A DNA stretch of 64,000 nt from Deltaproteobacteria bacterium (GTDB taxonomy: Bacteria; Desulfobacterota; Desulfobulbia; Desulfobulbales; JAJRZW01), in assembly GCA_024275015.1 (NCBI GenBank), contig JAJRZW010000017.1, positions 1 to 64,000 of the forward strand, written 5' to 3'. The position numbers were made by a program, and so were the translations under genes. This document shows, in pieces, positions 1 through 64,000 of this stretch (positions are counted from its first letter, which is position 1; every line of letters begins with the position of its first letter). The notes under the pieces are model-generated. The model was given only the letters and a program-made list of their open reading frames with translations, did no database searches and was not told the origin of the DNA.

Positions 1-3
1 CTG

Positions 4-1779
4 ATGCAGCCAAGATTCATTGAAATCGGCCACATGAACCCGGGGCGATGGAAACGTATCGCCGATACTTTTGTTAAACTCGGCATGCTCAAGCCGGGTT
101 ACTCGCTGAGCGGATTTATCTATAATCCTGCTCAACCTCCTGATCACACGACCTACCGGCGAATCCTGTGGGCCATGCTGCTTATTATCACCGTTACGGT
201 AATATGCATGATTCTCCTGTTCTTGTTCAATCGCAGACTAAATCGTGAGGTCGCGAAAAGAACAGGCCAGCTCAAGGAAGAACAGTTGTTTACCGAGGCA
301 ATCCTGAAGACCCTTCCCGGAGTCTTTTATGTATATGAAGACGGCGAACGTTTAATAAAGTGGAATGAAAATTTTCAGAAAGAGTCGGGATACAGCCACG
401 CCGAAATGCTGAACCGACATCCCCTGGACTGGTTTCATGACCGGGAAAGAGAAAAAATCCGCGACAAACTGCGACTTGCTTTCAGTAAAGGCGACGCGAG
501 CGTGGAGGCAAACCTCAGGTTCAAAGAAAGAGAAGTCCCCTATTACCTCACCGGCACGATACTTTCAAGCGGTGGCAAGACCCACTTGATTGGAGTAGGG
601 ATTGACATGAGCGCAAGACGGCAGCTGGAGGACCAACTTCGACAGGCGCAGAAAATGGAATCAATCGGCAGACTTGCCGGTGGCGTGGCCCATGATTTCA
701 ACAATGTCCTGACCACCATCCTCGGCTACAGCGACCTCCTGCTCACCGCCATGGACAAAACTGATCCGCACCGGGAACAAATCGCAATCATCCGCAGCGC
801 CGGGGAAAAAGCCGCCGCCCTTACCCGGCAATTGCTGGCCTTCCGCCGCAAACAGATTCTGGAGAAAAAGATCGTCTCCATCAACACGATCATCGGTGAG
901 CTTTTAAAAATACTCGGCAAAATGCTCGGTGAAGACATCCGGATTGAGACATATCCTGACGCGGTCAATGGAATCATCAAGGCGGACCAGGGACAGATCG
1001 AACAGATCCTGATGAACCTGGCCGTCAACGCCAGGGACGCCATGCCCAAAGGTGGGACCATAACCATTGAAACCAGGGATATTATGATTGATGCGGAATA
1101 CACCGAATCCCATCTGGATATCGAGCCCGGGCCTTATGTTATGCTCGCCTTCTCAGACACCGGGGAAGGCATGAGCCAGACGATCCGGGAACATATCTTC
1201 GATCCGTTTTTCACCACCAAGGAACGGGACAAGGGAACCGGGCTCGGTCTTGCCACGGTATATGGCGTCGTCATGCAGCATAACGGCAGGATTTATGTGT
1301 ACAGCGAACCTGGCCGGGGAACAACATTCAAGATTTACCTCCCCGCCAGCACCGAAGCAATTGAACCGCACCACGACAACCGGCAGGATCATCCATTATC
1401 GCGTGGAGACGAGACCGTTCTGGTCGTTGATGATGATTCATTTATTCGTAAGCTTATTGTCGACACCCTTGCCCCCCTGGGCTATGAATGCCTGGAGGCA
1501 TCATGCGGCAAAGATGCCATCGCCGTCGCCCGCCGCGTCCGGGAGGAGATTCACCTGTTGCTTACCGATGTGGTCATGCCGGGGATGAGCGGTAAGGACC
1601 TCGCCGATACAGTTTGCGCTGAAAGGAAGAGGATGAAAGTATTATTCATGTCCGGATACACGGAAAACGCCATTGCCCATCACGGAGTTCTCGACGCGGG
1701 TGTCAACTATATTCCCAAGCCGATAACCCCCATCGACCTGACCCGGAAGATCCGTCGTGTCCTTGACGGTGACGGATGA
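4..1779 (+). CDS. hybrid sensor histidine kinase/response regulator, N-terminus probably cut by the window edge (end of an NMT1/THI5-like substrate-binding domain, TM, PAS, HisKA/HATPase, REC)
   Basis: Protein shows '[21 protein letters not shown]' (SBP tail), a TM segment, '[21 protein letters not shown]' H-box, 'DTGEGM'/'[11 protein letters not shown]' ATPase boxes and a C-terminal REC domain '[13 protein letters not shown]...[13 protein letters not shown]'. Confidence 0.85.
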
Positions 1780-1804
1780 TCCCCGGTCATTCGGAATCGT
1801 TTCC

Positions 1805-1912
1805 AAGCAAGCGATCAATTAACCACACCTGATACAAAAAAAAATCGCACCCGGTAAGGGGTCCAGGGACGACGCCATGTGAGCGTTTCAATCCCTTTTG
1901 ATTATACTTGAT
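1805..1912 (+). repeat. Repeat family E3, copy 1
   Basis: Sequence 'aagcaagcgatcaattaaccacacctgatacaaaa...cgcacccggtaaggggtccagggacgacgccatgtgagcgttt...ttttgattatact' matches the reverse complement of 37491-37592 over about 100 bp. Confidence 0.85.
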
Positions 1913-1916
1913 GAAG

Positions 1917-1970
1917 CCGTAACAAGTCCCCGATCCGGCTGAAAACGACGATTTTCGGGCACCGGGGTGG
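1917..1970. repeat. Fragment of repeat family E2
   Basis: 'gtaacaagtccccgatccggctgaaaacgacgattttcgggcaccggg' matches the left end of the 3845-4078 copy. Confidence 0.6.
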
Positions 1971-1991
1971 TATCCATTGAGCGTTTACGGT

Positions 1992-2528
1992 CTAATACTT
2001 CGCGTCGGCGTAGGCCAGCCAGCCGCCGGCCTTTACCAGATCACGCTCAAAGTCGTTAAGGGTAAAGCTGAACTCCATGGCGGCGGTGCCGTCGCTTATG
2101 CTCAACACCCCTTTATCCACCTCGACCGCGGCGGTAAGATTGCCGTCAAATTGAAAGATCCTGGCGATGTCGTCCGCGGCAAGCTCAATGGCCAACATAC
2201 CGCAATTGAACATATTCTGGCGAAAGATACGGGCGAAACTCTCGGCGATCACCATGTTGATACCGTTGACCTCAAAGGCCCATACCGCGTGTTCCCGGGA
2301 GGAGCCACAGCCGAAATTGGCCCGGGTCAGGATAACCCTCGCCCCCGCGAGGTCATCTGAGGCCGGATCAAAACCGTCCAGCTTAAGATCTTCAAGGAGG
2401 TAAGGCTTAAGGGCCTCGCGGTTGATCTCGGTGAGATATTTTGCCGGGATAATCTCGTCGGTATTGATATCGCTGCGATCAAGGCCGATTATCCGGCCGC
2501 CGAATTCCTTCATGGTCGTTATCTCCAT
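1992..2528 (-). CDS. leuD: 3-isopropylmalate dehydratase small subunit (aconitase swivel-domain family)
   Basis: 'SDINTDEIIPAKYLT', 'ILTRANFGCGSSREHAVWAF' and 'SFARIFRQNMFNCGMLAIEL' motifs; adjacent to leuC. Confidence 0.88.
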   Translation of the reverse strand: MEITTMKEFGGRIIGLDRSDINTDEIIPAKYLTEINREALKPYLLEDLKLDGFDPASDDLAGARVILTRANFGCGSSREHAVWAFEVNGINMVIAESFARIFRQNMFNCGMLAIELAADDIARIFQFDGNLTAAVEVDKGVLSISDGTAAMEFSFTLNDFERDLVKAGGWLAYADAKY

Positions 2529-3815
2529 TTAAATCATGTCTCTGGGGTCGGTGATCTCACCCGTCACCGCGGCGGCGGCGGCGCTCATGGGGTTCATCAG
2601 GTGGACCATCCCCCCCTTGCCCATTCGACCGTTGAAGTTGCGGTTGGTGGTTGAGGCGCAGACCTCGCCCGCGGCCAGAACTCCGTTACTCATGCCGAGA
2701 CAGGCACCGCAGGTGGGATTGGTTACGCAGAACCCCGCGTCCATGAAGATTTTAATGATCCCCTCCTCCATGGCCTGGCTGTAAACCTTCGGAGTCGCCG
2801 GGGCAAGAATTCCCCGAACCCCGGCGACGATTTTTTTATCCTTCAATATCCGGGCCGCGGCCCGGAGATCTTCAATCCGGCCGTTGGTGCAGGAACCAAT
2901 ATATACCTGGTCGACCGGAGTACCGGCCATATCGCCGATATCCCTGACCTCATCGGGTTTATACCCCCATGTCACCTGGGGGGCGAGATCAGCGACCTCA
3001 AGGGTGAACGTCTTCCGGTAAACCGCGTCAGGATCGGAATGAAAGTCGCGGAAACACTCCGCGAGTCCTTCGACCGAACCGGCCTCATCTTTCATGAACG
3101 GGAAAAGATACTCGGCCGTGGTCTGATCGGGGGGACAGATACCGCATGTCCCTCCGGCCTCGATCGCCATATTGCACAGGGTCATCCTCGCTTCCATGCT
3201 CATGGCGTCTATCACCTCGCCGCGAAATTCCATGACCATGTTGGTGGCGCCGTTAACCGTGATTTCCCTGATTATCTTCAGGATAACATCCTTGGCCCCC
3301 ACCCCGTCGGCAAGGGAGCCGTTGATCTCCACCAGTATACTTTCCGGCTCCCGGAAGGAGCATACCCCCTTGAGTATTCCGACCTCAAGGTCAGTGGTTC
3401 CGACCCCGGCGGCAAAGGCGCCGAACGCCCCGTGGGTGCAGGTATGGGAATCCCCCATGATCACCGTGTATCCGGGACGGATAAAGCCCTTTTCCGGAAA
3501 AAGCGCGTGGCAGACGCCGTTTGAGCCGATATCAAAGAAATCGACGATATTATGGCGACCGGCCCAGTCGCGAAGTATCTTGGCCTGGGTCGCGGTTTTT
3601 GAATCCTTGGACGGAGTGACATGGTCGATGACCGCCTTGATTCGGGCGGGATCGAAGACCCGGTCAATTCCCCGGGTCTCAAGGTCCAGAATCGCCCCGG
3701 GGGTGGTGATCTCATGGCACATGACCACGTCGATATCAAGGACGTAATTGCCCGGCGACGGGGTGTCCCGCAGGTGGGTTGAAAAAATCTTTTCGGTAAT
3801 AGTCTTACCCATCAC
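2529..3815 (-). CDS. leuC: 3-isopropylmalate dehydratase large subunit (aconitase/IPMI family)
   Basis: 'GYTVIMGDSHTCTHGAFGAFAAGVGTTDLE', 'YIGSCTNGRIEDLRAAARIL' and 'NPTCGACLGMSNGVLAAGEVCASTTNRNFNGRMG' Fe-S and substrate motifs. Confidence 0.9.
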   Translation of the reverse strand: MMGKTITEKIFSTHLRDTPSPGNYVLDIDVVMCHEITTPGAILDLETRGIDRVFDPARIKAVIDHVTPSKDSKTATQAKILRDWAGRHNIVDFFDIGSNGVCHALFPEKGFIRPGYTVIMGDSHTCTHGAFGAFAAGVGTTDLEVGILKGVCSFREPESILVEINGSLADGVGAKDVILKIIREITVNGATNMVMEFRGEVIDAMSMEARMTLCNMAIEAGGTCGICPPDQTTAEYLFPFMKDEAGSVEGLAECFRDFHSDPDAVYRKTFTLEVADLAPQVTWGYKPDEVRDIGDMAGTPVDQVYIGSCTNGRIEDLRAAARILKDKKIVAGVRGILAPATPKVYSQAMEEGIIKIFMDAGFCVTNPTCGACLGMSNGVLAAGEVCASTTNRNFNGRMGKGGMVHLMNPMSAAAAAVTGEITDPRDMI

Positions 3816-3844
3816 AGACTCCGGTTATTTATTTACAGGGGGAC

Positions 3845-4078
3845 TTGTTACGAGTTCATCAAATTTAAAAAGGCGTAAATTTGATGAACTCGTAACAATC
3901 CCCCGCTCCGGCTGAAAACGGCGATTTTCGGGCAGCGGGCGGCGGGATGCTAAAACCCCGAACTCGGGCTAAACCCTCAGACATGCGGGTTTTTTTAACG
4001 CACCCCGCCGCCCGCCGCTTTTTCCGGGAATCGCCGAAGACGCCTACGCGGGGAATTGTTACGAGTCTGTCAAATTTC
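3845..4078. repeat. Repeat family E2, copy 1 (MITE-like, inverted termini)
   Basis: Termini 'cgtaacaatcccccgc...' and '...gcggggaattgttacgagtc' are inverted; the core 'ctaaaaccccgaactcgggctaaaccctcagacatgcgggtttttttaacg' recurs at 15645-15832 and 28483-28622. Confidence 0.85.
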
Positions 4079-4252
4079 ACAAACACAACCTTTCCCGGCA
4101 GAAAACTTTGTCCATTATTACGATATAATGTTATATATTAACCCGATATACTGACAAACAGGTTGCCCATGCCGGTCGGATATCTTAACATCGGTTCCCT
4201 GTAGCGTAAACAGATAATTTCGGCTATCCCAAGCCGCCCGGTCAGGCGAAAC

Positions 4253-5923
4253 ATGTCTCCAAGATCAACAAAAAAAAACGATAACGAAAATTACCAGCTC
4301 CGGATAGACCTGCTCCAGGACATCGCGGTGGCTGAATACGGCCAGGTCTCCCCTCGGCTTAAAGACCTGATATTTGATGTGATCGGTCTCTACGAAGGGC
4401 GATGGGGCAGCCATGAAGCCTGCCAGACCGGTTATCACAATTTCGGCCACGCCATTGACGTCGCCCTCCTCGCCGCCCGAATGATCGGGGGATGGAATCA
4501 GGTTAAAAAAGAAGCCGCCATTACCCAGGACGGCTTTCTCATCGCCATGGCCGCCGCTCTTTTCCATGATTCCGGCTATATCAAAGAAAAAGGCGACCAT
4601 ATCGGCTCCGGAGGGAAATACTCCTTTAATCATGAAAAACGGAGCATGGATCTGGCGCAACGATATCTGAAAATGAACTCCTGGCCCGGGGAGGCGATAA
4701 AGATTGTCCCGGTGATCATCTCCCTGACCGAATTTAATGATGAGCTCGATCTTGATAATAAATTCGCCGATGAAGCCGTCGCGACCCTGGGCAAGATGGT
4801 CGCCACCGCCGATCTTGTCGCCCAGATGGCCGATGTCGATTACATGAAACGGATCGCCTTTCTTTTTGACGAACTTAAAGAGGCTTACGAATCAGAGGGC
4901 ATTAATAATATCAAGGCCAGGGGGATAAAGGTATACGGCTCGGCCCGGGAAATGGTCGACGGTACCATGGATTTTTATGAAAATTTCGTTCTCCCCCGCC
5001 TGGCCGCCCTCGGGCGCATGGATCAGTACCTGGTCGCCTTTTTCGGCGACGGCCGCAACCCCTACCTTGAAAACATCGCCGCCAACCTTTCCGGACAACT
5101 GGTCAATAAACGCAACCGCTGGCGGAGGCTGGGCGACATATTGAAAGGCCTCGGTCTGGTGCGTCAGGACCACCTGGAAAAGGCGTTGAAATACCAAAAC
5201 AAAAAGCAGGAAAGACAGGACGATAAAGACGGAAAAACCAGTCGCTCCCTGGTCGAAATCCTCGGCCAGTGGCTTGATGCAAGCCGCGATTCCCGTTCAA
5301 GCCTCGGAGAGATTCTGATGGACATGAACGCCATCAGTCCGCCGATCCTCAGGAAGGGCCTGATCCAGCAGATGCTTCCCGGGGCGATGATCGCGAGGCT
5401 TTCCCGGGAAGAGATGCTCTTTCTTTTAAAAATCTCAATGCTCCTGCAGTCCATCAGCCGCGGCCCCTGGCTGTTCGGGCAGATCCTTGAAATGACCAAC
5501 GAGCTTTTAGACTGTGAGCGCAGCTATATCCTCCTGTTAAACCCCGAGAGCCACGGGATGTTCATCGCCATTCCCACCGGTCCGGGCAAGGAAAACTTCA
5601 ACGGTCGCGCCGTTCCCACCGACAAGGGTCTGGCCGGCTGGGTGTTCAGCCACGGCCGTCCGGCAATGGTGAACAACACCAGCGTTGACGAGCGGTACGA
5701 CCCCGGGGCCGACTGGGCCAAGGAATGCGGTTACGAGGCCCGCAGTCTGCTGGCGGTGCCGCTGCACATCAACGGCGAGATGGTCGGGGTAATGGAGATC
5801 ATCAATAAAAGCGACGACAACTTCGTCGAGCATGACATGGACGTCCTTACCCTGCTCGCCAACGTCATCGCCGTGTCCCTTGACAATGTCTTCCGTCTCC
5901 AGGAATTATACCTGAATCCGTGA
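4253..5923 (+). CDS. HD-domain (phosphodiesterase-like) protein with C-terminal GAF domain
   Basis: 'YHNFGHAIDVALLAARM', 'ALFHDSGYI' (HD), 'ATADLVAQMAD'; C-terminal GAF 'GLAGWVFSHGRPAMVNN...LLAVPLHINGEMVGVMEIINK'. Confidence 0.8.
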   Translation: MSPRSTKKNDNENYQLRIDLLQDIAVAEYGQVSPRLKDLIFDVIGLYEGRWGSHEACQTGYHNFGHAIDVALLAARMIGGWNQVKKEAAITQDGFLIAMAAALFHDSGYIKEKGDHIGSGGKYSFNHEKRSMDLAQRYLKMNSWPGEAIKIVPVIISLTEFNDELDLDNKFADEAVATLGKMVATADLVAQMADVDYMKRIAFLFDELKEAYESEGINNIKARGIKVYGSAREMVDGTMDFYENFVLPRLAALGRMDQYLVAFFGDGRNPYLENIAANLSGQLVNKRNRWRRLGDILKGLGLVRQDHLEKALKYQNKKQERQDDKDGKTSRSLVEILGQWLDASRDSRSSLGEILMDMNAISPPILRKGLIQQMLPGAMIARLSREEMLFLLKISMLLQSISRGPWLFGQILEMTNELLDCERSYILLLNPESHGMFIAIPTGPGKENFNGRAVPTDKGLAGWVFSHGRPAMVNNTSVDERYDPGADWAKECGYEARSLLAVPLHINGEMVGVMEIINKSDDNFVEHDMDVLTLLANVIAVSLDNVFRLQELYLNP

Positions 5924-6125
5924 GCGTTCAAGATCGGGAATGGCACAGACGCGAGGCGACAACAATGTTGACAATATATCGGTATATCAACGAGTTACTG
6001 ACGACACGAATGACCCGGATGGCGGTGGGATGAAGCCGATGCCATGGCTTCATCCTGGCAAAAAACATATGAATCCAAATAGAAATATTCATCAACGCCA
6101 TCAAACCGTCACCGATTCAGGTTAT
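5908..6125. repeat. Repeat family E4, copy 1 (termini cctgaatcc...gattcagg)
   Basis: 'acctgaatccgtgagcgttc...gaggcga...gttgacaatatatcggtatatcaacg...caccgattcaggt' is related to 13207-13328. Confidence 0.6.
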
Positions 6126-7955
6126 ATACCTGAACTCCCGCGCCTGAGCCGCCCGACACACCGACGGTCATTCTGCTCCGTCATCCTGCTTGTCTTTTTT
6201 CTCCTTCGCGCCGGGGCCGCTTTTGCCTCCCACGGAGCGAGCATTGATGGAGTGCTGAAATATCCCCCCGGTTTTACCGCCTTTGCCTATACCGCGGCAA
6301 CGGCGAAAAAAGGCGGTCACCTGTATCTTCACGCCCTTGGCAGTTTTGACAAAATGAATCCCTTTACTTTAAGGGGTGCCGCCCCGGAAGGGCTTGAATC
6401 CCTGGTGTTCGAGACCCTGGCGGCACCGAGCCTGGATGAACCGTTTGCCCAATACGGTTTGATCGCAAGCGACATCGCCGTTGCCCCGGACCGACTGAGC
6501 GTCACCTTTACCATCAACCCCCGGGCCCGGTTCTCCGATGGTTCGCCCCTGACCCCGGCGGACGTAAAATATTCCTTTGACACCCTGAAAAGCGGGGAGG
6601 CTCACCCCTTCTACCGCATCTACCTCCGCGACATAATGGATGCCGAGATCATCCCCCCGGACAAGGTTGTCTTTCATTTTTCCCGGGTAAACCGGGAACT
6701 TCACCTGCTGGTGGGTCAGATCCCGATCTTTTCGGAAAAATTTTATCAGCAACACGACTTTGACAGTGCCAATCTCACCCCGCCGCTTGGTTCCGGACCA
6801 TATATGGTTGAAAAGGTCAGTGAAGGCAAGGCGATAACCTATCGCCGCAACCCTGATTATTGGGGCCGCGACCTGCCCTGCCGGAAAAACCAATTTAATT
6901 TTGACCGCATAACCTACCGCTATTACAAAGACCAGATTGTCTCCCTTGAGGCCTTTAAAGCGGGTGAGTTTGACTTCATGCCGATCAATATTTCCAAGCA
7001 ATGGGTCCGGGACGTACGGGGAAAAAATTTTGATTCCGGAGAACTGGCGCGGGCCGAATTCCCCCACCACAATAACCAGGGAATGCAGTGTTTCGTGATG
7101 AACGAACGCCGGCCCCTGTTCACCGACCGCCGGGTGCGGCGGGCCATTGCCCTGGCCTTTGATTTCAACTGGACCAACAGCGCCCTCTTTTTTGGCCAGT
7201 ACCGCCCCAGTTCCAGTTTTTTCAATAATTCCGATCTCGCCGCCACCGGCCTGCCGAGTCCGGCCGAACTCAAGCTTCTCCAACCATTCCGGGACAAATT
7301 GCCGCCCGAGGTGTTCACCATTCCACCGACGCCGATCACCACCGTCCCCCCGCATTCCCGCCGGGGCAATCTCCTCATGGCCCGTAACCTGCTGCGTCGG
7401 GTCGGATGGCGGGTTAAAAACGGGCAACTGGAAAAGGACGGCCGGGTCTTCGCCTTTGATATTCTCCTCGTCTCCCCTTCGTTTGAACGGGTAATGGGGC
7501 CGTTTGTAAAAAATCTTGCCCGTCTGGGGATCAGGGCCGCGTACCGCACCGTTGATCCCAGTCTATACACCCGCCGGGTGCAGAATTTTGACTATGACAT
7601 GGTGGTCACTGTTTTCGGGCAATCCCAGTCGCCGGGCAATGAGCAGCGCAATTATTTCCACTCCTCAAGCCGCGACCGCAAGGGTTCCCGCAATCTCATC
7701 GGACTCGCCGACCCGGTGGTTGACGCCATGGTGGAAAAAGTCATTAACGCCGCCACCACCGCCGAACTGAAAACCGCCTGCCGCGCCCTTGACCGGGTTC
7801 TGTGGTACGGATACCATGTAGTGCCGAACTGGTATATTGACCATCATCGTATCGCCTATCGCGACATCTTCGGCCGCCCGCGGCAATTGCCGACCTATTA
7901 CTCGCCGGAGCAATTGTTGATGACCTGGTGGTACGATCCCGCCACGCGAAACTGA
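6069..7955 (+). CDS. yejA: family 5 extracellular solute-binding protein (peptide/microcin-C-type ABC transporter, YejA-like)
   Basis: 'FTINPRARFSDGSPLTPADVKYSFDTLK', 'GSGPYMVEKVSEGKAITYRRNPDYWGRDLP' and 'FDYDMVVTVFGQSQSPGNEQRNYF'. Start set at the ATG near a signal peptide because the longer ORF begins in repeat E4. Confidence 0.85.
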   Translation: MNPNRNIHQRHQTVTDSGYIPELPRLSRPTHRRSFCSVILLVFFLLRAGAAFASHGASIDGVLKYPPGFTAFAYTAATAKKGGHLYLHALGSFDKMNPFTLRGAAPEGLESLVFETLAAPSLDEPFAQYGLIASDIAVAPDRLSVTFTINPRARFSDGSPLTPADVKYSFDTLKSGEAHPFYRIYLRDIMDAEIIPPDKVVFHFSRVNRELHLLVGQIPIFSEKFYQQHDFDSANLTPPLGSGPYMVEKVSEGKAITYRRNPDYWGRDLPCRKNQFNFDRITYRYYKDQIVSLEAFKAGEFDFMPINISKQWVRDVRGKNFDSGELARAEFPHHNNQGMQCFVMNERRPLFTDRRVRRAIALAFDFNWTNSALFFGQYRPSSSFFNNSDLAATGLPSPAELKLLQPFRDKLPPEVFTIPPTPITTVPPHSRRGNLLMARNLLRRVGWRVKNGQLEKDGRVFAFDILLVSPSFERVMGPFVKNLARLGIRAAYRTVDPSLYTRRVQNFDYDMVVTVFGQSQSPGNEQRNYFHSSSRDRKGSRNLIGLADPVVDAMVEKVINAATTAELKTACRALDRVLWYGYHVVPNWYIDHHRIAYRDIFGRPRQLPTYYSPEQLLMTWWYDPATRN

Positions 7956-7969
7956 AGCCAAGGGATAAA

Positions 7970-9025
7970 ATGTTTTCCTATATCCTCCGCCGTATACTGC
8001 TGATGGTCCCGACCCTGTTTGGGATCATGCTCATCACCTTCAGCGTGACCCAGTTTGTCCCCGGCGGACCGGTGGAACAGATCATCGCCAAGATGGAAAG
8101 CCATGCCAACGGCGGAATCGAGGTCTCCGGGCGGTCGAATTCCCTCTATCAGGGCGATCAGGGCCTTGACCCCGAACGGATCGCCGAACTCAAAAAACTT
8201 TACGGTTTTGACAAGCCGCCCCTGGTCCGTTTCATTACCATGATGAAAAATTACCTTGTCTTTGATTTCGGCGAGAGCTATTACCACCACCGCAAGGTGG
8301 TTGACCTGGTAATCTCGCGGCTGCCGGTGTCAATGTCGCTGGGGCTGTGGACATTCATCATCGTCTACCTCACCTGCATCCCGCTCGGAATAAAAAAGGC
8401 GGTGCGGGACGGCTCCCGTTTCGACGTCTTTTCCAGCACCGTCATCCTCATCGGTTACGCCATTCCCGGTTTTGTCCTCGCCATCCTCCTCATTGTCATC
8501 TTTGGCGGCGGCAGTTTTTTCAACATCTTTCCCCTCCGCGGTCTGGTCAGCGATAATTGGGCCGAGATGGGGGTCATGGCAAAAATCGTTGACTACCTGT
8601 GGCACATGGTCCTGCCAGTGGTTTCGATGACCGTCGGCAGTCTCGCGGTAATGACCATGCTGACCAAAAACTCATTTCTCGAAGAGATCGGCAAGCAATA
8701 TGTCCTTACCGCCAGGGCAAAAGGGCTTTCCGAAAACCGGGTCCTCTACCGCCACGTGTTCCGCAACGCGATCATTCCGATCATCACCGGCTTTCCCGGC
8801 TCATTCATCACCGCCTTTTTTACCGGCAGCCTCCTGATCGAGACCATCTTCTCCTTGAACGGCATGGGGCTTCTCGCTTATGAATCAATCATGAATCGCG
8901 ATTACCCGGTGGTTCTCGGCACCCTGTACTTCTTCACCATCATCGGCCTTGTTTCCCGGCTTCTCTCCGACCTGAGCTACGTCATGGTCGATCCCCGGAT
9001 AACCTTTGACAGCGTGAAACGATGA
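7970..9025 (+). CDS. yejB: microcin-C/peptide ABC transporter permease, YejB-like
   Basis: 'MFSYILRRILLMVPTLFGIMLITFSVTQFVPGGPVEQI' and the 'YVLTARAKGLSENRVLYRHVFRNAIIPIITGFP' EAA loop. Confidence 0.9.
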   Translation: MFSYILRRILLMVPTLFGIMLITFSVTQFVPGGPVEQIIAKMESHANGGIEVSGRSNSLYQGDQGLDPERIAELKKLYGFDKPPLVRFITMMKNYLVFDFGESYYHHRKVVDLVISRLPVSMSLGLWTFIIVYLTCIPLGIKKAVRDGSRFDVFSSTVILIGYAIPGFVLAILLIVIFGGGSFFNIFPLRGLVSDNWAEMGVMAKIVDYLWHMVLPVVSMTVGSLAVMTMLTKNSFLEEIGKQYVLTARAKGLSENRVLYRHVFRNAIIPIITGFPGSFITAFFTGSLLIETIFSLNGMGLLAYESIMNRDYPVVLGTLYFFTIIGLVSRLLSDLSYVMVDPRITFDSVKR

Positions 9026-10053
9026 CCGGTTCCCGGCCCGACTCCCTCCGGCGCCGCCGCTGGCGCCGGTTTAAAAAGAACCGGCGCGGCTACTGCAGCT
9101 TTCTGCTGTTCATGTTCCTCTTTGTCCTCTGTCTCGGGGCGGAGGTCATCAGCAACGACCACCCGATTGTGGTCAGGTACCAGGGGCACACCTATTTCCC
9201 CATTGTCCAGGCCTGTCCCGAGACCACATTCGGCGGCGAATTCGCCACCGAGACCGAATATTCCGGCCGCTTCTTCCGGCAACAAATGAAAAAACCCGGC
9301 AACTGGGCCATCTATCCGCCCAACCGCCATGGTTATGACAGTATCAATTTTGCCGACAGTCGCCCGGTTCCCTCCCCGCCGGGCAACGGCAACATCCTCG
9401 GCACCGACGACCGCGGCCGGGACGTCCTCGCCCGGCTGATCTACGGGTTCCGGGTCTCGGTACTCTTCGGCCTTGCCCTCACCCTGGTCGGCACCATGCT
9501 GGGAATAGCTGCCGGCGCGATTCAGGGATATTTCGGCGGGAAGATCGATCTTTTCTGTCAGCGTTTCATCGAAATCTGGGCGGCCATGCCGGAACTCTAC
9601 CTCCTTATCATCTTTGCCGCGATTTTCAAGCCCAGCATCGTCCTGCTCCTCATTATCCTGTCTCTGTTCGGCTGGATGGGGCTTTCCGACTACGTCCGGG
9701 CCGAATTCCTTAAAAGCCGCAACCTCGACTATGTCACCGCGGCTCGGGCCCTGGGGGTGGGTAATGTCACCATCATGTGGCGTCACCTCCTCCCCAACGG
9801 CATGACTCCGGTTATAACCTTTCTCCCCTTCCGGATGAGCGGCGCCATCCTCGCTCTTACCAGCCTTGATTTCCTCGGCCTCGGAGTGCCGCCGCCGACC
9901 CCCAGTCTCGGCGAACTCCTTGCCCAGGGCAAGGCCAACATTGAAGCCTGGTGGCTGTCTCTTTCCACCTTCATCGTCCTGGTGGGGATGCTGGTCCTGT
10001 TGATATTCATCGGTGAGGCCCTGCGGGACGCCTTTGACCCGAGAAAGGTGTAA
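9022..10053 (+). CDS. yejE: microcin-C/peptide ABC transporter permease, YejE-like
   Basis: 'RWRRFKKNRRGYCSFLLFMFLFVLCLGAEVISND', 'GTDDRGRDVLARLIYGFRVSVLFG' and the 'VTAARALGVGNVTIMWRHLLPNGMTP' EAA loop. Confidence 0.9.
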   Translation: MTGSRPDSLRRRRWRRFKKNRRGYCSFLLFMFLFVLCLGAEVISNDHPIVVRYQGHTYFPIVQACPETTFGGEFATETEYSGRFFRQQMKKPGNWAIYPPNRHGYDSINFADSRPVPSPPGNGNILGTDDRGRDVLARLIYGFRVSVLFGLALTLVGTMLGIAAGAIQGYFGGKIDLFCQRFIEIWAAMPELYLLIIFAAIFKPSIVLLLIILSLFGWMGLSDYVRAEFLKSRNLDYVTAARALGVGNVTIMWRHLLPNGMTPVITFLPFRMSGAILALTSLDFLGLGVPPPTPSLGELLAQGKANIEAWWLSLSTFIVLVGMLVLLIFIGEALRDAFDPRKV

Positions 10054-10065
10054 AAGGACGCGATA

Positions 10066-11643
10066 ATGCTGCTTTCAATAAAAAATCTCACTGTCAACTT
10101 TAACGGAGACGACCGGAAAATCACCGCGGTCAGAGGGGTGGATATCGACATCGCCCGGGGCGAGACCATGGCCCTGGTGGGAGAATCAGGCTCGGGGAAA
10201 TCGGTCACCGCGCTCGCGGCCATGGGACTGCTGCCGACCAGCGCCGAAATCTCCGGCCAGGTAAGTCTCGACGCCAAGACCATGCCTCTGGGGGATGAAA
10301 ACAGAATGAAAAAGATCCGCGGCGACCGGATGGCGATGATCTTTCAGGAGCCGATGACCTCGCTCAACCCCGTTTATACCGTGGGCAGCCAGATCATTGA
10401 ACCGATGATGATTCACAGCGGGCTTGACCGCCGTACCGCCGCCGAGGTCGCTCTGGAATTAATGGAAAAAACCGGGATCAGCGATCCCGGGCGCCGTTTC
10501 AACTCTTATCCCCACGAGCTTTCAGGCGGACAAAGACAGCGGGCAATGATCGCCATGGCCCTGGCCTGCCGCCCTGATCTCCTCATCGCCGATGAGCCCA
10601 CCACCGCCCTCGACGTCACCATTGAGGCCCAGATCATGCGATTGCTCCGGGACCTGCAGCAGGAATTTGACATGGCGGTGCTGCTGATCACCCACGATCT
10701 TAACCTGGCGGCAAAAAACTCCACCCGGATCAAGGTAATGACCAACGGCGAAATCGTCGAGGCAGGCGAAACCGCCGAGGTGTTCCGGGCGCCGCAGCAC
10801 CCCTATACCCGAAAACTGCTGGCCAGTGTCCCCGGGGAAAAACCCCTCAGAACCAGGGAGGCGACCACGATTCTCACCGCCCGCAACCTCTGTTGCCATT
10901 TCCCGATCAAAAAAAATATCTTCGGCCGCGCCCGGGGGGTACTCAAGGCGGTTGACCGGATCAATCTCAGTCTCGGCCGCGGCGAAACACTGGGGGTGGT
11001 GGGAGAATCCGGTTCCGGCAAAACAACCATGGCCATGGCCCTTCTGAGACTGATAAAAAGCCGGGGTGACATAACCTTCAAGGACGCTGACCTGGCGACC
11101 ATGTCCGCCGCCGAATTAATCCGGGCCCGCCGTCACCTGCAGGTGGTATTTCAAGACCCCTTTTCCTCGCTCTCGCCGCGAATGACGGTGGCAAAGATCG
11201 TCGGCGAGGGGCTTAAGGTTCACCGGATCGGCAGGAATAAAAAAGAAAGGCAGACCCTGATCGCCAGGGTATTGCTCCGGGTCGGGCTGACGCCGGATAT
11301 GGCGGACCGTTTCCCCCATGAATTCTCCGGCGGCGAGAGGCAGCGGATCGCCATTGCCCGGGCCCTGGTTCTTGAACCGAAAATAATCATCCTCGATGAA
11401 CCCACCAGCGCCCTTGACATGACCATCCAGGCCCGGATAATTGATCTCCTCCTTGAACTGCAGGCGGAGATGGATCTGTCATATATCTTTATCTCCCATG
11501 ATCTCCGTACCATCCGGGCCATGGCCGATCGGGTAATGGTCATGCACCAGGGCCGGGTGGTGGAAGAAGGCGGCCGCGAGATATTCACCGCCCCGCGACA
11601 TAATTACACCAGAGAGCTGTTTGCCGCCGCCTTTGACGTCTGA
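10066..11643 (+). CDS. yejF: duplicated ATPase subunit of peptide ABC transporter, YejF-like
   Basis: Two Walker A ('[12 protein letters not shown]', '[12 protein letters not shown]') and two signature motifs ('[12 protein letters not shown]', '[12 protein letters not shown]'). Confidence 0.92.
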
Positions 11644-11692
11644 TTTAGTCCTTAATCATAAACGTTCCCTGAACGACGCCTCAGCCACGACC

Positions 11693-12973
11693 TCATTCTG
11701 CCGCGATCCGGATCATTTCATCCAGGGTATGGTCAAGAAAACCCCGTTCGCAGTCTACTCCATCCATGTTTCCCCGGCGTTCATATACCAGATAACGACA
11801 GCCGCCGAAGCACAGGGGCAGATAACCACAGGCACGGCACTGCTCCCGCCGGCGCCACTGACGGGGGCGATAAACGGAGATATCGCCAAGGCCATGCCCC
11901 ACGTCTCCGACCGCGAATTTGTCATGACCGACCATGGAGATACATTTATACAGGCGACCATCCGGGCCGAGGGTGAGGGAATCAGCCATCTCCACCATAC
12001 AGGGCGCGGGCCGGATGTCCGGCGGCCGGTATCCCCTTTTCATCATCTCCCGGCGGATAAAGATGGTGGCGCCGGGCAGCCAGGGCTCGTTGATCGAGGC
12101 GCAGCCGAAAGCGAATTCCGGCAGGGTGAAGGAATCCCGGGTCTGCAGGACCGGATTAAAACGCACTTCAACCCGGTCAGGACCAAGGCCGTATCCGGGC
12201 AGGAGGTCGAGAAGTTCGGGGAAACGGCGGAAGTTATCACGGCTGTAATTACCGCTGAGGGTAACCTTGACGATATCAGCAATGGCGACGATATTATCCA
12301 TGATCCGGTCAAAGGTGGGACCGCCGCCGGCATAAGGGCGGTAATGATTATGAATCTCCGGGGGGCCGTCAACGGTAATCCTGACCCCGGCAAGGCCGAT
12401 TCCTGAAAGCTCCCGGGCAAGCTCCGGAGTCAGGAGGGAACCGTTGCTTACCAGGGTAAAAGAAAATTCCCTGTCCTCCGCCTCGATTCCCGGGGCCAGA
12501 CGGGTGGCAAAGGCACGGATGATTTCCGGGGTCATGAGTGGTTCGCCGCCGTAAAAATCAAGGACAAGCCTTTTTTTGTCATGGCGGCGCAGACGGTCAA
12601 GGATAAAGGCGGCGCTCTGGGCGATGACCGCGTCATCCATCCGCTCTCCCTGCTTCAAACTCCCCTGAAAGCAATAGCGGCAGGCAAAGTTACAGCGAAG
12701 ATTGATGATCACGCAGAGATTTAACACCGGGCTATGCCGGTCTAATTGCGCGAAAAAATCAAGCAGGTCCCGTTGCTCCGCGTCACGGTCGGCAACCAGA
12801 ATACCGTTCGCGGCAAGGATTTCGGCCTCATCCTGGTCAGGTTTCCCGGCAAAAATCCTGGCAACGAGGTCACGGTCGGCCTCAATCAGACCGCCGGTAC
12901 GAAGGGAAAAAAGGTAGACAGTGTCAGGGGCGTGGCGGCTTTCAACCGCGCGGGCGTAGAATGACAGTGGCAT
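11693..12973 (-). CDS. radical SAM/SPASM peptide maturase (putative RiPP-modifying enzyme)
   Basis: 'CNFACRYCFQG' CxxxCxxC cluster, 'LDFYGGEPLM', and C-terminal SPASM cysteines 'CISMVGHDKFAVGDV...CRACGYLPLCFGGCRYL'. Confidence 0.9.
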   Translation of the reverse strand: MPLSFYARAVESRHAPDTVYLFSLRTGGLIEADRDLVARIFAGKPDQDEAEILAANGILVADRDAEQRDLLDFFAQLDRHSPVLNLCVIINLRCNFACRYCFQGSLKQGERMDDAVIAQSAAFILDRLRRHDKKRLVLDFYGGEPLMTPEIIRAFATRLAPGIEAEDREFSFTLVSNGSLLTPELARELSGIGLAGVRITVDGPPEIHNHYRPYAGGGPTFDRIMDNIVAIADIVKVTLSGNYSRDNFRRFPELLDLLPGYGLGPDRVEVRFNPVLQTRDSFTLPEFAFGCASINEPWLPGATIFIRREMMKRGYRPPDIRPAPCMVEMADSLTLGPDGRLYKCISMVGHDKFAVGDVGHGLGDISVYRPRQWRRREQCRACGYLPLCFGGCRYLVYERRGNMDGVDCERGFLDHTLDEMIRIAAE

Positions 12974-12978
12974 GGGGT

Positions 12979-13007
12979 AAAAAAAAGAGCCGGATTATCT
13001 CCGGCCC
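12979..13007 (-). terminator. intrinsic terminator/attenuator-like hairpin between precursor ORF and maturase
   Basis: Minus-strand 'GGGCCGGAgataaTCCGGCTCTTTTTTTT'. Confidence 0.75.
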
Positions 13008-13028
13008 TTTTCGGCGTTTCGCCCCCCC

Positions 13029-13130
13029 TCAGCGGGAAGGCGCCTGGGAGGACAGACAACAGGCCCCGTCTTTGGCGATCTGTGCCACCGATTTCCCCGC
13101 CACCTTCACCTTGAGCATCTTTTTCCGCAT
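13029..13130 (-). CDS. 33-aa putative RiPP precursor peptide MRKKMLKVKVAGKSVAQIAKDGACCLSSQAPSR
   Basis: Hand translation: ATG at 13130, TGA at 13029-13031, preceded by 'ggaggtgacgag' RBS, directly upstream of the rSAM/SPASM gene; too short for the ORF track. Confidence 0.78.
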   Translation of the reverse strand: MRKKMLKVKVAGKSVAQIAKDGACCLSSQAPSR

Positions 13131-13206
13131 CTCGTCACCTCCACGGTCATGGGTTGAAAAAGATGATAAGATAATACCACACCATGTCAGGAATATAAAA
13201 TTTTTT

Positions 13207-13328
13207 ACCTGAATCCGGGATGGTTCGGAAACGGGGCGAATACGAGGAGGCGAGCGCGTTGATTATACTTCGGTATGTCAACGGCTCGCCGACAAAGCAG
13301 ACGGCATGAAGCCGGCACTAATTCAGGT
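13207..13328. repeat. Repeat family E4, copy 2 with strong internal hairpin
   Basis: 'acctgaatcc...ggcgagcgcgttgattatacttcggtatgtcaacggctcgcc...attcaggt'. Confidence 0.65.
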
Positions 13329-13332
13329 GCGG

Positions 13333-13396
13333 TTAACAGACCGTTGAAAAACGGACTGTGCGCGACGCATGGACAGCTTTTTCAACGGTCTGTTAA
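13333..13396. repeat. Repeat family E1, short copy with 17-bp perfect terminal inverted repeats
   Basis: 'AACAGACCGTTGAAAAAcggactgtgcgcgacgcatggacagcTTTTTCAACGGTCTGTT'. Confidence 0.9.
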
Positions 13397-15303
13397 AAGC
13401 GCAGCCGCAGACCAGCCTCGATCCAGCGGCGCGGATCAGGATAATCGGTATTGGTATAGCTGTGGCCGTTGAAGAGATTATGGACGGTGGCAAAGAAATC
13501 GCCCGAGATTGCCGCCTTTTCCGGAAGCGGCAGTTGCCGCCGCAGGTTGAGATCCCAGAGAATGTCGTCATAACTGCCTTTGTTGCCCTTTGTCGGGTCA
13601 AGATCCCACCAAGTATAGACCCCGGTCAGATCAAGGGCAAGGCGCTGATTGTCGTAACGTATTGTCATGATGCCCTGATAAGGATCGGGATTATAATTAC
13701 CATCATACTTCTGCACATGGACCATGGTTCCACCGCCGCGGAGGGATATATCATGAAAGGCGGGGGTCTCGAACTCCACCGTTACCCCGGCACGGCGTTC
13801 ATGGTCCCGGTTCACGGTCATGGAGTTCCCCGAGGTCACGGCCGAGGGAACCTCCCGGAAGACATCCTTGATCTCGTGACGGAAAAGCCCGACCTTGTAC
13901 CAGAACAATCCTCCGGCCCGTCCTTCAATCCCGGCCTGATAAGACCACACCTTTTCCACCTCAAGCTCGGGGTTGGGATCAAAAAAGAGACCGCCGCCGG
14001 ATGTATTTACAAGTCCGGGATCAGCATGTCCACGGGCAACTGAAAAACGGGCCAGGGTCTGACGGCCAAGCCGCCAGGTAAGCCCGATACTGGGGCTGAA
14101 AACGTCCTCGGTGGTAACAGAGTTCTGGTCAAACCGGATACCGGGAGTAAATGACAGGACGCCGGCAACCACGGTGTCGTTGAGATAAAAGGCGCGGCGT
14201 TCTATCCGGGGAAAAGCACTCTGCGCCGGCGGGGAACCGTAATAGGCCCCGGCGGCAACCATCTGGTTCAGTTCACCGCGGGAAAAATCAATCCCGCCGA
14301 CCACGGTGTGGCGGCCGAATTTTGCCACCAGGCGGGAATCAACGCCGGTGCTTTTTTCATCATAGAGCAGGTTCTTGAAGAGAGCGCCAAAGGGCCCGTA
14401 GACGCCGTTTTCCATATTGTTCTGGACATATTTATTATTCAGACGCCATGCGGCAGTGGAAATGGAAAAATTGCCGCCTATATCATGTTCAAAGGCGAGA
14501 CGGTACCACGAGGCCCTTACCTGGCCATTGGAGTAAAGGGCGGCATAGGGCAGGTTGCCGTAAACATAGGAAGGATCGCTGTAGCCCCCGCTCAGGGTCA
14601 GGCTGGACGAATCTGAACGACTCAGGACAAATTTGCCGAACAGGGAGTCGTTTTTATAAACGCGGTCTTTTCTCAGGCCGTCTGACTTTTGCTCACCGGC
14701 GTAAAGAAAATATCCCACCGGGCCGGTACCGCCCGTCCCGGTCAAACGACTGTCGGAGCTGTCCCGTTCGCCACTGGAGTAATACCCCTCAATCTCCGGA
14801 AACCTGCGCGCGGCAGGCTCACGGGTAATGACGTTGATCACCCCGCCCAGCGACGACCCCCAGGCCGAGGAGGCGGGACCGCGGATAACCTCCACCCGCT
14901 TGATAATTTCCACCGGAATGATCATCGCGTCGGGGTTGCCGCCGGCGAGAGAGTTAAAGGGAATGGAATCCACCAGTAACAGGGTATGGTTATTGACGGA
15001 TCCGTTGATCTCAAGGCTGGCGTAACCGCCGTAATCATGGCCGGAAAAGCCGACAAACAGACCGGCGACCCGCCTCAGGATCTCGTTTAAATTATGGGCG
15101 TTCATCGCCGCAATCTGATCACGGTCGATGATCACCACGTCTTCAGCGGTCTGGGACAGGGGCTTGGCGTCCCGGGTGGCGGTCTCGACCAGTTGGTCCT
15201 GGTCGAAAAACAACATCATTCCGGAATCCGCCATATCGTCGGCAGAAACGATGGTGCTGTTAAAGATCGTGAACGCAAACAAAAAAAGTAGAAACCGCTT
15301 CAT
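13393..15303 (-). CDS. TonB-dependent outer-membrane receptor
   Basis: Signal peptide, plug 'QTAEDVVIIDRDQIAAMNAHNLNEILRRVAGLFVGFSG', 'IKRVEVIRGPASSAWGSSLGGVINVITR', C-terminal 'EAGLRLRF'. Confidence 0.92.
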   Translation of the reverse strand: MKRFLLFLFAFTIFNSTIVSADDMADSGMMLFFDQDQLVETATRDAKPLSQTAEDVVIIDRDQIAAMNAHNLNEILRRVAGLFVGFSGHDYGGYASLEINGSVNNHTLLLVDSIPFNSLAGGNPDAMIIPVEIIKRVEVIRGPASSAWGSSLGGVINVITREPAARRFPEIEGYYSSGERDSSDSRLTGTGGTGPVGYFLYAGEQKSDGLRKDRVYKNDSLFGKFVLSRSDSSSLTLSGGYSDPSYVYGNLPYAALYSNGQVRASWYRLAFEHDIGGNFSISTAAWRLNNKYVQNNMENGVYGPFGALFKNLLYDEKSTGVDSRLVAKFGRHTVVGGIDFSRGELNQMVAAGAYYGSPPAQSAFPRIERRAFYLNDTVVAGVLSFTPGIRFDQNSVTTEDVFSPSIGLTWRLGRQTLARFSVARGHADPGLVNTSGGGLFFDPNPELEVEKVWSYQAGIEGRAGGLFWYKVGLFRHEIKDVFREVPSAVTSGNSMTVNRDHERRAGVTVEFETPAFHDISLRGGGTMVHVQKYDGNYNPDPYQGIMTIRYDNQRLALDLTGVYTWWDLDPTKGNKGSYDDILWDLNLRRQLPLPEKAAISGDFFATVHNLFNGHSYTNTDYPDPRRWIEAGLRLRF

Positions 15304-15471
15304 ACCGCCCCCATTTTTTCGTCAATAACCACGGACCTGATATCCTGTCAACTCCTTACCCTGTAAAGGATTGAGGAATCTCAATGAGGATTAGCAGAAA
15401 TTATTACTCTTGCCAAGCGAGATAATTGCTTAACCCTGAGATATTTTCTGGTATAACTAAAAAAAGGTGCT

Positions 15472-15630
15472 TTAGCAGTCCGTTGAAAAACGGGCTGTAT
15501 GCGGCTGATGTCCGCGCCGCCGATTTTGACGGGTTGAAAAACCCGGTGAAATCGAGAGGTTGTCCGGAACCATGTTTTGGCCAACCGGAGAGAGAAAAAG
15601 CCATGGACGGCTTTTTCAACCGTCTGCTAA
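15472..15630. repeat. Repeat family E1, long composite copy
   Basis: 'ttagcagtccgttgaaaaacggg...gacgggttgaaaaacccggtgaaatcgagaggttgtccgg...ccggagagagaaaaagccatggacggctttttcaaccgtctgctaa'. Confidence 0.9.
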
Positions 15631-15644
15631 CAGACATTATTGAT

Positions 15645-15832
15645 GAAATTGTAACTCCCCGCTCCGACTTGAAACGGCGATTTCCGGGCCGCCGGGCGGC
15701 GGGCTGCTAAAACCCCGAACTCGGGCTAAACCCTCAGACATGCGGGATTTTTTAACGTATCCCGCAGTCCGCCGCCTTTTCCGAAAATCGCCGAAGACGC
15801 CTCCGCGGGGAATTGTTACGAGTCCATCATTA
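15645..15832. repeat. Repeat family E2, copy 2
   Basis: 'gtaactccccgctccgacttgaaacggcgatttccggg...ctaaaaccccgaactcgggctaaaccctcagacatgcgggattttttaacg...gcggggaattgttacgagtcc'. Confidence 0.88.
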
Positions 15833-15862
15833 TTGCGCAGGTAACAACAAAAACTTTTTTGC

Positions 15863-16804
15863 ATGTCGGCAACCACAATCTCCATAAGACGCATGGCCTT
15901 CCCCTCATGGCCACTGGTTATCATCGTCGGGTTGTTATCTCTTTTTGCGTCTCCGGCCAAGGCCATGGAAAAGAATATCCTCATCGTTGAGAGTTCCGCC
16001 CTGAAACCTTATGAAACCGTGGCCTTAAGCTTTATTGAAGAGCTCTCCAAAATCATGGTCACCGGTAATACCCTCACGGTCAGGGGGTTTAACTACCGCC
16101 GGATCGTCCTGTCCCGGACGATGAACTCCATTGCCGTTGACGAAAAAAACGATCTGATCCTCGCCATCGGCGATCGGGCATTCAAGGCCGCGACCAGGGG
16201 CAAGGCCCCGGTTATCCATGTTCTGGTCAGTCACCCGGAAGCAATCAGGGGACAAGGATCCCGGACGACCGGGGTCGAGATGCGCCTTGATCCGGCAGGA
16301 CAATTAGACGCCCTGCTCGCCATCTTTCCGGCGATAAAAAAAATCGGGGTCATCTACAGCCATAAAAACAGTGCCCAAATGGTGCGCGGCGGCCGCCGCC
16401 ACCTTGGCGCCAGGGCCACGATCATCGCCCTGGCGGCCGAGAACGCCCGGGTCCTTCCGGCCCGTCTCGACGCCATGCCCCCGGTCGACGCCCTGTGGAT
16501 CCTGCCCGATCCCCTGCTTGTAATCCCGGAAACAATAGAAAAAACCATCCTCTTTTCTCTTGAACACCGCATCCCGGTTCTGGTCTTTGCCCCCAAATAT
16601 CTAAAGACCGGGGCCGCGGTGGCGGTGGGTTTTGATCTCGTCGGTATCGGTCGTCAGGCTGCGGCCATGGCAAACGCGGTCTTAAACGGCAGGGCAATAA
16701 AAAGAATCAGGCCGGAAATGCCGTGCCAGAAGACCACGCTCAACTCCAGGGTGATCAGGCAATTACGAAAATGGCACACCGAATCCGAACCGGGGAGGGA
16801 ATAA
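15863..16804 (+). CDS. ABC-type substrate-binding (DUF534/ABC_sub_bind-like) sensory protein
   Basis: 'ILAIGDRAFKAATRGKAPVIHVLVSHPEAI', 'IKKIGVIYSHKNSAQMV', 'PVLVFAPKYLKTGAAVAVGFDLVGIGRQAAAMANAVL'. Confidence 0.75.
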   Translation: MSATTISIRRMAFPSWPLVIIVGLLSLFASPAKAMEKNILIVESSALKPYETVALSFIEELSKIMVTGNTLTVRGFNYRRIVLSRTMNSIAVDEKNDLILAIGDRAFKAATRGKAPVIHVLVSHPEAIRGQGSRTTGVEMRLDPAGQLDALLAIFPAIKKIGVIYSHKNSAQMVRGGRRHLGARATIIALAAENARVLPARLDAMPPVDALWILPDPLLVIPETIEKTILFSLEHRIPVLVFAPKYLKTGAAVAVGFDLVGIGRQAAAMANAVLNGRAIKRIRPEMPCQKTTLNSRVIRQLRKWHTESEPGRE

Positions 16805-18427
16805 ATGTCTTTACATCTGAAAAATCGCCTCGATTTCTCCACCCGGGTCTTCATCTATCTGTTCGCGGCCATGCTGGCGGTGTTCGCGGTCTATAATTTT
16901 ATTTTTTTTCATATCCATAAAAAGAGTCAGGAAGACGCCATAATTCAGGACGGCAGCCTTCTCTGCCGCATGCTGGCTGAAAACTTCCGCCTGGCCGTAT
17001 TCAGCGAAGACCGCCACCAGCTTGACCTTATAGCCCGGACCATCATGCCCCTTGAAGGAATCGCATTGATCCGGGTCTATAACAGCGACGGCCACCTTAT
17101 CTATCAGAGTGACTCCCGGGAAAAAGACCAGGACAACAAGGCGGTAATTCCCCTCGGCCTTGCCGGTACATCCCGGCCGATTTATTACGATTCCGGCAAT
17201 AAACTAAAGTTCTGGACCCCGGTCCGGGGCAAATCATTTACCGACATCGACATATTCTTTACCGACGATTCCCGCCCCGCTCCCGCCCGGATCCTCGGCT
17301 ATATCAACATGGACATGAACAAGTCCAGCGGCAGAAGGGAGATCAAAAACTTTATCTTCGGAGAACTTGTTGCCGCCATATTTTTTATCTTTGTCTCTGG
17401 TTTTCTGAGCTTCATCATTGCCAGAAGTGCTGCCGCCCCACTGAAACAACTCCTTAAAAAAGTACAGGGAGAAACTGCCCCCGGGGGCTCATACGACGAG
17501 TTCGGCCTCCTGACCCGGGCCTATAACGACCTGATCCAACGACTGGGGGACAGCTTTGCCACCGTCGACGAGTTCAACCGCAGTCTCGAAGAAGAGGTAA
17601 ACCTCCGCACCGAGGAACTCAAACAGGCCAATACCCGGATGCAGACAACGATGATTGAACTGAAAGAGAGCCAGGCCCAGGTAATCCAGGCGGAAAAGAT
17701 GGCCGCCCTCGGCCTCCTGGTCGCCGGGGTTGCCCATGAGATCAACAACACCATCAATTTTATCTCCGGGGCCCTGCCCCCCCTTGAGAAAAACCTTGAG
17801 GCCCTGAAGACTCGCCTTAACCACGACTCTGATAACGACGCCGCCGGCATTTGCGAAAATCTTACCACCCTGATGGATAACATCCGTGAAGGAGCAAAGA
17901 GGACCAGCGAGATCGTCAGGAACCTGCAGGAATTTTCCCGCCCCCATCCCCGGGAGTTCAAACTCTCCTCCCCCCGGCGGATAATCAATACCACCCTGAA
18001 CCTGATGCGGCCCAAGTTCAAGGATAGAATCGAGATAAGTACGAAATACCAGGAACCTGAGACCGAAATCCCATGCTACCCGGGACAATTGGGGCAGGTG
18101 TTCATGAACATCATCCTCAACAGTGTCCAGGCGATAGAAGGCCAGGGGCGGATCGTGGTAAGTACCACAAGCAATGCCGGGTTCTACCGGATCAAAATCG
18201 CCGACGACGGCCCCGGGATCTCTCCTGAGACCGGGACGCGGATATTCGATCCATTTTTCACTACCAAGGCCGTCGGCCACGGCACCGGCCTTGGTCTGAG
18301 CGTCAGTTATTCAATAATCAAGAAGCATGATGGCGAGATCAGACTGAACCCGTCTCCGTTTGGGCATGGCTGTGAGTTTGAAATCATACTGCCGGTTAAG
18401 AATGACCGGGAGGGAAGCAGGCAATGA
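16805..18427 (+). CDS. sensor histidine kinase
   Basis: HAMP-like region, '[23 protein letters not shown]' H-box, '[44 protein letters not shown]'. Confidence 0.9.
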
Positions 18428-19203
18428 CACAGGCAACAGAGACAAAAATTCTCTACGTTGATGACGAGAAGATCAATCTTGATAATTTCCGTCTCTCTTT
18501 TGCTGATGAGTTCACCATATTCACCGCCGCCGATGGTGCTGATGCCCTTGATATCTTGAAGAAACATGGGGAAATGGCGGTGGTGGTGACGGACCAGCGA
18601 ATGCCGTTGATGACCGGGGTCGAACTCCTGCGGCAGGTTGCCGGGGTTTCACCCCATACCGTGCGGATGATCCTCACCGCCTACACTGATCCCGAAGACA
18701 TAATCGCCGCGATTAACCTGGGACAGATCAACCGTTACATCATCAAGCCATGGAACACCGCGGAACTGCGGCTCTGTCTGAAAAACGGGGCTGAGCTTTA
18801 CCGGCTCTCAAGCAAAAACGAAGAATTGCTCACCAGCCTTAAAAAAAAGAATCAGGAACTTTTCGAGTCAAAAAATCTGTTGGAAATCAAGGTCAGGGAA
18901 AGGACGGCGCAGCTCAAAGACGCCAATACCGACCTCAAGGCCCTGAACCGGGAATTATTGCAAAAGATAGTCGAGCTGCGCGATACCCGGGAACAGATGG
19001 GAATGGTCAGCAAACTCATCCCCATCTGTTCCTATTGCAAAAAGATACGCGACGATCACGATTACTGGCATGAACTTGAGATATATATGGCAAAAGAGGG
19101 AATGATGGACTTTTCCCACGGCGTCTGCCCGGATTGTTACAGGGTCAAGGTCCAACCGGCCCTTGACGCCATTAAGGGGCCGGACGAGCAGGAACCGGAA
19201 TAA
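18424..19203 (+). CDS. response regulator with coiled coil and C-terminal Cys-pair module
   Basis: REC 'ILYVDDEKINLDNFR...VVVTDQRMPLMTGVELL'; tail 'ICSYCKKIRDDHDYWHELEIYMAKEGMMDFSHGVCPDCY'. Confidence 0.85.
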   Translation: MTQATETKILYVDDEKINLDNFRLSFADEFTIFTAADGADALDILKKHGEMAVVVTDQRMPLMTGVELLRQVAGVSPHTVRMILTAYTDPEDIIAAINLGQINRYIIKPWNTAELRLCLKNGAELYRLSSKNEELLTSLKKKNQELFESKNLLEIKVRERTAQLKDANTDLKALNRELLQKIVELRDTREQMGMVSKLIPICSYCKKIRDDHDYWHELEIYMAKEGMMDFSHGVCPDCYRVKVQPALDAIKGPDEQEPE

Positions 19204-20263
19204 CTCCCCCGCCGGTTTGATGAAGCATATCTCTTGCCGCGACAAGCACCATCTCCGCGCTTATCCCCTCCATACAGGCATGATTGCCGCGGGGGCATGT
19301 TTTTTTAAGACAGGGGCTGCATTCAAGATCAAGACGAATGACCCGGTTCTTTTCCCCTACCGGCCCGGTGCGCCATGGGGCGGTGGAGCCGAAGATCGCC
19401 AGCACCCGGGGCCCTGCCGCGGCGGCAATGTGCATGGGACCGGTATCGGTGGAGATCACCAGATCACAGATGGAGTAGAGGGCGGTCAGTTCCGCAAGCG
19501 AAGTCCTGCCGCAGAGATCCTCTGCCCCTTCCCCGGCCCCGGCGATAATCCGGCTGACAACGGCGCAATCGCCGGGGCCGCCGGTAAAGACCACCCGGCA
19601 ACCGGAATCGGCAAGCCCCCGGGCCACGGCCACGAATCCCTCTTCGCGCCAGAGTTTGCTCTCCCAGGTGGCCACCGGATTTATCGCCACCAGTGGCCGG
19701 TCGCTTCTTTCTTTTCCCAGTACCCTCAGCACCCGTTTTACCGCGTCAACGCCAGGGCGGAGTTTTATTTCCGATCTGTCGCCGTCTATCCCCAACGCCT
19801 CAAGAAGCATAAGCTCCCTGGTCGCGGCATGGATATCCATGCTCACCGGCTTGACCCGATGATTTAAGAAAATATAACTAAACTCCGCGTGTTCCATGCC
19901 GCGGCCATAACCAATTTTTTTCTCAGCCCGGGCAAGAAAAACAAAGACGGAGCTCTTTAACAGATTCTGAAAATCAAACAGGAGATCGTAACGCCGCCGC
20001 CGCAATCGGCGGACAAAGGCGAAAAAATCCTTTAAGGCCGCGAAGGCACGCCTGGGACCGGCCTTTATTTCCCTCCACCAATAACGCCGCCGCGACACCA
20101 GAATCCGGTCGATATCCCCTGCCCCGCGCAGGATGTCGGCGGCAGCCTCCTCCACCAGCCAATCGATTTCAGCCCCGGGAAACTCCCGCCGCAGAGCGGC
20201 AAGCGCCGGCAGGGTATGGGTGACGTCACCGATGGCGCTGGTCTTGACGATAAGAATGTTCAT
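19172..20263 (-). CDS. glycosyltransferase family 9 (LPS heptosyltransferase-like)
   Basis: 'MNILIVKTSAIGDVTHTLPALAALRREFPGAEIDWLVEE', 'VISTDTGPMHIAAAAGPRVLAIFGSTAPWRTGPVG'. Confidence 0.87.
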   Translation of the reverse strand: MNILIVKTSAIGDVTHTLPALAALRREFPGAEIDWLVEEAAADILRGAGDIDRILVSRRRYWWREIKAGPRRAFAALKDFFAFVRRLRRRRYDLLFDFQNLLKSSVFVFLARAEKKIGYGRGMEHAEFSYIFLNHRVKPVSMDIHAATRELMLLEALGIDGDRSEIKLRPGVDAVKRVLRVLGKERSDRPLVAINPVATWESKLWREEGFVAVARGLADSGCRVVFTGGPGDCAVVSRIIAGAGEGAEDLCGRTSLAELTALYSICDLVISTDTGPMHIAAAAGPRVLAIFGSTAPWRTGPVGEKNRVIRLDLECSPCLKKTCPRGNHACMEGISAEMVLVAARDMLHQTGGGVIPVPARPAP

Positions 20264-20371
20264 TTTCAGGATGAAGACTGAAGGATAAAGACTGAAGGAT
20301 GAAGGCTACCCATCAGACGCGAGGGGTAAACAAATACCTTCCCACCAGACACTTCATCCATACAACCGACA

Positions 20372-21859
20372 TCATCCCCTCCAGTTACGGATGAATTCGA
20401 TCAGGGTCCTGACTCCGACTCCGGAGGCCCCACTCCCGGGGATATAAGATTTCTCGGTATAGCCCCAGGCGGTACCGGCGATGTCAAGATGGACCCAGGG
20501 GGTATCCTTGACGAACTTCTCCAGAAAGCAGGCGGCGGTGATGGTTCCGGCCGGGCGGCCGCCGACGTTTTTCAGGTCCGCTACCTCTGATTTCAATTGT
20601 TTCGCGTACTCCTTGCCAAGAGGAAGACGCCAGAGGGGTTCGCCGGTATCATCGCCGGCGGCGGTGATACCGGCCGCGAGTGAATCGTCATTGCTCAACA
20701 TCGCGGTCCGATGATGGCCGAGACCGATAATCGCCGCCCCGGTCAGGGTGGCAACGTCAATCACCGCCCCGGGTTTATATTTTTTGATCCCCCAGGCCAG
20801 GGCGTCGGCGAGAATGAGACGGCCCTCGGCATCGGTGTTTATCACTTCCACCGTGGTCCCGTCGCAGATAGTAATGATATCGCCGGGCTTGAGGGCGTCA
20901 GGACCGGGAAGATTCTCGGTGGCCGGGACCAGAGCGATTATATGTTTATTTTCAGGCGCAAGTTCGGCTATTGCCGCCATAACCGCGACCACACAGGCGC
21001 CGCCGCACATATCATACTTCATCTCTTCCATCCCGGCCCCGGGCTTGAGAGAAATACCACCGGAATCAAAGGTAAGGCCCTTGCCTACCAGAAGCAGCGG
21101 CGACATCTTCTTTCTCCCCTGCTGATACTCAAGGACAACCAGCCGCGGCGGTTTTCCCGACCCCTGATTCACCCCGAGAAGACCGCCCATCCCGGCCTTA
21201 CGCATCTCTTTTTCGCCAAAGACACGGCAGGTGAGCCCGGTATTTTTCTCAAGGTTCCGGGCAACGGCGGCAAACGCCTCCGGAGTCCAGACATTGCCGG
21301 GTTCATTTGCCATATCCCGGGCCGAACACGCAGCCCGGGCCTTGATCATCCCCAGGGATACCCCGCGGCGCATGGACACGGTCGCGGAAGGAGACGAGAT
21401 AATCAGCTCGGATATCTCGTTTTCCGCTTCGTCGTCGTCCGGTTTGCGATATTTATTAAAACGGTAGGCGGCCAACACCGCCCCCTCGCACAGGGCCTCG
21501 GCCATCAGAACCGGCGACAGGGAACTGCCGCGCAGCGGAGTAAATACGACCTGGGGACTTTTAAGCTTTGCCGCCGCCCGGATCGCCCGGCCTGAGGCCA
21601 GGCGCACTCCTTCCGCGTCAAGAGGGTCACTGCCGCAGCCGACAAACATGATCCTATCCGGGCCGGAACCGGGATTATAACAGGTCAGGATTTCGCCATC
21701 GCGGCCGGAAAAATCACCGGACTTGCGGGCCAGGGCAAGAAAACCATCCGCATCCGTCATGGCCGACTCTTTTCCCCGGGAGCTGTTTTCCGGGACGAAA
21801 AAAACCGCGAGACCAACTCTGCAATCAACAGCCGCCGATTTTGAAACCTTGATATCCAT
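20372..21859 (-). CDS. pepA: leucyl aminopeptidase (M17 family)
   Basis: 'LVGKGLTFDSGGISLKPGAGMEEMKYDMCGGACV', 'NTDAEGRLILADAL', 'WVHLDIAGTAW'. Confidence 0.9.
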   Translation of the reverse strand: MDIKVSKSAAVDCRVGLAVFFVPENSSRGKESAMTDADGFLALARKSGDFSGRDGEILTCYNPGSGPDRIMFVGCGSDPLDAEGVRLASGRAIRAAAKLKSPQVVFTPLRGSSLSPVLMAEALCEGAVLAAYRFNKYRKPDDDEAENEISELIISSPSATVSMRRGVSLGMIKARAACSARDMANEPGNVWTPEAFAAVARNLEKNTGLTCRVFGEKEMRKAGMGGLLGVNQGSGKPPRLVVLEYQQGRKKMSPLLLVGKGLTFDSGGISLKPGAGMEEMKYDMCGGACVVAVMAAIAELAPENKHIIALVPATENLPGPDALKPGDIITICDGTTVEVINTDAEGRLILADALAWGIKKYKPGAVIDVATLTGAAIIGLGHHRTAMLSNDDSLAAGITAAGDDTGEPLWRLPLGKEYAKQLKSEVADLKNVGGRPAGTITAACFLEKFVKDTPWVHLDIAGTAWGYTEKSYIPGSGASGVGVRTLIEFIRNWRG

Positions 21860-21891
21860 AAAAGACAGAACCCCAGAAAACGCATTAAAAT

Positions 21892-21960
21892 AGCAAGCGA
21901 TCAATTAACCACCCCTGATGCAAAAAAAATCGCGTGCAGGGTTGTTCATGGAGCGCTTAC
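21892..21960 (+). repeat. Repeat family E3, copy 2 (internally shortened)
   Basis: 'agcaagcgatcaattaaccacccctgatgcaaaaaaaatcgcg...' matches the left arm of 1805-1912. Confidence 0.75.
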
Positions 21961-21969
21961 TTGAAATAA

Positions 21970-22003
21970 ACCTGTATCCGTGAACGTTCGGGAACGAATT
22001 CAG
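21970..22003. repeat. Repeat family E4, minimal palindromic copy
   Basis: 'cctgtatccgtgaacgttcgggaacgaattcagg' imperfect palindrome. Confidence 0.6.
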
Positions 22004-22038
22004 GAAAAAACAATTTGTGAGGTTTTAAATCAGTACGT

Positions 22039-23268
22039 TCAGTTCGTCAAAGGATTTCCCTGCTCCCGAAGCAAGGTCACCGCCCGCTTGCGCCAGTCAT
22101 CAACCGGGAATAACTGTTTGATTGAATCAAGATCAGTATCCGTCTCTTTACCGTATTGGGCCTCAAGCAGACAACGATCCGCCACCGCGACCGCGCGTCC
22201 GATCCCGGAGAGATTCGCCAGGGCAAGATTATGGTTGGCGGCGGTGGCAACCATGCTCATGGGCAGGTTCCACCAGAGCATGAGCGAGCTTCCCAACTCG
22301 CTGTGGGAGATGCCGAACTCATCGGTTTCCACCTGGGCTGAAGAGACACTGAAGGCCTCGCGATAGGCAATGCTGTCAAGATAGCGGTTGCAGCCGACGG
22401 AAAAAAAGACCAGCTTGCCGATATCATGGAGCAGGGCGGCAGTGGCGGCCTCCTTTTCCCGCCCCGGAGCCATGACCGCGGCAACCCGGGCGGAAAGACG
22501 GCTGCAGGCAAAGCTGTGCCGCGCCACCAGCCGGGCCTGGTCGAGGCAGGCGGTATCGGGTGGGATAGCGTCCCTGGCGCAGATAAACAGGAGGATCTCG
22601 CGCAGACGGTCAACCCCGAGGTAGGCCAGGGCGTGAACAATATCGCCGATCACCGCGTTTTTGGGAAAGGCGGAGGAGTTGACGATCTGAAGGATAAGCG
22701 CGGCAATCCCGGGATCAGCGGCAATGACCCGGGCCAGTTCACCCAGGCTAAAATCGTCGTTGCGAACGATCTCGTCAACCCGGGTGACCACCTCGGGGAA
22801 GATCGGCACCAGATTTTCCCGTTCAAGGAAACGCCAGCAGTTTTTCACCGAAAGTCTGGTCCTGGTTTCAAGGTCATGATTAAGGATGACGGCAACACCG
22901 TTTTTTTCCCAGGGGAAACAGATATAACGGTGGGCGACGCCGGTCGCGACCTGGCGCATGAGTTCAACCCTGTTATCTTCACCGCCGGAAATAATCCGGA
23001 TCGCGTGAGGGAAACGGTCGGCTATCCGGGCCAGGGCAACGGCCCCGTCCATATCGGAAAGCCCCCGGCGGACGATGCAGATATCAGGGTAAACCGCCTG
23101 CATGACCCCAAACGCCTCGGCCGCGATTTCACAATAATGCACGAGATGACCGCAATTCTGGAAATGGCCCCGAAAAAGGGCGAGGATGTCGACATCGGAA
23201 TCAATTACAAAAATGGAATAACGCTTTCCCGGTTCCATAAAGGCATGCTTTTCCCTGTTCTCTTCCAC
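22039..23268 (-). CDS. response regulator with HDOD domain
   Basis: REC-like N-terminus 'SIFVIDSDVDILALFR'; 'IVRNDDFSLGELARVIAADPGIAALILQIVNSSAFP...LLHDIGKLVFFS'. Confidence 0.85.
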   Translation of the reverse strand: MEENREKHAFMEPGKRYSIFVIDSDVDILALFRGHFQNCGHLVHYCEIAAEAFGVMQAVYPDICIVRRGLSDMDGAVALARIADRFPHAIRIISGGEDNRVELMRQVATGVAHRYICFPWEKNGVAVILNHDLETRTRLSVKNCWRFLERENLVPIFPEVVTRVDEIVRNDDFSLGELARVIAADPGIAALILQIVNSSAFPKNAVIGDIVHALAYLGVDRLREILLFICARDAIPPDTACLDQARLVARHSFACSRLSARVAAVMAPGREKEAATAALLHDIGKLVFFSVGCNRYLDSIAYREAFSVSSAQVETDEFGISHSELGSSLMLWWNLPMSMVATAANHNLALANLSGIGRAVAVADRCLLEAQYGKETDTDLDSIKQLFPVDDWRKRAVTLLREQGNPLTN

Positions 23269-23435
23269 GATCCAGCGTTTCAGGCCCCGCAGGGAATCAT
23301 GGTTTTACCGCCACATTGCGCAGGTACTGAGATAGAGTATAAAGGAAATAAAAATCATATTTATATTTTTTTCCGGTATTTTCAGGCTCCCGACAGACAA
23401 CAGGGGGGTTAACCGCAGCCATCTGAGGAAAGAAC

Positions 23436-24485
23436 TTGTTTGAACTTGTTATCGCAACCGCCCTTGCCATCGTTGTTTCCGCTGCCTGCAGCATATTCGA
23501 GGCCGTCCTTTACGCCATGCCTGATTCCTATATCGAGCTCATGAGGAATCAGGGGAAAAAAAGCGGCAACACCCTGAAAGAATTGCGGCGGCAGATGGAG
23601 AGACCGATCACCGCCATCCTCTCCCTTAACACCATCGCCAATACCATGGGCGCCGCGATCGCCGGGGCCGCGGCCACCCGGGTTATGGGGAGCAATACTC
23701 TCTTCCTTTTTTCCGCCGCCTTCACCATGGCGATCCTTATTTTTTCCGAAATCCTGCCCAAGACCATCGGGGTCAGCTATTATCGCGCCCTCGGTCCCCT
23801 GATCGCCACCCCGGTTATGGGATTAATCCGGATACTCTCCCCCCTGGTCTGGCTATGCGAAAAATTTACCCGGCTGATTCCGGCGACCGGAACCGACCAG
23901 ATCGTCAGCGAGGAAGAAGTGCGGGCCCTTGCCGCGCTTTCCCGGAGGACAGGCGAAATCGGGCCGCAGGAGGAACGGGTGATCGCCAATGTCCTTGAGC
24001 TTGATGAACGGCGGGTGGTCGAGGTCATGACCCCGAGAACGGTGACCTTTCTCCTGAACGAAAAGCTGACCGTTGCCGAGGCGGTGGCGGACAAGGAAAA
24101 ATGGAAACGCCACAGCCGGGTACCGATCTACGGCCGCGATAACGATGATATATCCGGAATGGTGTTCAGAAAGGATGTGCTGTTGGCAGCGGCGGAAGGA
24201 TTAGGCAAGGTCAGACTCAGAACCCTGATGCATCCGGTCCACTTCGTCCCCGAGACCGCCCCCCTTGCCGGGGTATTGCAGGAATTCATCGTCAAACGCA
24301 ACCATCTCTTCGTGGTGGTTGACGAATACGGCGGTTTTACCGGGGTAATCAGCCTCGAGGACATCATCGAGGAGATAGTCGGCCGTGAGATAATGGACGA
24401 GAGCGACAAGATTCGTGACCTCCGGGCCCTGGCAAGGAGGCTGGGGAGAAAAAACAGCCGGAACGACGATTCCGCATCAAGGTAA
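23436..24485 (+). CDS. CNNM-transmembrane/CBS-domain protein (HlyC/CorC family)
   Basis: 'SILEAVLYAMP'-like DUF21 region, 'VVEVMTPRTVTFLL', 'HLFVVVDEYGGFTGVISLEDIIEEIVG'. Confidence 0.88.
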   Translation: MFELVIATALAIVVSAACSIFEAVLYAMPDSYIELMRNQGKKSGNTLKELRRQMERPITAILSLNTIANTMGAAIAGAAATRVMGSNTLFLFSAAFTMAILIFSEILPKTIGVSYYRALGPLIATPVMGLIRILSPLVWLCEKFTRLIPATGTDQIVSEEEVRALAALSRRTGEIGPQEERVIANVLELDERRVVEVMTPRTVTFLLNEKLTVAEAVADKEKWKRHSRVPIYGRDNDDISGMVFRKDVLLAAAEGLGKVRLRTLMHPVHFVPETAPLAGVLQEFIVKRNHLFVVVDEYGGFTGVISLEDIIEEIVGREIMDESDKIRDLRALARRLGRKNSRNDDSASR

Positions 24486-24492
24486 CCGACCG

Positions 24493-24540
24493 TTACCAGA
24501 CTGTTGAAAAGCCGTCATGGCTTTTTCAACGGTCTGGTAA
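24493..24540. repeat. Repeat family E1, minimal hairpin-only copy at gene ends
   Basis: 'TTACCAGACTGTTGAAAAaGCCgtcatGGCTTTTTCAACGGTCTGGTAA', near-perfect palindrome. Confidence 0.85.
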
Positions 24541-24560
24541 CGGTGTTTTTCCGGATGAGC

Positions 24561-25919
24561 TCAGAATATCACCGCCAGATAGGCGATAAGCAGGACAAAG
24601 ATCATCAGGTTAATAACGATAAAATTCCCCAGCCGCACCACCCCCTCAAAGTCTTCAAGACAGAAGCGCCAGAGGATATATGAACCGGCAATGGCGCCGT
24701 TCAACATAAAAAACGCCGACATGATCTGCACCGGAAAATCGGGGATATGAAAGGCAAGACCCGAGAGGACATCAAGATGAAACTGCCGGCCGATGGTGGG
24801 AATAAAATCACCCAGGCCGCCGGCAAAAACATCTAACCGGTGAACCAGCTCACCGGTAAAGGCCATGGGGATAAAGATCGGCACCATGGGCGCGAATTTA
24901 CCAAACATCGGATCCTCGCTGATGCCGAACAGATAAGTACCGAAACGGATAATCCCTAAAATAAGGACAAATCCGGTAACCAGCAGGAGACTGAAGGCAA
25001 AGGGGTCGGACAGTGAGAGAAGGTCGCGGAGCCGGGCATATAATTCGTGGTGGCGAAGAAAACGGGCCAGTTGTGAACCAATGAGAAAGGGGACGATATA
25101 GGTACAGGTAATATAGCGGCCCTTGTTGCGAATCAGCTCGGAATAGGGATTACGCAGGAGAAGCCGGGGTGAATCACGGTGGCAGAGGACAAGACAATGC
25201 CCGCAGACCAGACAGTGGAGGTTGTTCTGCACCCCGTAGGCGCCAAGATAAACCGGACAGCCGGAACGCCCATCAACTCCGCGATAACAGCCGAATGTCT
25301 CACACCCCCGGCATTTCTCATGATCCGGCCGAAACTCGGTGATTGACAGGGTGGCGGCGGCGCCGGATATCCGCCCCAGGGGGCAGAGGTGGCGACACCA
25401 TGACTGGCCGGTAAAAAGAAGAGCCAGAAGCGCGCTGCCGGCGACAATCGAAAGTACCAGCCAGCTCGTGCCCATCGGTGAGCGGTCAAGGCCGGCGACA
25501 ATCTCTACCCAGATCACCAGGGCGAGGAGAAATACCGCGGTATAGACCCCGTATTTCTTAAGCAGGCCGGGGACCGGGAGATTGAGACTTAATCCCTTAC
25601 GCTGAAGGAAGATGCCAAGACCGGGAAAGGGACAGATACCGCACCACATCCGGCCGGTAAAAAACCAGCTCAACACGATTGCCGGCCACAGCAGCCCCCA
25701 TACCAGAAAGACGGCAAAATTCCGTTCCGGGTCCGGTGGGCCGAAGAGTCCTGAAACCACGACAATAATAAAGAGAACATCACCGGCGGTACGCAGGTAG
25801 GCGTAATGATGCCGGGCGGCGAGGAACCGGCGGATCCCCGGAAATACCCGAAAGAGATCAAGTCGTTCCTCCTCATCGGAGGAAATCAGGCTGCGCAGGC
25901 CCCTGGTCCACCAGATCAT
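24561..25919 (-). CDS. NapH/RdxA-like polytopic membrane protein with ferredoxin-like cysteine clusters
   Basis: 'FFTGRMWCGICPFPGLGIFLQ', 'FTGQSWCRHLCPLGRISG', 'CRGCETFGCYRGVDGRSGCPVYLGAYGVQNNLHCLVCGHCLVLC'. Confidence 0.85.
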   Translation of the reverse strand: MIWWTRGLRSLISSDEEERLDLFRVFPGIRRFLAARHHYAYLRTAGDVLFIIVVVSGLFGPPDPERNFAVFLVWGLLWPAIVLSWFFTGRMWCGICPFPGLGIFLQRKGLSLNLPVPGLLKKYGVYTAVFLLALVIWVEIVAGLDRSPMGTSWLVLSIVAGSALLALLFTGQSWCRHLCPLGRISGAAATLSITEFRPDHEKCRGCETFGCYRGVDGRSGCPVYLGAYGVQNNLHCLVCGHCLVLCHRDSPRLLLRNPYSELIRNKGRYITCTYIVPFLIGSQLARFLRHHELYARLRDLLSLSDPFAFSLLLVTGFVLILGIIRFGTYLFGISEDPMFGKFAPMVPIFIPMAFTGELVHRLDVFAGGLGDFIPTIGRQFHLDVLSGLAFHIPDFPVQIMSAFFMLNGAIAGSYILWRFCLEDFEGVVRLGNFIVINLMIFVLLIAYLAVIF

Positions 25920-25922
25920 GAC

Positions 25923-27038
25923 CTATTTCACCTCTTCCAGGGTCACCTTTATCTCATCAGGATGGTTGTCACGAATGATCTGCAGGACGACCTCGGAGCC
26001 GATGCGATACTTTTCAATCTCGGCCATCAGGTCATCATAATTATCCACCGGTTCACCGTTAACCCCGATAATCACGTCACCAAGTTCGATTCCGCCCCAT
26101 ACCCGGTAGGAGCCGCGAAGCCCGGCCCGGGCGGCATTACTGCCGCTGACAACCCGGATCACCAGGATCCCCCTTTTTACCCCCAGACGCCGGGCCAGAG
26201 ATTTCCCGGCCACTGAAATCGCAAGACCGGGACGCACCAGTTTCCCATCCCGGATAAGGGCGGGGACAACCCGGTTAACCTCGTCGACCGGAACCGCGAA
26301 GCCAATACCGGCGCTGGCTCCGGAAGGGCTGTAAATGGCGGTATTGATCCCGATCAGCCGCCCGGAGCTGTCGAGAAGGGGACCGCCGGAGTTCCCGGGG
26401 TTTATGGAGGCATCGGTCTGGATCACCCCCCTGATTTTGCGGCCGGTAACCGACTTTATCTCCCTGCCGATGGCGCTGACAATACCGCGGGTCATGGTCT
26501 GATCAAGCCCGAATGGATTGCCGATGGCCAACACCGTCTGCCCCACCTGGAGGTCAGAGGAAGTGCCGAGGGGAATTGGAGACAGCCGTTCAGGAGGAGC
26601 GCCTATCTTCAGTACCGCGAGGTCCTTGTCCGGCGCCGCTCCCACCAAAACCGCCTTCCAGGTTGAATTGTCAGCCAGGGTTACCTCCACCCGGCTGGCG
26701 TCTTCGATAACGTGGTAATTGGTAACAATCCTGCCCTCCCGGTCCCAGATAAACCCGGAACCGGTACCCCGGGGAAGTTCATGAACATCGAGGGAAAAAA
26801 AATCCCGCTCAAGAGCCAGGGTATTGATAAACACCACCGAGGACGCCACCCGCTGAAAGATGCCGATATTATTCAATTCATTCGAGGCAAGGCCGTTGCG
26901 GGAGGCCACCGGACGGGGCATGGCGGTGGAATCATGCAGAGGCCGGGCGCGGTTGGCCCCAAGAATGGCGGCCACGGCAACCATGCTGAAAAAGGCGAGG
27001 ATATATCCGGCCTTTATACGCTTGCGAAAGAAAATCAT
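25923..27038 (-). CDS. trypsin-like serine protease with PDZ domain (DegP/HtrA family)
   Basis: 'GTGSGFIWDREGRIVTNYHVIEDA', 'DLAVLKIGAP', 'QTDASINPGNSGGPLLDSSGRLIGINTAIYSPSGASAGIGFAVPVD'. Confidence 0.92.
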   Translation of the reverse strand: MIFFRKRIKAGYILAFFSMVAVAAILGANRARPLHDSTAMPRPVASRNGLASNELNNIGIFQRVASSVVFINTLALERDFFSLDVHELPRGTGSGFIWDREGRIVTNYHVIEDASRVEVTLADNSTWKAVLVGAAPDKDLAVLKIGAPPERLSPIPLGTSSDLQVGQTVLAIGNPFGLDQTMTRGIVSAIGREIKSVTGRKIRGVIQTDASINPGNSGGPLLDSSGRLIGINTAIYSPSGASAGIGFAVPVDEVNRVVPALIRDGKLVRPGLAISVAGKSLARRLGVKRGILVIRVVSGSNAARAGLRGSYRVWGGIELGDVIIGVNGEPVDNYDDLMAEIEKYRIGSEVVLQIIRDNHPDEIKVTLEEVK

Positions 27039-28420
27039 AGTCCCAGCATATATTTGGCAATAAAAAAATAGGTGGTAACGCTGATGATGTCCATTGAGGT
27101 GGAGACAAAAGGAACAGTGGCTATGGCGGCGTCAACTCCGAGACGGCGCAGGGTCACCGGAACAATGGTGCCGATGGTGGCGGCAATGGTCATTGAAGAC
27201 AGACTGGCAATGCCGATGGAAATGGCGAGATTAGCCATATCGGTATGACCGACAAAATAAAAGACCCCCAGGAGAAAACCGAAAAAAGAACCGAGAATCA
27301 ACCCCACCCGCAGTTCCTTGAATACCAGGCTCGTAACTTCCTGGATATTGATGCGGCCGGTGGCGATACCGCGGACGATGATGGTACTCGACTGATTGGC
27401 GATATTGCCGCCCATACCGGCGATGATCGGAATAAAAGCGGCCAGGGCCACCACCTTTTCAATCTCGGTTTGAAAGGAGGAAATAATAAAGACATTAAGC
27501 AGGCCGCCGAACCAGGTGGCGAAAAGCCAGGGGGCCCGGAGCATGGCATTTTTAAGCACCGGTTTCAACAGGATCTCGCGGTCCTTGCCGGCACCGGCCA
27601 TCTGGAGGAACTCCTCGGTGGCCTCTTCCCGGATAACGTCGATAACGTCGTCAACGGTGACGATACCCTCAAGGCGGTAGGCGGAATCAACCACCGGCAC
27701 GGCAAGGAAATTATACTGCGACACCACATGCGCCACCTCGCTCTGATCGGTATCGAGATTTACCGCGACCACGCTCGGATTCATGATATTCCGAAGCTGG
27801 CGGTATGGCGGGTGCATGAGTAGTTCCCGCAGGGACAATACCCCGGAAAGCTGTCCCTCTTCGCCGTGGGTGATGTAGAGATAAAAGACCATCTCCATCT
27901 CAGCGCTGCGTTCCTGGATTTTTTTAATCGCGTCGGCGACACTCATATTTTCGTCAAGGGCCATGCAATCGGTGGACATCAGGCCGCCGGCGGTATCGGT
28001 CTGGTACTGCAGGAGTTCATCAACCTCTTCCCGATCCTCGCGGGCCATCAGGCGTCGAACCTCCTCGGCCTGTTCCTCGGGCAGGGCCTCCATAATGTCG
28101 GCGGCATCGTCGGAGGCCATGTCGTTGATGATCGTCGTGAGAAATTGCGGGGTCAGGTCGGCCACTATCTCAAGCATGATCGCCCGATCCAGTTCACTCA
28201 AAAATTCGGCGACCATGTCGGTCTGGGCAACGATATTGAAGACGAATTTACGATCGTTATGGGCTAAATGACGAAAGACCCAGGCCATATCGGCGGGATG
28301 GATCTTGTTACAGAGCTTGAGCAGGTTGTCTACCGCGTTACGGCGCACCAGGCGACGAACAGTATCGAGAAGGACCATGCCCTCGTTGCCGATCAGTTCT
28401 TTCCTGAGTTTTCCCTTCAT
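27035..28420 (-). CDS. mgtE: magnesium transporter MgtE
   Basis: CBS pair plus 'PIIAGMGGNIANQSSTIIVRGIATGRI' and C-terminal TM domain. Confidence 0.93.
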   Translation of the reverse strand: MKGKLRKELIGNEGMVLLDTVRRLVRRNAVDNLLKLCNKIHPADMAWVFRHLAHNDRKFVFNIVAQTDMVAEFLSELDRAIMLEIVADLTPQFLTTIINDMASDDAADIMEALPEEQAEEVRRLMAREDREEVDELLQYQTDTAGGLMSTDCMALDENMSVADAIKKIQERSAEMEMVFYLYITHGEEGQLSGVLSLRELLMHPPYRQLRNIMNPSVVAVNLDTDQSEVAHVVSQYNFLAVPVVDSAYRLEGIVTVDDVIDVIREEATEEFLQMAGAGKDREILLKPVLKNAMLRAPWLFATWFGGLLNVFIISSFQTEIEKVVALAAFIPIIAGMGGNIANQSSTIIVRGIATGRINIQEVTSLVFKELRVGLILGSFFGFLLGVFYFVGHTDMANLAISIGIASLSSMTIAATIGTIVPVTLRRLGVDAAIATVPFVSTSMDIISVTTYFFIAKYMLGL

Positions 28421-28482
28421 CTTTATCGTCCTGATCTCAACAACACCCTACTCCTTGTATATCGAAAGCTTACCTGACAGTC

Positions 28483-28622
28483 TCGTAACAATTCCCCGCT
28501 CCGGCTGAAAACGACGTTTTTCGGGCGGCGGGCTGATAAAATCCCGAACTCGGGCTAAGCCCTCAAATATACGGGATTTCTTACCACATCCCGCCGCCCG
28601 CCGCTTTTCCCGGAAATCGACG
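28483..28622. repeat. Repeat family E2, copy 3 (right end replaced by an E1 half)
   Basis: 'cgtaacaattccccgctccggctgaaaacgacgtttttcgggcggcgggctgataaaatcccgaactcgggctaagccctcaaatatacgggatttctta'. Confidence 0.85.
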
Positions 28623-28633
28623 CCGCATCCATG

Positions 28634-28667
28634 CACCGCGACCAGCCCGTTTTTCAACGGACTGTTA
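28634..28667. repeat. Repeat family E1, half element
   Basis: 'gcaccgcgaccagcccgtttttcaacggactgtta'. Confidence 0.65.
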
Positions 28668-28977
28668 GCCATCGACATATTTATCACGAACGCAGCAAAA
28701 CGTGATCGATTTCAAAAATTTATAAATATATTCGTGAAAATGCCCGGGAGTCAAGGAAAAGCAATAGAAAAAGACGGTAAGCGGAGATAAAAATGGTCGT
28801 CCGATGATCACGATCTCAAAACGAGGAGAGAAGACAATGGGCGCGACAGAAAAGAAGGCGGCATTAAAGAGAACTCTGCCCGTGGATTCAACAGACATGA
28901 GGCCGAAGAAAAAAAAGCGGCAAATCCAGCCACTCGCCCTGTCACCGATTTTAAGCATGGCGTCCGCGGCCAAGATC

Positions 28978-29094
28978 CCCCCGCCGCCGATTTTGCCGGG
29001 TTGAAAAACCCGGTTAAATCGAGAGGTTGGATGAAACTTGTTTTATCCAACCGACGGTTGAAAAAGCCAGGACGGCTTTTTCAACCGTCGGTTA
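28978..29094. repeat. Repeat family E1, copy
   Basis: 'ccgccgccgattttgccgggttgaaaaacccggttaaatcgagaggttggatgaaacttgttttatccaaccgacggttgaaaaagccaggacggctttttcaaccgtcggtta'. Confidence 0.9.
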
Positions 29095-29433
29095 TGCCGC
29101 GGAAGCGTCCTTCTTCAGACGGTATACGTCATATTCCTTGAAAGTCTTAAGGATATGGGAAAGACGAAGGAGATCAGCACCTTCTTCAGCAAGGACCTGT
29201 TTGAAAAAATCGCATTCAAGGCAGCTTGATACCTTTTTGGCGAAAACACCCTGAACCTTGCCGCCGCATAAGGTCCCGGAGACAGCCCAGCAGACCCGGC
29301 CGCCTTTTCTGCCGTCATGCATCCCATCGGCAACCGCGCGGGTAGCGGCCTCGCATTCACCAAGCTCGGCGACCTTGACCCCGCCCGGCTCGCGGCCGCA
29401 TTTTTTGAACTCCCAGCAATTCTGTTTGCCCAT
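29092..29433 (-). CDS. two-CW (2CW) domain cysteine-rich small protein
   Basis: 'MGKQNCWEFKKCGREPGGVKVAELGECEAATRAVADGMHDGRKGGRVCWAVSGTLCGGKVQGVFAKKVSSCLECDFFK'. Confidence 0.75.
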   Translation of the reverse strand: MGKQNCWEFKKCGREPGGVKVAELGECEAATRAVADGMHDGRKGGRVCWAVSGTLCGGKVQGVFAKKVSSCLECDFFKQVLAEEGADLLRLSHILKTFKEYDVYRLKKDASAA

Positions 29434-29833
29434 AATAACCCCCTGCAAATTAATAAAATAACCACAGGCATTCAGTCTGACAAATTATACCACACCGTGG
29501 TAGCAAAAACACAGGCCCTACCGAGAAAAATATGCCCCATAGCATCCGTTTTCGCTGACGAGAGACCTGTGAAATCCTCATTTCCCAAGCCCCCGGCGGT
29601 GATGATCCTGTAGCAAGTAACGGGATGGCTGAGAAACAAAGTTCAATATACAATGCGTGTAGTATTTTGCGAATGAGGCCGTATCCCGTTACGGCCGACC
29701 CGAACGAACAAAAATGGCCAACAACGCAAAAGAGCGGAATTATTCAAACGCCAACTGTGATGAAATCGTAACAAGTCCCTGCCCGGATGAAACGACGATT
29801 TTCTGGCCTCCGCGGGGAATTGTTACTCGACCG

Positions 29834-30076
29834 TCAACTATCCCAATCTCCACGGTCAATGGCCGGACAGACCCGCAATCCCCGACCGTTTACGGGCTGA
29901 TCATCAAGGGTGCTGACAGCGGCGGCGCCATCTTCAAGGTCGGCAAAGGCAAAGCCCCGTGGAATTCCGTTCCGGTCCCGGACCATATTGAGACGCTGGA
30001 GACCATAGGGGGCAAGAAAGTCTTTCAGCTCATCCTCGGAGAAATCAAAAGGGAAATTACCGATAAAAATCCGCAT
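29834..30076 (-). CDS. RRM-type RNA-binding protein (80 aa)
   Basis: 'MRIFIGNFPFDFSEDELKDFLAPYG...GIPRGFAFADLEDG' has RNP2/RNP1-like motifs. Confidence 0.8.
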   Translation of the reverse strand: MRIFIGNFPFDFSEDELKDFLAPYGLQRLNMVRDRNGIPRGFAFADLEDGAAAVSTLDDQPVNGRGLRVCPAIDRGDWDS

Positions 30077-30435
30077 CAGAAATTGATCACTTCCCGTTCG
30101 GCCATCTCGGCAATGGCAGTTGGGGCGGTAACGATCTTCGCCCCGGGGATGATATTATCCTCAGTCACCCCCATGGTCTTGGCGCAGGGGGAACAGACGT
30201 AGATCGGGATCCCGGCCTTGAGAATAATCGGAAAAAGCTCTGCTACCGGGGTCATGTTCCGCCCCTTGATGGTCTCGGCCACCCCATTTATCGCAAGCTC
30301 CGCCGCCTCAACCATCATAACCATGGCCACGTCGAGTCCCTCGATAATCATTGAGACCACAAAGGTCATGGCCAGGTTGGCCCGGTCATGGTTGTCGGTA
30401 CCGTGGCTTACGGTCACCATGAATTTCTTTTTCAT
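30076..30435 (-). CDS. DsrE-family protein
   Basis: 'MKKKFMVTVSHGTDNHDRANLAMTFVVSMIIEGLDVAMVMMVEAAEL...AGIPIYVCSPCAKTMGV'. Confidence 0.75.
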   Translation of the reverse strand: MKKKFMVTVSHGTDNHDRANLAMTFVVSMIIEGLDVAMVMMVEAAELAINGVAETIKGRNMTPVAELFPIILKAGIPIYVCSPCAKTMGVTEDNIIPGAKIVTAPTAIAEMAEREVINF

Positions 30436-30682
30436 AACCACCTCCTCAATGTTGTTAGCCTCGCAATAAATTGCGGGCCAACGGCAATTGCGCTTCCAAC
30501 TTATTGGAATTACGTGGGCCCGCTTCTGTTTGAGATACTTGTTACGAGTCCATCACTGTTCACCATGTCAGGCGTGTATTGCGTGGAAGCGACTTCCGCC
30601 GCAAAGCCGTTGCACCGTTTGAAATACGGCTTACATAAATACCGGAAGAGTCAATATAAATAAAGATAAAATCCACCGGCTG

Positions 30683-30708
30683 ACAGTCCACTGAAAAACG
30701 GCCTGTTA
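30683..30708. repeat. Repeat family E1, half element overlapping arsC stop codon
   Basis: 'acagtccactgaaaaacggcctgtta'. Confidence 0.6.
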
Positions 30709-31191
30709 GGGCAAGGCCCCGGGCAGGGTCTCGATAAAGGCCCTGATCCTGTCGCGTACCCGGCGATAGCAGTTCAGGATATCCTCTTCGTTCCCAGCGG
30801 TTTCAGCCAGCTTAGGCGGATCGGGGAAACCAACGTGGATCTTTTCTCCCGGGAAAAACGGGCAGGTCTCATCGGCATGGCCGCAGAGGGTGATGACGTA
30901 ATCAAACGCCTTTGCCGGCAACTCGTTGACAAGGGTTGACCGCTGTCCGGCGATATCCACCCCGGCCTCGGCCATTACCCTGACCGCCAGCGGGTTAATC
31001 CCGTGCTTTTCCAGCCCGGCCGACCATGCCTCAATCACGTCCCCCCTTAAATGTCGCGCCCAGCCTTCCGCCATCTGGCTGCGACATGAGTTGCCGGTGC
31101 ATAAAAATAATATTTTTGTGCGTTTCCGGGTTTTTGGTCGCGAATTGCCACTTTGAGGCAGACCAGGCATTTTCAAGCCATCAACCGTCAC
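30706..31191 (-). CDS. arsC: arsenate reductase, low-MW phosphotyrosine phosphatase (thioredoxin-linked) family
   Basis: '[22 protein letters not shown]', '[19 protein letters not shown]'; adjacent to ACR3 and ArsR genes. Confidence 0.9.
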
Positions 31192-32320
31192 AACCGGCCG
31201 GACAGCCCCGGCAGTGAGGCTGTCCGGCGTATGGAAAATATTTCTTCTTAAACCGTAAGGCGACGTTGACCAGACTGATCAGCACCGGGACCTCGACCAG
31301 GGGACCGACAACCGCGGCGAATGCCTCGCCGGAATCAATTCCGAAGACGACAATGGCAACGGCAATGGCAAGCTCAAAGTTGTTGGAAGCGGCGGTGAAT
31401 GACAGGGTGGCAGCCTGTTCATAGGTGGCCCCGACCCTGCGCGACATGAAAAACGACAACATAAACATGACGAGAAAATAAATGGACAGCGGAATCGCGA
31501 TCCGGATCACATCAAAGGGCAGACGGACTATATATTCACCCTTTAAGGAGAACATCACCACAATGGTGAAGAGGAGAAAAACCAGGGTCAGCGGACTGAG
31601 CCGGGGAAGCAGTTTCCCTTGATACCATTGCTCTCCCTTGACCTTTATCCCGACAAAGCGGGTCAGCATCCCGGCAATAAAAGGAATGCCAAGATAAATA
31701 AAAACCGATCCGGCGATCCGGCCCATGGAAACAGCGACCACCGCCCCGCGCATCCCCATCCACCCGGGAAGCAGGGTAATGAAGAGCCAGGCGTAGAACG
31801 GAAAGAAAAGCACCTGGAAGATGGAGTTGAAAGCGACGAGCCCGGCACAGTATTCGGTATCACCCCCGGCGAGATCGTTCCAGACGATGACCATGGCGAT
31901 ACAGCGGGCGAGGCCGATGAGGATCACCCCGACCATGTACTCATGGCGGCCGGAGAGAAATGTGATGGCAAGACCGAACATCAGCACCGGGCCGATGATC
32001 CAGTTCTGCACCAGCGACAGGGCGAGTATCCTGATATCAGCAAAGACTTGATGGAGCTTTTCGTACCTGACCCTGGCCAGCGGCGGGTACATCATCAGGA
32101 TCAGGCCGACGGCGATGGGAATATTGGTGGTGCCGACCTGAAAACGATTGATAAAGTCCCTGATCCCCGGCCACAACCAGCCGCTGCCTACCCCGACGAA
32201 CATGGCCAGAAATATCCACAGGGTGAGAAAACGATCAAGAAAGGAAAGTTTTTTTGCTCCTGATTCAGCCATGAGAACCCCAGCTCCCTGTATATCGAAA
32301 TTATTATCCAGCCATTCCAT
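31181..32320 (-). CDS. ACR3-family arsenite efflux transporter
   Basis: '[13 protein letters not shown]', '[45 protein letters not shown]', '[20 protein letters not shown]'. Confidence 0.93.
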
Positions 32321-32374
32321 GGATTGTTACGACTTCATTATTTTTGAATACGCGTAACACGCCCGTCGCGCCGT

Positions 32375-32722
32375 TCAACTCCCCTCACAGCCGCCTGTCC
32401 CTTTTTCCCGCAGGAGGAGGGCGAGACGCTCATGATCAGCCCGCCCCTCTTTAACCTCCGCCAGGGAGGTGACGGTGTCGAAGAGCCGCCTTCTTATGCC
32501 GGAGAGATCAGCCAGGCGGTAATACATCCACTTGCCCCGCCTGGTGGCGATAACCCATCCTGTATTCCTGAGATAGGCCAAATGCCGCGACACCGTGGAC
32601 TGGGGCATATCCACCACCGCCATAAGCTCGCAGACGCAACGCTCCCCGTCCGCGAGCAGGCAGAGCAGTCTGAGCCGCGACGATTCGGCCAGGGCCTTGA
32701 ATATCCGGGCTGCGTTCTCCAT
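32375..32722 (-). CDS. arsR: ArsR/SmtB-family repressor of ars operon
   Basis: 'MENAARIFKALAESSRLRLLCLLADGERCVCELMAVVDMPQSTVSRHLAYLRNTGWV'. Confidence 0.88.
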   Translation of the reverse strand: MENAARIFKALAESSRLRLLCLLADGERCVCELMAVVDMPQSTVSRHLAYLRNTGWVIATRRGKWMYYRLADLSGIRRRLFDTVTSLAEVKEGRADHERLALLLREKGTGGCEGS

Positions 32723-32732
32723 TGTTTCTTGG

Positions 32733-32750
32733 TATCCGTATAAGCGGATA
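32733..32750. promoter_or_regulatory. candidate ArsR operator
   Basis: 'TATCCGtataagCGGATA' dyad immediately upstream of the arsR start at 32722. Confidence 0.5.
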
Positions 32751-32783
32751 ATGTCAAGAACAAAGAACGAACACGCCCCAGCC

Positions 32784-32905
32784 ATAACAGTCCGTTAAAA
32801 AACGGACTGATCGCGGTGAATGGACGCGCCGCCCGATTTTATTGTGTTTGAAAAATTAAATAAAATCGAGAGGTTGACAGTAACCTGTTTTGATCAACCG
32901 GCCGC
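32784..32905. repeat. Repeat family E1, copy
   Basis: 'aacagtccgttaaaaaacggactgatcgcggtgaatggacgcgccgcccgatttt...aaataaaatcgagaggttgacagtaacctgttttgatcaaccgg'. Confidence 0.8.
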
Positions 32906-32909
32906 TGCC

Positions 32910-34255
<1,346 letters not shown>

Positions 34256-34259
<4 letters not shown>

Positions 34260-35983
34260 TTTTCATCCCCGCTTGCGTCAAAAGCCGATTCATCAACCGC
34301 CCCGGCACCGAGCAACGGCAACAGTACCCGTACCGTGGTCCCGGATCCGGGAACGGTTTCCACCTCGATATGGCCCCTGTGACTGCTGACGATCTGATGC
34401 ACCACCGCCAGCCCAAGACCGGTGCCGTCCTTGCGGGTGGTGAAAAACGGATCAAACATCCGTTCCCGCTCCTCGGAAGTCATGCCGCAACCGCTGTCGC
34501 TCACCCGGATGACCGCGCCGTCGGCCCGGGCCGTAACCGCGGCCTCTATCCTGCCGTCCCTGCCGGTGGCGGACAGGGCGTTGTGGAGAAGATTCAACAG
34601 GACCTGTCGCAACAGGTCGGGATCGGCCATGATACTGACTTCGTTCTCCGGCAGATCGAGGTGAAAGTCGATCCCGCGGGTTATGAAATCATCGCTCATA
34701 AACCGCGCCGTTTCCGTGACCAGACAGTCGAGGCGCACCTTTTCCGGCTCCGGGTCCCGGGGGCGGGCGAACTTAAGCAGGGACGAAATCGTACGGTCAA
34801 GACGGTCAACCTCATCCACCATCATCCGGGCGTGCTCCTGCTCCGTGGGGCGGCCTTCAAACTTACGGACAAAGAGCTGGGCGAAACCGCGCATGGTACC
34901 CAGAGGATTTCTTATCTCATGGGCAATACCAGCGGCCATCCGTCCAAGGGCGGAAAGGCGGCGGGACTCTTCCAGCTTGCGCTCGATCTCGATTACCTCC
35001 CGGACGTCACGGATAATCAGCACCGTGCCATTCACCCGCCCCCGACGGTCATGAAGGATGGAAGTACTCACCCGTACCGGAATCGCGGTGCCGTCGTCAT
35101 GGATACAGGTGAAGGGTTGTTCGATCAACTCCCCGCCACTCAAATGCGCCGGGCAGACAGGGATCACCTCTGCCGGCGCCCGACCCTTGAGCGCGTCGAT
35201 CCGACGGCCGATTATGGCCTCAACCCGGCGGTTGCCGGATACCACCCGACCCCGGGCGTCAAGGGTGATCAACCCCGCGGGCATGGATTCGATGACATTT
35301 TCGGTATAGAGTTCCATGTCGGTAAGGGTTCTCCGGGTCACCCGTACCTCCTGAAAGAGGAAGAGGAGGTAAAAACCGGCGCTGCCGGCAAGAAAAAGGA
35401 TGGAGCCAAGGAGAAGGGAATGCCTGATATCCACCCTGCGGGCCTGGTCGAACTCATCGGTTCGCAGACCGAGATAGATCACCATGTCCCGGCCATCAAG
35501 GCGCCGGAGTCTGCCACCCCCGCAATAGCCACCCCGGCCGCCGGGAAGCGGGGTAAATGAACTTGCGACCTCAAAGATCTTTTTTTTCCGGATTATGGTG
35601 GTGACCGGGACGGCTGATGCCATGATCGCCGCAATCTCCGAACGCGGGGCCGGCGGCCATTCACCACTGGCGGCAATGACCGCGCCACCTTTGTCCACCA
35701 CCCGGATATACGCCAGCGACGGTTCCCTGGCCGTCTCTTCAACCAGGAGACCAAGGGGATCAACGCCCTGCATCCGGTGCATCATGGTAGTCCTGGCCCC
35801 GGCCTCGAAAGCACGTATCAGGGTGAGTCCCTCGTGGGTAAAAAAAGTCCGCATCAGGGATTCTTCCCGGCGGATATTGCGAATGGTAAGGGTGGCGAGA
35901 AGTACGGCCAGAAGCAGGGCCGCGATCACGATGGCGATGGCGGTCCGTGATATTTTAAAGGGATGTCGATCAGATGGCAGCAT
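34256..35983 (-). CDS. two-component sensor histidine kinase (ZraS-like)
   Basis: Two TMs, PAS, 'GRMAAGIAHEIRNPLGTMRGFAQLF', 'DSGCGMTSEERERMFDPFFTTRKDGTGLGLAVVHQIV'. Confidence 0.9.
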
Positions 35984-36073
35984 TTATTGAAAATATGGCC
36001 TGGAAGTAAAGGAAAATCGAGGCGCGGGTACTCCCCGAGCCTCGATAAGTTTTTTTTTCAGCGCTTCCGCATG

Positions 36074-36601
36074 TCAACGGCAGTAACGACCGTAACCCAT
36101 CATCCGGCCCCGGCCGCGCATCCCGCCCATGTCGGAACCATCCAGAGCGCAGTACCGCGGCCCCCAGCCGCCGGCGCCGTAATAACGCCGTCCCATGGTG
36201 GCGGCGATCTTGCGATTAAGTTCCATTCTCGTCTGCCGATAATCCCGTTTAAGGTTATATATTTCACCGCGCAGGGTCCGAGCCTCAGCCACGGTGGTGT
36301 TCTTATCGGCAAGGGCCTGGTCAAGCTCGGCGATCTTTTTCTGAATCGCCGTCTCTCCGCTCTTGAGTTTAGCGGTGTAATCCGCGGTCACCGCGTCAAT
36401 TCTGGCCTGTTCATCCGGAGTCAGGGCCGGAGTCACGCCTGGATGCATCATCGGGCCTGTGGCGTTATTATACATCATCTGTCCCATCATCGGACGGTCA
36501 CAGTCGTAACAGGCGCCCCCCCCCATCCAGGCCCCGGCCTGGGAGGCGATTGCCAACGCGATACCAATGGTCGTGGTGGTGATGATTGTCCTTGCTTTCA
36601 T
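36074..36601 (-). CDS. Spy/CpxP/ZraP-like periplasmic metal-stress protein
   Basis: Signal peptide 'MKARTIITTTTIGIALAIASQAGAW', 'LTPDEQARIDAVTADYTAKLKSGETAIQKKIAELDQALADKNT...LRGEIYNLKRDYRQTRMELNRKI', Gly/Tyr/Arg-rich tail. Confidence 0.82.
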   Translation of the reverse strand: MKARTIITTTTIGIALAIASQAGAWMGGGACYDCDRPMMGQMMYNNATGPMMHPGVTPALTPDEQARIDAVTADYTAKLKSGETAIQKKIAELDQALADKNTTVAEARTLRGEIYNLKRDYRQTRMELNRKIAATMGRRYYGAGGWGPRYCALDGSDMGGMRGRGRMMGYGRYCR

Positions 36602-36650
36602 GGTCTCTCTCCTTGTTGAAGGTTTACTGATTGATGTTATTGCTGCGTTA

Positions 36651-36965
36651 TCAAATAATTTCCTTTTTTGCTTGTGGATCGATTTCCTCCTCACAGGCAG
36701 GACAGAAACGCCAGCCGGCCTCGATGATCCCGGAACATTTGCGACAATGGCGTTTCAATCCCGCGCCGCAGTGGGGACAACGCAGGAAAGCCGCCTCAAC
36801 CCAGCCCCCGCAGGCCGGGCATTTCAACCGCGGCGACCGGAACGCAAACCGCCGGATCAGCCAGACGACCAAGGCCGCCACGGCGATGAACAACAACAGA
36901 GCAAAAGGTCCGGCAAAATGCGGCAGCCACATTCCCCGGCCCGCGAATCCCCAATTACACCACAT
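36651..36965 (-). CDS. membrane-anchored double zinc-ribbon protein
   Basis: TM 'FALLLFIAVAALVVWLI' followed by 'CPACGGWVEAAFLRCPHCGAGLKRHCRKCSGIIEAGWRFCPACEEEI'; ATG overlaps the stop of the upstream small ORF. Confidence 0.75.
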   Translation of the reverse strand: MWCNWGFAGRGMWLPHFAGPFALLLFIAVAALVVWLIRRFAFRSPRLKCPACGGWVEAAFLRCPHCGAGLKRHCRKCSGIIEAGWRFCPACEEEIDPQAKKEII

Positions 36966-37104
36966 GAATATCCTCCTGATAACCTTGGGAATAATGATGG
37001 CTCCAGCCGTGATGATGGCCGAATCCGTACCAGCCGCAACCGCCAAGGGTCAGGGCAAGTCCCAGTAAAAAAACCAGGGCTATGGGGTAAAATATTTTTT
37101 TCAT
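36955..37104 (-). CDS. 49-aa His-rich lipoprotein (not in ORF track)
   Basis: Hand translation MKKIFYPIALVFLLGLALTLGGCGWYGFGHHHGWSHHYSQGYQEDIHVV*, with 'caaggaggtaacg' RBS upstream and LTLGGC lipobox. Confidence 0.8.
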   Translation of the reverse strand: MKKIFYPIALVFLLGLALTLGGCGWYGFGHHHGWSHHYSQGYQEDIHVV

Positions 37105-37154
37105 CGTTACCTCCTTGATTTATGGGTTTGTCCGTCTGTCTCTGCCACCACATA

Positions 37155-37173
37155 GTTGCATCGGGAATGCCAA
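37155..37173 (-). promoter_or_regulatory. sigma-54 (-24/-12) promoter candidate for the Zra-like operon
   Basis: Minus-strand 'TTGGCATTCCCGATGCAAC': GG and GC separated by exactly 10 nt; the operon encodes a sigma-54 activator. Confidence 0.75.
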
Positions 37174-37388
37174 AGAAGAAGGCCCCCTGCTTTTTCACGG
37201 ATAACTATTTGAAATTAAAAGCAATAAAAAAGAAAAGATGATCTGTGGCAACTTCGGGAGGGGTATCAAAAAACAGGACACCCGGCTGCCACGACGGAGA
37301 AAGTGTCCAGATTTTTTACAGTTTCACTCATGTAAAAAATTCCCCGCCATCACGGGATATGGCTTCGTTCGCAAAAGGACGCCAATCC

Positions 37389-37487
37389 TTAACAGACCGT
37401 TGAAAAAGCCGTCCATGGCCTTTTCAACCCGGTGAAATCGGCGGCGCGGACATCAGCCGCGTACAGTCCGTTTCTCAACAGACCGCC
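37389..37487. repeat. Repeat family E1, rearranged copy
   Basis: 'ttaacagaccgttgaaaaagccgtccatggccttttcaacccggtgaaatcggcggcgcggacatcagccgcgtacagtccgtttctcaacagacc'. Confidence 0.85.
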
Positions 37488-37490
37488 AAG

Positions 37491-37592
37491 GTATAATCAA
37501 AATGGGTTAAAACGCACACATGGCGGCGTCCCTGAACCCCTTACCGGGTGCGTTTTTGCATCAGGTGTGATTAATTGACCGCTTGCCTGGTA
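37491..37592 (-). repeat. Repeat family E3, copy 3 (reverse orientation)
   Basis: Reverse complement aligns with 1805-1912 end to end. Confidence 0.85.
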
Positions 37593-37770
37593 ACTGTAAC
37601 TACTTGAATCCGTGACGACTCCGTGAATATTTGTTACGATCATGTCATCCCATGAATTACGATGCTATCAATATTTATTGCCGTTCTTTTCCGGCTCCGG
37701 GGTATAATTGCGGACAAACAGGCAAAGGGAGCCCCCGCGCCCCCTTCCCTTCACTCCTGTAGCCTGACAA

Positions 37771-39114
37771 ATGACCCGGACAAAAATCGCCATAACATCC
37801 TGTCTTGCCGTATTTTTCTCCGGCCTCAGCGGCTATATGCTGATTGACCACTACCCCTTCCTTGACGCGGTCTACATGACGGTCATCACCATCACCACCG
37901 TCGGCTACGGCGAGATCAGACCCCTTTCCCCGGCCGGCCGGATATTTACCACGGTATTGATAATTCTCGGTTTCGGCAGCCTTGGTTTTGCCGGTCACGC
38001 CCTGGTCGAGTCATTGATTGAAAGAGTATGGTCAGGAATATCGGAGAAGAAAAAAATGCGCAAAAAGATCGAGGAATTAAAAGGGCATTACATCATCTGC
38101 GGCTTCGGCCGGGTCGGCCAGGCGGCGGCGGCCCACCTGGCTGAAAACAACGCCGGAGTGGTGATCATCGAGCAGGATCAGACCCAGATCGCGGCAATAA
38201 AGGAAGCCGGGTTTCTGTTTCTCTCCGGCGATGCCACCAGCGACGAAATCCTTGCCGCGGCCGGAATCAAACGGGCCCACGGGATTCTGCCGCTTCTGGC
38301 TTCCGACCCTCTCAACCTCTTCATTACCCTGTCGGCCCGGGAAATGAATCCAACCCTCACGATCATCGCCCGAACCGGTACTGAAGCAAACGAAGTAAAA
38401 ATCCTCCGGGCCGGGGCCGATGAGGTCCTCTCCCCTTACACCATGGCGGGCAAAAATATCGCCATCAATATCCTCGCGGCCCGATACGGCCTGATCCACC
38501 CAAAAAAAGAAAGCGCCCCGGTGGCGGGACAGCCACAATGGTTTGAAATAGTTAAAGATTCATCCATGATCGGCAAAAAAATCAAAGATATCACCGCCAG
38601 TCTCGACCGTGACATCCTCGGTCTGCGCCGTGACGATCGCGACTACATCCAGCCCGATCCGCAGATGCCCCTTGCCGCCGGAGACGAAATCCTGTTTATG
38701 GACAAAGGATCCCCGCCGCCGGAGACAGAGGCGCCCCGCAATCCTCCCGGGAAACTGGTGGTGATCGACGATAACCCGGTCATTCGCCGCCTCTACTCCC
38801 GTCTGTTTAAACAGGCGGGTTTTATTCCCTGTCTCGCCGCCGATGGCCGCGAAGGACTGGAACTTATCCTCAAGGAAAAACCACTGGCCGCGGTGGTTGA
38901 CTTCATGCTTCCGAAAATAAGCGGCATCGAGGTCTGCCGTAAGGTCAGGGAAAGCGGGGAATGCCCGGACGTCAGACTGATTCTCTTCACCGCCGATGAG
39001 ACCCGGGAGACCAGAAAAAAAGCCCTGGCCGCCGGCGTCGACGAGGTAATCGTCAAAAGCCCGGAGGCAAAGGAAATTGTTGAAACAGTGGTAAGACACC
39101 TGCGGAAAAAATAA
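37771..39114 (+). CDS. two-TM potassium channel with RCK (TrkA-N/TrkA-C) domain fused to C-terminal response-regulator receiver
   Basis: Selectivity filter 'TITTVGYGEI', 'HYIICGFGRVGQAAAAHL' Rossmann, TrkA-C region, then 'LVVIDDNPVIRRLYSRLFKQAGF...AAVVDFMLPKISGIEV'. Confidence 0.88.
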   Translation: MTRTKIAITSCLAVFFSGLSGYMLIDHYPFLDAVYMTVITITTVGYGEIRPLSPAGRIFTTVLIILGFGSLGFAGHALVESLIERVWSGISEKKKMRKKIEELKGHYIICGFGRVGQAAAAHLAENNAGVVIIEQDQTQIAAIKEAGFLFLSGDATSDEILAAAGIKRAHGILPLLASDPLNLFITLSAREMNPTLTIIARTGTEANEVKILRAGADEVLSPYTMAGKNIAINILAARYGLIHPKKESAPVAGQPQWFEIVKDSSMIGKKIKDITASLDRDILGLRRDDRDYIQPDPQMPLAAGDEILFMDKGSPPPETEAPRNPPGKLVVIDDNPVIRRLYSRLFKQAGFIPCLAADGREGLELILKEKPLAAVVDFMLPKISGIEVCRKVRESGECPDVRLILFTADETRETRKKALAAGVDEVIVKSPEAKEIVETVVRHLRKK

Positions 39115-39115
39115 A

Positions 39116-39919
39116 ATGGCGGCCCCCGTTCCCACCCCGCTTGAGATATATAAAATTCTGCCGCAGACAAACTGCGGCAAATGTATCCTCCCCTCATGCC
39201 TGGCCTTTGCGGCCGCGGTGGCGGCGGGAGGCAGAAAACTCAAAGAATGTCCAGACATCGATCCGAAATTACTTACCGGGTTTTCCGGACAAATCCGGGC
39301 GACGGACGGAGAACGCGACCTTGAACAGGCCGCCTTCATCGATAAACTCAAGAGAAAAATGGCCGGAATTGATCCCGGCCGCATTGCCCCGGTCATCGGG
39401 GCCCGCCGTGACGGCGACAGCCTGATCATAAATTCCCTTGGCAAAAACTTCCAGGTTGACCACCGGGGTGAAATGGTATCGGAGTGTCACATCATCCCCT
39501 GGGTAGTAGCGCCGCTGCTGTCTTACATAAGCAACCCGACCCACGCCGAACCGACCGGGGAATGGATATCCTTCCGGGAAATCAAAGGTGGAATCGAATG
39601 GCAGGGGCTGTTCACCAGACGCTGCGAAAACGTGCTTAAGGAACTGGCCGATGCCAACCCCGATCTCCTGACCGACCTGATCGACATATTCAACGGCCGG
39701 GAGGTGGACTGGTACGAGGCCGACATCGCCCTGGTTCTCCACCCCCTGCCCCACATCCCGATCCTCATTTGCTACCAGGGCCGCGAAGATGACCTCGACT
39801 CAGGTCTAACCATATTCCTTGACCGCTGCTGCGGCACTAATCTCCACATCAAGCCCCTGTTTACCCTCTGCTCAGGTCTGGTGCAGATGTTCGCCAAAAT
39901 AGCAACGCGCCACCGTTGA
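39116..39919 (+). CDS. DUF3786-like protein with N-terminal 4Fe-4S cysteine motif
   Basis: 'LEIYKILPQTNCGKCILPSCLAFAAAVAAGGRKLKECPDI', 'DIALVLHPLPHIPILICYQGREDDLDSGLTIFLDRC'. Confidence 0.7.
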   Translation: MAAPVPTPLEIYKILPQTNCGKCILPSCLAFAAAVAAGGRKLKECPDIDPKLLTGFSGQIRATDGERDLEQAAFIDKLKRKMAGIDPGRIAPVIGARRDGDSLIINSLGKNFQVDHRGEMVSECHIIPWVVAPLLSYISNPTHAEPTGEWISFREIKGGIEWQGLFTRRCENVLKELADANPDLLTDLIDIFNGREVDWYEADIALVLHPLPHIPILICYQGREDDLDSGLTIFLDRCCGTNLHIKPLFTLCSGLVQMFAKIATRHR

Positions 39920-40007
39920 CCGGACAAATTCAAAAAAATCGCCTTCCGCACTCACGGTTGAAGAAACGGCTCTTGACTACGACATGGGGCAGTTCATTTC
40001 CCCTGAA

Positions 40008-40454
40008 TCACATTCGGGCCTTACGCCAGCCCGCCTCCCTGAGTCTTCGCAGCCGCTCAATGTTCCAGGAATGGATCCTGCGGAGATATTGCCGGCTGTC
40101 AATGGCGGCAAGGGCGATGATCTCTTTTTTTTCAGCATCGATATCCATCCGTTCGCCGGGATATATCTCAAGCCAGGCCCCATAACCACGGTCAAAGAGA
40201 TATTGCGGGGTCACCTTTACCTGACCCACACCAAGCCTCTTTTCCACCAGGGTCTTCGCCAGAATCATGTCGTACTCAATGATCCAGTCGTTATCCATGA
40301 GCATGGTCTCATGATCAAAGGGAACATCGCCGGGACATTCAGGGCAGAAAAGCCCGGCAATGGCCTCGGGGGTCAGAACGTTGTCCCGAAGATGAAACTG
40401 GATTTTATTCTTGCCGCATTTGCAGGTCCTGCTGACTTCAACACACATGAGCAA
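40008..40454 (-). CDS. conserved hypothetical Cys-containing protein
   Basis: Intact 148-aa ORF with 'CKCGKNKIQFHLRDNVLTPEAIAGLFCPECPGDVPFD'; intergenic fit. Confidence 0.6.
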   Translation of the reverse strand: MLMCVEVSRTCKCGKNKIQFHLRDNVLTPEAIAGLFCPECPGDVPFDHETMLMDNDWIIEYDMILAKTLVEKRLGVGQVKVTPQYLFDRGYGAWLEIYPGERMDIDAEKKEIIALAAIDSRQYLRRIHSWNIERLRRLREAGWRKARM

Positions 40455-40582
40455 CCTCCTTTTTGATAATCATTACTAATGATAACATTTACCCTGGCTC
40501 CCGGCAAGGCTGAGGGGTGATTTTTTCCCTTTTTCATGCTATGAAACCAATTCATTTTCATTACGCAGGCAAGGAGAAAAAT

Positions 40583-41860
40583 ATGGCCCGGATCAACGAT
40601 AATTACCAGAGGCTCAAGGCAGGATACCTTTTCCCGGAGATTTCCCGGCGGGTGGAAGAATTCAGCAAAAACAACCCCACGGCTGAACTCATCCGCCTGG
40701 GCATCGGCGACGTCACCATGCCCCTGGTCCCGGCGGTAGTAAAGGCCTTTCATGAAGGGGTCGAGGAAATGGCCGGGCAGGAGACCTTCCACGGCTACGG
40801 CCCGGAACAGGGCTATGCCTGGCTTGCCGAGATCATTGCCGAAAAGGCCTACCGCCCCCTGGGGGTTGATCTCACGGCCGCGGAAATATTCATCTCCGAC
40901 GGGGCCAAGAGCGACACCGCCAATATCCTCGATATCTTTGATAACTCCAACCGGGTCGCGATCTGCGATCCGGTCTATCCGGTCTATAACGACACCAACA
41001 TCATGGTCGGCCGCAGTAACGAGATCAATGCCTCCGGCCATTGTCAAGGCTTGATCTACCTCCCCTGCACCCGGGAAAACAACTTCACCCCGGCGATCCC
41101 GAAAGAAAAAGTCGACCTCATCTATCTCTGCTATCCCAACAACCCCACCGGCACCGTGGCCGGCAGAAAAGAGCTTTCCGCCTGGGTCGATTACGCCGTT
41201 GAAAACCGGGCGATCATCCTCTTTGACGCCGCCTACGAGGCCTTTATCACCGATCCCGATATCCCCCACTCCATCTACGAAATCGAAGGGGCGAAGAGAT
41301 GCGCCATCGAATTTCGCTCGTTTTCAAAAACCGCGGGCTTCACCGGGGTCCGCTGCGGCCTGACCGTGGTTCCGGAGGAACTGCTCGGGATGGATGCAAA
41401 CGGCAACGAGGTGTCGCTTAACCGGATGTGGAACCGCAGGCAATGCACCAAATTCAACGGCGTCTCCTATCCGGTACAGAAGGCGGCGGCGGCGGTATAT
41501 TCCGACGAGGGATGGAAACAGGTGATGGAGGTCATCTTCTATTACCTGGGAAACGCCGAAATCATCCGGCAGGGTCTTGCCGCCGCCGGAATCACCTGCT
41601 TCGGCGGCGAAAACTCCCCCTATGTCTGGCTTCTCACCCCGGAAGGGATGAAGAGTTGGGACTTTTTTGATAAACTGATCAACGAGTGCCATGTGGTCGG
41701 GACCCCGGGCAGCGGTTTCGGCCCTGCCGGGGAAGGGTATTTCCGTCTCTCCGCCTTTGGTGACCGCGAGCAGATCATTGAGGCGGTGGCAAGGATAAAA
41801 GAGAAATGGAGCAGATATCAGTCCATCGAAAAAGCCGGGACGACTTTTTCGATGGACTGA
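40583..41860 (+). CDS. dapL: LL-diaminopimelate aminotransferase
   Basis: '[27 protein letters not shown]', '[13 protein letters not shown]', '[18 protein letters not shown]', '[22 protein letters not shown]'; AAGGAG RBS before the ATG. Confidence 0.93.
41818..41860. repeat. E1-like hairpin forming the 3' end of dapL
   Basis: 'TCAGTCCATCGAAAAAGCCgggacgacTTTTTCGATGGACTGA'. Confidence 0.7.
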
Positions 41861-41881
41861 TAAAGTCCCATGGAGATGAGA

Positions 41882-42535
41882 ATGAAAAAAATTACGTTCA
41901 TCCTGGCATGTGTTGTCTTTTTTGCCGCCTGCGGCCCGACCATTGAAAACACCGCCCCGAAACTGACCAGACTCGCCCCCTACCCCTTTGCCCGGCGCTA
42001 CCTGACCGCGGTATTCCCCTTCACCTACGCCGGCCGGGACGAAGACCTCACCGACTTTACTAAAGTCCTCCCCGATCTCTGCGTTGACGAGATGTTCCGT
42101 ACCAACCGTTTTCGCATCGTGGAAAGAAGCAGGATCGCTGCGGTGATCAAAGAAATCGGCATGGCCCAGTACGGGGTTATCGACGCTGCCCAGGCCGACC
42201 GGATCGGTAAACAGCTTGGGGCCGAGCTGATCCTGGTCGGTAGCATAGAGGCGATTAAACCAATCAGCAAGAAAGAATCCGTGGGTATCGCATGGAAGGA
42301 AAGCAAGGGCTTTGAGATCAGTCTCAAGGGCCGCCTCATCGACATTACCCGGGGCGAGGTCATCGCCGTGGCCCGGGCCGAGGCCCGTGAGGTCCAGACC
42401 AGAAAGGTGGCCATGGGCACCAGCACCGGCGAGATCGCCCCGAACAAGACCCTGATCAACCGCGCCCTGCAGAAGGCGGCGGCAATCCTGATCAACGACC
42501 TTGCCGCCAATACCCCGAAAAAGACGGCAGGCTGA
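41882..42535 (+). CDS. CsgG/LpoB-like lipoprotein
   Basis: Lipobox 'FILACVVFFAACGP', 'LCVDEMFRTNRFRIVERSRIAAVIKEIGMAQYG...AEL ILVGSIEAI'-type sequence. Confidence 0.75.
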   Translation: MKKITFILACVVFFAACGPTIENTAPKLTRLAPYPFARRYLTAVFPFTYAGRDEDLTDFTKVLPDLCVDEMFRTNRFRIVERSRIAAVIKEIGMAQYGVIDAAQADRIGKQLGAELILVGSIEAIKPISKKESVGIAWKESKGFEISLKGRLIDITRGEVIAVARAEAREVQTRKVAMGTSTGEIAPNKTLINRALQKAAAILINDLAANTPKKTAG

Positions 42536-44000
42536 AACGCAGACGCGGCCGCCGGGCCATAGCCCAGAAATCCGGGGTCAGGAGTACGGCGACGGTGTAA
42601 AGCTCAAGGCGACCGGCCTGCATACAGAAGGTCAGCACCAGCTTGGCCACCGGCGGCAAGTGAGCGAAATTCTGCGTCGGGCCGACCAGGTTAAGCCCCG
42701 GACCGATATTATTGAGGGTAGCAATCACCGCGGTGGCACTGGTGACGATGTCCACCCCCTGGGCGGCGACGATCATGGTCGCCATCAGAAAAAAACCAAC
42801 ATAAAGCCCTAAAAATCCGAGAATAGCGACCATCACCTCTTCCGGGACCTTCAATTTCCCAAGCTTGATGGTCCAGACCGTATTCGGATGCACTAATTTT
42901 CTCAGCTGCAATCGGCCGTATTTAAAAAACAACAGCACCCGCACCACCTTGATCCCGCCACCGGTTGAACCGGCGCAGCCTCCGACCAGCATCAGAATAA
43001 CCATGACGATCTTGCACACCGGCGGCCAATGGTCAAAATCAGCGGTACCGAAGCCGGTGGTGGTAATAATTGACACCACCTGAAAGGCGGCAGTACGGAT
43101 GGTCTCGCCGACGCTCTGATATACCCCGTAAACCAGATTCATTCCCACTACCACCGCCATGGCGCCGGCAATAATGGCCACATAGAGACGAAACTCCTCA
43201 TTTCTCCAGAGAACACGGTATCCACCGGTAAAAAAACGATGGTGAAGGGTAAAATTGGTCCCGGCGAGAAACATGGAGACGATGATTACCGTCTCAATAT
43301 AGACCGAATCAAACCAGGCCACACTCGTGGTATGAGTGGAAAAACCGCCGGTGGCCATGGTGGCGAAAGCATGACAGACGGCATCGTAAAAGCCCACTCC
43401 CCCGAAGAGCAGGAGAAGAATCTCAACCAGGGTAAAAAGAAAATACACCCGCCAGAGAATACGGGCGGTGTCCTGGATCCTCGGGGCAAGACGATCCTTG
43501 GTCGGCCCCGGCATCTCAGCCTGAAACAGCTGCATGCCGCCGACCCCTAAAAGGGGCAGGATCGCCAGCGACAGAACAATAATCCCCATCCCCCCTAACC
43601 AATGAGTAAGCGCCCGCCAGAAAAGCACGCTCTTCGGCATCACCTCAACCGTGATCATGACCGTGGAGCCGGTGGTGGTAAACCCGGACATCGACTCAAA
43701 CAGACAGTCAATACAGGAAGGCATGTGACCGGAGAAATAATAGGGCAGAGCCCCGACCATCGCCAGCCCCAGCCAGCTTAAAAAAACCACCGCGAAACCA
43801 TCACGGTAGCCGAGTTCTTTTTCCGGGAGAAAAACGGCCACCAGCATCAGGCCGGACACCGCGCCGATGAGAGAAGAAATGAGGAAATCGTCCACCATCC
43901 CATCGCCGAAATAGAGGCTGAAGGGAATAGGGGTCAGGAGAAAAAGGGAAAGAAGCACCAGAAGCCTGCCGAATATATTAAGCACCCCACCGCTACGCAT
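42492..44000 (-). CDS. trkH: Trk potassium uptake protein, membrane subunit
   Basis: 'SMSGFTTTGSTVMI', 'FATMATGGFSTH', 'IITTTGFGTADFD', 'GGCAGSTGGGIKVVRVLLFFK'. Confidence 0.92.
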   Translation of the reverse strand: MRSGGVLNIFGRLLVLLSLFLLTPIPFSLYFGDGMVDDFLISSLIGAVSGLMLVAVFLPEKELGYRDGFAVVFLSWLGLAMVGALPYYFSGHMPSCIDCLFESMSGFTTTGSTVMITVEVMPKSVLFWRALTHWLGGMGIIVLSLAILPLLGVGGMQLFQAEMPGPTKDRLAPRIQDTARILWRVYFLFTLVEILLLLFGGVGFYDAVCHAFATMATGGFSTHTTSVAWFDSVYIETVIIVSMFLAGTNFTLHHRFFTGGYRVLWRNEEFRLYVAIIAGAMAVVVGMNLVYGVYQSVGETIRTAAFQVVSIITTTGFGTADFDHWPPVCKIVMVILMLVGGCAGSTGGGIKVVRVLLFFKYGRLQLRKLVHPNTVWTIKLGKLKVPEEVMVAILGFLGLYVGFFLMATMIVAAQGVDIVTSATAVIATLNNIGPGLNLVGPTQNFAHLPPVAKLVLTFCMQAGRLELYTVAVLLTPDFWAMARRPRLRFSLPSFSGYWRQGR

Positions 44001-44014
44001 CGAACCCGTCCCCG

Positions 44015-45352
44015 TCAGTCAACCCGGAAAAAGTCATGGACCGCTGCCATGGATTCACGGTTAAAGAAAACGATGAGATTATCATCCTCCCTGAGGGTGG
44101 TATCCCCCCGGGGGATAATGACCTCGCGACCACGGACAATGGCACCGATAATCGCCCCGGCGGGGACACTGAGATCTTTCAGCGGCAGATCAACCACTCC
44201 CTCCCGGTCCGGGACCCGGATCTCCATAACCTCGGCATTATTGGCCAGCAGGGTGGCCACCGCCACGGTTGAACCACCGCGGACAAAACGAAGGATCATA
44301 TTTGCCGCCACCAGCCTCGGGCTCAGAGCGACGTCGATCCCGAGATCGTCGAGCATGGGGATAAAATCGGGCCGGGTGATGTGGGTGATGCACTTGGCCG
44401 CGCCGTGATGCTTGGCAAGCAGACTTGAGAGAATATTGATCGAATCCTTACTGGTGACGCTCACCACCAGATCGGCGCGGTCGATCCCTTCTTCAAGCAT
44501 GTCATGGGCCTCAAGACCGTGGGAGTTGAGGACCATGGTCGTATCAAGATTTTCAGCGAGAAAAGCGCAGCGATCCGGGTTTTTCTCGACCACGATCACC
44601 CCGATCCCCATGGCCTCAAAACGCCGGGCAACAAGATACCCTATCCTGCCACCACCGATAACGAACACCCTCTGCGGTGGATTACTGGCAACATTGAAAA
44701 GAGATTCCACCACCGGTATGTCCTCGCCCCGGGTGACCAGATAAAGTTTGTCGCCCGCCTCTATCCGGTCATGTCCGCGGGGAATGATGCTATCCTCACC
44801 GCGGACAATGGAAACGATGACCCCGGGAAGCCCCCGGAGATCAAAAAGGACCTTGCCGCAGAGAGGATTGTAGTCATGGACGACATAACCAAGGAAAACC
44901 ACATGACCACCGGCGAACTCCAGCACCTCAAAGGCCCCGGAACGGGTGGAGAGCTTGACGATCTCTTCGGCCATGGCAAGGTCGGGACTGATGAGAAAAT
45001 CAATCCCCAGGGCCTCACGGCTCAGAGCGGAGCCGGAAGAATAAAAGTCTTCATTCCTGACCCGGGCGATGCGGGTGGCAACGTTGTACTCCTTGGAAAG
45101 GATACAGGAAACCAGATTGACCTCATCGCTGTCGGTGACCGCGATAAAAAGATCGGTGTGATCTATGCCCGCGTCCTCAATGATCCGGGTCGAGGCACCG
45201 CTGCCTTCAACGGTAATGATGTTGAGTTCTCGCTCGATGGTTCGCAACCTCTCGCCATCGCGATCAACCAGGACCACCTCCTGCCCCTCGACCGAGAGTT
45301 TTTCACTAAGAAAATATCCGACCTGGCCGGCACCAACGATCATTATCCGCAA
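44015..45352 (-). CDS. trkA: Trk potassium transporter NAD-binding subunit
   Basis: 'MRIMIVGAGQVGYFLSEKLS', second Rossmann 'RVFVIGGGRIGYLVARRFE', two TrkA-C regions. Confidence 0.93.
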   Translation of the reverse strand: MRIMIVGAGQVGYFLSEKLSVEGQEVVLVDRDGERLRTIERELNIITVEGSGASTRIIEDAGIDHTDLFIAVTDSDEVNLVSCILSKEYNVATRIARVRNEDFYSSGSALSREALGIDFLISPDLAMAEEIVKLSTRSGAFEVLEFAGGHVVFLGYVVHDYNPLCGKVLFDLRGLPGVIVSIVRGEDSIIPRGHDRIEAGDKLYLVTRGEDIPVVESLFNVASNPPQRVFVIGGGRIGYLVARRFEAMGIGVIVVEKNPDRCAFLAENLDTTMVLNSHGLEAHDMLEEGIDRADLVVSVTSKDSINILSSLLAKHHGAAKCITHITRPDFIPMLDDLGIDVALSPRLVAANMILRFVRGGSTVAVATLLANNAEVMEIRVPDREGVVDLPLKDLSVPAGAIIGAIVRGREVIIPRGDTTLREDDNLIVFFNRESMAAVHDFFRVD

Positions 45353-45378
45353 TTTTTTTATTCCCTCCCGAAAGATCT

Positions 45379-45535
45379 ATCAGTCTGTAAAAAAACGGGC
45401 TGATAGAGACGCATGGACACGCCGCCGATTTCACCGGGTTAAAAAACCCGGTGAAATCGAGATGTTAGCCGGAACCTGTTTTACCCAGCCGGAGTTACAA
45501 AAGCCATGGACGGTTTTTGCAACGGTCCGTCAGGC
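45379..45535. repeat. Repeat family E1, long composite copy
   Basis: 'atcagtctgtaaaaaaacgggctgatagagacgcatggacacgccgccgatttcaccgggttaaaaaacccggtgaaatcgagatgttagccgg...ccggagttacaaaagccatggacggtttttgcaacggtccgtca'. Confidence 0.88.
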
Positions 45536-45541
45536 GGTGGA

Positions 45542-46138
45542 TTACAGGCGACTGCCCAGTTCCCGGCCCTCAGTCTGCATCTGATAAAAATCATTTCCGC
45601 CAAGGTCGTTTATTACCACCGCCGGGAACCCCTCAACCTCAAAACGAAACATGGCCTCAGGGCCGGCATCCTTAAAGGCGATGAGTTCGGCCTTCTTGAT
45701 GCAACGGGAGAGAAAGGCACCAGCGCCGCCGATCGAGGCCAGGTACACCGCCCGATGGCGAACCATCTCGGCGCGAACCGTTGCCGATCTCGCCCCCTTG
45801 CCCATGGTCACCCTGAGGCCGAGGGCAAGCAGTGCCGGGGTGTATGAGTCCATCCGGTAACTGGTGGTGGGTCCGGCGGCGCCGATAACCGCCCCGGGCG
45901 GGGCCGGAGTCGGGCCGACGTAATAGAGAAGATGACCGGCCAGGTCCACCGGCAGATTTTTCCCCCTTTCAATCAGTTCGACCAAACGGCGGTGAGTCTG
46001 ATCTCGCCCGGTGTACATGACCCCGCTCAGACTTACGAGGTCCCCGGCCCTCAACTCTTCAAGATCGCGATCAACAAGGGGGAGGGAAAGGGAACGCATC
46101 CGCGCAGTGAATCCGGGGGAAACTTTAAGAAAGGACAT
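45542..46138 (-). CDS. fumarate hydratase/L(+)-tartrate dehydratase beta subunit
   Basis: 'LSGVMYTGRDQTHRRLVELIERGKNLPVDLAGHLLYYVGPTPAPPGAVIGAAGPTTSYRMD'. Confidence 0.88.
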   Translation of the reverse strand: MSFLKVSPGFTARMRSLSLPLVDRDLEELRAGDLVSLSGVMYTGRDQTHRRLVELIERGKNLPVDLAGHLLYYVGPTPAPPGAVIGAAGPTTSYRMDSYTPALLALGLRVTMGKGARSATVRAEMVRHRAVYLASIGGAGAFLSRCIKKAELIAFKDAGPEAMFRFEVEGFPAVVINDLGGNDFYQMQTEGRELGSRL

Positions 46139-46139
46139 T

Positions 46140-46976
46140 TCAGATCACCGCCTCCTTATGCCGATGGGCGTGACATTGGATGTTTACCGCCACCGGCAGA
46201 CTGGCAATATGAGAAGGAAATATCTCCGCATGAACCGCAAGACAGGTATTATTACCGCCAAATCCCTCAACCCCTGCGCCACCCTGATTGATCGCCGCCA
46301 GGAGACGCCCCTCGATCCCGGCCAGATCCTGCCGCGGTGCCGCGACGCCAACCTGACGCAGGAGGCTCTTCTTGGCAAGCCAGGCCGCCTTTTCAAAATT
46401 ACCGCCGATTCCAACCCCGACGATCACCGGCGGACAGGGGTTTGGACCGGCGTTGATCACGGTATTGACGACAAATTGTTCTATCCCCGCAATTCCCGAC
46501 GACGGCGGTAGCATGGCCATGGCGCTCATATTCTCGCTGCCGCACCCCTTGGGCAGGACTGTCACCTTAAGCCGATCACCGGGGACCGGCTCAAAGTGGA
46601 TCACCGCCGGGGTATTGGTGCCGGTATTCTTCCGGGTCAGAGGATCACAGACCGAATTACGCAGGAAACCCTCGCCATAACCCTTTTCCACCCCGGCGTT
46701 AACAGCAGTGGTAATATCACCGGCAATAACGACCTCGGCGCCGATCTCGACAAAAACCGTACACACCCCGGTATCCTGACAGACCGGAATCCGCTCACGG
46801 CTGGCCATGTCGGCATTGACCAGTAGCAGGTCCAGGACGTCACGGGGAAGATCTCTTTCCTCCCGGTCCCGGGCCGTGACCAGGGCGTCAAGGATATCAG
46901 GTTCAAGATCACGGGCGGCGGCAACCACCAGATCTGCGATCCTGGTACTTATTTCTTCCGGATTTATAGTTCTCAC
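46140..46976 (-). CDS. fumarate hydratase/L(+)-tartrate dehydratase alpha subunit
   Basis: 'PVCQDTGVCTVFVEIG', 'NTPAVIHFEPVPGDRLKVTVLPKGCGSENMS', 'NPCPPVIVGVGIGGNFEKAAWLAK'. Confidence 0.9.
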   Translation of the reverse strand: MRTINPEEISTRIADLVVAAARDLEPDILDALVTARDREERDLPRDVLDLLLVNADMASRERIPVCQDTGVCTVFVEIGAEVVIAGDITTAVNAGVEKGYGEGFLRNSVCDPLTRKNTGTNTPAVIHFEPVPGDRLKVTVLPKGCGSENMSAMAMLPPSSGIAGIEQFVVNTVINAGPNPCPPVIVGVGIGGNFEKAAWLAKKSLLRQVGVAAPRQDLAGIEGRLLAAINQGGAGVEGFGGNNTCLAVHAEIFPSHIASLPVAVNIQCHAHRHKEAVI

Positions 46977-47006
46977 CCTGCCTCTTCCGATTGAAGATTA
47001 AAAAAA

Positions 47007-47600
47007 TCAAGGTTTAAGCCGCCGGTTACGCAGCGCAAGACTCTGCTGCTTAAAGTTGTGCTGAATCAGACGTTCACTGTCTTCCTCATGAATGAGAACA
47101 AAACTTGCCGCAATCCGAAACGCCCCACCGTCATGGCCGCTTACCGCCTCTGATTTCACCACCTCACCGAGAGCGTAAACAAAGTTATAGTCGGGCAGAA
47201 GAATAATATAAAACTCAAGCACGGTCCCGGCAGCAATGGCCTCATGAGTAAAAAAAGCAAGACCGGAACCGCTGAGATTAACCTCTTTAATAGCCATCCT
47301 TTCAAGGGGAGATCCCTTTCCGGCGGTCTTCTGAAGGATAAAATTAAGTTTGCGGTCAAGCATCCTCAACACTGCGGCCATATCTTCATCTCGCTCGCCA
47401 AGACGGTCAAACGCTCCCTGAGCCCCAGCGAACATCTGCAGTTCTACAATCCCGTCCTGGCGGTATAACGAGATCCCCCGCCTGTAATCCGCCAGCAGAC
47501 GCTGATGAAATTCAGGGGTAACCGAACGAAAGCTGAATAGAATCCGGTCCGAGGCCCGGACCGAACTCCGCTCCTCATGGATACTGAGATTATCACTCAT
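47007..47600 (-). CDS. PilZ-domain-like protein
   Basis: 'AIKEVNLSGSGLAFFTHEAIAAGTVLEFYIILLPDYNFVYALGEVVKSE'. Confidence 0.65.
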   Translation of the reverse strand: MSDNLSIHEERSSVRASDRILFSFRSVTPEFHQRLLADYRRGISLYRQDGIVELQMFAGAQGAFDRLGERDEDMAAVLRMLDRKLNFILQKTAGKGSPLERMAIKEVNLSGSGLAFFTHEAIAAGTVLEFYIILLPDYNFVYALGEVVKSEAVSGHDGGAFRIAASFVLIHEEDSERLIQHNFKQQSLALRNRRLKP

Positions 47601-47722
47601 GTCTTGATCCTTTTACCTCAATCTTCCAAGTTGTCTTAATTTGTTGAATACACGAGTAATTTAACAATACTCCCCAAGTCATTCCAGGTTTGAGCCGGAA
47701 TCCAGCAAACCTTGAAAGGACT

Positions 47723-47802
47723 TTAACAGCCCGTTGACCAAAACAAGTTTCAGCCAACCGGAACTGAAAAAGCCATGGACGGCTTTTTCAACGGCCTGAT
47801 AA
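47723..47802. repeat. Repeat family E1, copy
   Basis: 'ttaacagcccgttgaccaaaacaagtttcagccaaccggaactgaaaaagccatggacggctttttcaacggcctgataa'. Confidence 0.85.
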
Positions 47803-47822
47803 CCGCTACCACACCATGGCCG

Positions 47823-48566
47823 TCACCTTTTAACCGTTTCTTCCAGGCCGTCAAAGGCCTTCTCCTCGCCGCCAAGACGGAAAAAAAACTCAACCCGACG
47901 ATTCCTGGCCCGGTTCGCCGGAGAATCATTGGCCGCGACCGGACTGCCGTCGGCAAAGGCGCTTGCGGCCATCTTGGATGAGGCGATATTAAATTTATCC
48001 TTCCAGTATTCCACCACTCTCACCGCCCGGGCCGCGGACAAGCTCCAATTGGAATGAAACGGGGCACCCCGGGCCAGGGTAACGTTATCAGTATGGCCAC
48101 GAACCACCACATGAACATTGTGTGTTTTTATAAAGAGTCCCAATTTATCAAGAAAGGGTATAAAACTTTTTTTGATCTCGGCCCGTCCCAGGTCAAACCC
48201 TAAGGAATCTTTTACCCTTATAGTCATTCTGCCGCCGGATGCCTCAGACTCGGCGGCGCCGCTTGCAACCTCGCTGGCAATAATCTCTTCAAGCGACTGC
48301 CGTAGTTTTACCGCCATCGGGGTGGACATGAAGCCGGTGGAGATAATAATATTCCCCTCGGGGCTGCCGAAATGACGTTCATTGCGCTGAATACCGAAGG
48401 CTTGCTCCATGGAACCGGCAACCTGTTTGAACTTCTGTTTATCGGTCTCGGAAAACGACAGCAGAAGGACAAAGAAACACATCAGGAGGCTCATTAGGTC
48501 GGAAAAGGTGGTCATCCACTCCGGCGAACCCTCCTTGCACTTCTGTTTCTTTTCCTCTTCAGCCAT
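47823..48566 (-). CDS. motB: MotB-family flagellar motor/OmpA-domain protein
   Basis: 'EGSPEWMTTFSDLMSLLMCFFVLLLSFSETD', 'HVVVRGHTDNVTL...WSLSAARAVRVVEY'. Confidence 0.87.
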   Translation of the reverse strand: MAEEEKKQKCKEGSPEWMTTFSDLMSLLMCFFVLLLSFSETDKQKFKQVAGSMEQAFGIQRNERHFGSPEGNIIISTGFMSTPMAVKLRQSLEEIIASEVASGAAESEASGGRMTIRVKDSLGFDLGRAEIKKSFIPFLDKLGLFIKTHNVHVVVRGHTDNVTLARGAPFHSNWSLSAARAVRVVEYWKDKFNIASSKMAASAFADGSPVAANDSPANRARNRRVEFFFRLGGEEKAFDGLEETVKR

Positions 48567-48623
48567 TTTCTAAACCTTTACCGGCAACTGTTGTCCAGTC
48601 CCAAACGATGGCAGTAATTATGA

Positions 48624-49376
48624 TTACTTACTGCCCCTGTCCCGTGGCGGCAGGTAGGTTTCAAGGAACTCTTCCATGACCCTGGGATTAAGACCCTTAA
48701 GGATCCCCAGTACCCCTTGGATGATCAGGTTGCGATTGCGCTCCTCTTCCTGACTCCGGAGCGCCAGTTTATCAGACATCGGCAGCATGAAGAGATTGGC
48801 GATTACCGCGCCGTACAGGGTGGTCAACAAGGCCACGGCCATGGAAGGACCAATGGATGACGGATCGCTCATATTAGCCAGCATCTGCACCAATCCCACC
48901 AGGGTACCGATCATCCCAAAGGCGGGGGCGGCGTCGCCCATGCTCTTGAATACCCCCTGCCCGACCTCATGGCGTTCAACGGTAAGGGAGACCTCCTTGC
49001 GGAGGATATCCTCGATAAATTCGGCCTCATGACCATCGACACAGTACATGATCGCCTTTTTTAAAAAAGGGTCCTCTATCGGCTGCTGCTCAAGGACAAT
49101 GAGGCCGTTCTTGCGGGCGATATTTGCCAGGTTGACGATCTCCTCAATAATCTTTCGCGGCAGGATCATCTTGGTAAAGAAAACGTTCATCGCCACCTTG
49201 ATCGAATTGACCACATCACCCATACTGAAACGGATCATGGCGGTGGCGATGGTGCCGCCGACAACGATCAAGACCGAAGGGATGTTAATGAACAACAACA
49301 GGGATCCACCGCTAATGATAGCGGCGACAAGAATGATACTGCCAAAGGCAAGACCGATTACGGTGGCGATATCCAT
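48624..49376 (-). CDS. motA: MotA-family flagellar motor stator protein
   Basis: 'MDIATVIGLAFGSIILVAAIISGG', 'GDAAPAFGMIGTLVGLVQML', 'GPSMAVALLTTLYGAVIANLF'. Confidence 0.9.
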   Translation of the reverse strand: MDIATVIGLAFGSIILVAAIISGGSLLLFINIPSVLIVVGGTIATAMIRFSMGDVVNSIKVAMNVFFTKMILPRKIIEEIVNLANIARKNGLIVLEQQPIEDPFLKKAIMYCVDGHEAEFIEDILRKEVSLTVERHEVGQGVFKSMGDAAPAFGMIGTLVGLVQMLANMSDPSSIGPSMAVALLTTLYGAVIANLFMLPMSDKLALRSQEEERNRNLIIQGVLGILKGLNPRVMEEFLETYLPPRDRGSK

Positions 49377-49415
49377 ATAATTTATTCCTCAGGCGATACG
49401 GATGGCCGGATATTT

Positions 49416-50303
49416 TCACCCGCCCGACTGATCGCCGTCTTCGTCTTCAAGAAGACCGGAAAGCGTCTCCCCCGAAGAAAAGCTGTGCTCCCGATCAGGG
49501 AAAACCCCCTGACCAACCTCTTTAATAAAACAGGATACAGCCTCTTTCATCAATGGCGCAAGTTCGGCGTATTTTTTCACAAAACTTGGGGTGAATTTTT
49601 CAAACATCCCGACCAGATCCTGGGTCACCAACACCTGGCCGTCACAATCCACCCCGGCGCCGATACCGATGGTCGGCACCGATATGGCGGCGCTTACCGC
49701 CCGAGCAAGTTCACCTGGAACACACTCAAGGACCAGAGAGAAGACTCCGGCCTCATTCAGGGCCCGGGCCTCGGCGATGATTTTTTTCGCAGAGGCGAGA
49801 TCACGCCCCTGAACCTTGAACCCGCCCAGATTTCCGGCAGTCTGGGGGGTAAGGCCGACATGGCCCATTACCGGAATCCCGGCCCGGGTGACGGCCCGGA
49901 CCACCTCGCAGACCTCCAGCCCGCCTTCAAGCTTTACCGCGTCGCAGTCCGCCTCCTTCATGAACCGGCCGGCGTTGATCACCGCGTCACGAATACCGAC
50001 CTGATAACTCATGAACGGCATATCGCCAACAAGCAGAGCCCGGCTGCGGCCGCGGCCGGCAGCCCGGGCATGGTGGAGCATCTCGTCCATGGTCACCGGC
50101 ACGGTAGAATCGTAACCCAGAACCACCATCCCGAGGGAATCTCCCACCAGAATCATGTCGACCCCGCATCGGTCAACCAGGGCGGAAACGGGGGCATCAT
50201 AGGCGGTGAGCATGGTCAACCGCCGCCCCTGGTTCTTGGCGGCGATGATATCGGCCACGGTAATTTTCTTGTCTTTTTTCGCGTTGGTACTCATGTTTTT
50301 CAC
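49416..50303 (-). CDS. panB: 3-methyl-2-oxobutanoate hydroxymethyltransferase
   Basis: 'LTAYDAPVSALVDRCGVDMILVGDSLGMVVLGYDSTVPVTMDEMLHH', 'IGIGAGVDCDGQVLVTQDLVGM'. Confidence 0.93.
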   Translation of the reverse strand: MKNMSTNAKKDKKITVADIIAAKNQGRRLTMLTAYDAPVSALVDRCGVDMILVGDSLGMVVLGYDSTVPVTMDEMLHHARAAGRGRSRALLVGDMPFMSYQVGIRDAVINAGRFMKEADCDAVKLEGGLEVCEVVRAVTRAGIPVMGHVGLTPQTAGNLGGFKVQGRDLASAKKIIAEARALNEAGVFSLVLECVPGELARAVSAAISVPTIGIGAGVDCDGQVLVTQDLVGMFEKFTPSFVKKYAELAPLMKEAVSCFIKEVGQGVFPDREHSFSSGETLSGLLEDEDGDQSGG

Positions 50304-50311
50304 TCCCGCTG

Positions 50312-51346
50312 TCAGGGGAAAAGACGCCCCGGCCCTGGATGATCTGCCGTCTGCCAGGTCCGTCCAAAATATTCATAGGCGATCCGGGTCGCCATCCGCC
50401 CCCTGGGAGTGCGGGTAAGAAAGCCCTTCTGAATCAGGAAGGGTTCATATACATCCTCAAGGGTATTACGTTCCTCACATACCGCGGTGGCCAAGGTGTC
50501 AAGCCCCAGTGGACCGCCGCCGAATTTATCAATAATCGTCAGGAGGATACGGCGATCCATATCATCAAAGCCATGACGGTCGACGGCCAGCATCTCCAGG
50601 GCCCGATCAGCAACCTGACTGGTAATCACCCCCGCGGCCCTGACCTCGGCGAAGTCACGAACCCTCTTCAGCAGTCTGTTGGCGATCCGCGGGGTCCCCC
50701 GTGACCTTCGGGCGATCTCCATCGCTCCATCCTCATCGATTTTAATCCCGATGATGGCGGCCGAACGTTTAACGATGACCAGGAGTTCATCCGCACTGTA
50801 AAAATCAAGCCGCAGGATAACCCCGAAACGGTCACGCAGGGGCGGAGTAAGAAGCCCGGTACGGGTGGTGGCCCCCACCAGGGTGAAACGGGGCAGGCTC
50901 ATCTTCACGCTCCTGGCCCCGGGGCCCTGGCCGACCACAAGGTCAAGCTGGAAATCCTCCATCGCCGGATAGAGAATTTCCTCAACCACATGGTTCAGGC
51001 GATGAATTTCGTCAATAAAGAGGATATCATCGACCTGAAGACTGGTGAGGATGGCGGCAAGATCACCGGGCCGCTCGATCACCGGGCCGCTGGTAACCTT
51101 GATTCCGGCCCCCATCTCGGCGGCAAGGATATAGGCGAGGGTGGTCTTTCCCAGGCCGGGAAAACCGTGAAAGAGGATATGGTCAACCGGATCACCGCGA
51201 CCAAGGGCGGCCTTGATGGCAATGCCGAGATTTTCCTTAAGGGACTCCTGGCCGACATAGTCATCAAGGCTGCGGGGACGCAGATAATTCTCAACCGTGT
51301 CCTCGGATTGATGGGCGGTACCGACTATCCTCTCTTCCTCTTTCAC
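50312..51346 (-). CDS. ruvB: Holliday junction branch migration helicase RuvB
   Basis: '[18 protein letters not shown]', '[20 protein letters not shown]', '[20 protein letters not shown]'. Confidence 0.95.
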
Positions 51347-51951
51347 GCCATGCTCCTCAGGGATTCACGCAGGAGATCCTCAAGGGAGAGGGCGGCAAAG
51401 GCATCTTCCCCCAACCGCTCCCGCAGAGCGTTTACCACCTGTTTCGCGGCCGGGGCTGGATAACCGAGGTTGATCAAAGCGCTTACCCCGTCGGCGGCGA
51501 CCGAATCAGAGGGTATCGCCGCCACCGATGGAACTGACTCAGCGACAGGGACAAAATCAATCTTGTCCTTCAACTCAAGACAAAGCCGTTCAGCGGTTTT
51601 CTTCCCCACCCCCTGAAGTCGAATCAGGGCCGCGGTATCCCCGCTGACTATGGCCCGACAGAGTTCGACGCAACTGGCACCGGAAAGAATGTTCAACCCC
51701 AGCCGCGGACCGACGCCACTGACGCTGTTCAGGAGAATAAACAGCCTCTTTTCATCAATATCGGCAAAACCGAAAAGCTCCAGAGCATCTTCACGGACAT
51801 TGGTGAATATATGGAGGAAGACCTCACCGGAAGCGGGCAGGGAACTGATCCCGGCCGCAGACATCCGCACCCGGTAGCCAACCCCGCCGGCCTCAACCAC
51901 CACCTCGTCGGTGGAAACGACAGTAATTTCACCACGCAGGGTCGCGATCAT
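51343..51951 (-). CDS. ruvA: Holliday junction DNA helicase subunit RuvA
   Basis: '[30 protein letters not shown]', '[19 protein letters not shown]', '[19 protein letters not shown]'. Confidence 0.92.
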
Positions 51952-52466
51952 CGCCGCGCCTCCGAAGAGGAAAGCCCACTGACAAGATAATGATTGGCGT
52001 GACACATGGCCACCGCCAGAGCATCGGCGGCATCACTTGACGGTTTTTTATTCAAACCCAATATGACCCGAACCATCTCCTGCACCTGACTCTTTTCAGC
52101 ACGACCATAACCGGCCACTGCCTGTTTGATCTGCGAGGGGCTGTACTCGGCCACCGCCATCCCCTTTTCCCTGGCGGCGAGGATCAACACCCCGCGGGCA
52201 TGGCCCAACTTCAGAGCGCTGGCGGGATTTACGGAAACAAACACTTTTTCAATCGCGGCCAGATCAGGGGTATGTTCGGCAATGGCCTCGCTGATGCCGC
52301 AATGAATCTCCCACAGACGATCGGCAAGGGATTTTGCCCGGCCGCGGACAGTGCCACAGGCAACAAAAAAGGTTCGGCCGTTGATCTGATCCACAACCCC
52401 ATAGCCGGTGGTGCGGGAGCCGGGATCAATACCGAAAATCCTGATTCCGGCGTTATTTCCACTCAC
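51948..52466 (-). CDS. ruvC: crossover junction endodeoxyribonuclease RuvC
   Basis: 'IFGIDPGSRTTGYGVV', 'AIEKVFVSVNPASALKLGHARGVLILAA', 'SSDAADALAVAMCHAN'. Confidence 0.94.
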   Translation of the reverse strand: MSGNNAGIRIFGIDPGSRTTGYGVVDQINGRTFFVACGTVRGRAKSLADRLWEIHCGISEAIAEHTPDLAAIEKVFVSVNPASALKLGHARGVLILAAREKGMAVAEYSPSQIKQAVAGYGRAEKSQVQEMVRVILGLNKKPSSDAADALAVAMCHANHYLVSGLSSSEARR

Positions 52467-52471
52467 CGGAA

Positions 52472-53221
52472 TCAGACGAGGGCCTCCATGATCGCGTCGG
52501 GGATATCAAAATTGGCATGGACACTCTGGACGTCATCATTGTCCTCAAGGACCTCAAGGAGGCGCAGGAGTTGCTTCGCCGTCTTTTCGTCTCCCACCTC
52601 CACCATATTCTGGGGAATAAGGGTCACCGCCGCCTCGGAAAACTTCACCCCTTCCTTTTCCAGCGCCTCACGAACGACGTCAAAGTCATCAGGATCGGTC
52701 AAGACCTGAAACTCGCCGGCATCTTCAATCACGTCCTCGGCTCCGGCCTCAATGGCCAGTTCCATCAACTTCTCCTCCTCAACCGTGTCGCCGGCGACGG
52801 TAATACTGCCCTTGCGGTCAAACATCCAGCCAACGCAGCCGCTCTCGCCCATATTACCCCCGGCCTTGCTGAAGGCGTGACGAACCTCGCCGGCGGTACG
52901 GTTACGGTTGTCGGACATGCACTCGACAATCACCGCCACCCCGCCGGGACCGTAGCCCTCATAGCGGATCTCCTCATAATTTTCACCCTCAATTGCGCCG
53001 GTGCCCTTCTTGATCGCCCGTTCAATTTTATCCTTGGGCATATTCTCACTCTTGGCCGCAACGATACAGCTCCTGAGTCGGGGATTACCGCTCGGGTCAC
53101 CACCACCAATACGGGTGGCGACGATGATCTCCTTGGTAAGACGGGTAAAAATCTTGCCCCGCTTGGCGTCAACCGCCCCCTTTCTCCTTTTGATATTGGC
53201 CCATTTTGAATGTCCGGACAT
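52472..53221 (-). CDS. yebC: YebC/PmpR-family DNA-binding transcriptional regulator
   Basis: '[32 protein letters not shown]', '[47 protein letters not shown]'. Confidence 0.95.
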
Positions 53222-53316
53222 CTTTTAAACTCCTTGAAATTAATGAAATCGTAACAAATTATGACAGTCTCGCAACAAGTGCCCGCGGAGGCATCTTCGA
53301 CGATTTTCGGGCGGAT

Positions 53317-53949
53317 TCACATGCCCGTATCAGCCCACACCTTCCCCGTTTCAACCTTCAGCCTGAAAAACCCTGTCGCCAGAACAAAGACCTCTCGACT
53401 TTCCCGGCGTGAACTCTTTGGCTTAAAAATCCTGGTCTTCTTAAATCCCCGGCCGATACGGGCAACCGTCTCTTTCAGATCCGGACCCTCAAACACCTTG
53501 CAGTAAAAAACGCCGCCGTTCACCAGCAGGTCTTCCACCACAAGCAGAGCGCAATCCACCAGGTCAAGACTGCGGCGTTCATCAACCAGACGGTTGCCGG
53601 TGGTCTTTGGCGCCATATCGCTTAAAACCACATCAAAATCGGTGACGACGATACGCGGCCGGAGATCCGGATCGTTGATATCACCGCGAATAATTTTAAT
53701 CTCAGCCCCGGCCGCCTTCGCCGGAATTCTGGTCGCATGGATGTCGATCCCGACCACAACCCCCCCGGGCCCCGCCACCTGGGCCGCGTACATGGTCCAG
53801 CTCCCGGGATGACAGCCGAGATCAAGAACCCTGTCTCCTTTTCTGAGAATCCTAAACTTCTCCTGCGCCTCTTTCAACTTATAAACCGACCGGGCGGGAT
53901 ACCCCTCGTTTCTGGCCTTTTTAAAATAATGATCCTGGACCTTTCTCAC
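53317..53949 (-). CDS. rlmE: 23S rRNA 2'-O-ribose U2552 methyltransferase RlmE/FtsJ family
   Basis: 'DHYFKKARNEGYPARSVYKLKEAQEKFRILRKGDRVLDLGCHPGSWTMYAA', 'VVLSDMAPKTTGN'. Confidence 0.9.
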   Translation of the reverse strand: MRKVQDHYFKKARNEGYPARSVYKLKEAQEKFRILRKGDRVLDLGCHPGSWTMYAAQVAGPGGVVVGIDIHATRIPAKAAGAEIKIIRGDINDPDLRPRIVVTDFDVVLSDMAPKTTGNRLVDERRSLDLVDCALLVVEDLLVNGGVFYCKVFEGPDLKETVARIGRGFKKTRIFKPKSSRRESREVFVLATGFFRLKVETGKVWADTGM

Positions 53950-53961
53950 CCCGCCCCCCTT

Positions 53962-54129
53962 TCAGCCCTTGAGCGCCGGAAACATCCCCGGACTATTGGC
54001 GGGACAAATCATGCAGACAGCCGGGTAACGACGGCCCAATATCCGCCGTAATCCCGCACGGGAAACAACCCTTGGCAGCCAGAAAATAATCGTTATAACC
54101 AGAGCCGCGCCGCAAACACGAAAAGACAT
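53962..54129 (-). CDS. 55-aa small ORF, putative membrane-anchored protein (not in ORF track)
   Basis: Hand translation MSFRVCGAALVITIIFWLPRVVSRAGLRRILGRRYPAVCMICPANSPGMFPALKG*, with GGAGG RBS 6 nt upstream, filling the gap between two same-strand genes. Confidence 0.45.
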   Translation of the reverse strand: MSFRVCGAALVITIIFWLPRVVSRAGLRRILGRRYPAVCMICPANSPGMFPALKG

Positions 54130-54147
54130 CACCGGCCTCCGGCGGGA

Positions 54148-54483
54148 CTAAAAAAAATCTTCATAAAGTTCCTCGTTAAAACCGACGACAAAACTGTCGC
54201 CGACCTTCAGGGTCGGGGCCCGGAGGTTACCACCGGGGCCAATAATCTGAGACAGGAGTTCAGGACGGCAATCGCCGTCGGCGTCATGGACAACGATATT
54301 GCGCCCCCGGGCAACGAAAACCCGGTCGGCGCCGCTGAAGAGTTCCACGGCCTGTGCGCGGTCAATCCTTTTCTTGCGCGCGTCGTCGTTTATCTCGATA
54401 CCTATGGATCTGCGCCCGAGAAACTCCAGGGCCCGGTGACATGATTTTCAGCCCTTGCGCAGGTAGGCCCAGTCAATTTTCAT
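54148..54483 (-). CDS. ArsC/thioredoxin-fold (seleno)protein with in-frame TGA (Sec12): MKIDWAYLRKG-U-KSCHRALEFLGRRSIGIEINDDARKKRIDRAQAVELFSGADRVFVARGRNIVVHDADGDCRPELLSQIIGPGGNLRAPTLKVGDSFVVGFNEELYEDFF
   Basis: ATG at 54483 in the same frame as track ORF 54148..54348; the only interruption is TGA at 54448-54450 in a U-x-x-C redox position, followed by a hairpin-capable segment; start overlaps the rsmI stop. Confidence 0.82.
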
Positions 54484-55357
54484 TGTCTTCCTCTTGTGTT
54501 CCAGCGGCCATCAGGCCTTTTTTATCCCAGACGACAAGGGCCGCGCCATAGACTTTTTTTTTGCCGATCTTTAATTCCCTGCTGACCTCGGCCACCGAAT
54601 CCTTGAGAGAATAACCTTTTCCCCGGAGATCGCGCAATCGACAAAACACGGTTTCGTCATCGACCGGGACCGGCGCCTGCCGATGCTCAACCATGACCAC
54701 GAACTCTCCCTTGATCGCCGGCCGCGCGACAAGATCATCCAGCACAACCGGGGCCGGGCCGCGAATAATCTCCTCGTTGAGTTTAGTCAGTTCTCTGCCT
54801 ATGGCCAGACGCCGTTCTCCCATTACCGTGATGATATCCGCAAGGGTCCCTATAATCCGACGGGGAGACTCGTAAAACAAGAGATCATGGTCAAAATCAC
54901 GCCAGGCGGAAAGGAGATCGCAACGGGCCTTCTTTTTCGGCGGGAGAAAACCAAGAAACAGAAAACCTGGGCCGGCAAAACCGGCAACGCTGACCAGGGC
55001 GGCTGCGGCACAGGGCCCGGGGACGGGAATAACCCTGATCCCGGCAATAAGGGCCTGATCAACGAGAAACCAACCAGGGTCGGAGATACCCGGAGTTCCG
55101 GCATCGCTGACCAGGGCAACCCGCCCACCCCGGTGAATCCTGGCGATGATCGCCGCGCTCCGTTCCGCCTCCCGACCACGGAAATAACTTATCATCTCCG
55201 CTTTGATCCCGAAACGGGTCAACAATTTTCTTGTGTGCCTTGTATCCTCAGCGGCAATGAGATCGACTTCGGCAAGAATACCCACCGCCCGGGGGCTCAA
55301 ATCATCAAGGTTACCAATGGGGGTGGCGACGATATAAAGCTCTCCGTTCCCGCTCAA
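54473..55357 (-). CDS. rsmI: 16S rRNA (cytidine-1402-2'-O)-methyltransferase
   Basis: 'LYIVATPIGNLDDLSPRAVGILAEVDLIAAEDTRHTRKLL', 'VALVSDAGTPGISDPGWFLV', 'IPVPGPCAAAALVSVAGF'. Confidence 0.95.
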   Translation of the reverse strand: MSGNGELYIVATPIGNLDDLSPRAVGILAEVDLIAAEDTRHTRKLLTRFGIKAEMISYFRGREAERSAAIIARIHRGGRVALVSDAGTPGISDPGWFLVDQALIAGIRVIPVPGPCAAAALVSVAGFAGPGFLFLGFLPPKKKARCDLLSAWRDFDHDLLFYESPRRIIGTLADIITVMGERRLAIGRELTKLNEEIIRGPAPVVLDDLVARPAIKGEFVVMVEHRQAPVPVDDETVFCRLRDLRGKGYSLKDSVAEVSRELKIGKKKVYGAALVVWDKKGLMAAGTQEEDNEN

Positions 55358-55484
55358 ACCCGAATACCAGCTTCAAGTTTAAGCCTGTAGCATTGCGTAT
55401 GCGGAAACAGTGGAAATAGAATGACGGGAAGAAGGAGTTTTTGCGAAATCATCAATGGTTACCTGGTTTAATGGCAGAAATACG

Positions 55485-56264
55485 TTACAAATCCAGCTCA
55501 ATAACAAACCTGACCGGAGATGCCAGGCTTTCACAGACAATCCGACCGTGATTACGGGCCAAAAGGCTCTGCGCCAGCCACAAACCAAGGCCGCTGTGAC
55601 CGTCGCGGGTGCTGAAAAAGGGGGCAAACACCCGGTCAATAATCTCCGGGTCGCCCTGGCCGTTGTCCTCAACCCCTATCCGTAGCCGGCCTTCATGATG
55701 GTCGGCGCGGATAATAATCTCCGGCTCCGGTGTCCCGGCCGCGGCCAGAGCCTCAATACTGTTACGCAGGAGTTGATGCAGTGCCATCTGCAGATCATGG
55801 CGGCAGGCGGTGAGTACCGGCAGAGACGGGGTGATATCCACCTTTTTTTTAACTTTATGTTTGAAAAACATATCGGTTTCGGCAAGATCAAGCTCATCAA
55901 CCACCATATCGAGAACGATCACCGGGATCGAACCGGGTTCGGAAAAAACAAAACCAGCCGCAGTATGCAACAGCCGCTGCATCTCCTCCCCTTTGTTCGT
56001 CAGCCGATCAATGATGGCACTTTTTTCCTCAATCAGGGCGCAAAGATCGCCCAGCGGCTCCGAATCTCCGGCCGCATCAAGATCGGCAACCTTTTCCCGC
56101 ATCTTCTCAAAGGCCATGCCCAGGATATCGGTCTGCATAGAAATCGCCTGCGCCACCCCGGAGAGATTATGTACCAGCCCCTCGGCCATAAGCCCCATGG
56201 CCGCAAGCGGGGCCAGATCCTCAAGGGCGGCGAACAACCTTTTTTCATCATTTTTCCCCGACAA
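55485..56264 (-). CDS. small soluble histidine kinase-like ATPase
   Basis: 'APLAAMGLMAEGLVHNLSGVAQAISMQ' H-box-like segment, 'LRNSIEALAAAGTPEPEIIIRADHHEGRLRIGVEDNGQG', 'HSGLGLWLAQSLLARNHG'. Confidence 0.8.
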   Translation of the reverse strand: MSGKNDEKRLFAALEDLAPLAAMGLMAEGLVHNLSGVAQAISMQTDILGMAFEKMREKVADLDAAGDSEPLGDLCALIEEKSAIIDRLTNKGEEMQRLLHTAAGFVFSEPGSIPVIVLDMVVDELDLAETDMFFKHKVKKKVDITPSLPVLTACRHDLQMALHQLLRNSIEALAAAGTPEPEIIIRADHHEGRLRIGVEDNGQGDPEIIDRVFAPFFSTRDGHSGLGLWLAQSLLARNHGRIVCESLASPVRFVIELDL

Positions 56265-56368
56265 GGGACGACCCTCCTGAATACATCATTTACATTTATC
56301 AAACGATTATCTTCGGTTATGGCCACTTTAGCGGAATCGGTTATTTTTAGAAACAGACCTGAATATTT

Positions 56369-56425
56369 TTAACAGATCTTTGATCTTTGAAAAAGTCATG
56401 GGCGACTTTTTCAACAGTCTGATAA
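56369..56425. repeat. Repeat family E1, hairpin copy
   Basis: 'ttaacagatctttgatctttgaaaaagtcatgggcgactttttcaacagtctgataa'. Confidence 0.7.
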
Positions 56426-56658
56426 TCCCTGTCCGCGCAAGGGTATCTGCTGTGAATGTATCCGCTATCACCTGAAAATACGCCGGCTTCCCGGCTGATG
56501 TTTCCCCGACCGCGCCGAACGCGGCTATGACCGATCCTTTGAACACTTTGCCCGTATGGTTGGCGCAGACGAGATTTAATCACGGGGTCGGGTAATTTCC
56601 CCTGCAGGGGGCAAAAAAAATTGTCTTCCAGTACGGGAAAGAGTACATTCATGTTTTA

Positions 56659-56675
56659 ATACTTGCTCAAATACT
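56659..56675. promoter_or_regulatory. candidate ArsR/SmtB operator upstream of the metalloregulator
   Basis: Imperfect dyad 'atacTTGctCAAatac' just before the ATG at 56679. Confidence 0.3.
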
Positions 56676-56678
56676 GAA

Positions 56679-57035
56679 ATGACTGACGACCAGCATATCT
56701 GCAACCGGAAAATCATCCACCACGCCCTGGTTGATCTTGCCCGCGACGCCCTTGCCGCCGACGAAATCATCAGCGCCATGTCCCTGCTGTTCAAGGCCAT
56801 GGGTGATGAAACAAGGATAAAAATCCTCGCCAGCCTCAGGCGGACCGAACTATGCGTCTGCGATCTCGCGGCCGTGCTTGATCTCTCGGTCTCGGCGATC
56901 AGCCACCAGCTGAAACAGCTCCGCCAGCTCAACCTGGTCAAAAATCGCCGCGAGGGCACGGTTATCTATTACCGTTTAAACGACGATCACGTCGCCACCC
57001 TGTTGGATATCGCCGGCGAACACGTTATGGAGTAA
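56679..57035 (+). CDS. ArsR/SmtB-family metalloregulator
   Basis: 'MSLLFKAMGDETRIKILASLRRTELCVCDLAAVLDLSVSAISHQLKQLRQLNLVKNRREGTVIYYRL'. Confidence 0.9.
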   Translation: MTDDQHICNRKIIHHALVDLARDALAADEIISAMSLLFKAMGDETRIKILASLRRTELCVCDLAAVLDLSVSAISHQLKQLRQLNLVKNRREGTVIYYRLNDDHVATLLDIAGEHVME

Positions 57036-57037
57036 CA

Positions 57038-58141
57038 ATGATCAACGAAATTTTGCAACAGACATGGAATATGCTCCTTGAGGCCGCGCCCTACATGCTC
57101 TTCGGCCTCCTTGCCGGCGGCCTGGTCAAGGTCTTTATCGGCACCGACACCGTGGCCCGCCACCTGGGGCGCGGCCGTTTCGCCTCGGTATTCAAAGCGG
57201 CGCTCATCGGTATCCCCCTGCCCCTGTGTTCCTGCGGGGTATTACCGGCCGCGGCGGCGTTGAAAAAGCAGGGGGCCAACAACGGTGCGACCACAGCCTT
57301 TCTCATCTCCACTCCGGAATCCGGCCTTGACTCCATCAGCGTCACCTGGGCCCTGATGGATCCGGTAATGACCGTGGCCCGGCCGTTGGCGGCCTTCTTC
57401 ACCGCCATATTAGCCGGTCTTTCCGAGAACCTGCGGCAGACCCCCGCCGCCGACGCCCTGATCACCACGTCCAGACCCTGCCCGGTGGACGGATGTTGCG
57501 ACGGCAAGGGCTGCGCCCCGGACGCCCACGCCCACCACCATAGCTTTATCCAGAAAATACACGCCGCCCTGCACTACGCTTTTATCGAATTATGGGACGA
57601 GCTTGCCGGCTGGTTTATCGTCGGCATAATCCTCGCCGGAATCATTGCCGCGGCAGTGCCGGACGAATTTATCTCCACTTATCTCGGCGGCGGGGTAAGC
57701 TCAATGCTGACCATGCTCCTGGTCGGGATCCCCCTCTATATCTGCGCCTCGGCATCCACCCCCATTGCCGCGGCCCTGCTCCTGAAAGGGGCGAGCCCGG
57801 GGGCGGTGATGATCTTTCTCCTCGCGGGTCCGGCGACCAACATCGCCTCCCTGACCATGCTCAAGGGCCTTTTGGGACGCCGCGCCACCTTTATCTACCT
57901 CGTGGCGATCATCATCGGCTCACTCTTAAGCGGCCTGGCGGTAAACCTCTTCTATGAACTCTCCGGAATAACCCCAAAAGCAATGGCCGGCATAGCCGGC
58001 GAGGGTCTGCCGCAGACGGTCAAAATAACCGGGGCTCTGATCCTCATCGCCCTTTCCACTCCAACCCTGACAAGAAAGATAAAGGCCATGTTCAAGGACG
58101 GAAAAAACCAGGGATGCGATTGTGGAACTTGTGACCATTAA
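57038..58141 (+). CDS. permease of the DUF318/YraQ superfamily, SO_0444-type metal efflux-like
   Basis: 'PYMLFGLLAGGLVKVFIG', 'GIPLPLCSCGVLPAAAALKKQGANNGATTAFLISTPESG', Cys/His loop 'CPVDGCCDGKGCAPDAHAHHH', 'ATNIASLTMLKGLLG'. Confidence 0.87.
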   Translation: MINEILQQTWNMLLEAAPYMLFGLLAGGLVKVFIGTDTVARHLGRGRFASVFKAALIGIPLPLCSCGVLPAAAALKKQGANNGATTAFLISTPESGLDSISVTWALMDPVMTVARPLAAFFTAILAGLSENLRQTPAADALITTSRPCPVDGCCDGKGCAPDAHAHHHSFIQKIHAALHYAFIELWDELAGWFIVGIILAGIIAAAVPDEFISTYLGGGVSSMLTMLLVGIPLYICASASTPIAAALLLKGASPGAVMIFLLAGPATNIASLTMLKGLLGRRATFIYLVAIIIGSLLSGLAVNLFYELSGITPKAMAGIAGEGLPQTVKITGALILIALSTPTLTRKIKAMFKDGKNQGCDCGTCDH

Positions 58142-58271
58142 CGATGTAACGCCATAAATTAACTATATAAAAAAATTAAAACCGCCCTTGACCTCGACCG
58201 GCGGCGAAATTATTTTCTGTTCAGGAACAGGACGATAACCGTTAACCTTAAACTTCAAGGGAGGTAGAATC

Positions 58272-58724
58272 ATGTTGGATCTTATTCCGAAAAAGCGGCA
58301 GATACGGCAACCGGATATTTTCAGAGAGATGGAAAACATGTTCAGGTATTTCTGGCATGATTTTCCGGTGTGGGAAGGTAATGAAGTCGCCGGCACCTTT
58401 TCCCCGGACCTTGACGTAAGCGAGACCGACAAGGCCATTGAAATCCGGGCGGAACTGCCGGGACTTGACAAAAAAAACATCGACATCAGCCTTGACCGCA
58501 ACCTCCTGACCGTCCGCGGCGAAAAGAGACAGGAAAAGGAGGAAGGAGATAAACGCTACCACCTAATCGAACGTTCGTGGGGCAGCTTCGTCCGCAGTAT
58601 CAGACTGCCGGCCGAGGTGGACGAGAAGAAACTGGAGGCCACCTTCAAAGACGGTGTTCTCAAAGTAGTCCTGCCCAAGACCGAAGAGTCACGGAAAAAG
58701 GTGACCCATATCGCGGTCCATTAG
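58272..58724 (+). CDS. Hsp20/alpha-crystallin family small heat-shock protein
   Basis: 'PDLDVSETDKAIEIRAELPGLDKKNIDISLDRNLLTVRGEKRQEKEEGDKRYHLIERSWGSFVRSIRLPAEVD...LKVVLPKTEE'. Confidence 0.93.
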   Translation: MLDLIPKKRQIRQPDIFREMENMFRYFWHDFPVWEGNEVAGTFSPDLDVSETDKAIEIRAELPGLDKKNIDISLDRNLLTVRGEKRQEKEEGDKRYHLIERSWGSFVRSIRLPAEVDEKKLEATFKDGVLKVVLPKTEESRKKVTHIAVH

Positions 58725-58791
58725 TCCATTACTAAGGATACCAACAACGACCGTCTCTTGCCGGCCGCCCGGCAGCAAGCAGCCGGGGAAC

Positions 58792-58822
58792 AAAAACCCG
58801 CCGTAACCGGCGGGTTTTTTTC
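58792..58822 (+). terminator. intrinsic terminator downstream of hsp20
   Basis: 'aaaaaCCCGCCGtaacCGGCGGGttttttt', perfect stem plus T-tract. Confidence 0.9.
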
Positions 58823-58924
58823 ATGCGGTTCCGCAGAAAAAGCATTTCATTACATACTTTTTTTTGCAGTTCACGCCGCCTCTGTGAGACAATTTCCCTG
58901 AACATTCAGGACATGATGGCGTCG

Positions 58925-59011
58925 TAACAATTCCGATCTACTGCGTCGTAGTACATTTTGTATATCGAAATTCCTACTTAGCCATCGACATATTTTGTTA
59001 CGAGTCCATGT
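58925..59011. repeat. E2/E5-type repeat fragment upstream of MCP
   Basis: 'cgtaacaattcc...tgtatatcgaaa...agccatcgacatattttgttacgagtcc'; the sub-motifs recur near 28456, 28668, 30541 and 32290. Confidence 0.55.
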
Positions 59012-59046
59012 CATGACAATACCAGACAACAACGGGGGAGATAACC

Positions 59047-60558
59047 ATGGGAGAACTCACCATCGGCAGACGCATCGGGCTTGGCTTCGGCCTGGTCCTC
59101 TTTCTGTTGGCCGCCAGCAATCTGCTTAATTATTTCGGTATCAACCGGGTGGTGAAAAACGCAGGCAGTACCATCAGCGGCAACCGTATCGACCGGATCA
59201 TGGCCCAGAAGGAAATCGACCATCTTAACTGGGTCGCCACGGTCAACGCCTTTCTCACCGACCCGGGAATTAACGCTCTCACGGTTCAGACCGACGACCA
59301 TAAATGTGGTTTAGGAAGCTGGCTTTACGGCGAGGGAAGCAAGACGGCAATCGCCATGATTCCGGAATTAGGGCCATTGATCCATGGCCTTGAAGCACCG
59401 CACCGACGCCTGCACCAATCAGCCATTGCCATTAAAAAGGCCTACTCAGCCCCCAACATCGGACCGGTCGGGGCAATGAAGATATTCAACCGTGAATCCC
59501 TCCCGGCCCTGCGTGAAATACAGAAGAAACTGCACCGAATCAGAAAGACCGCCGCCGACCATATTATCCCGGAAGATATAATGCTGGCCGCGGCCCGGAC
59601 CACCAAGAGCAGCAGTATCATCGTCATCCTCCTCGCCCTTTTGGTTGGCGGCGGTGCCGCCTGGCTGATCAGCAGATCAATAATCACCATCCTCAACCAG
59701 ACCGCGGCCGAGATGAAGACCGCCGCCGCCGAGGTCAATACCGCCTCTGACCAGATCGCGTCATCAAGCCAGTCCCTGGCCGACGGTGCCGGACAGCAGG
59801 CCGCGGCCCTGGAAGAGACCTCGTCATCAATGGAAGAGATGAGTGCCATGACCCGGCAGAACAGTGAAAATGCCGAAAGCGCCGAGGGATTGATGCATGA
59901 AAGTTCCAGCAATATGCAGCGGGCGGCGGAGTTCATGGAACGGCTGAAAAACGCGATGAAAGAAATATCCACTGCCAGCACCGAGACCCAGAAGATCATC
60001 AAGACCATTGACGAAATCGCCTTTCAGACCAATCTCCTCGCCCTGAATGCCGCGGTGGAGGCGGCCCGGGCCGGTGAGGCGGGGGCCGGGTTCGCGGTGG
60101 TGGCCGAGGAGGTAAGAAACCTGGCCATGCGGGCCGGAAAAGCGGCGGGAGAGACCTCGGAGATGATCGAAAAAACAGTGGCCACCATCAACCACGGCCT
60201 GGGGGTGACCAATGAGACCAGCGAGGTGTTTGGTGCCTCCCTTGAATCAATCACCAAGACCGGAACCCTGATGAGCGAAATTGCCACTGCCTCAAGACAG
60301 CAGAACGACGGCATTACCCAGACCAACAAGGCCATCAGCGAAATAGACTCGGTCACCCAGCAGAACGCGGCCGCGGCCGAGGAGTCGGCCTCTGCCGCGG
60401 CAACCCTGTCAAGCCAGGCAGAACAATTAAATCAGGTGGTGCAGTCCCTGCTTAAGTTATTGGGTCAAGGCAATGAAACAACCCCGACGAACACCACCGG
60501 AAACGGAACCGGGGGAATAATTTTGCGGAGGAATGAGGCGATTCCCAGATTGCCATGA
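59047..60558 (+). CDS. methyl-accepting chemotaxis protein with CZB-like zinc-binding segment in sensor region
   Basis: '[20 protein letters not shown]...[16 protein letters not shown]', signalling hairpin '[46 protein letters not shown]'. Confidence 0.93.
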
Positions 60559-60727
60559 ACAGGCATTCCGATGGTCACGAAGATTTATCAAAAATGACGG
60601 CATCGTGGAGTCCACGGTTAGCAGACCACAGACAAGATTCGCGAAAGACAGACTCATACGAAAGCGGCTTTGGCCGCTGACCCAAGCCATTAGTGACCAC
60701 GGCGGGAAAAGGGAGTAAGACAAAACC

Positions 60728-61564
60728 ATGAACCAGCAAACAACATACCGCCTTCTGGCCTTTACCGCGGCCCTCGTCCTCTGCGGCACGGCGGAAATCA
60801 TCGCCCCCCGCCGAAGGCTCGTGGTGTCAAAACCCCGGCGCTGGATCGCTAACCTGGGGATAGTCGCGGCCGATAACCTCCTCCTCCGCCTGCTGCTGCC
60901 AGTAATGGCGACCGGGGTGGCCCAGGCCGCCGCGACCCGGGACTGGGGACTTTTGCATCTGCTCAACCTGCCGCCGGCAATAAAAATCGTGGCCGCAATC
61001 CTCGCCCTCGACCTCGTCATCTACCTCCAGCACCTGATGTTCCACGCGGTGCCTCTCTTATGGCGCCTGCACATGGTCCATCACGCCGACCTTGACATCG
61101 ACGTCAGCACGGCCCTGCGCTTTCATCCCATCGAGATCTTACTCTCCATGGGGATCAAAATCGCGACGGTGGCGGCCCTGGGGCCGCCGGTAACGGCGGT
61201 GGTGATCTTCGAAGTGGTGCTGAACTCAACCGCAATGTTCAACCATGCCAACCTCAAACTACCGCTCAGCCTTGACAGGTTCCTGCGCCTCCTGGTGGTC
61301 ACCCCGGACATGCACCGGGTCCACCACTCAGTGATCATCCGCGAGACAAACAGCAATTTCGGTTTCAACTTCCCCTGGTGGGACAGAATATTCGGCACCT
61401 ACCGGGCCCAGCCGGTCAGGGGGCATAATAGAATGACCATCGGCCTGTCCCAGTTCCGCGATCAGGCCGGGCTCGGCTTCTTCCACCTCCTCGCCCTGCC
61501 CTTTTACGGCAACCCCGGCTCATACGCCCTTAATAAAAGCGGCCGGGAACCGACTAAGTTTTAA
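60728..61564 (+). CDS. sterol desaturase/fatty acid hydroxylase superfamily protein
   Basis: His-box motifs 'LQHLMFHAVPLLWRLHMVHHADLDIDVSTALRFHP', 'MHRVHHSVIIRETNSNFGFNFPWWDRIFGTYR'. Confidence 0.93.
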   Translation: MNQQTTYRLLAFTAALVLCGTAEIIAPRRRLVVSKPRRWIANLGIVAADNLLLRLLLPVMATGVAQAAATRDWGLLHLLNLPPAIKIVAAILALDLVIYLQHLMFHAVPLLWRLHMVHHADLDIDVSTALRFHPIEILLSMGIKIATVAALGPPVTAVVIFEVVLNSTAMFNHANLKLPLSLDRFLRLLVVTPDMHRVHHSVIIRETNSNFGFNFPWWDRIFGTYRAQPVRGHNRMTIGLSQFRDQAGLGFFHLLALPFYGNPGSYALNKSGREPTKF

Positions 61565-61669
61565 CAAAGGCGCTTATCAAATAAAAGAGCAACGCCCCTC
61601 CCGCCTGTAGAAACGACAGATAACCGGGTTACCCCGGGTTCGTCTGCGGTTTTTAAAAACAGAACAGTA

Positions 61670-62149
61670 TTATTTATGGTATTCGCTTCCGGCCATGATA
61701 TTATAGCCGCGGTAGATTTGTTCCAGAAGGAACATCCGCGCCATTTCATGGGTAAAGGTCATCCGGGATATGGCCATAAGACGGTCGGCCCGCTCTTTTA
61801 TCACTGCGGCCAGGCCCAGGTGACCGCCGATGGCGAAACTTATCCCTCTGCCCTCTTCCCGTTGTCGGCCCAGGAGAACGGCAAATTCCTCCGAGCTTAA
61901 TTCCATCCCGCCCGGATCAAGAGCGATCACCCCATGACTTGCGGGAATCTTCCTCAGCATTTCCACCCCTTCGGCCTTGATAACGCTTGCCCCGCTGCCA
62001 TCAAAAGAACGCCCGGCCTTTACCGGTTTAAGGGTAACATCGGCAAATCGGGAAAGCCTTTTCAGATAATCCGCCTCGCCCTGGCGCAAATAGGCGCAGG
62101 ACGTCCGGCCGGGAAAGACAAGGTCGATGACGCCACTGGGAGAGGCCAT
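61670..62149 (-). CDS. rlmH: 23S rRNA (pseudouridine1915-N3)-methyltransferase RlmH
   Basis: 'VIALDPGGMELSSEEFAVLLGRQREEGRGISFAIGGHLGLAAVIKERADRLMAISRMTFTHEMARMFLLEQIYRGYNIMAGSEYHK'. Confidence 0.94.
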   Translation of the reverse strand: MASPSGVIDLVFPGRTSCAYLRQGEADYLKRLSRFADVTLKPVKAGRSFDGSGASVIKAEGVEMLRKIPASHGVIALDPGGMELSSEEFAVLLGRQREEGRGISFAIGGHLGLAAVIKERADRLMAISRMTFTHEMARMFLLEQIYRGYNIMAGSEYHK

Positions 62150-62155
62150 GCGCTG

Positions 62156-62548
62156 CTATTTTTTCTCTACCGGAGCAATGACCTGCTTCAGAATCCGGCA
62201 AAATTCGTCATAGGCGACGTCTTTTTTCATCCCCGGACAGGAATGACGGATGGACTCAAGATTATTGGAATCGGTGAGGATACTGGGGTGCAGGGGCCAC
62301 TGCCCGCAACGCCAGGGTTTGCCGGGATGAACCGTACAGCCGTGATTGTAGAAGATGCAGTGCCCGTCAACGATCTTCATCTGCACGACATTACCGGTTA
62401 TCCGCAGATAACGACGGAGCACTTCTTTTTCCGGCATCTTCAAAAAAGCGACCAAGCGGACAAGGTCATTGTCGTCAAGAGAAACCGTGGTCTCGCCATG
62501 GCAGCAATAGCCACATTGACGGCAGGAAAAAATTTTTTTCTCCATCAA
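62156..62548 (-). CDS. YkgJ-family cysteine cluster protein
   Basis: 'FSCRQCGYCCHGETTVSLDDNDLVRLVAFL', 'CIFYNHGCTVHPGKPWRCGQWP'. Confidence 0.88.
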   Translation of the reverse strand: MMEKKIFSCRQCGYCCHGETTVSLDDNDLVRLVAFLKMPEKEVLRRYLRITGNVVQMKIVDGHCIFYNHGCTVHPGKPWRCGQWPLHPSILTDSNNLESIRHSCPGMKKDVAYDEFCRILKQVIAPVEKK

Positions 62549-62580
62549 CCGATCTCCATGAAATGGAAAATTTTTAGTCC

Positions 62581-62720
62581 TTTAGCAGACTGTTGAAAAA
62601 GCCGTCCTGGCTTTTTCAACTCCCGGTTGGCCAAAACAAGTTCCGGCCAACCTCTCGATTACACCGGTTTTTTCAACCCGGTGTAATCAGCGGCGCGTCC
62701 ATGCACCGCAGATGCGCCGT
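62581..62720. repeat. Repeat family E1, composite copy (inverted module order)
   Basis: 'tttagcagactgttgaaaaagccgtcctggctttttcaactcccggttggccaaaacaagttccggccaacctctcgattacaccggttttttcaacccggtgtaatc'. Confidence 0.88.
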
Positions 62721-62845
62721 TCCCGGACGCCCGCAGGGCGGCAGGGTGAATTTCCCGCCAAGGGCTTCCGGCAGCTGCAGACTCGCAAAATCAAGCAGTT
62801 GCGCCAGAAAACAGCACCAAGCCGTCACGGATTCAGGTTTTATTA

Positions 62846-62938
62846 TAGCCCGATGAAATCGGGTGGATAGACGAAGTTTGTTTTGCCCATCCGGAGAGAA
62901 AAAAATCCATGGACGGCTTTTTCAACGGCCTGTTTTAA
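62846..62938. repeat. Repeat family E1, copy
   Basis: 'tagcccgatgaaatcgggtggatagacgaagtttgttttgcccatccggagagaaaaaaatccatggacggctttttcaacggcctgtttta'. Confidence 0.75.
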
Positions 62939-62987
62939 GGAGGATATATACCTAAACCAAGGCGCAAGGACAATCGTTTTTCCCTCC

Positions 62988-63144
62988 TTACCAGTTCGTT
63001 GAAAAACGGACTGTATGCGGCTGATGTTCACGCCGCCGACTTCATCTGACTGAAAAAACCAGTAAAATCAGGAGGTTGTCCGGATGTTGTTTTGACCAAC
63101 CGGAGTTGAAAAATCCATGGACGGCTTTTTCAACGGTCTGTTAC
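62988..63144. repeat. Repeat family E1, long composite copy
   Basis: 'ttaccagttcgttgaaaaacggactgtatgcggctgatgttcacgccgccgacttcatctgactgaaaaaaccagtaaaatcaggaggttgtccgg...ccggagttgaaaaatccatggacggctttttcaacggtctgtta'. Confidence 0.9.
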
Positions 63145-63159
63145 GCCGCAACCATGGAT

Positions 63160-63711
63160 TCAGGCCAAACCGATAACATCTCCGAATGTAAGGATATCAA
63201 TCCCGTGACTGGCGGCGGCCCGTTCCCATTTTTTCTCATCAGGGGTGGAAAATATCACCTCCTCGGTCCCGGGAAGAACCAGCCAGCCGCTGTAGCCCAG
63301 TTCATCCTCAAGCTGACCCGGTACCCAGCCGGAATAACCGACCAGAAATAGATAGCGTTCCGGGCCGCGGCCCCGGGCAATATCCCACAGGATTTCAATA
63401 TCCCGCGACAACCTGACCGTGGGCGTAACCTCGATAGAATGGCCCTTGTCATAATCAGCACTGAAGAGAATAAAGGCCGACTCCATCTCAACCGGACCAC
63501 CGTAATGAACCATGGGGAGATTGTGACCGGAAACCGGAATATCCGCCCCCACCAGAATATCTACGAGATTATGGTGGCTGGGATGATTGATAACCACCCC
63601 CATCGCCCCATCCTGCTCATTATGGGCGCAGATATATACCACCTGGCGGTCGAAACGGGGATCAGGCATTCGCGGAGTGGCTATGAGAAAGGAACCGGTC
63701 AGATTCTTCAT
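63160..63711 (-). CDS. YqgE/AlgH-family protein
   Basis: 'MKNLTGSFLIATPRMPDPRFDRQVVYICAHNEQDGAMGVVINHP', 'VHYGGPVEMESAFILFS', 'LFLVGYSGWVPGQLEDEL'. Confidence 0.92.
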   Translation of the reverse strand: MKNLTGSFLIATPRMPDPRFDRQVVYICAHNEQDGAMGVVINHPSHHNLVDILVGADIPVSGHNLPMVHYGGPVEMESAFILFSADYDKGHSIEVTPTVRLSRDIEILWDIARGRGPERYLFLVGYSGWVPGQLEDELGYSGWLVLPGTEEVIFSTPDEKKWERAAASHGIDILTFGDVIGLA

Positions 63712-64000
63712 AAGATAAAGGTTACCTGAAAAAAAACGTGGCGGTAAAGAAGAAATTCCAGTCCCCACCTCGACTGACAGGTAAAGTGTTTCTACTTTAT
63801 GTCATAAAATCAATCTGATAACCAAAAGATACAAGCAATTTCCCTTGCATTTTGTTCCCCTGCGGGATAATTAAAGGAATTCTCAATTCTGGTCCCTAAT
63901 TATTGACAACTGAATCCATGACGGCTTAGTGGTAACCGAGTATGTATCCAACTGAATTCATACGTTTTTGTCAGATTTTCATGTCGGCGGAAATTTAACC

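Follow-up and report, generated by a model that had tools for sequence, protein, structure and literature searches.

The geopeptide precursor and its maturase

The window analysed here is a 64,000-nt stretch of contig JAJRZW010000017.1, from a deltaproteobacterium of the order Desulfobulbales. Its minus strand contains an ORF coding for a 33-aa peptide, MRKKMLKVKVAGKSVAQIAKDGACCLSSQAPSR (positions 13029–13130, stop codon within these coordinates), which lies exactly 55 nt upstream of a co-directional gene coding for a 426-aa radical SAM/SPASM protein (11693–12973). The start codon is preceded by a Shine-Dalgarno sequence, GGAGG, read from the sequence at 13138–13142 (minus strand); the Shine-Dalgarno and start together read CCGTGGAGGTGACGAG-ATG. 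The initial annotation had placed an ORF of 33 codons, preceded by a strong Shine-Dalgarno, about 55 nt upstream of a radical SAM gene, and this description proved exact. A candidate promoter for the peptide and the maturase (CTGACA-16-TATCAT, 13163–13190, minus strand) is weak, being a consensus match alone. The precursor comprises a leader, MRKKMLKVKVAGKSVAQIAKDGA, and a core-like tail, CCLSSQAPSR.

The radical SAM protein matched the NCBIfam model TIGR04280 over its full length with a score of 433.6 bits (curated cut-off 400). This value lies towards the bottom of the family's range, which extends to 679 bits, and the nearest relative among the loci compared was about 45% identical; a search for related loci with the maturase alone returned just two distant radical SAM genes. 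By its score and cysteine pattern, the window protein is a member of the TIGR04280 geopeptide maturases, with which it shares the SPASM cysteines and a position downstream of a short Cys-Cys peptide. The resemblance to geopeptide systems that the initial annotation had suggested is therefore supported, since the maturase scores above the TIGR04280 cut-off and a matching precursor family exists. The radical SAM cluster motif CxxxCxxC (12671–12694, minus strand) contains C94, C98 and C101, while the SPASM domain (11750–12001, minus strand; TIGR04085 match of 50 bits, cut-off 27) contains seven cysteines between C325 and C408, arranged as C325-x13-G-x4-C344, C379-x2-C382-x5-C388-x3-C392 and C408. 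These ten residues were invariant in an alignment of 51 homologues including the window protein, which bears out the CxxxCxxC and C-terminal SPASM cysteine set noted earlier and completes the latter.

An AlphaFold2 model of the maturase (mean pLDDT 94.5) showed an N-terminus resembling a RiPP recognition element (RRE) ahead of the radical SAM and SPASM domains. This RRE-like domain (residues 7–71; 12761–12955, minus strand) consists of three strands followed by three helices, and is also covered by a full-length alignment with CteB, the SCIFF thioether maturase, which was the best solved relative (PDB 5WGG; fold E 3.9e-23, sequence E 1.7e-25). CteB (PDB 5WGG/5WHY) and the window maturase thus have in common the RRE, the radical SAM barrel and the SPASM domain, although they are only about 20% identical. 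Their substrates also differ, SCIFF precursors containing six cysteines and geopeptides an adjacent cysteine pair. To our knowledge, no SCIFF system has been described with a TonB-dependent receptor.

The NCBIfam precursor model corresponding to TIGR04280 is TIGR04229 (‘geopeptide’), which was found by scanning the peptides; TIGR04281 was considered for this role and rejected as an unrelated family. The window peptide has features of TIGR04229 geopeptides, namely a hydrophobic V-L leader strand, a G, a CC pair near the C-terminus and a place directly upstream of the maturase, but the leader of the window peptide is basic (GKSVAQIA) instead of acidic (LDEG). It was not matched by TIGR04229 at either E≤1 or E≤10. 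The TIGRFAM search that the initial annotation had proposed was thus positive for the maturase and negative for the peptide. When ten peptides were scored with TIGR04229, one alone came near the cut-off (29.6 versus 30), and it was not that of the window. This kind of maturase and peptide is therefore already named in NCBIfam, while the window precursor falls outside the present model and would probably go unannotated. A profile was also made of 74 peptides that precede maturases in other genomes, the window peptide being excluded. This leave-one-out profile found the window ORF at E 7e-6, the sole significant match among 1741 window ORFs (the next-best reached E 0.5). Its profile score was not attained by any of about 1960 scored shuffles that preserved the CC pair.

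Conservation of the peptide and predicted chemistry

TIGR04280 homologues were drawn from two sets of genomes, 395 for the phylum and 194 for the order, and their upstream surroundings were examined. The resulting set held 95 homologues, eight of them distant and below the cut-off and 87 closer. A short upstream ORF with a Cys-Cys pair was called for 75 of the 95. A profile search added peptides that lie further upstream or use different starts, so that ORF calling and profile search together assigned a CC-type upstream peptide to about 83 of the 87 closer homologues; in one of these, at locus L120, the tail is degenerate and contains just one Cys. ATG-started ORFs of 25–48 aa with CC near the C-terminus were present within 300 nt upstream of 73 of the 95 maturases, the corresponding figure for random positions in these loci being 3.6%. 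Two loci contain a pair of geopeptide systems in tandem (L102, where the two are 4.6 kb apart, and L038); the peptides of such pairs are divergent and each system has a separate receptor. At L056, two precursor peptides precede one maturase.

The Cys-Cys pair was invariant in all 77 called peptides, and a GGAG, GAGG, AGGA or GGGG core preceded every one of them; both figures have to be read with the calling criteria in mind, which included CC and a Shine-Dalgarno score. Features outside these criteria were also conserved: an [IV]-[IV]-V-L strand and, counting from the first Cys, G at -12, K at -11, A at -5, G at +3, P at +5 and K/R at +9. The leader consensus across peptides was K-x-[IV]-[IV]-V-L-x-x-G-K. 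Of these family-conserved residues, the window peptide shares G, K, V, I, A and CC as well as the final R. Over 18 independent pairs of close homologues, pooled pN was 0.16 and pS 0.49 (pN/pS 0.33), which indicates that geopeptide precursors evolve under purifying selection. The initial annotation would have been undermined by the lack of a conserved small ORF upstream of maturase homologues, or by substitution patterns unlike those of a translated ORF; the ORF was instead present in about 83 of 87 relatives, with CC invariant, and the substitution ratio is that of a translated ORF. The idea that the small ORF is untranslated, that its conservation is coincidental and that the maturase has another substrate is very improbable: it could draw on the failure of the NCBIfam precursor model to recognise the window ORF, but the coding signature already contradicts it, as do the leave-one-out match and the invariance of CC.

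SPASM enzymes that contain an RRE put thioether or C-C links on short peptides. In geopeptides, the maturase would modify the tail from the Cys-Cys pair, most likely introducing one or two thioethers as in ranthipeptides and sactipeptides; thioethers on Cys are favoured because of the likeness to CteB, and a -2 Da thioether chemistry on the CC tail, as the initial annotation had suggested, is plausible by analogy. Inspection of the called peptides, the leader Gly included, revealed no invariant acceptor position around CC, so the type of crosslink is not predictable. The D at -3 from the first Cys of the window peptide has the spacing of the Asn20-Cys23 link of NxxcA (review PMC8326336). In other members, position -3 is occupied by T, M, S and other residues.

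A receptor, a binding protein and a sensor accompany the geopeptide genes

The peptide and maturase genes do not stand alone. Immediately upstream of the peptide, on the same minus strand, lies a gene coding for a 636-aa TonB-dependent receptor (TBDR; 13393–15303). Divergent from it, on the plus strand, are genes for a periplasmic binding protein of the PF04392 (ABC_sub_bind) family (15863–16804), a membrane sensor histidine kinase with an sCache_4-like periplasmic part (16805–18427), and a response regulator made up of a REC domain and a Cys-rich tail (18424–19203). These four genes span positions 13393–19203. Pfam analysis detected no DNA-binding domain in the response regulator; its Cys-rich tail after REC (ICSYCKKIRDD...YW...GVCPDCY) could be a metal site. 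ExbD is present in the genome.

The intergenic regions of the cluster contain an interspersed repeat with inverted ends, AACAGACCGTTGAAAAA, which has 15 matches in the window (0.02 expected). Copies are found at 13335–13394, at 15474–15628 and in about a dozen other places of the window; one short copy lies between the receptor and the peptide, and another between the receptor and the binding protein. The genome holds 190 copies with at most one mismatch, and a genome of the same genus 82. Several copies are paired, in plus and minus orientation, about 137 nt apart, forming units of about 153 nt, and the repeat is therefore MITE- or REP-like.

Comparison across the related loci establishes that the partnership of these genes with the peptide and maturase is conserved. 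When neighbouring genes were clustered, the TBDR family was found in 81 loci, as against 87 loci in the maturase cluster. The TBDR was adjacent and co-directional in 73 of 95 loci; in most it lies directly upstream, with the peptide in the gap between it and the maturase. The PF04392 protein and the histidine kinase were each present in 66 of 95 loci and the response regulator in 44 of 95, figures affected by the many loci cut by contig ends. In Geobacter-like loci the receptor is divergent, with the kinase, binding protein and receptor genes on one strand and the peptide and maturase genes on the other; two gene orders thus retain the same partner genes. The cryptic two-gene locus initially proposed is hence a real pair, but merely part of a larger conserved unit that has the receptor, binding protein and kinase alongside.

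Co-occurrence was analysed in the 194 genomes of the order, a geopeptide-type binding protein being defined as one scoring at least 224 bits with the A2 profile, a cut-off picked after the scores had been seen. Of the 61 genomes that encode the maturase, 59 had such a protein, as did 10 of the 133 that do not, and presence or absence of the two genes agreed in 182 of the 194 genomes; none of these counts is corrected for shared ancestry. In six of the ten genomes with the binding protein and no maturase (G474, G397, G463, G471, G513 and G516), a contig end cuts the locus on the relevant side or lies close to it; the beginning of the maturase gene was visible at the contig edge in G474. The seventh, G559, encodes a diverged maturase-like protein (about 30% identical), whose gene, at locus L160, adjoins that of a divergent receptor belonging to it; the binding protein and kinase genes are some 5 kb distant. 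In the last three (G540, G421 and G468), the receptor, binding protein and kinase were all full-length ORFs. Only a C-terminal remnant of the maturase was recognisable by tblastn in G540 and G421, and tblastn detected no remnant in G468. In G421, a genome of two contigs, the peptide was seemingly lost along with the front of the maturase; a whole-genome search reported one in-frame TGA near the start of its binding protein. This pattern of non-producers comprises three genomes, two of them fragmented, and recalls siderophore systems, for which loss of synthesis with retention of the receptor is known. A search of a genome of the same genus (G395) for the maturase, the binding protein and an orthologue of the receptor found none of the three. 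Finally, maturase and receptor similarities were correlated (r 0.85), which is weakly suggestive and could be explained by shared inheritance alone.

The receptor and binding protein are too distant from solved structures for a ligand to be named. The nearest solved relatives of the receptor were the colicin I receptor, BtuB and siderophore receptors; its profile also matched the PQQ transporter, among many others. The nearest solved relatives of the binding protein were the Trp-bound 3lft, 3lkv and CD0873, while LuxP and XylFII were among its fold matches. It might be argued that the RiPP pair is real but that its neighbours (TBDR, binding protein and kinase) handle an unrelated nutrient such as a corrinoid or an aromatic compound, the synteny being inherited. 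The likeness of the binding protein to amino-acid-binding proteins would fit such a role, as would the full-length match of the receptor profile to BtuB and the inverted-repeat element separating receptor from peptide in the window. Gene order, however, varies between groups while the partnership persists, the maturase and binding protein agree in presence and absence across the order, and G395 is without every component looked for; we consider independent function unlikely, yet deserving of attention.

A possible export, re-uptake and sensing loop

TonB-dependent receptors import scarce ligands, and binding protein–kinase pairs sense periplasmic ligands. We propose that the locus makes a Cys-modified geopeptide RiPP that is exported, re-imported and sensed in a metallophore- or pheromone-like loop, a reading to which we give even chances. 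For the chemistry, the export and the recognition of the product by receptor and binding protein, we infer the following sequence of events. The RRE-like N-terminal domain of the maturase would bind the hydrophobic leader, and the radical SAM/SPASM core would then modify the tail from the invariant Cys-Cys onward. The trimmed product would be exported from the cell, where the co-encoded TBDR, probably dedicated to it, would bind it and return it to the periplasm. There, the PF04392 protein would present it to the two-component system of kinase and regulator, and the regulator would then control the geopeptide locus.

An extracellular role is suggested by the receptor, by the three genomes that keep it while lacking the maturase, and by MFS transporters in seven loci. 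These transporters (MFS_1/MFS_3) lie in or beside the geopeptide cluster at L131, L128, L058, L139, L056, L054 and L059; at the first three, an MFS gene of opposite orientation separates the peptide from the maturase. Neither an exporter nor a leader protease was conserved across the loci or found in the cluster of the window, and the window as a whole holds no exporter for the product. It also counts against the loop that the nearest solved relatives of the binding protein bind amino acids, not peptides. Converging on the maturase is a yejABEF-like oligopeptide ABC importer (5940–11643, plus strand; SBP_bac_5, two permeases and a double ATPase). The same arrangement beside a maturase recurs at L130, which is from another family. 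The importer was considered as the inner-membrane route for product uptake and rejected, since the whole set lies beside the maturase in that one other locus only.

Two further readings concern the nature of the product. PqqU takes up external PQQ, and the geopeptide product might likewise be a small redox cofactor or precursor (PQQ- or mycofactocin-like) salvaged by the receptor. SPASM maturases do also make cofactors, the PQQ transporter is among the many matches of the TBDR profile, and genes for antibiotic-type immunity or export are not conserved across the loci. This possibility is nonetheless improbable, as the conserved neighbours include neither a dehydrogenase nor an additional processing enzyme and the invariant CC suggests sulphur chemistry, not the Glu/Tyr of PQQ or the Val/Tyr of mycofactocin. 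A secreted antimicrobial resembling sactipeptides or ranthipeptides, regulated or resisted through the neighbouring receptor and sensor genes, appears slightly more improbable still. The CteB-like maturase, the short Cys-containing core and the MFS transporters of a few loci would suit it, but immunity genes, bacteriocin exporters and proteases are not among the conserved neighbours and, unlike bacteriocin loci, the system is widespread, single-copy in most genomes and nearly always paired with the receptor.

In the limited literature searched, no paper describing the product or role of geopeptides, TIGR04280 or TIGR04229 was found, nor any description of their association with a receptor and sensor, which by itself is no evidence that the association is new. 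The conserved receptor, binding protein and kinase turn the loop of export, re-uptake and sensing into a concrete, testable hypothesis for geopeptide function, and if it is true, the receptor and binding protein would be reagents expected to bind the mature product. A wide group of bacteria would then possess a ribosomal, radical-SAM-tailored extracellular ligand comparable to siderophores. More broadly, and with a tentativeness that leaves us inclined to doubt it in this full form, geopeptides could be widespread radical-SAM RiPP metallophores or pheromones of deltaproteobacteria-like lineages, with a dedicated TBDR, a binding protein–kinase relay and receptor-only ‘cheater’ genomes.

The proposed loop has counterparts among known systems. 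In LuxP/LuxQ and XylFII-LytS, as in the window, the gene for a periplasmic binding protein lies beside that for a membrane histidine kinase, with no cognate permease in the cluster; the window protein differs in having a PF04392 fold, closest to amino-acid-binding proteins. It is generally known that methanobactin and siderophore loci combine a small exported ligand with a dedicated TBDR, the same logic as proposed here, metal binding by geopeptides being hypothetical. A general family scan of the window neighbours gave no match to MbnB/MbnC or other metallophore biosynthetic families, and the geopeptide locus differs from methanobactin and siderophore loci in using different biosynthetic enzymes and in adding a binding protein–kinase sensor.
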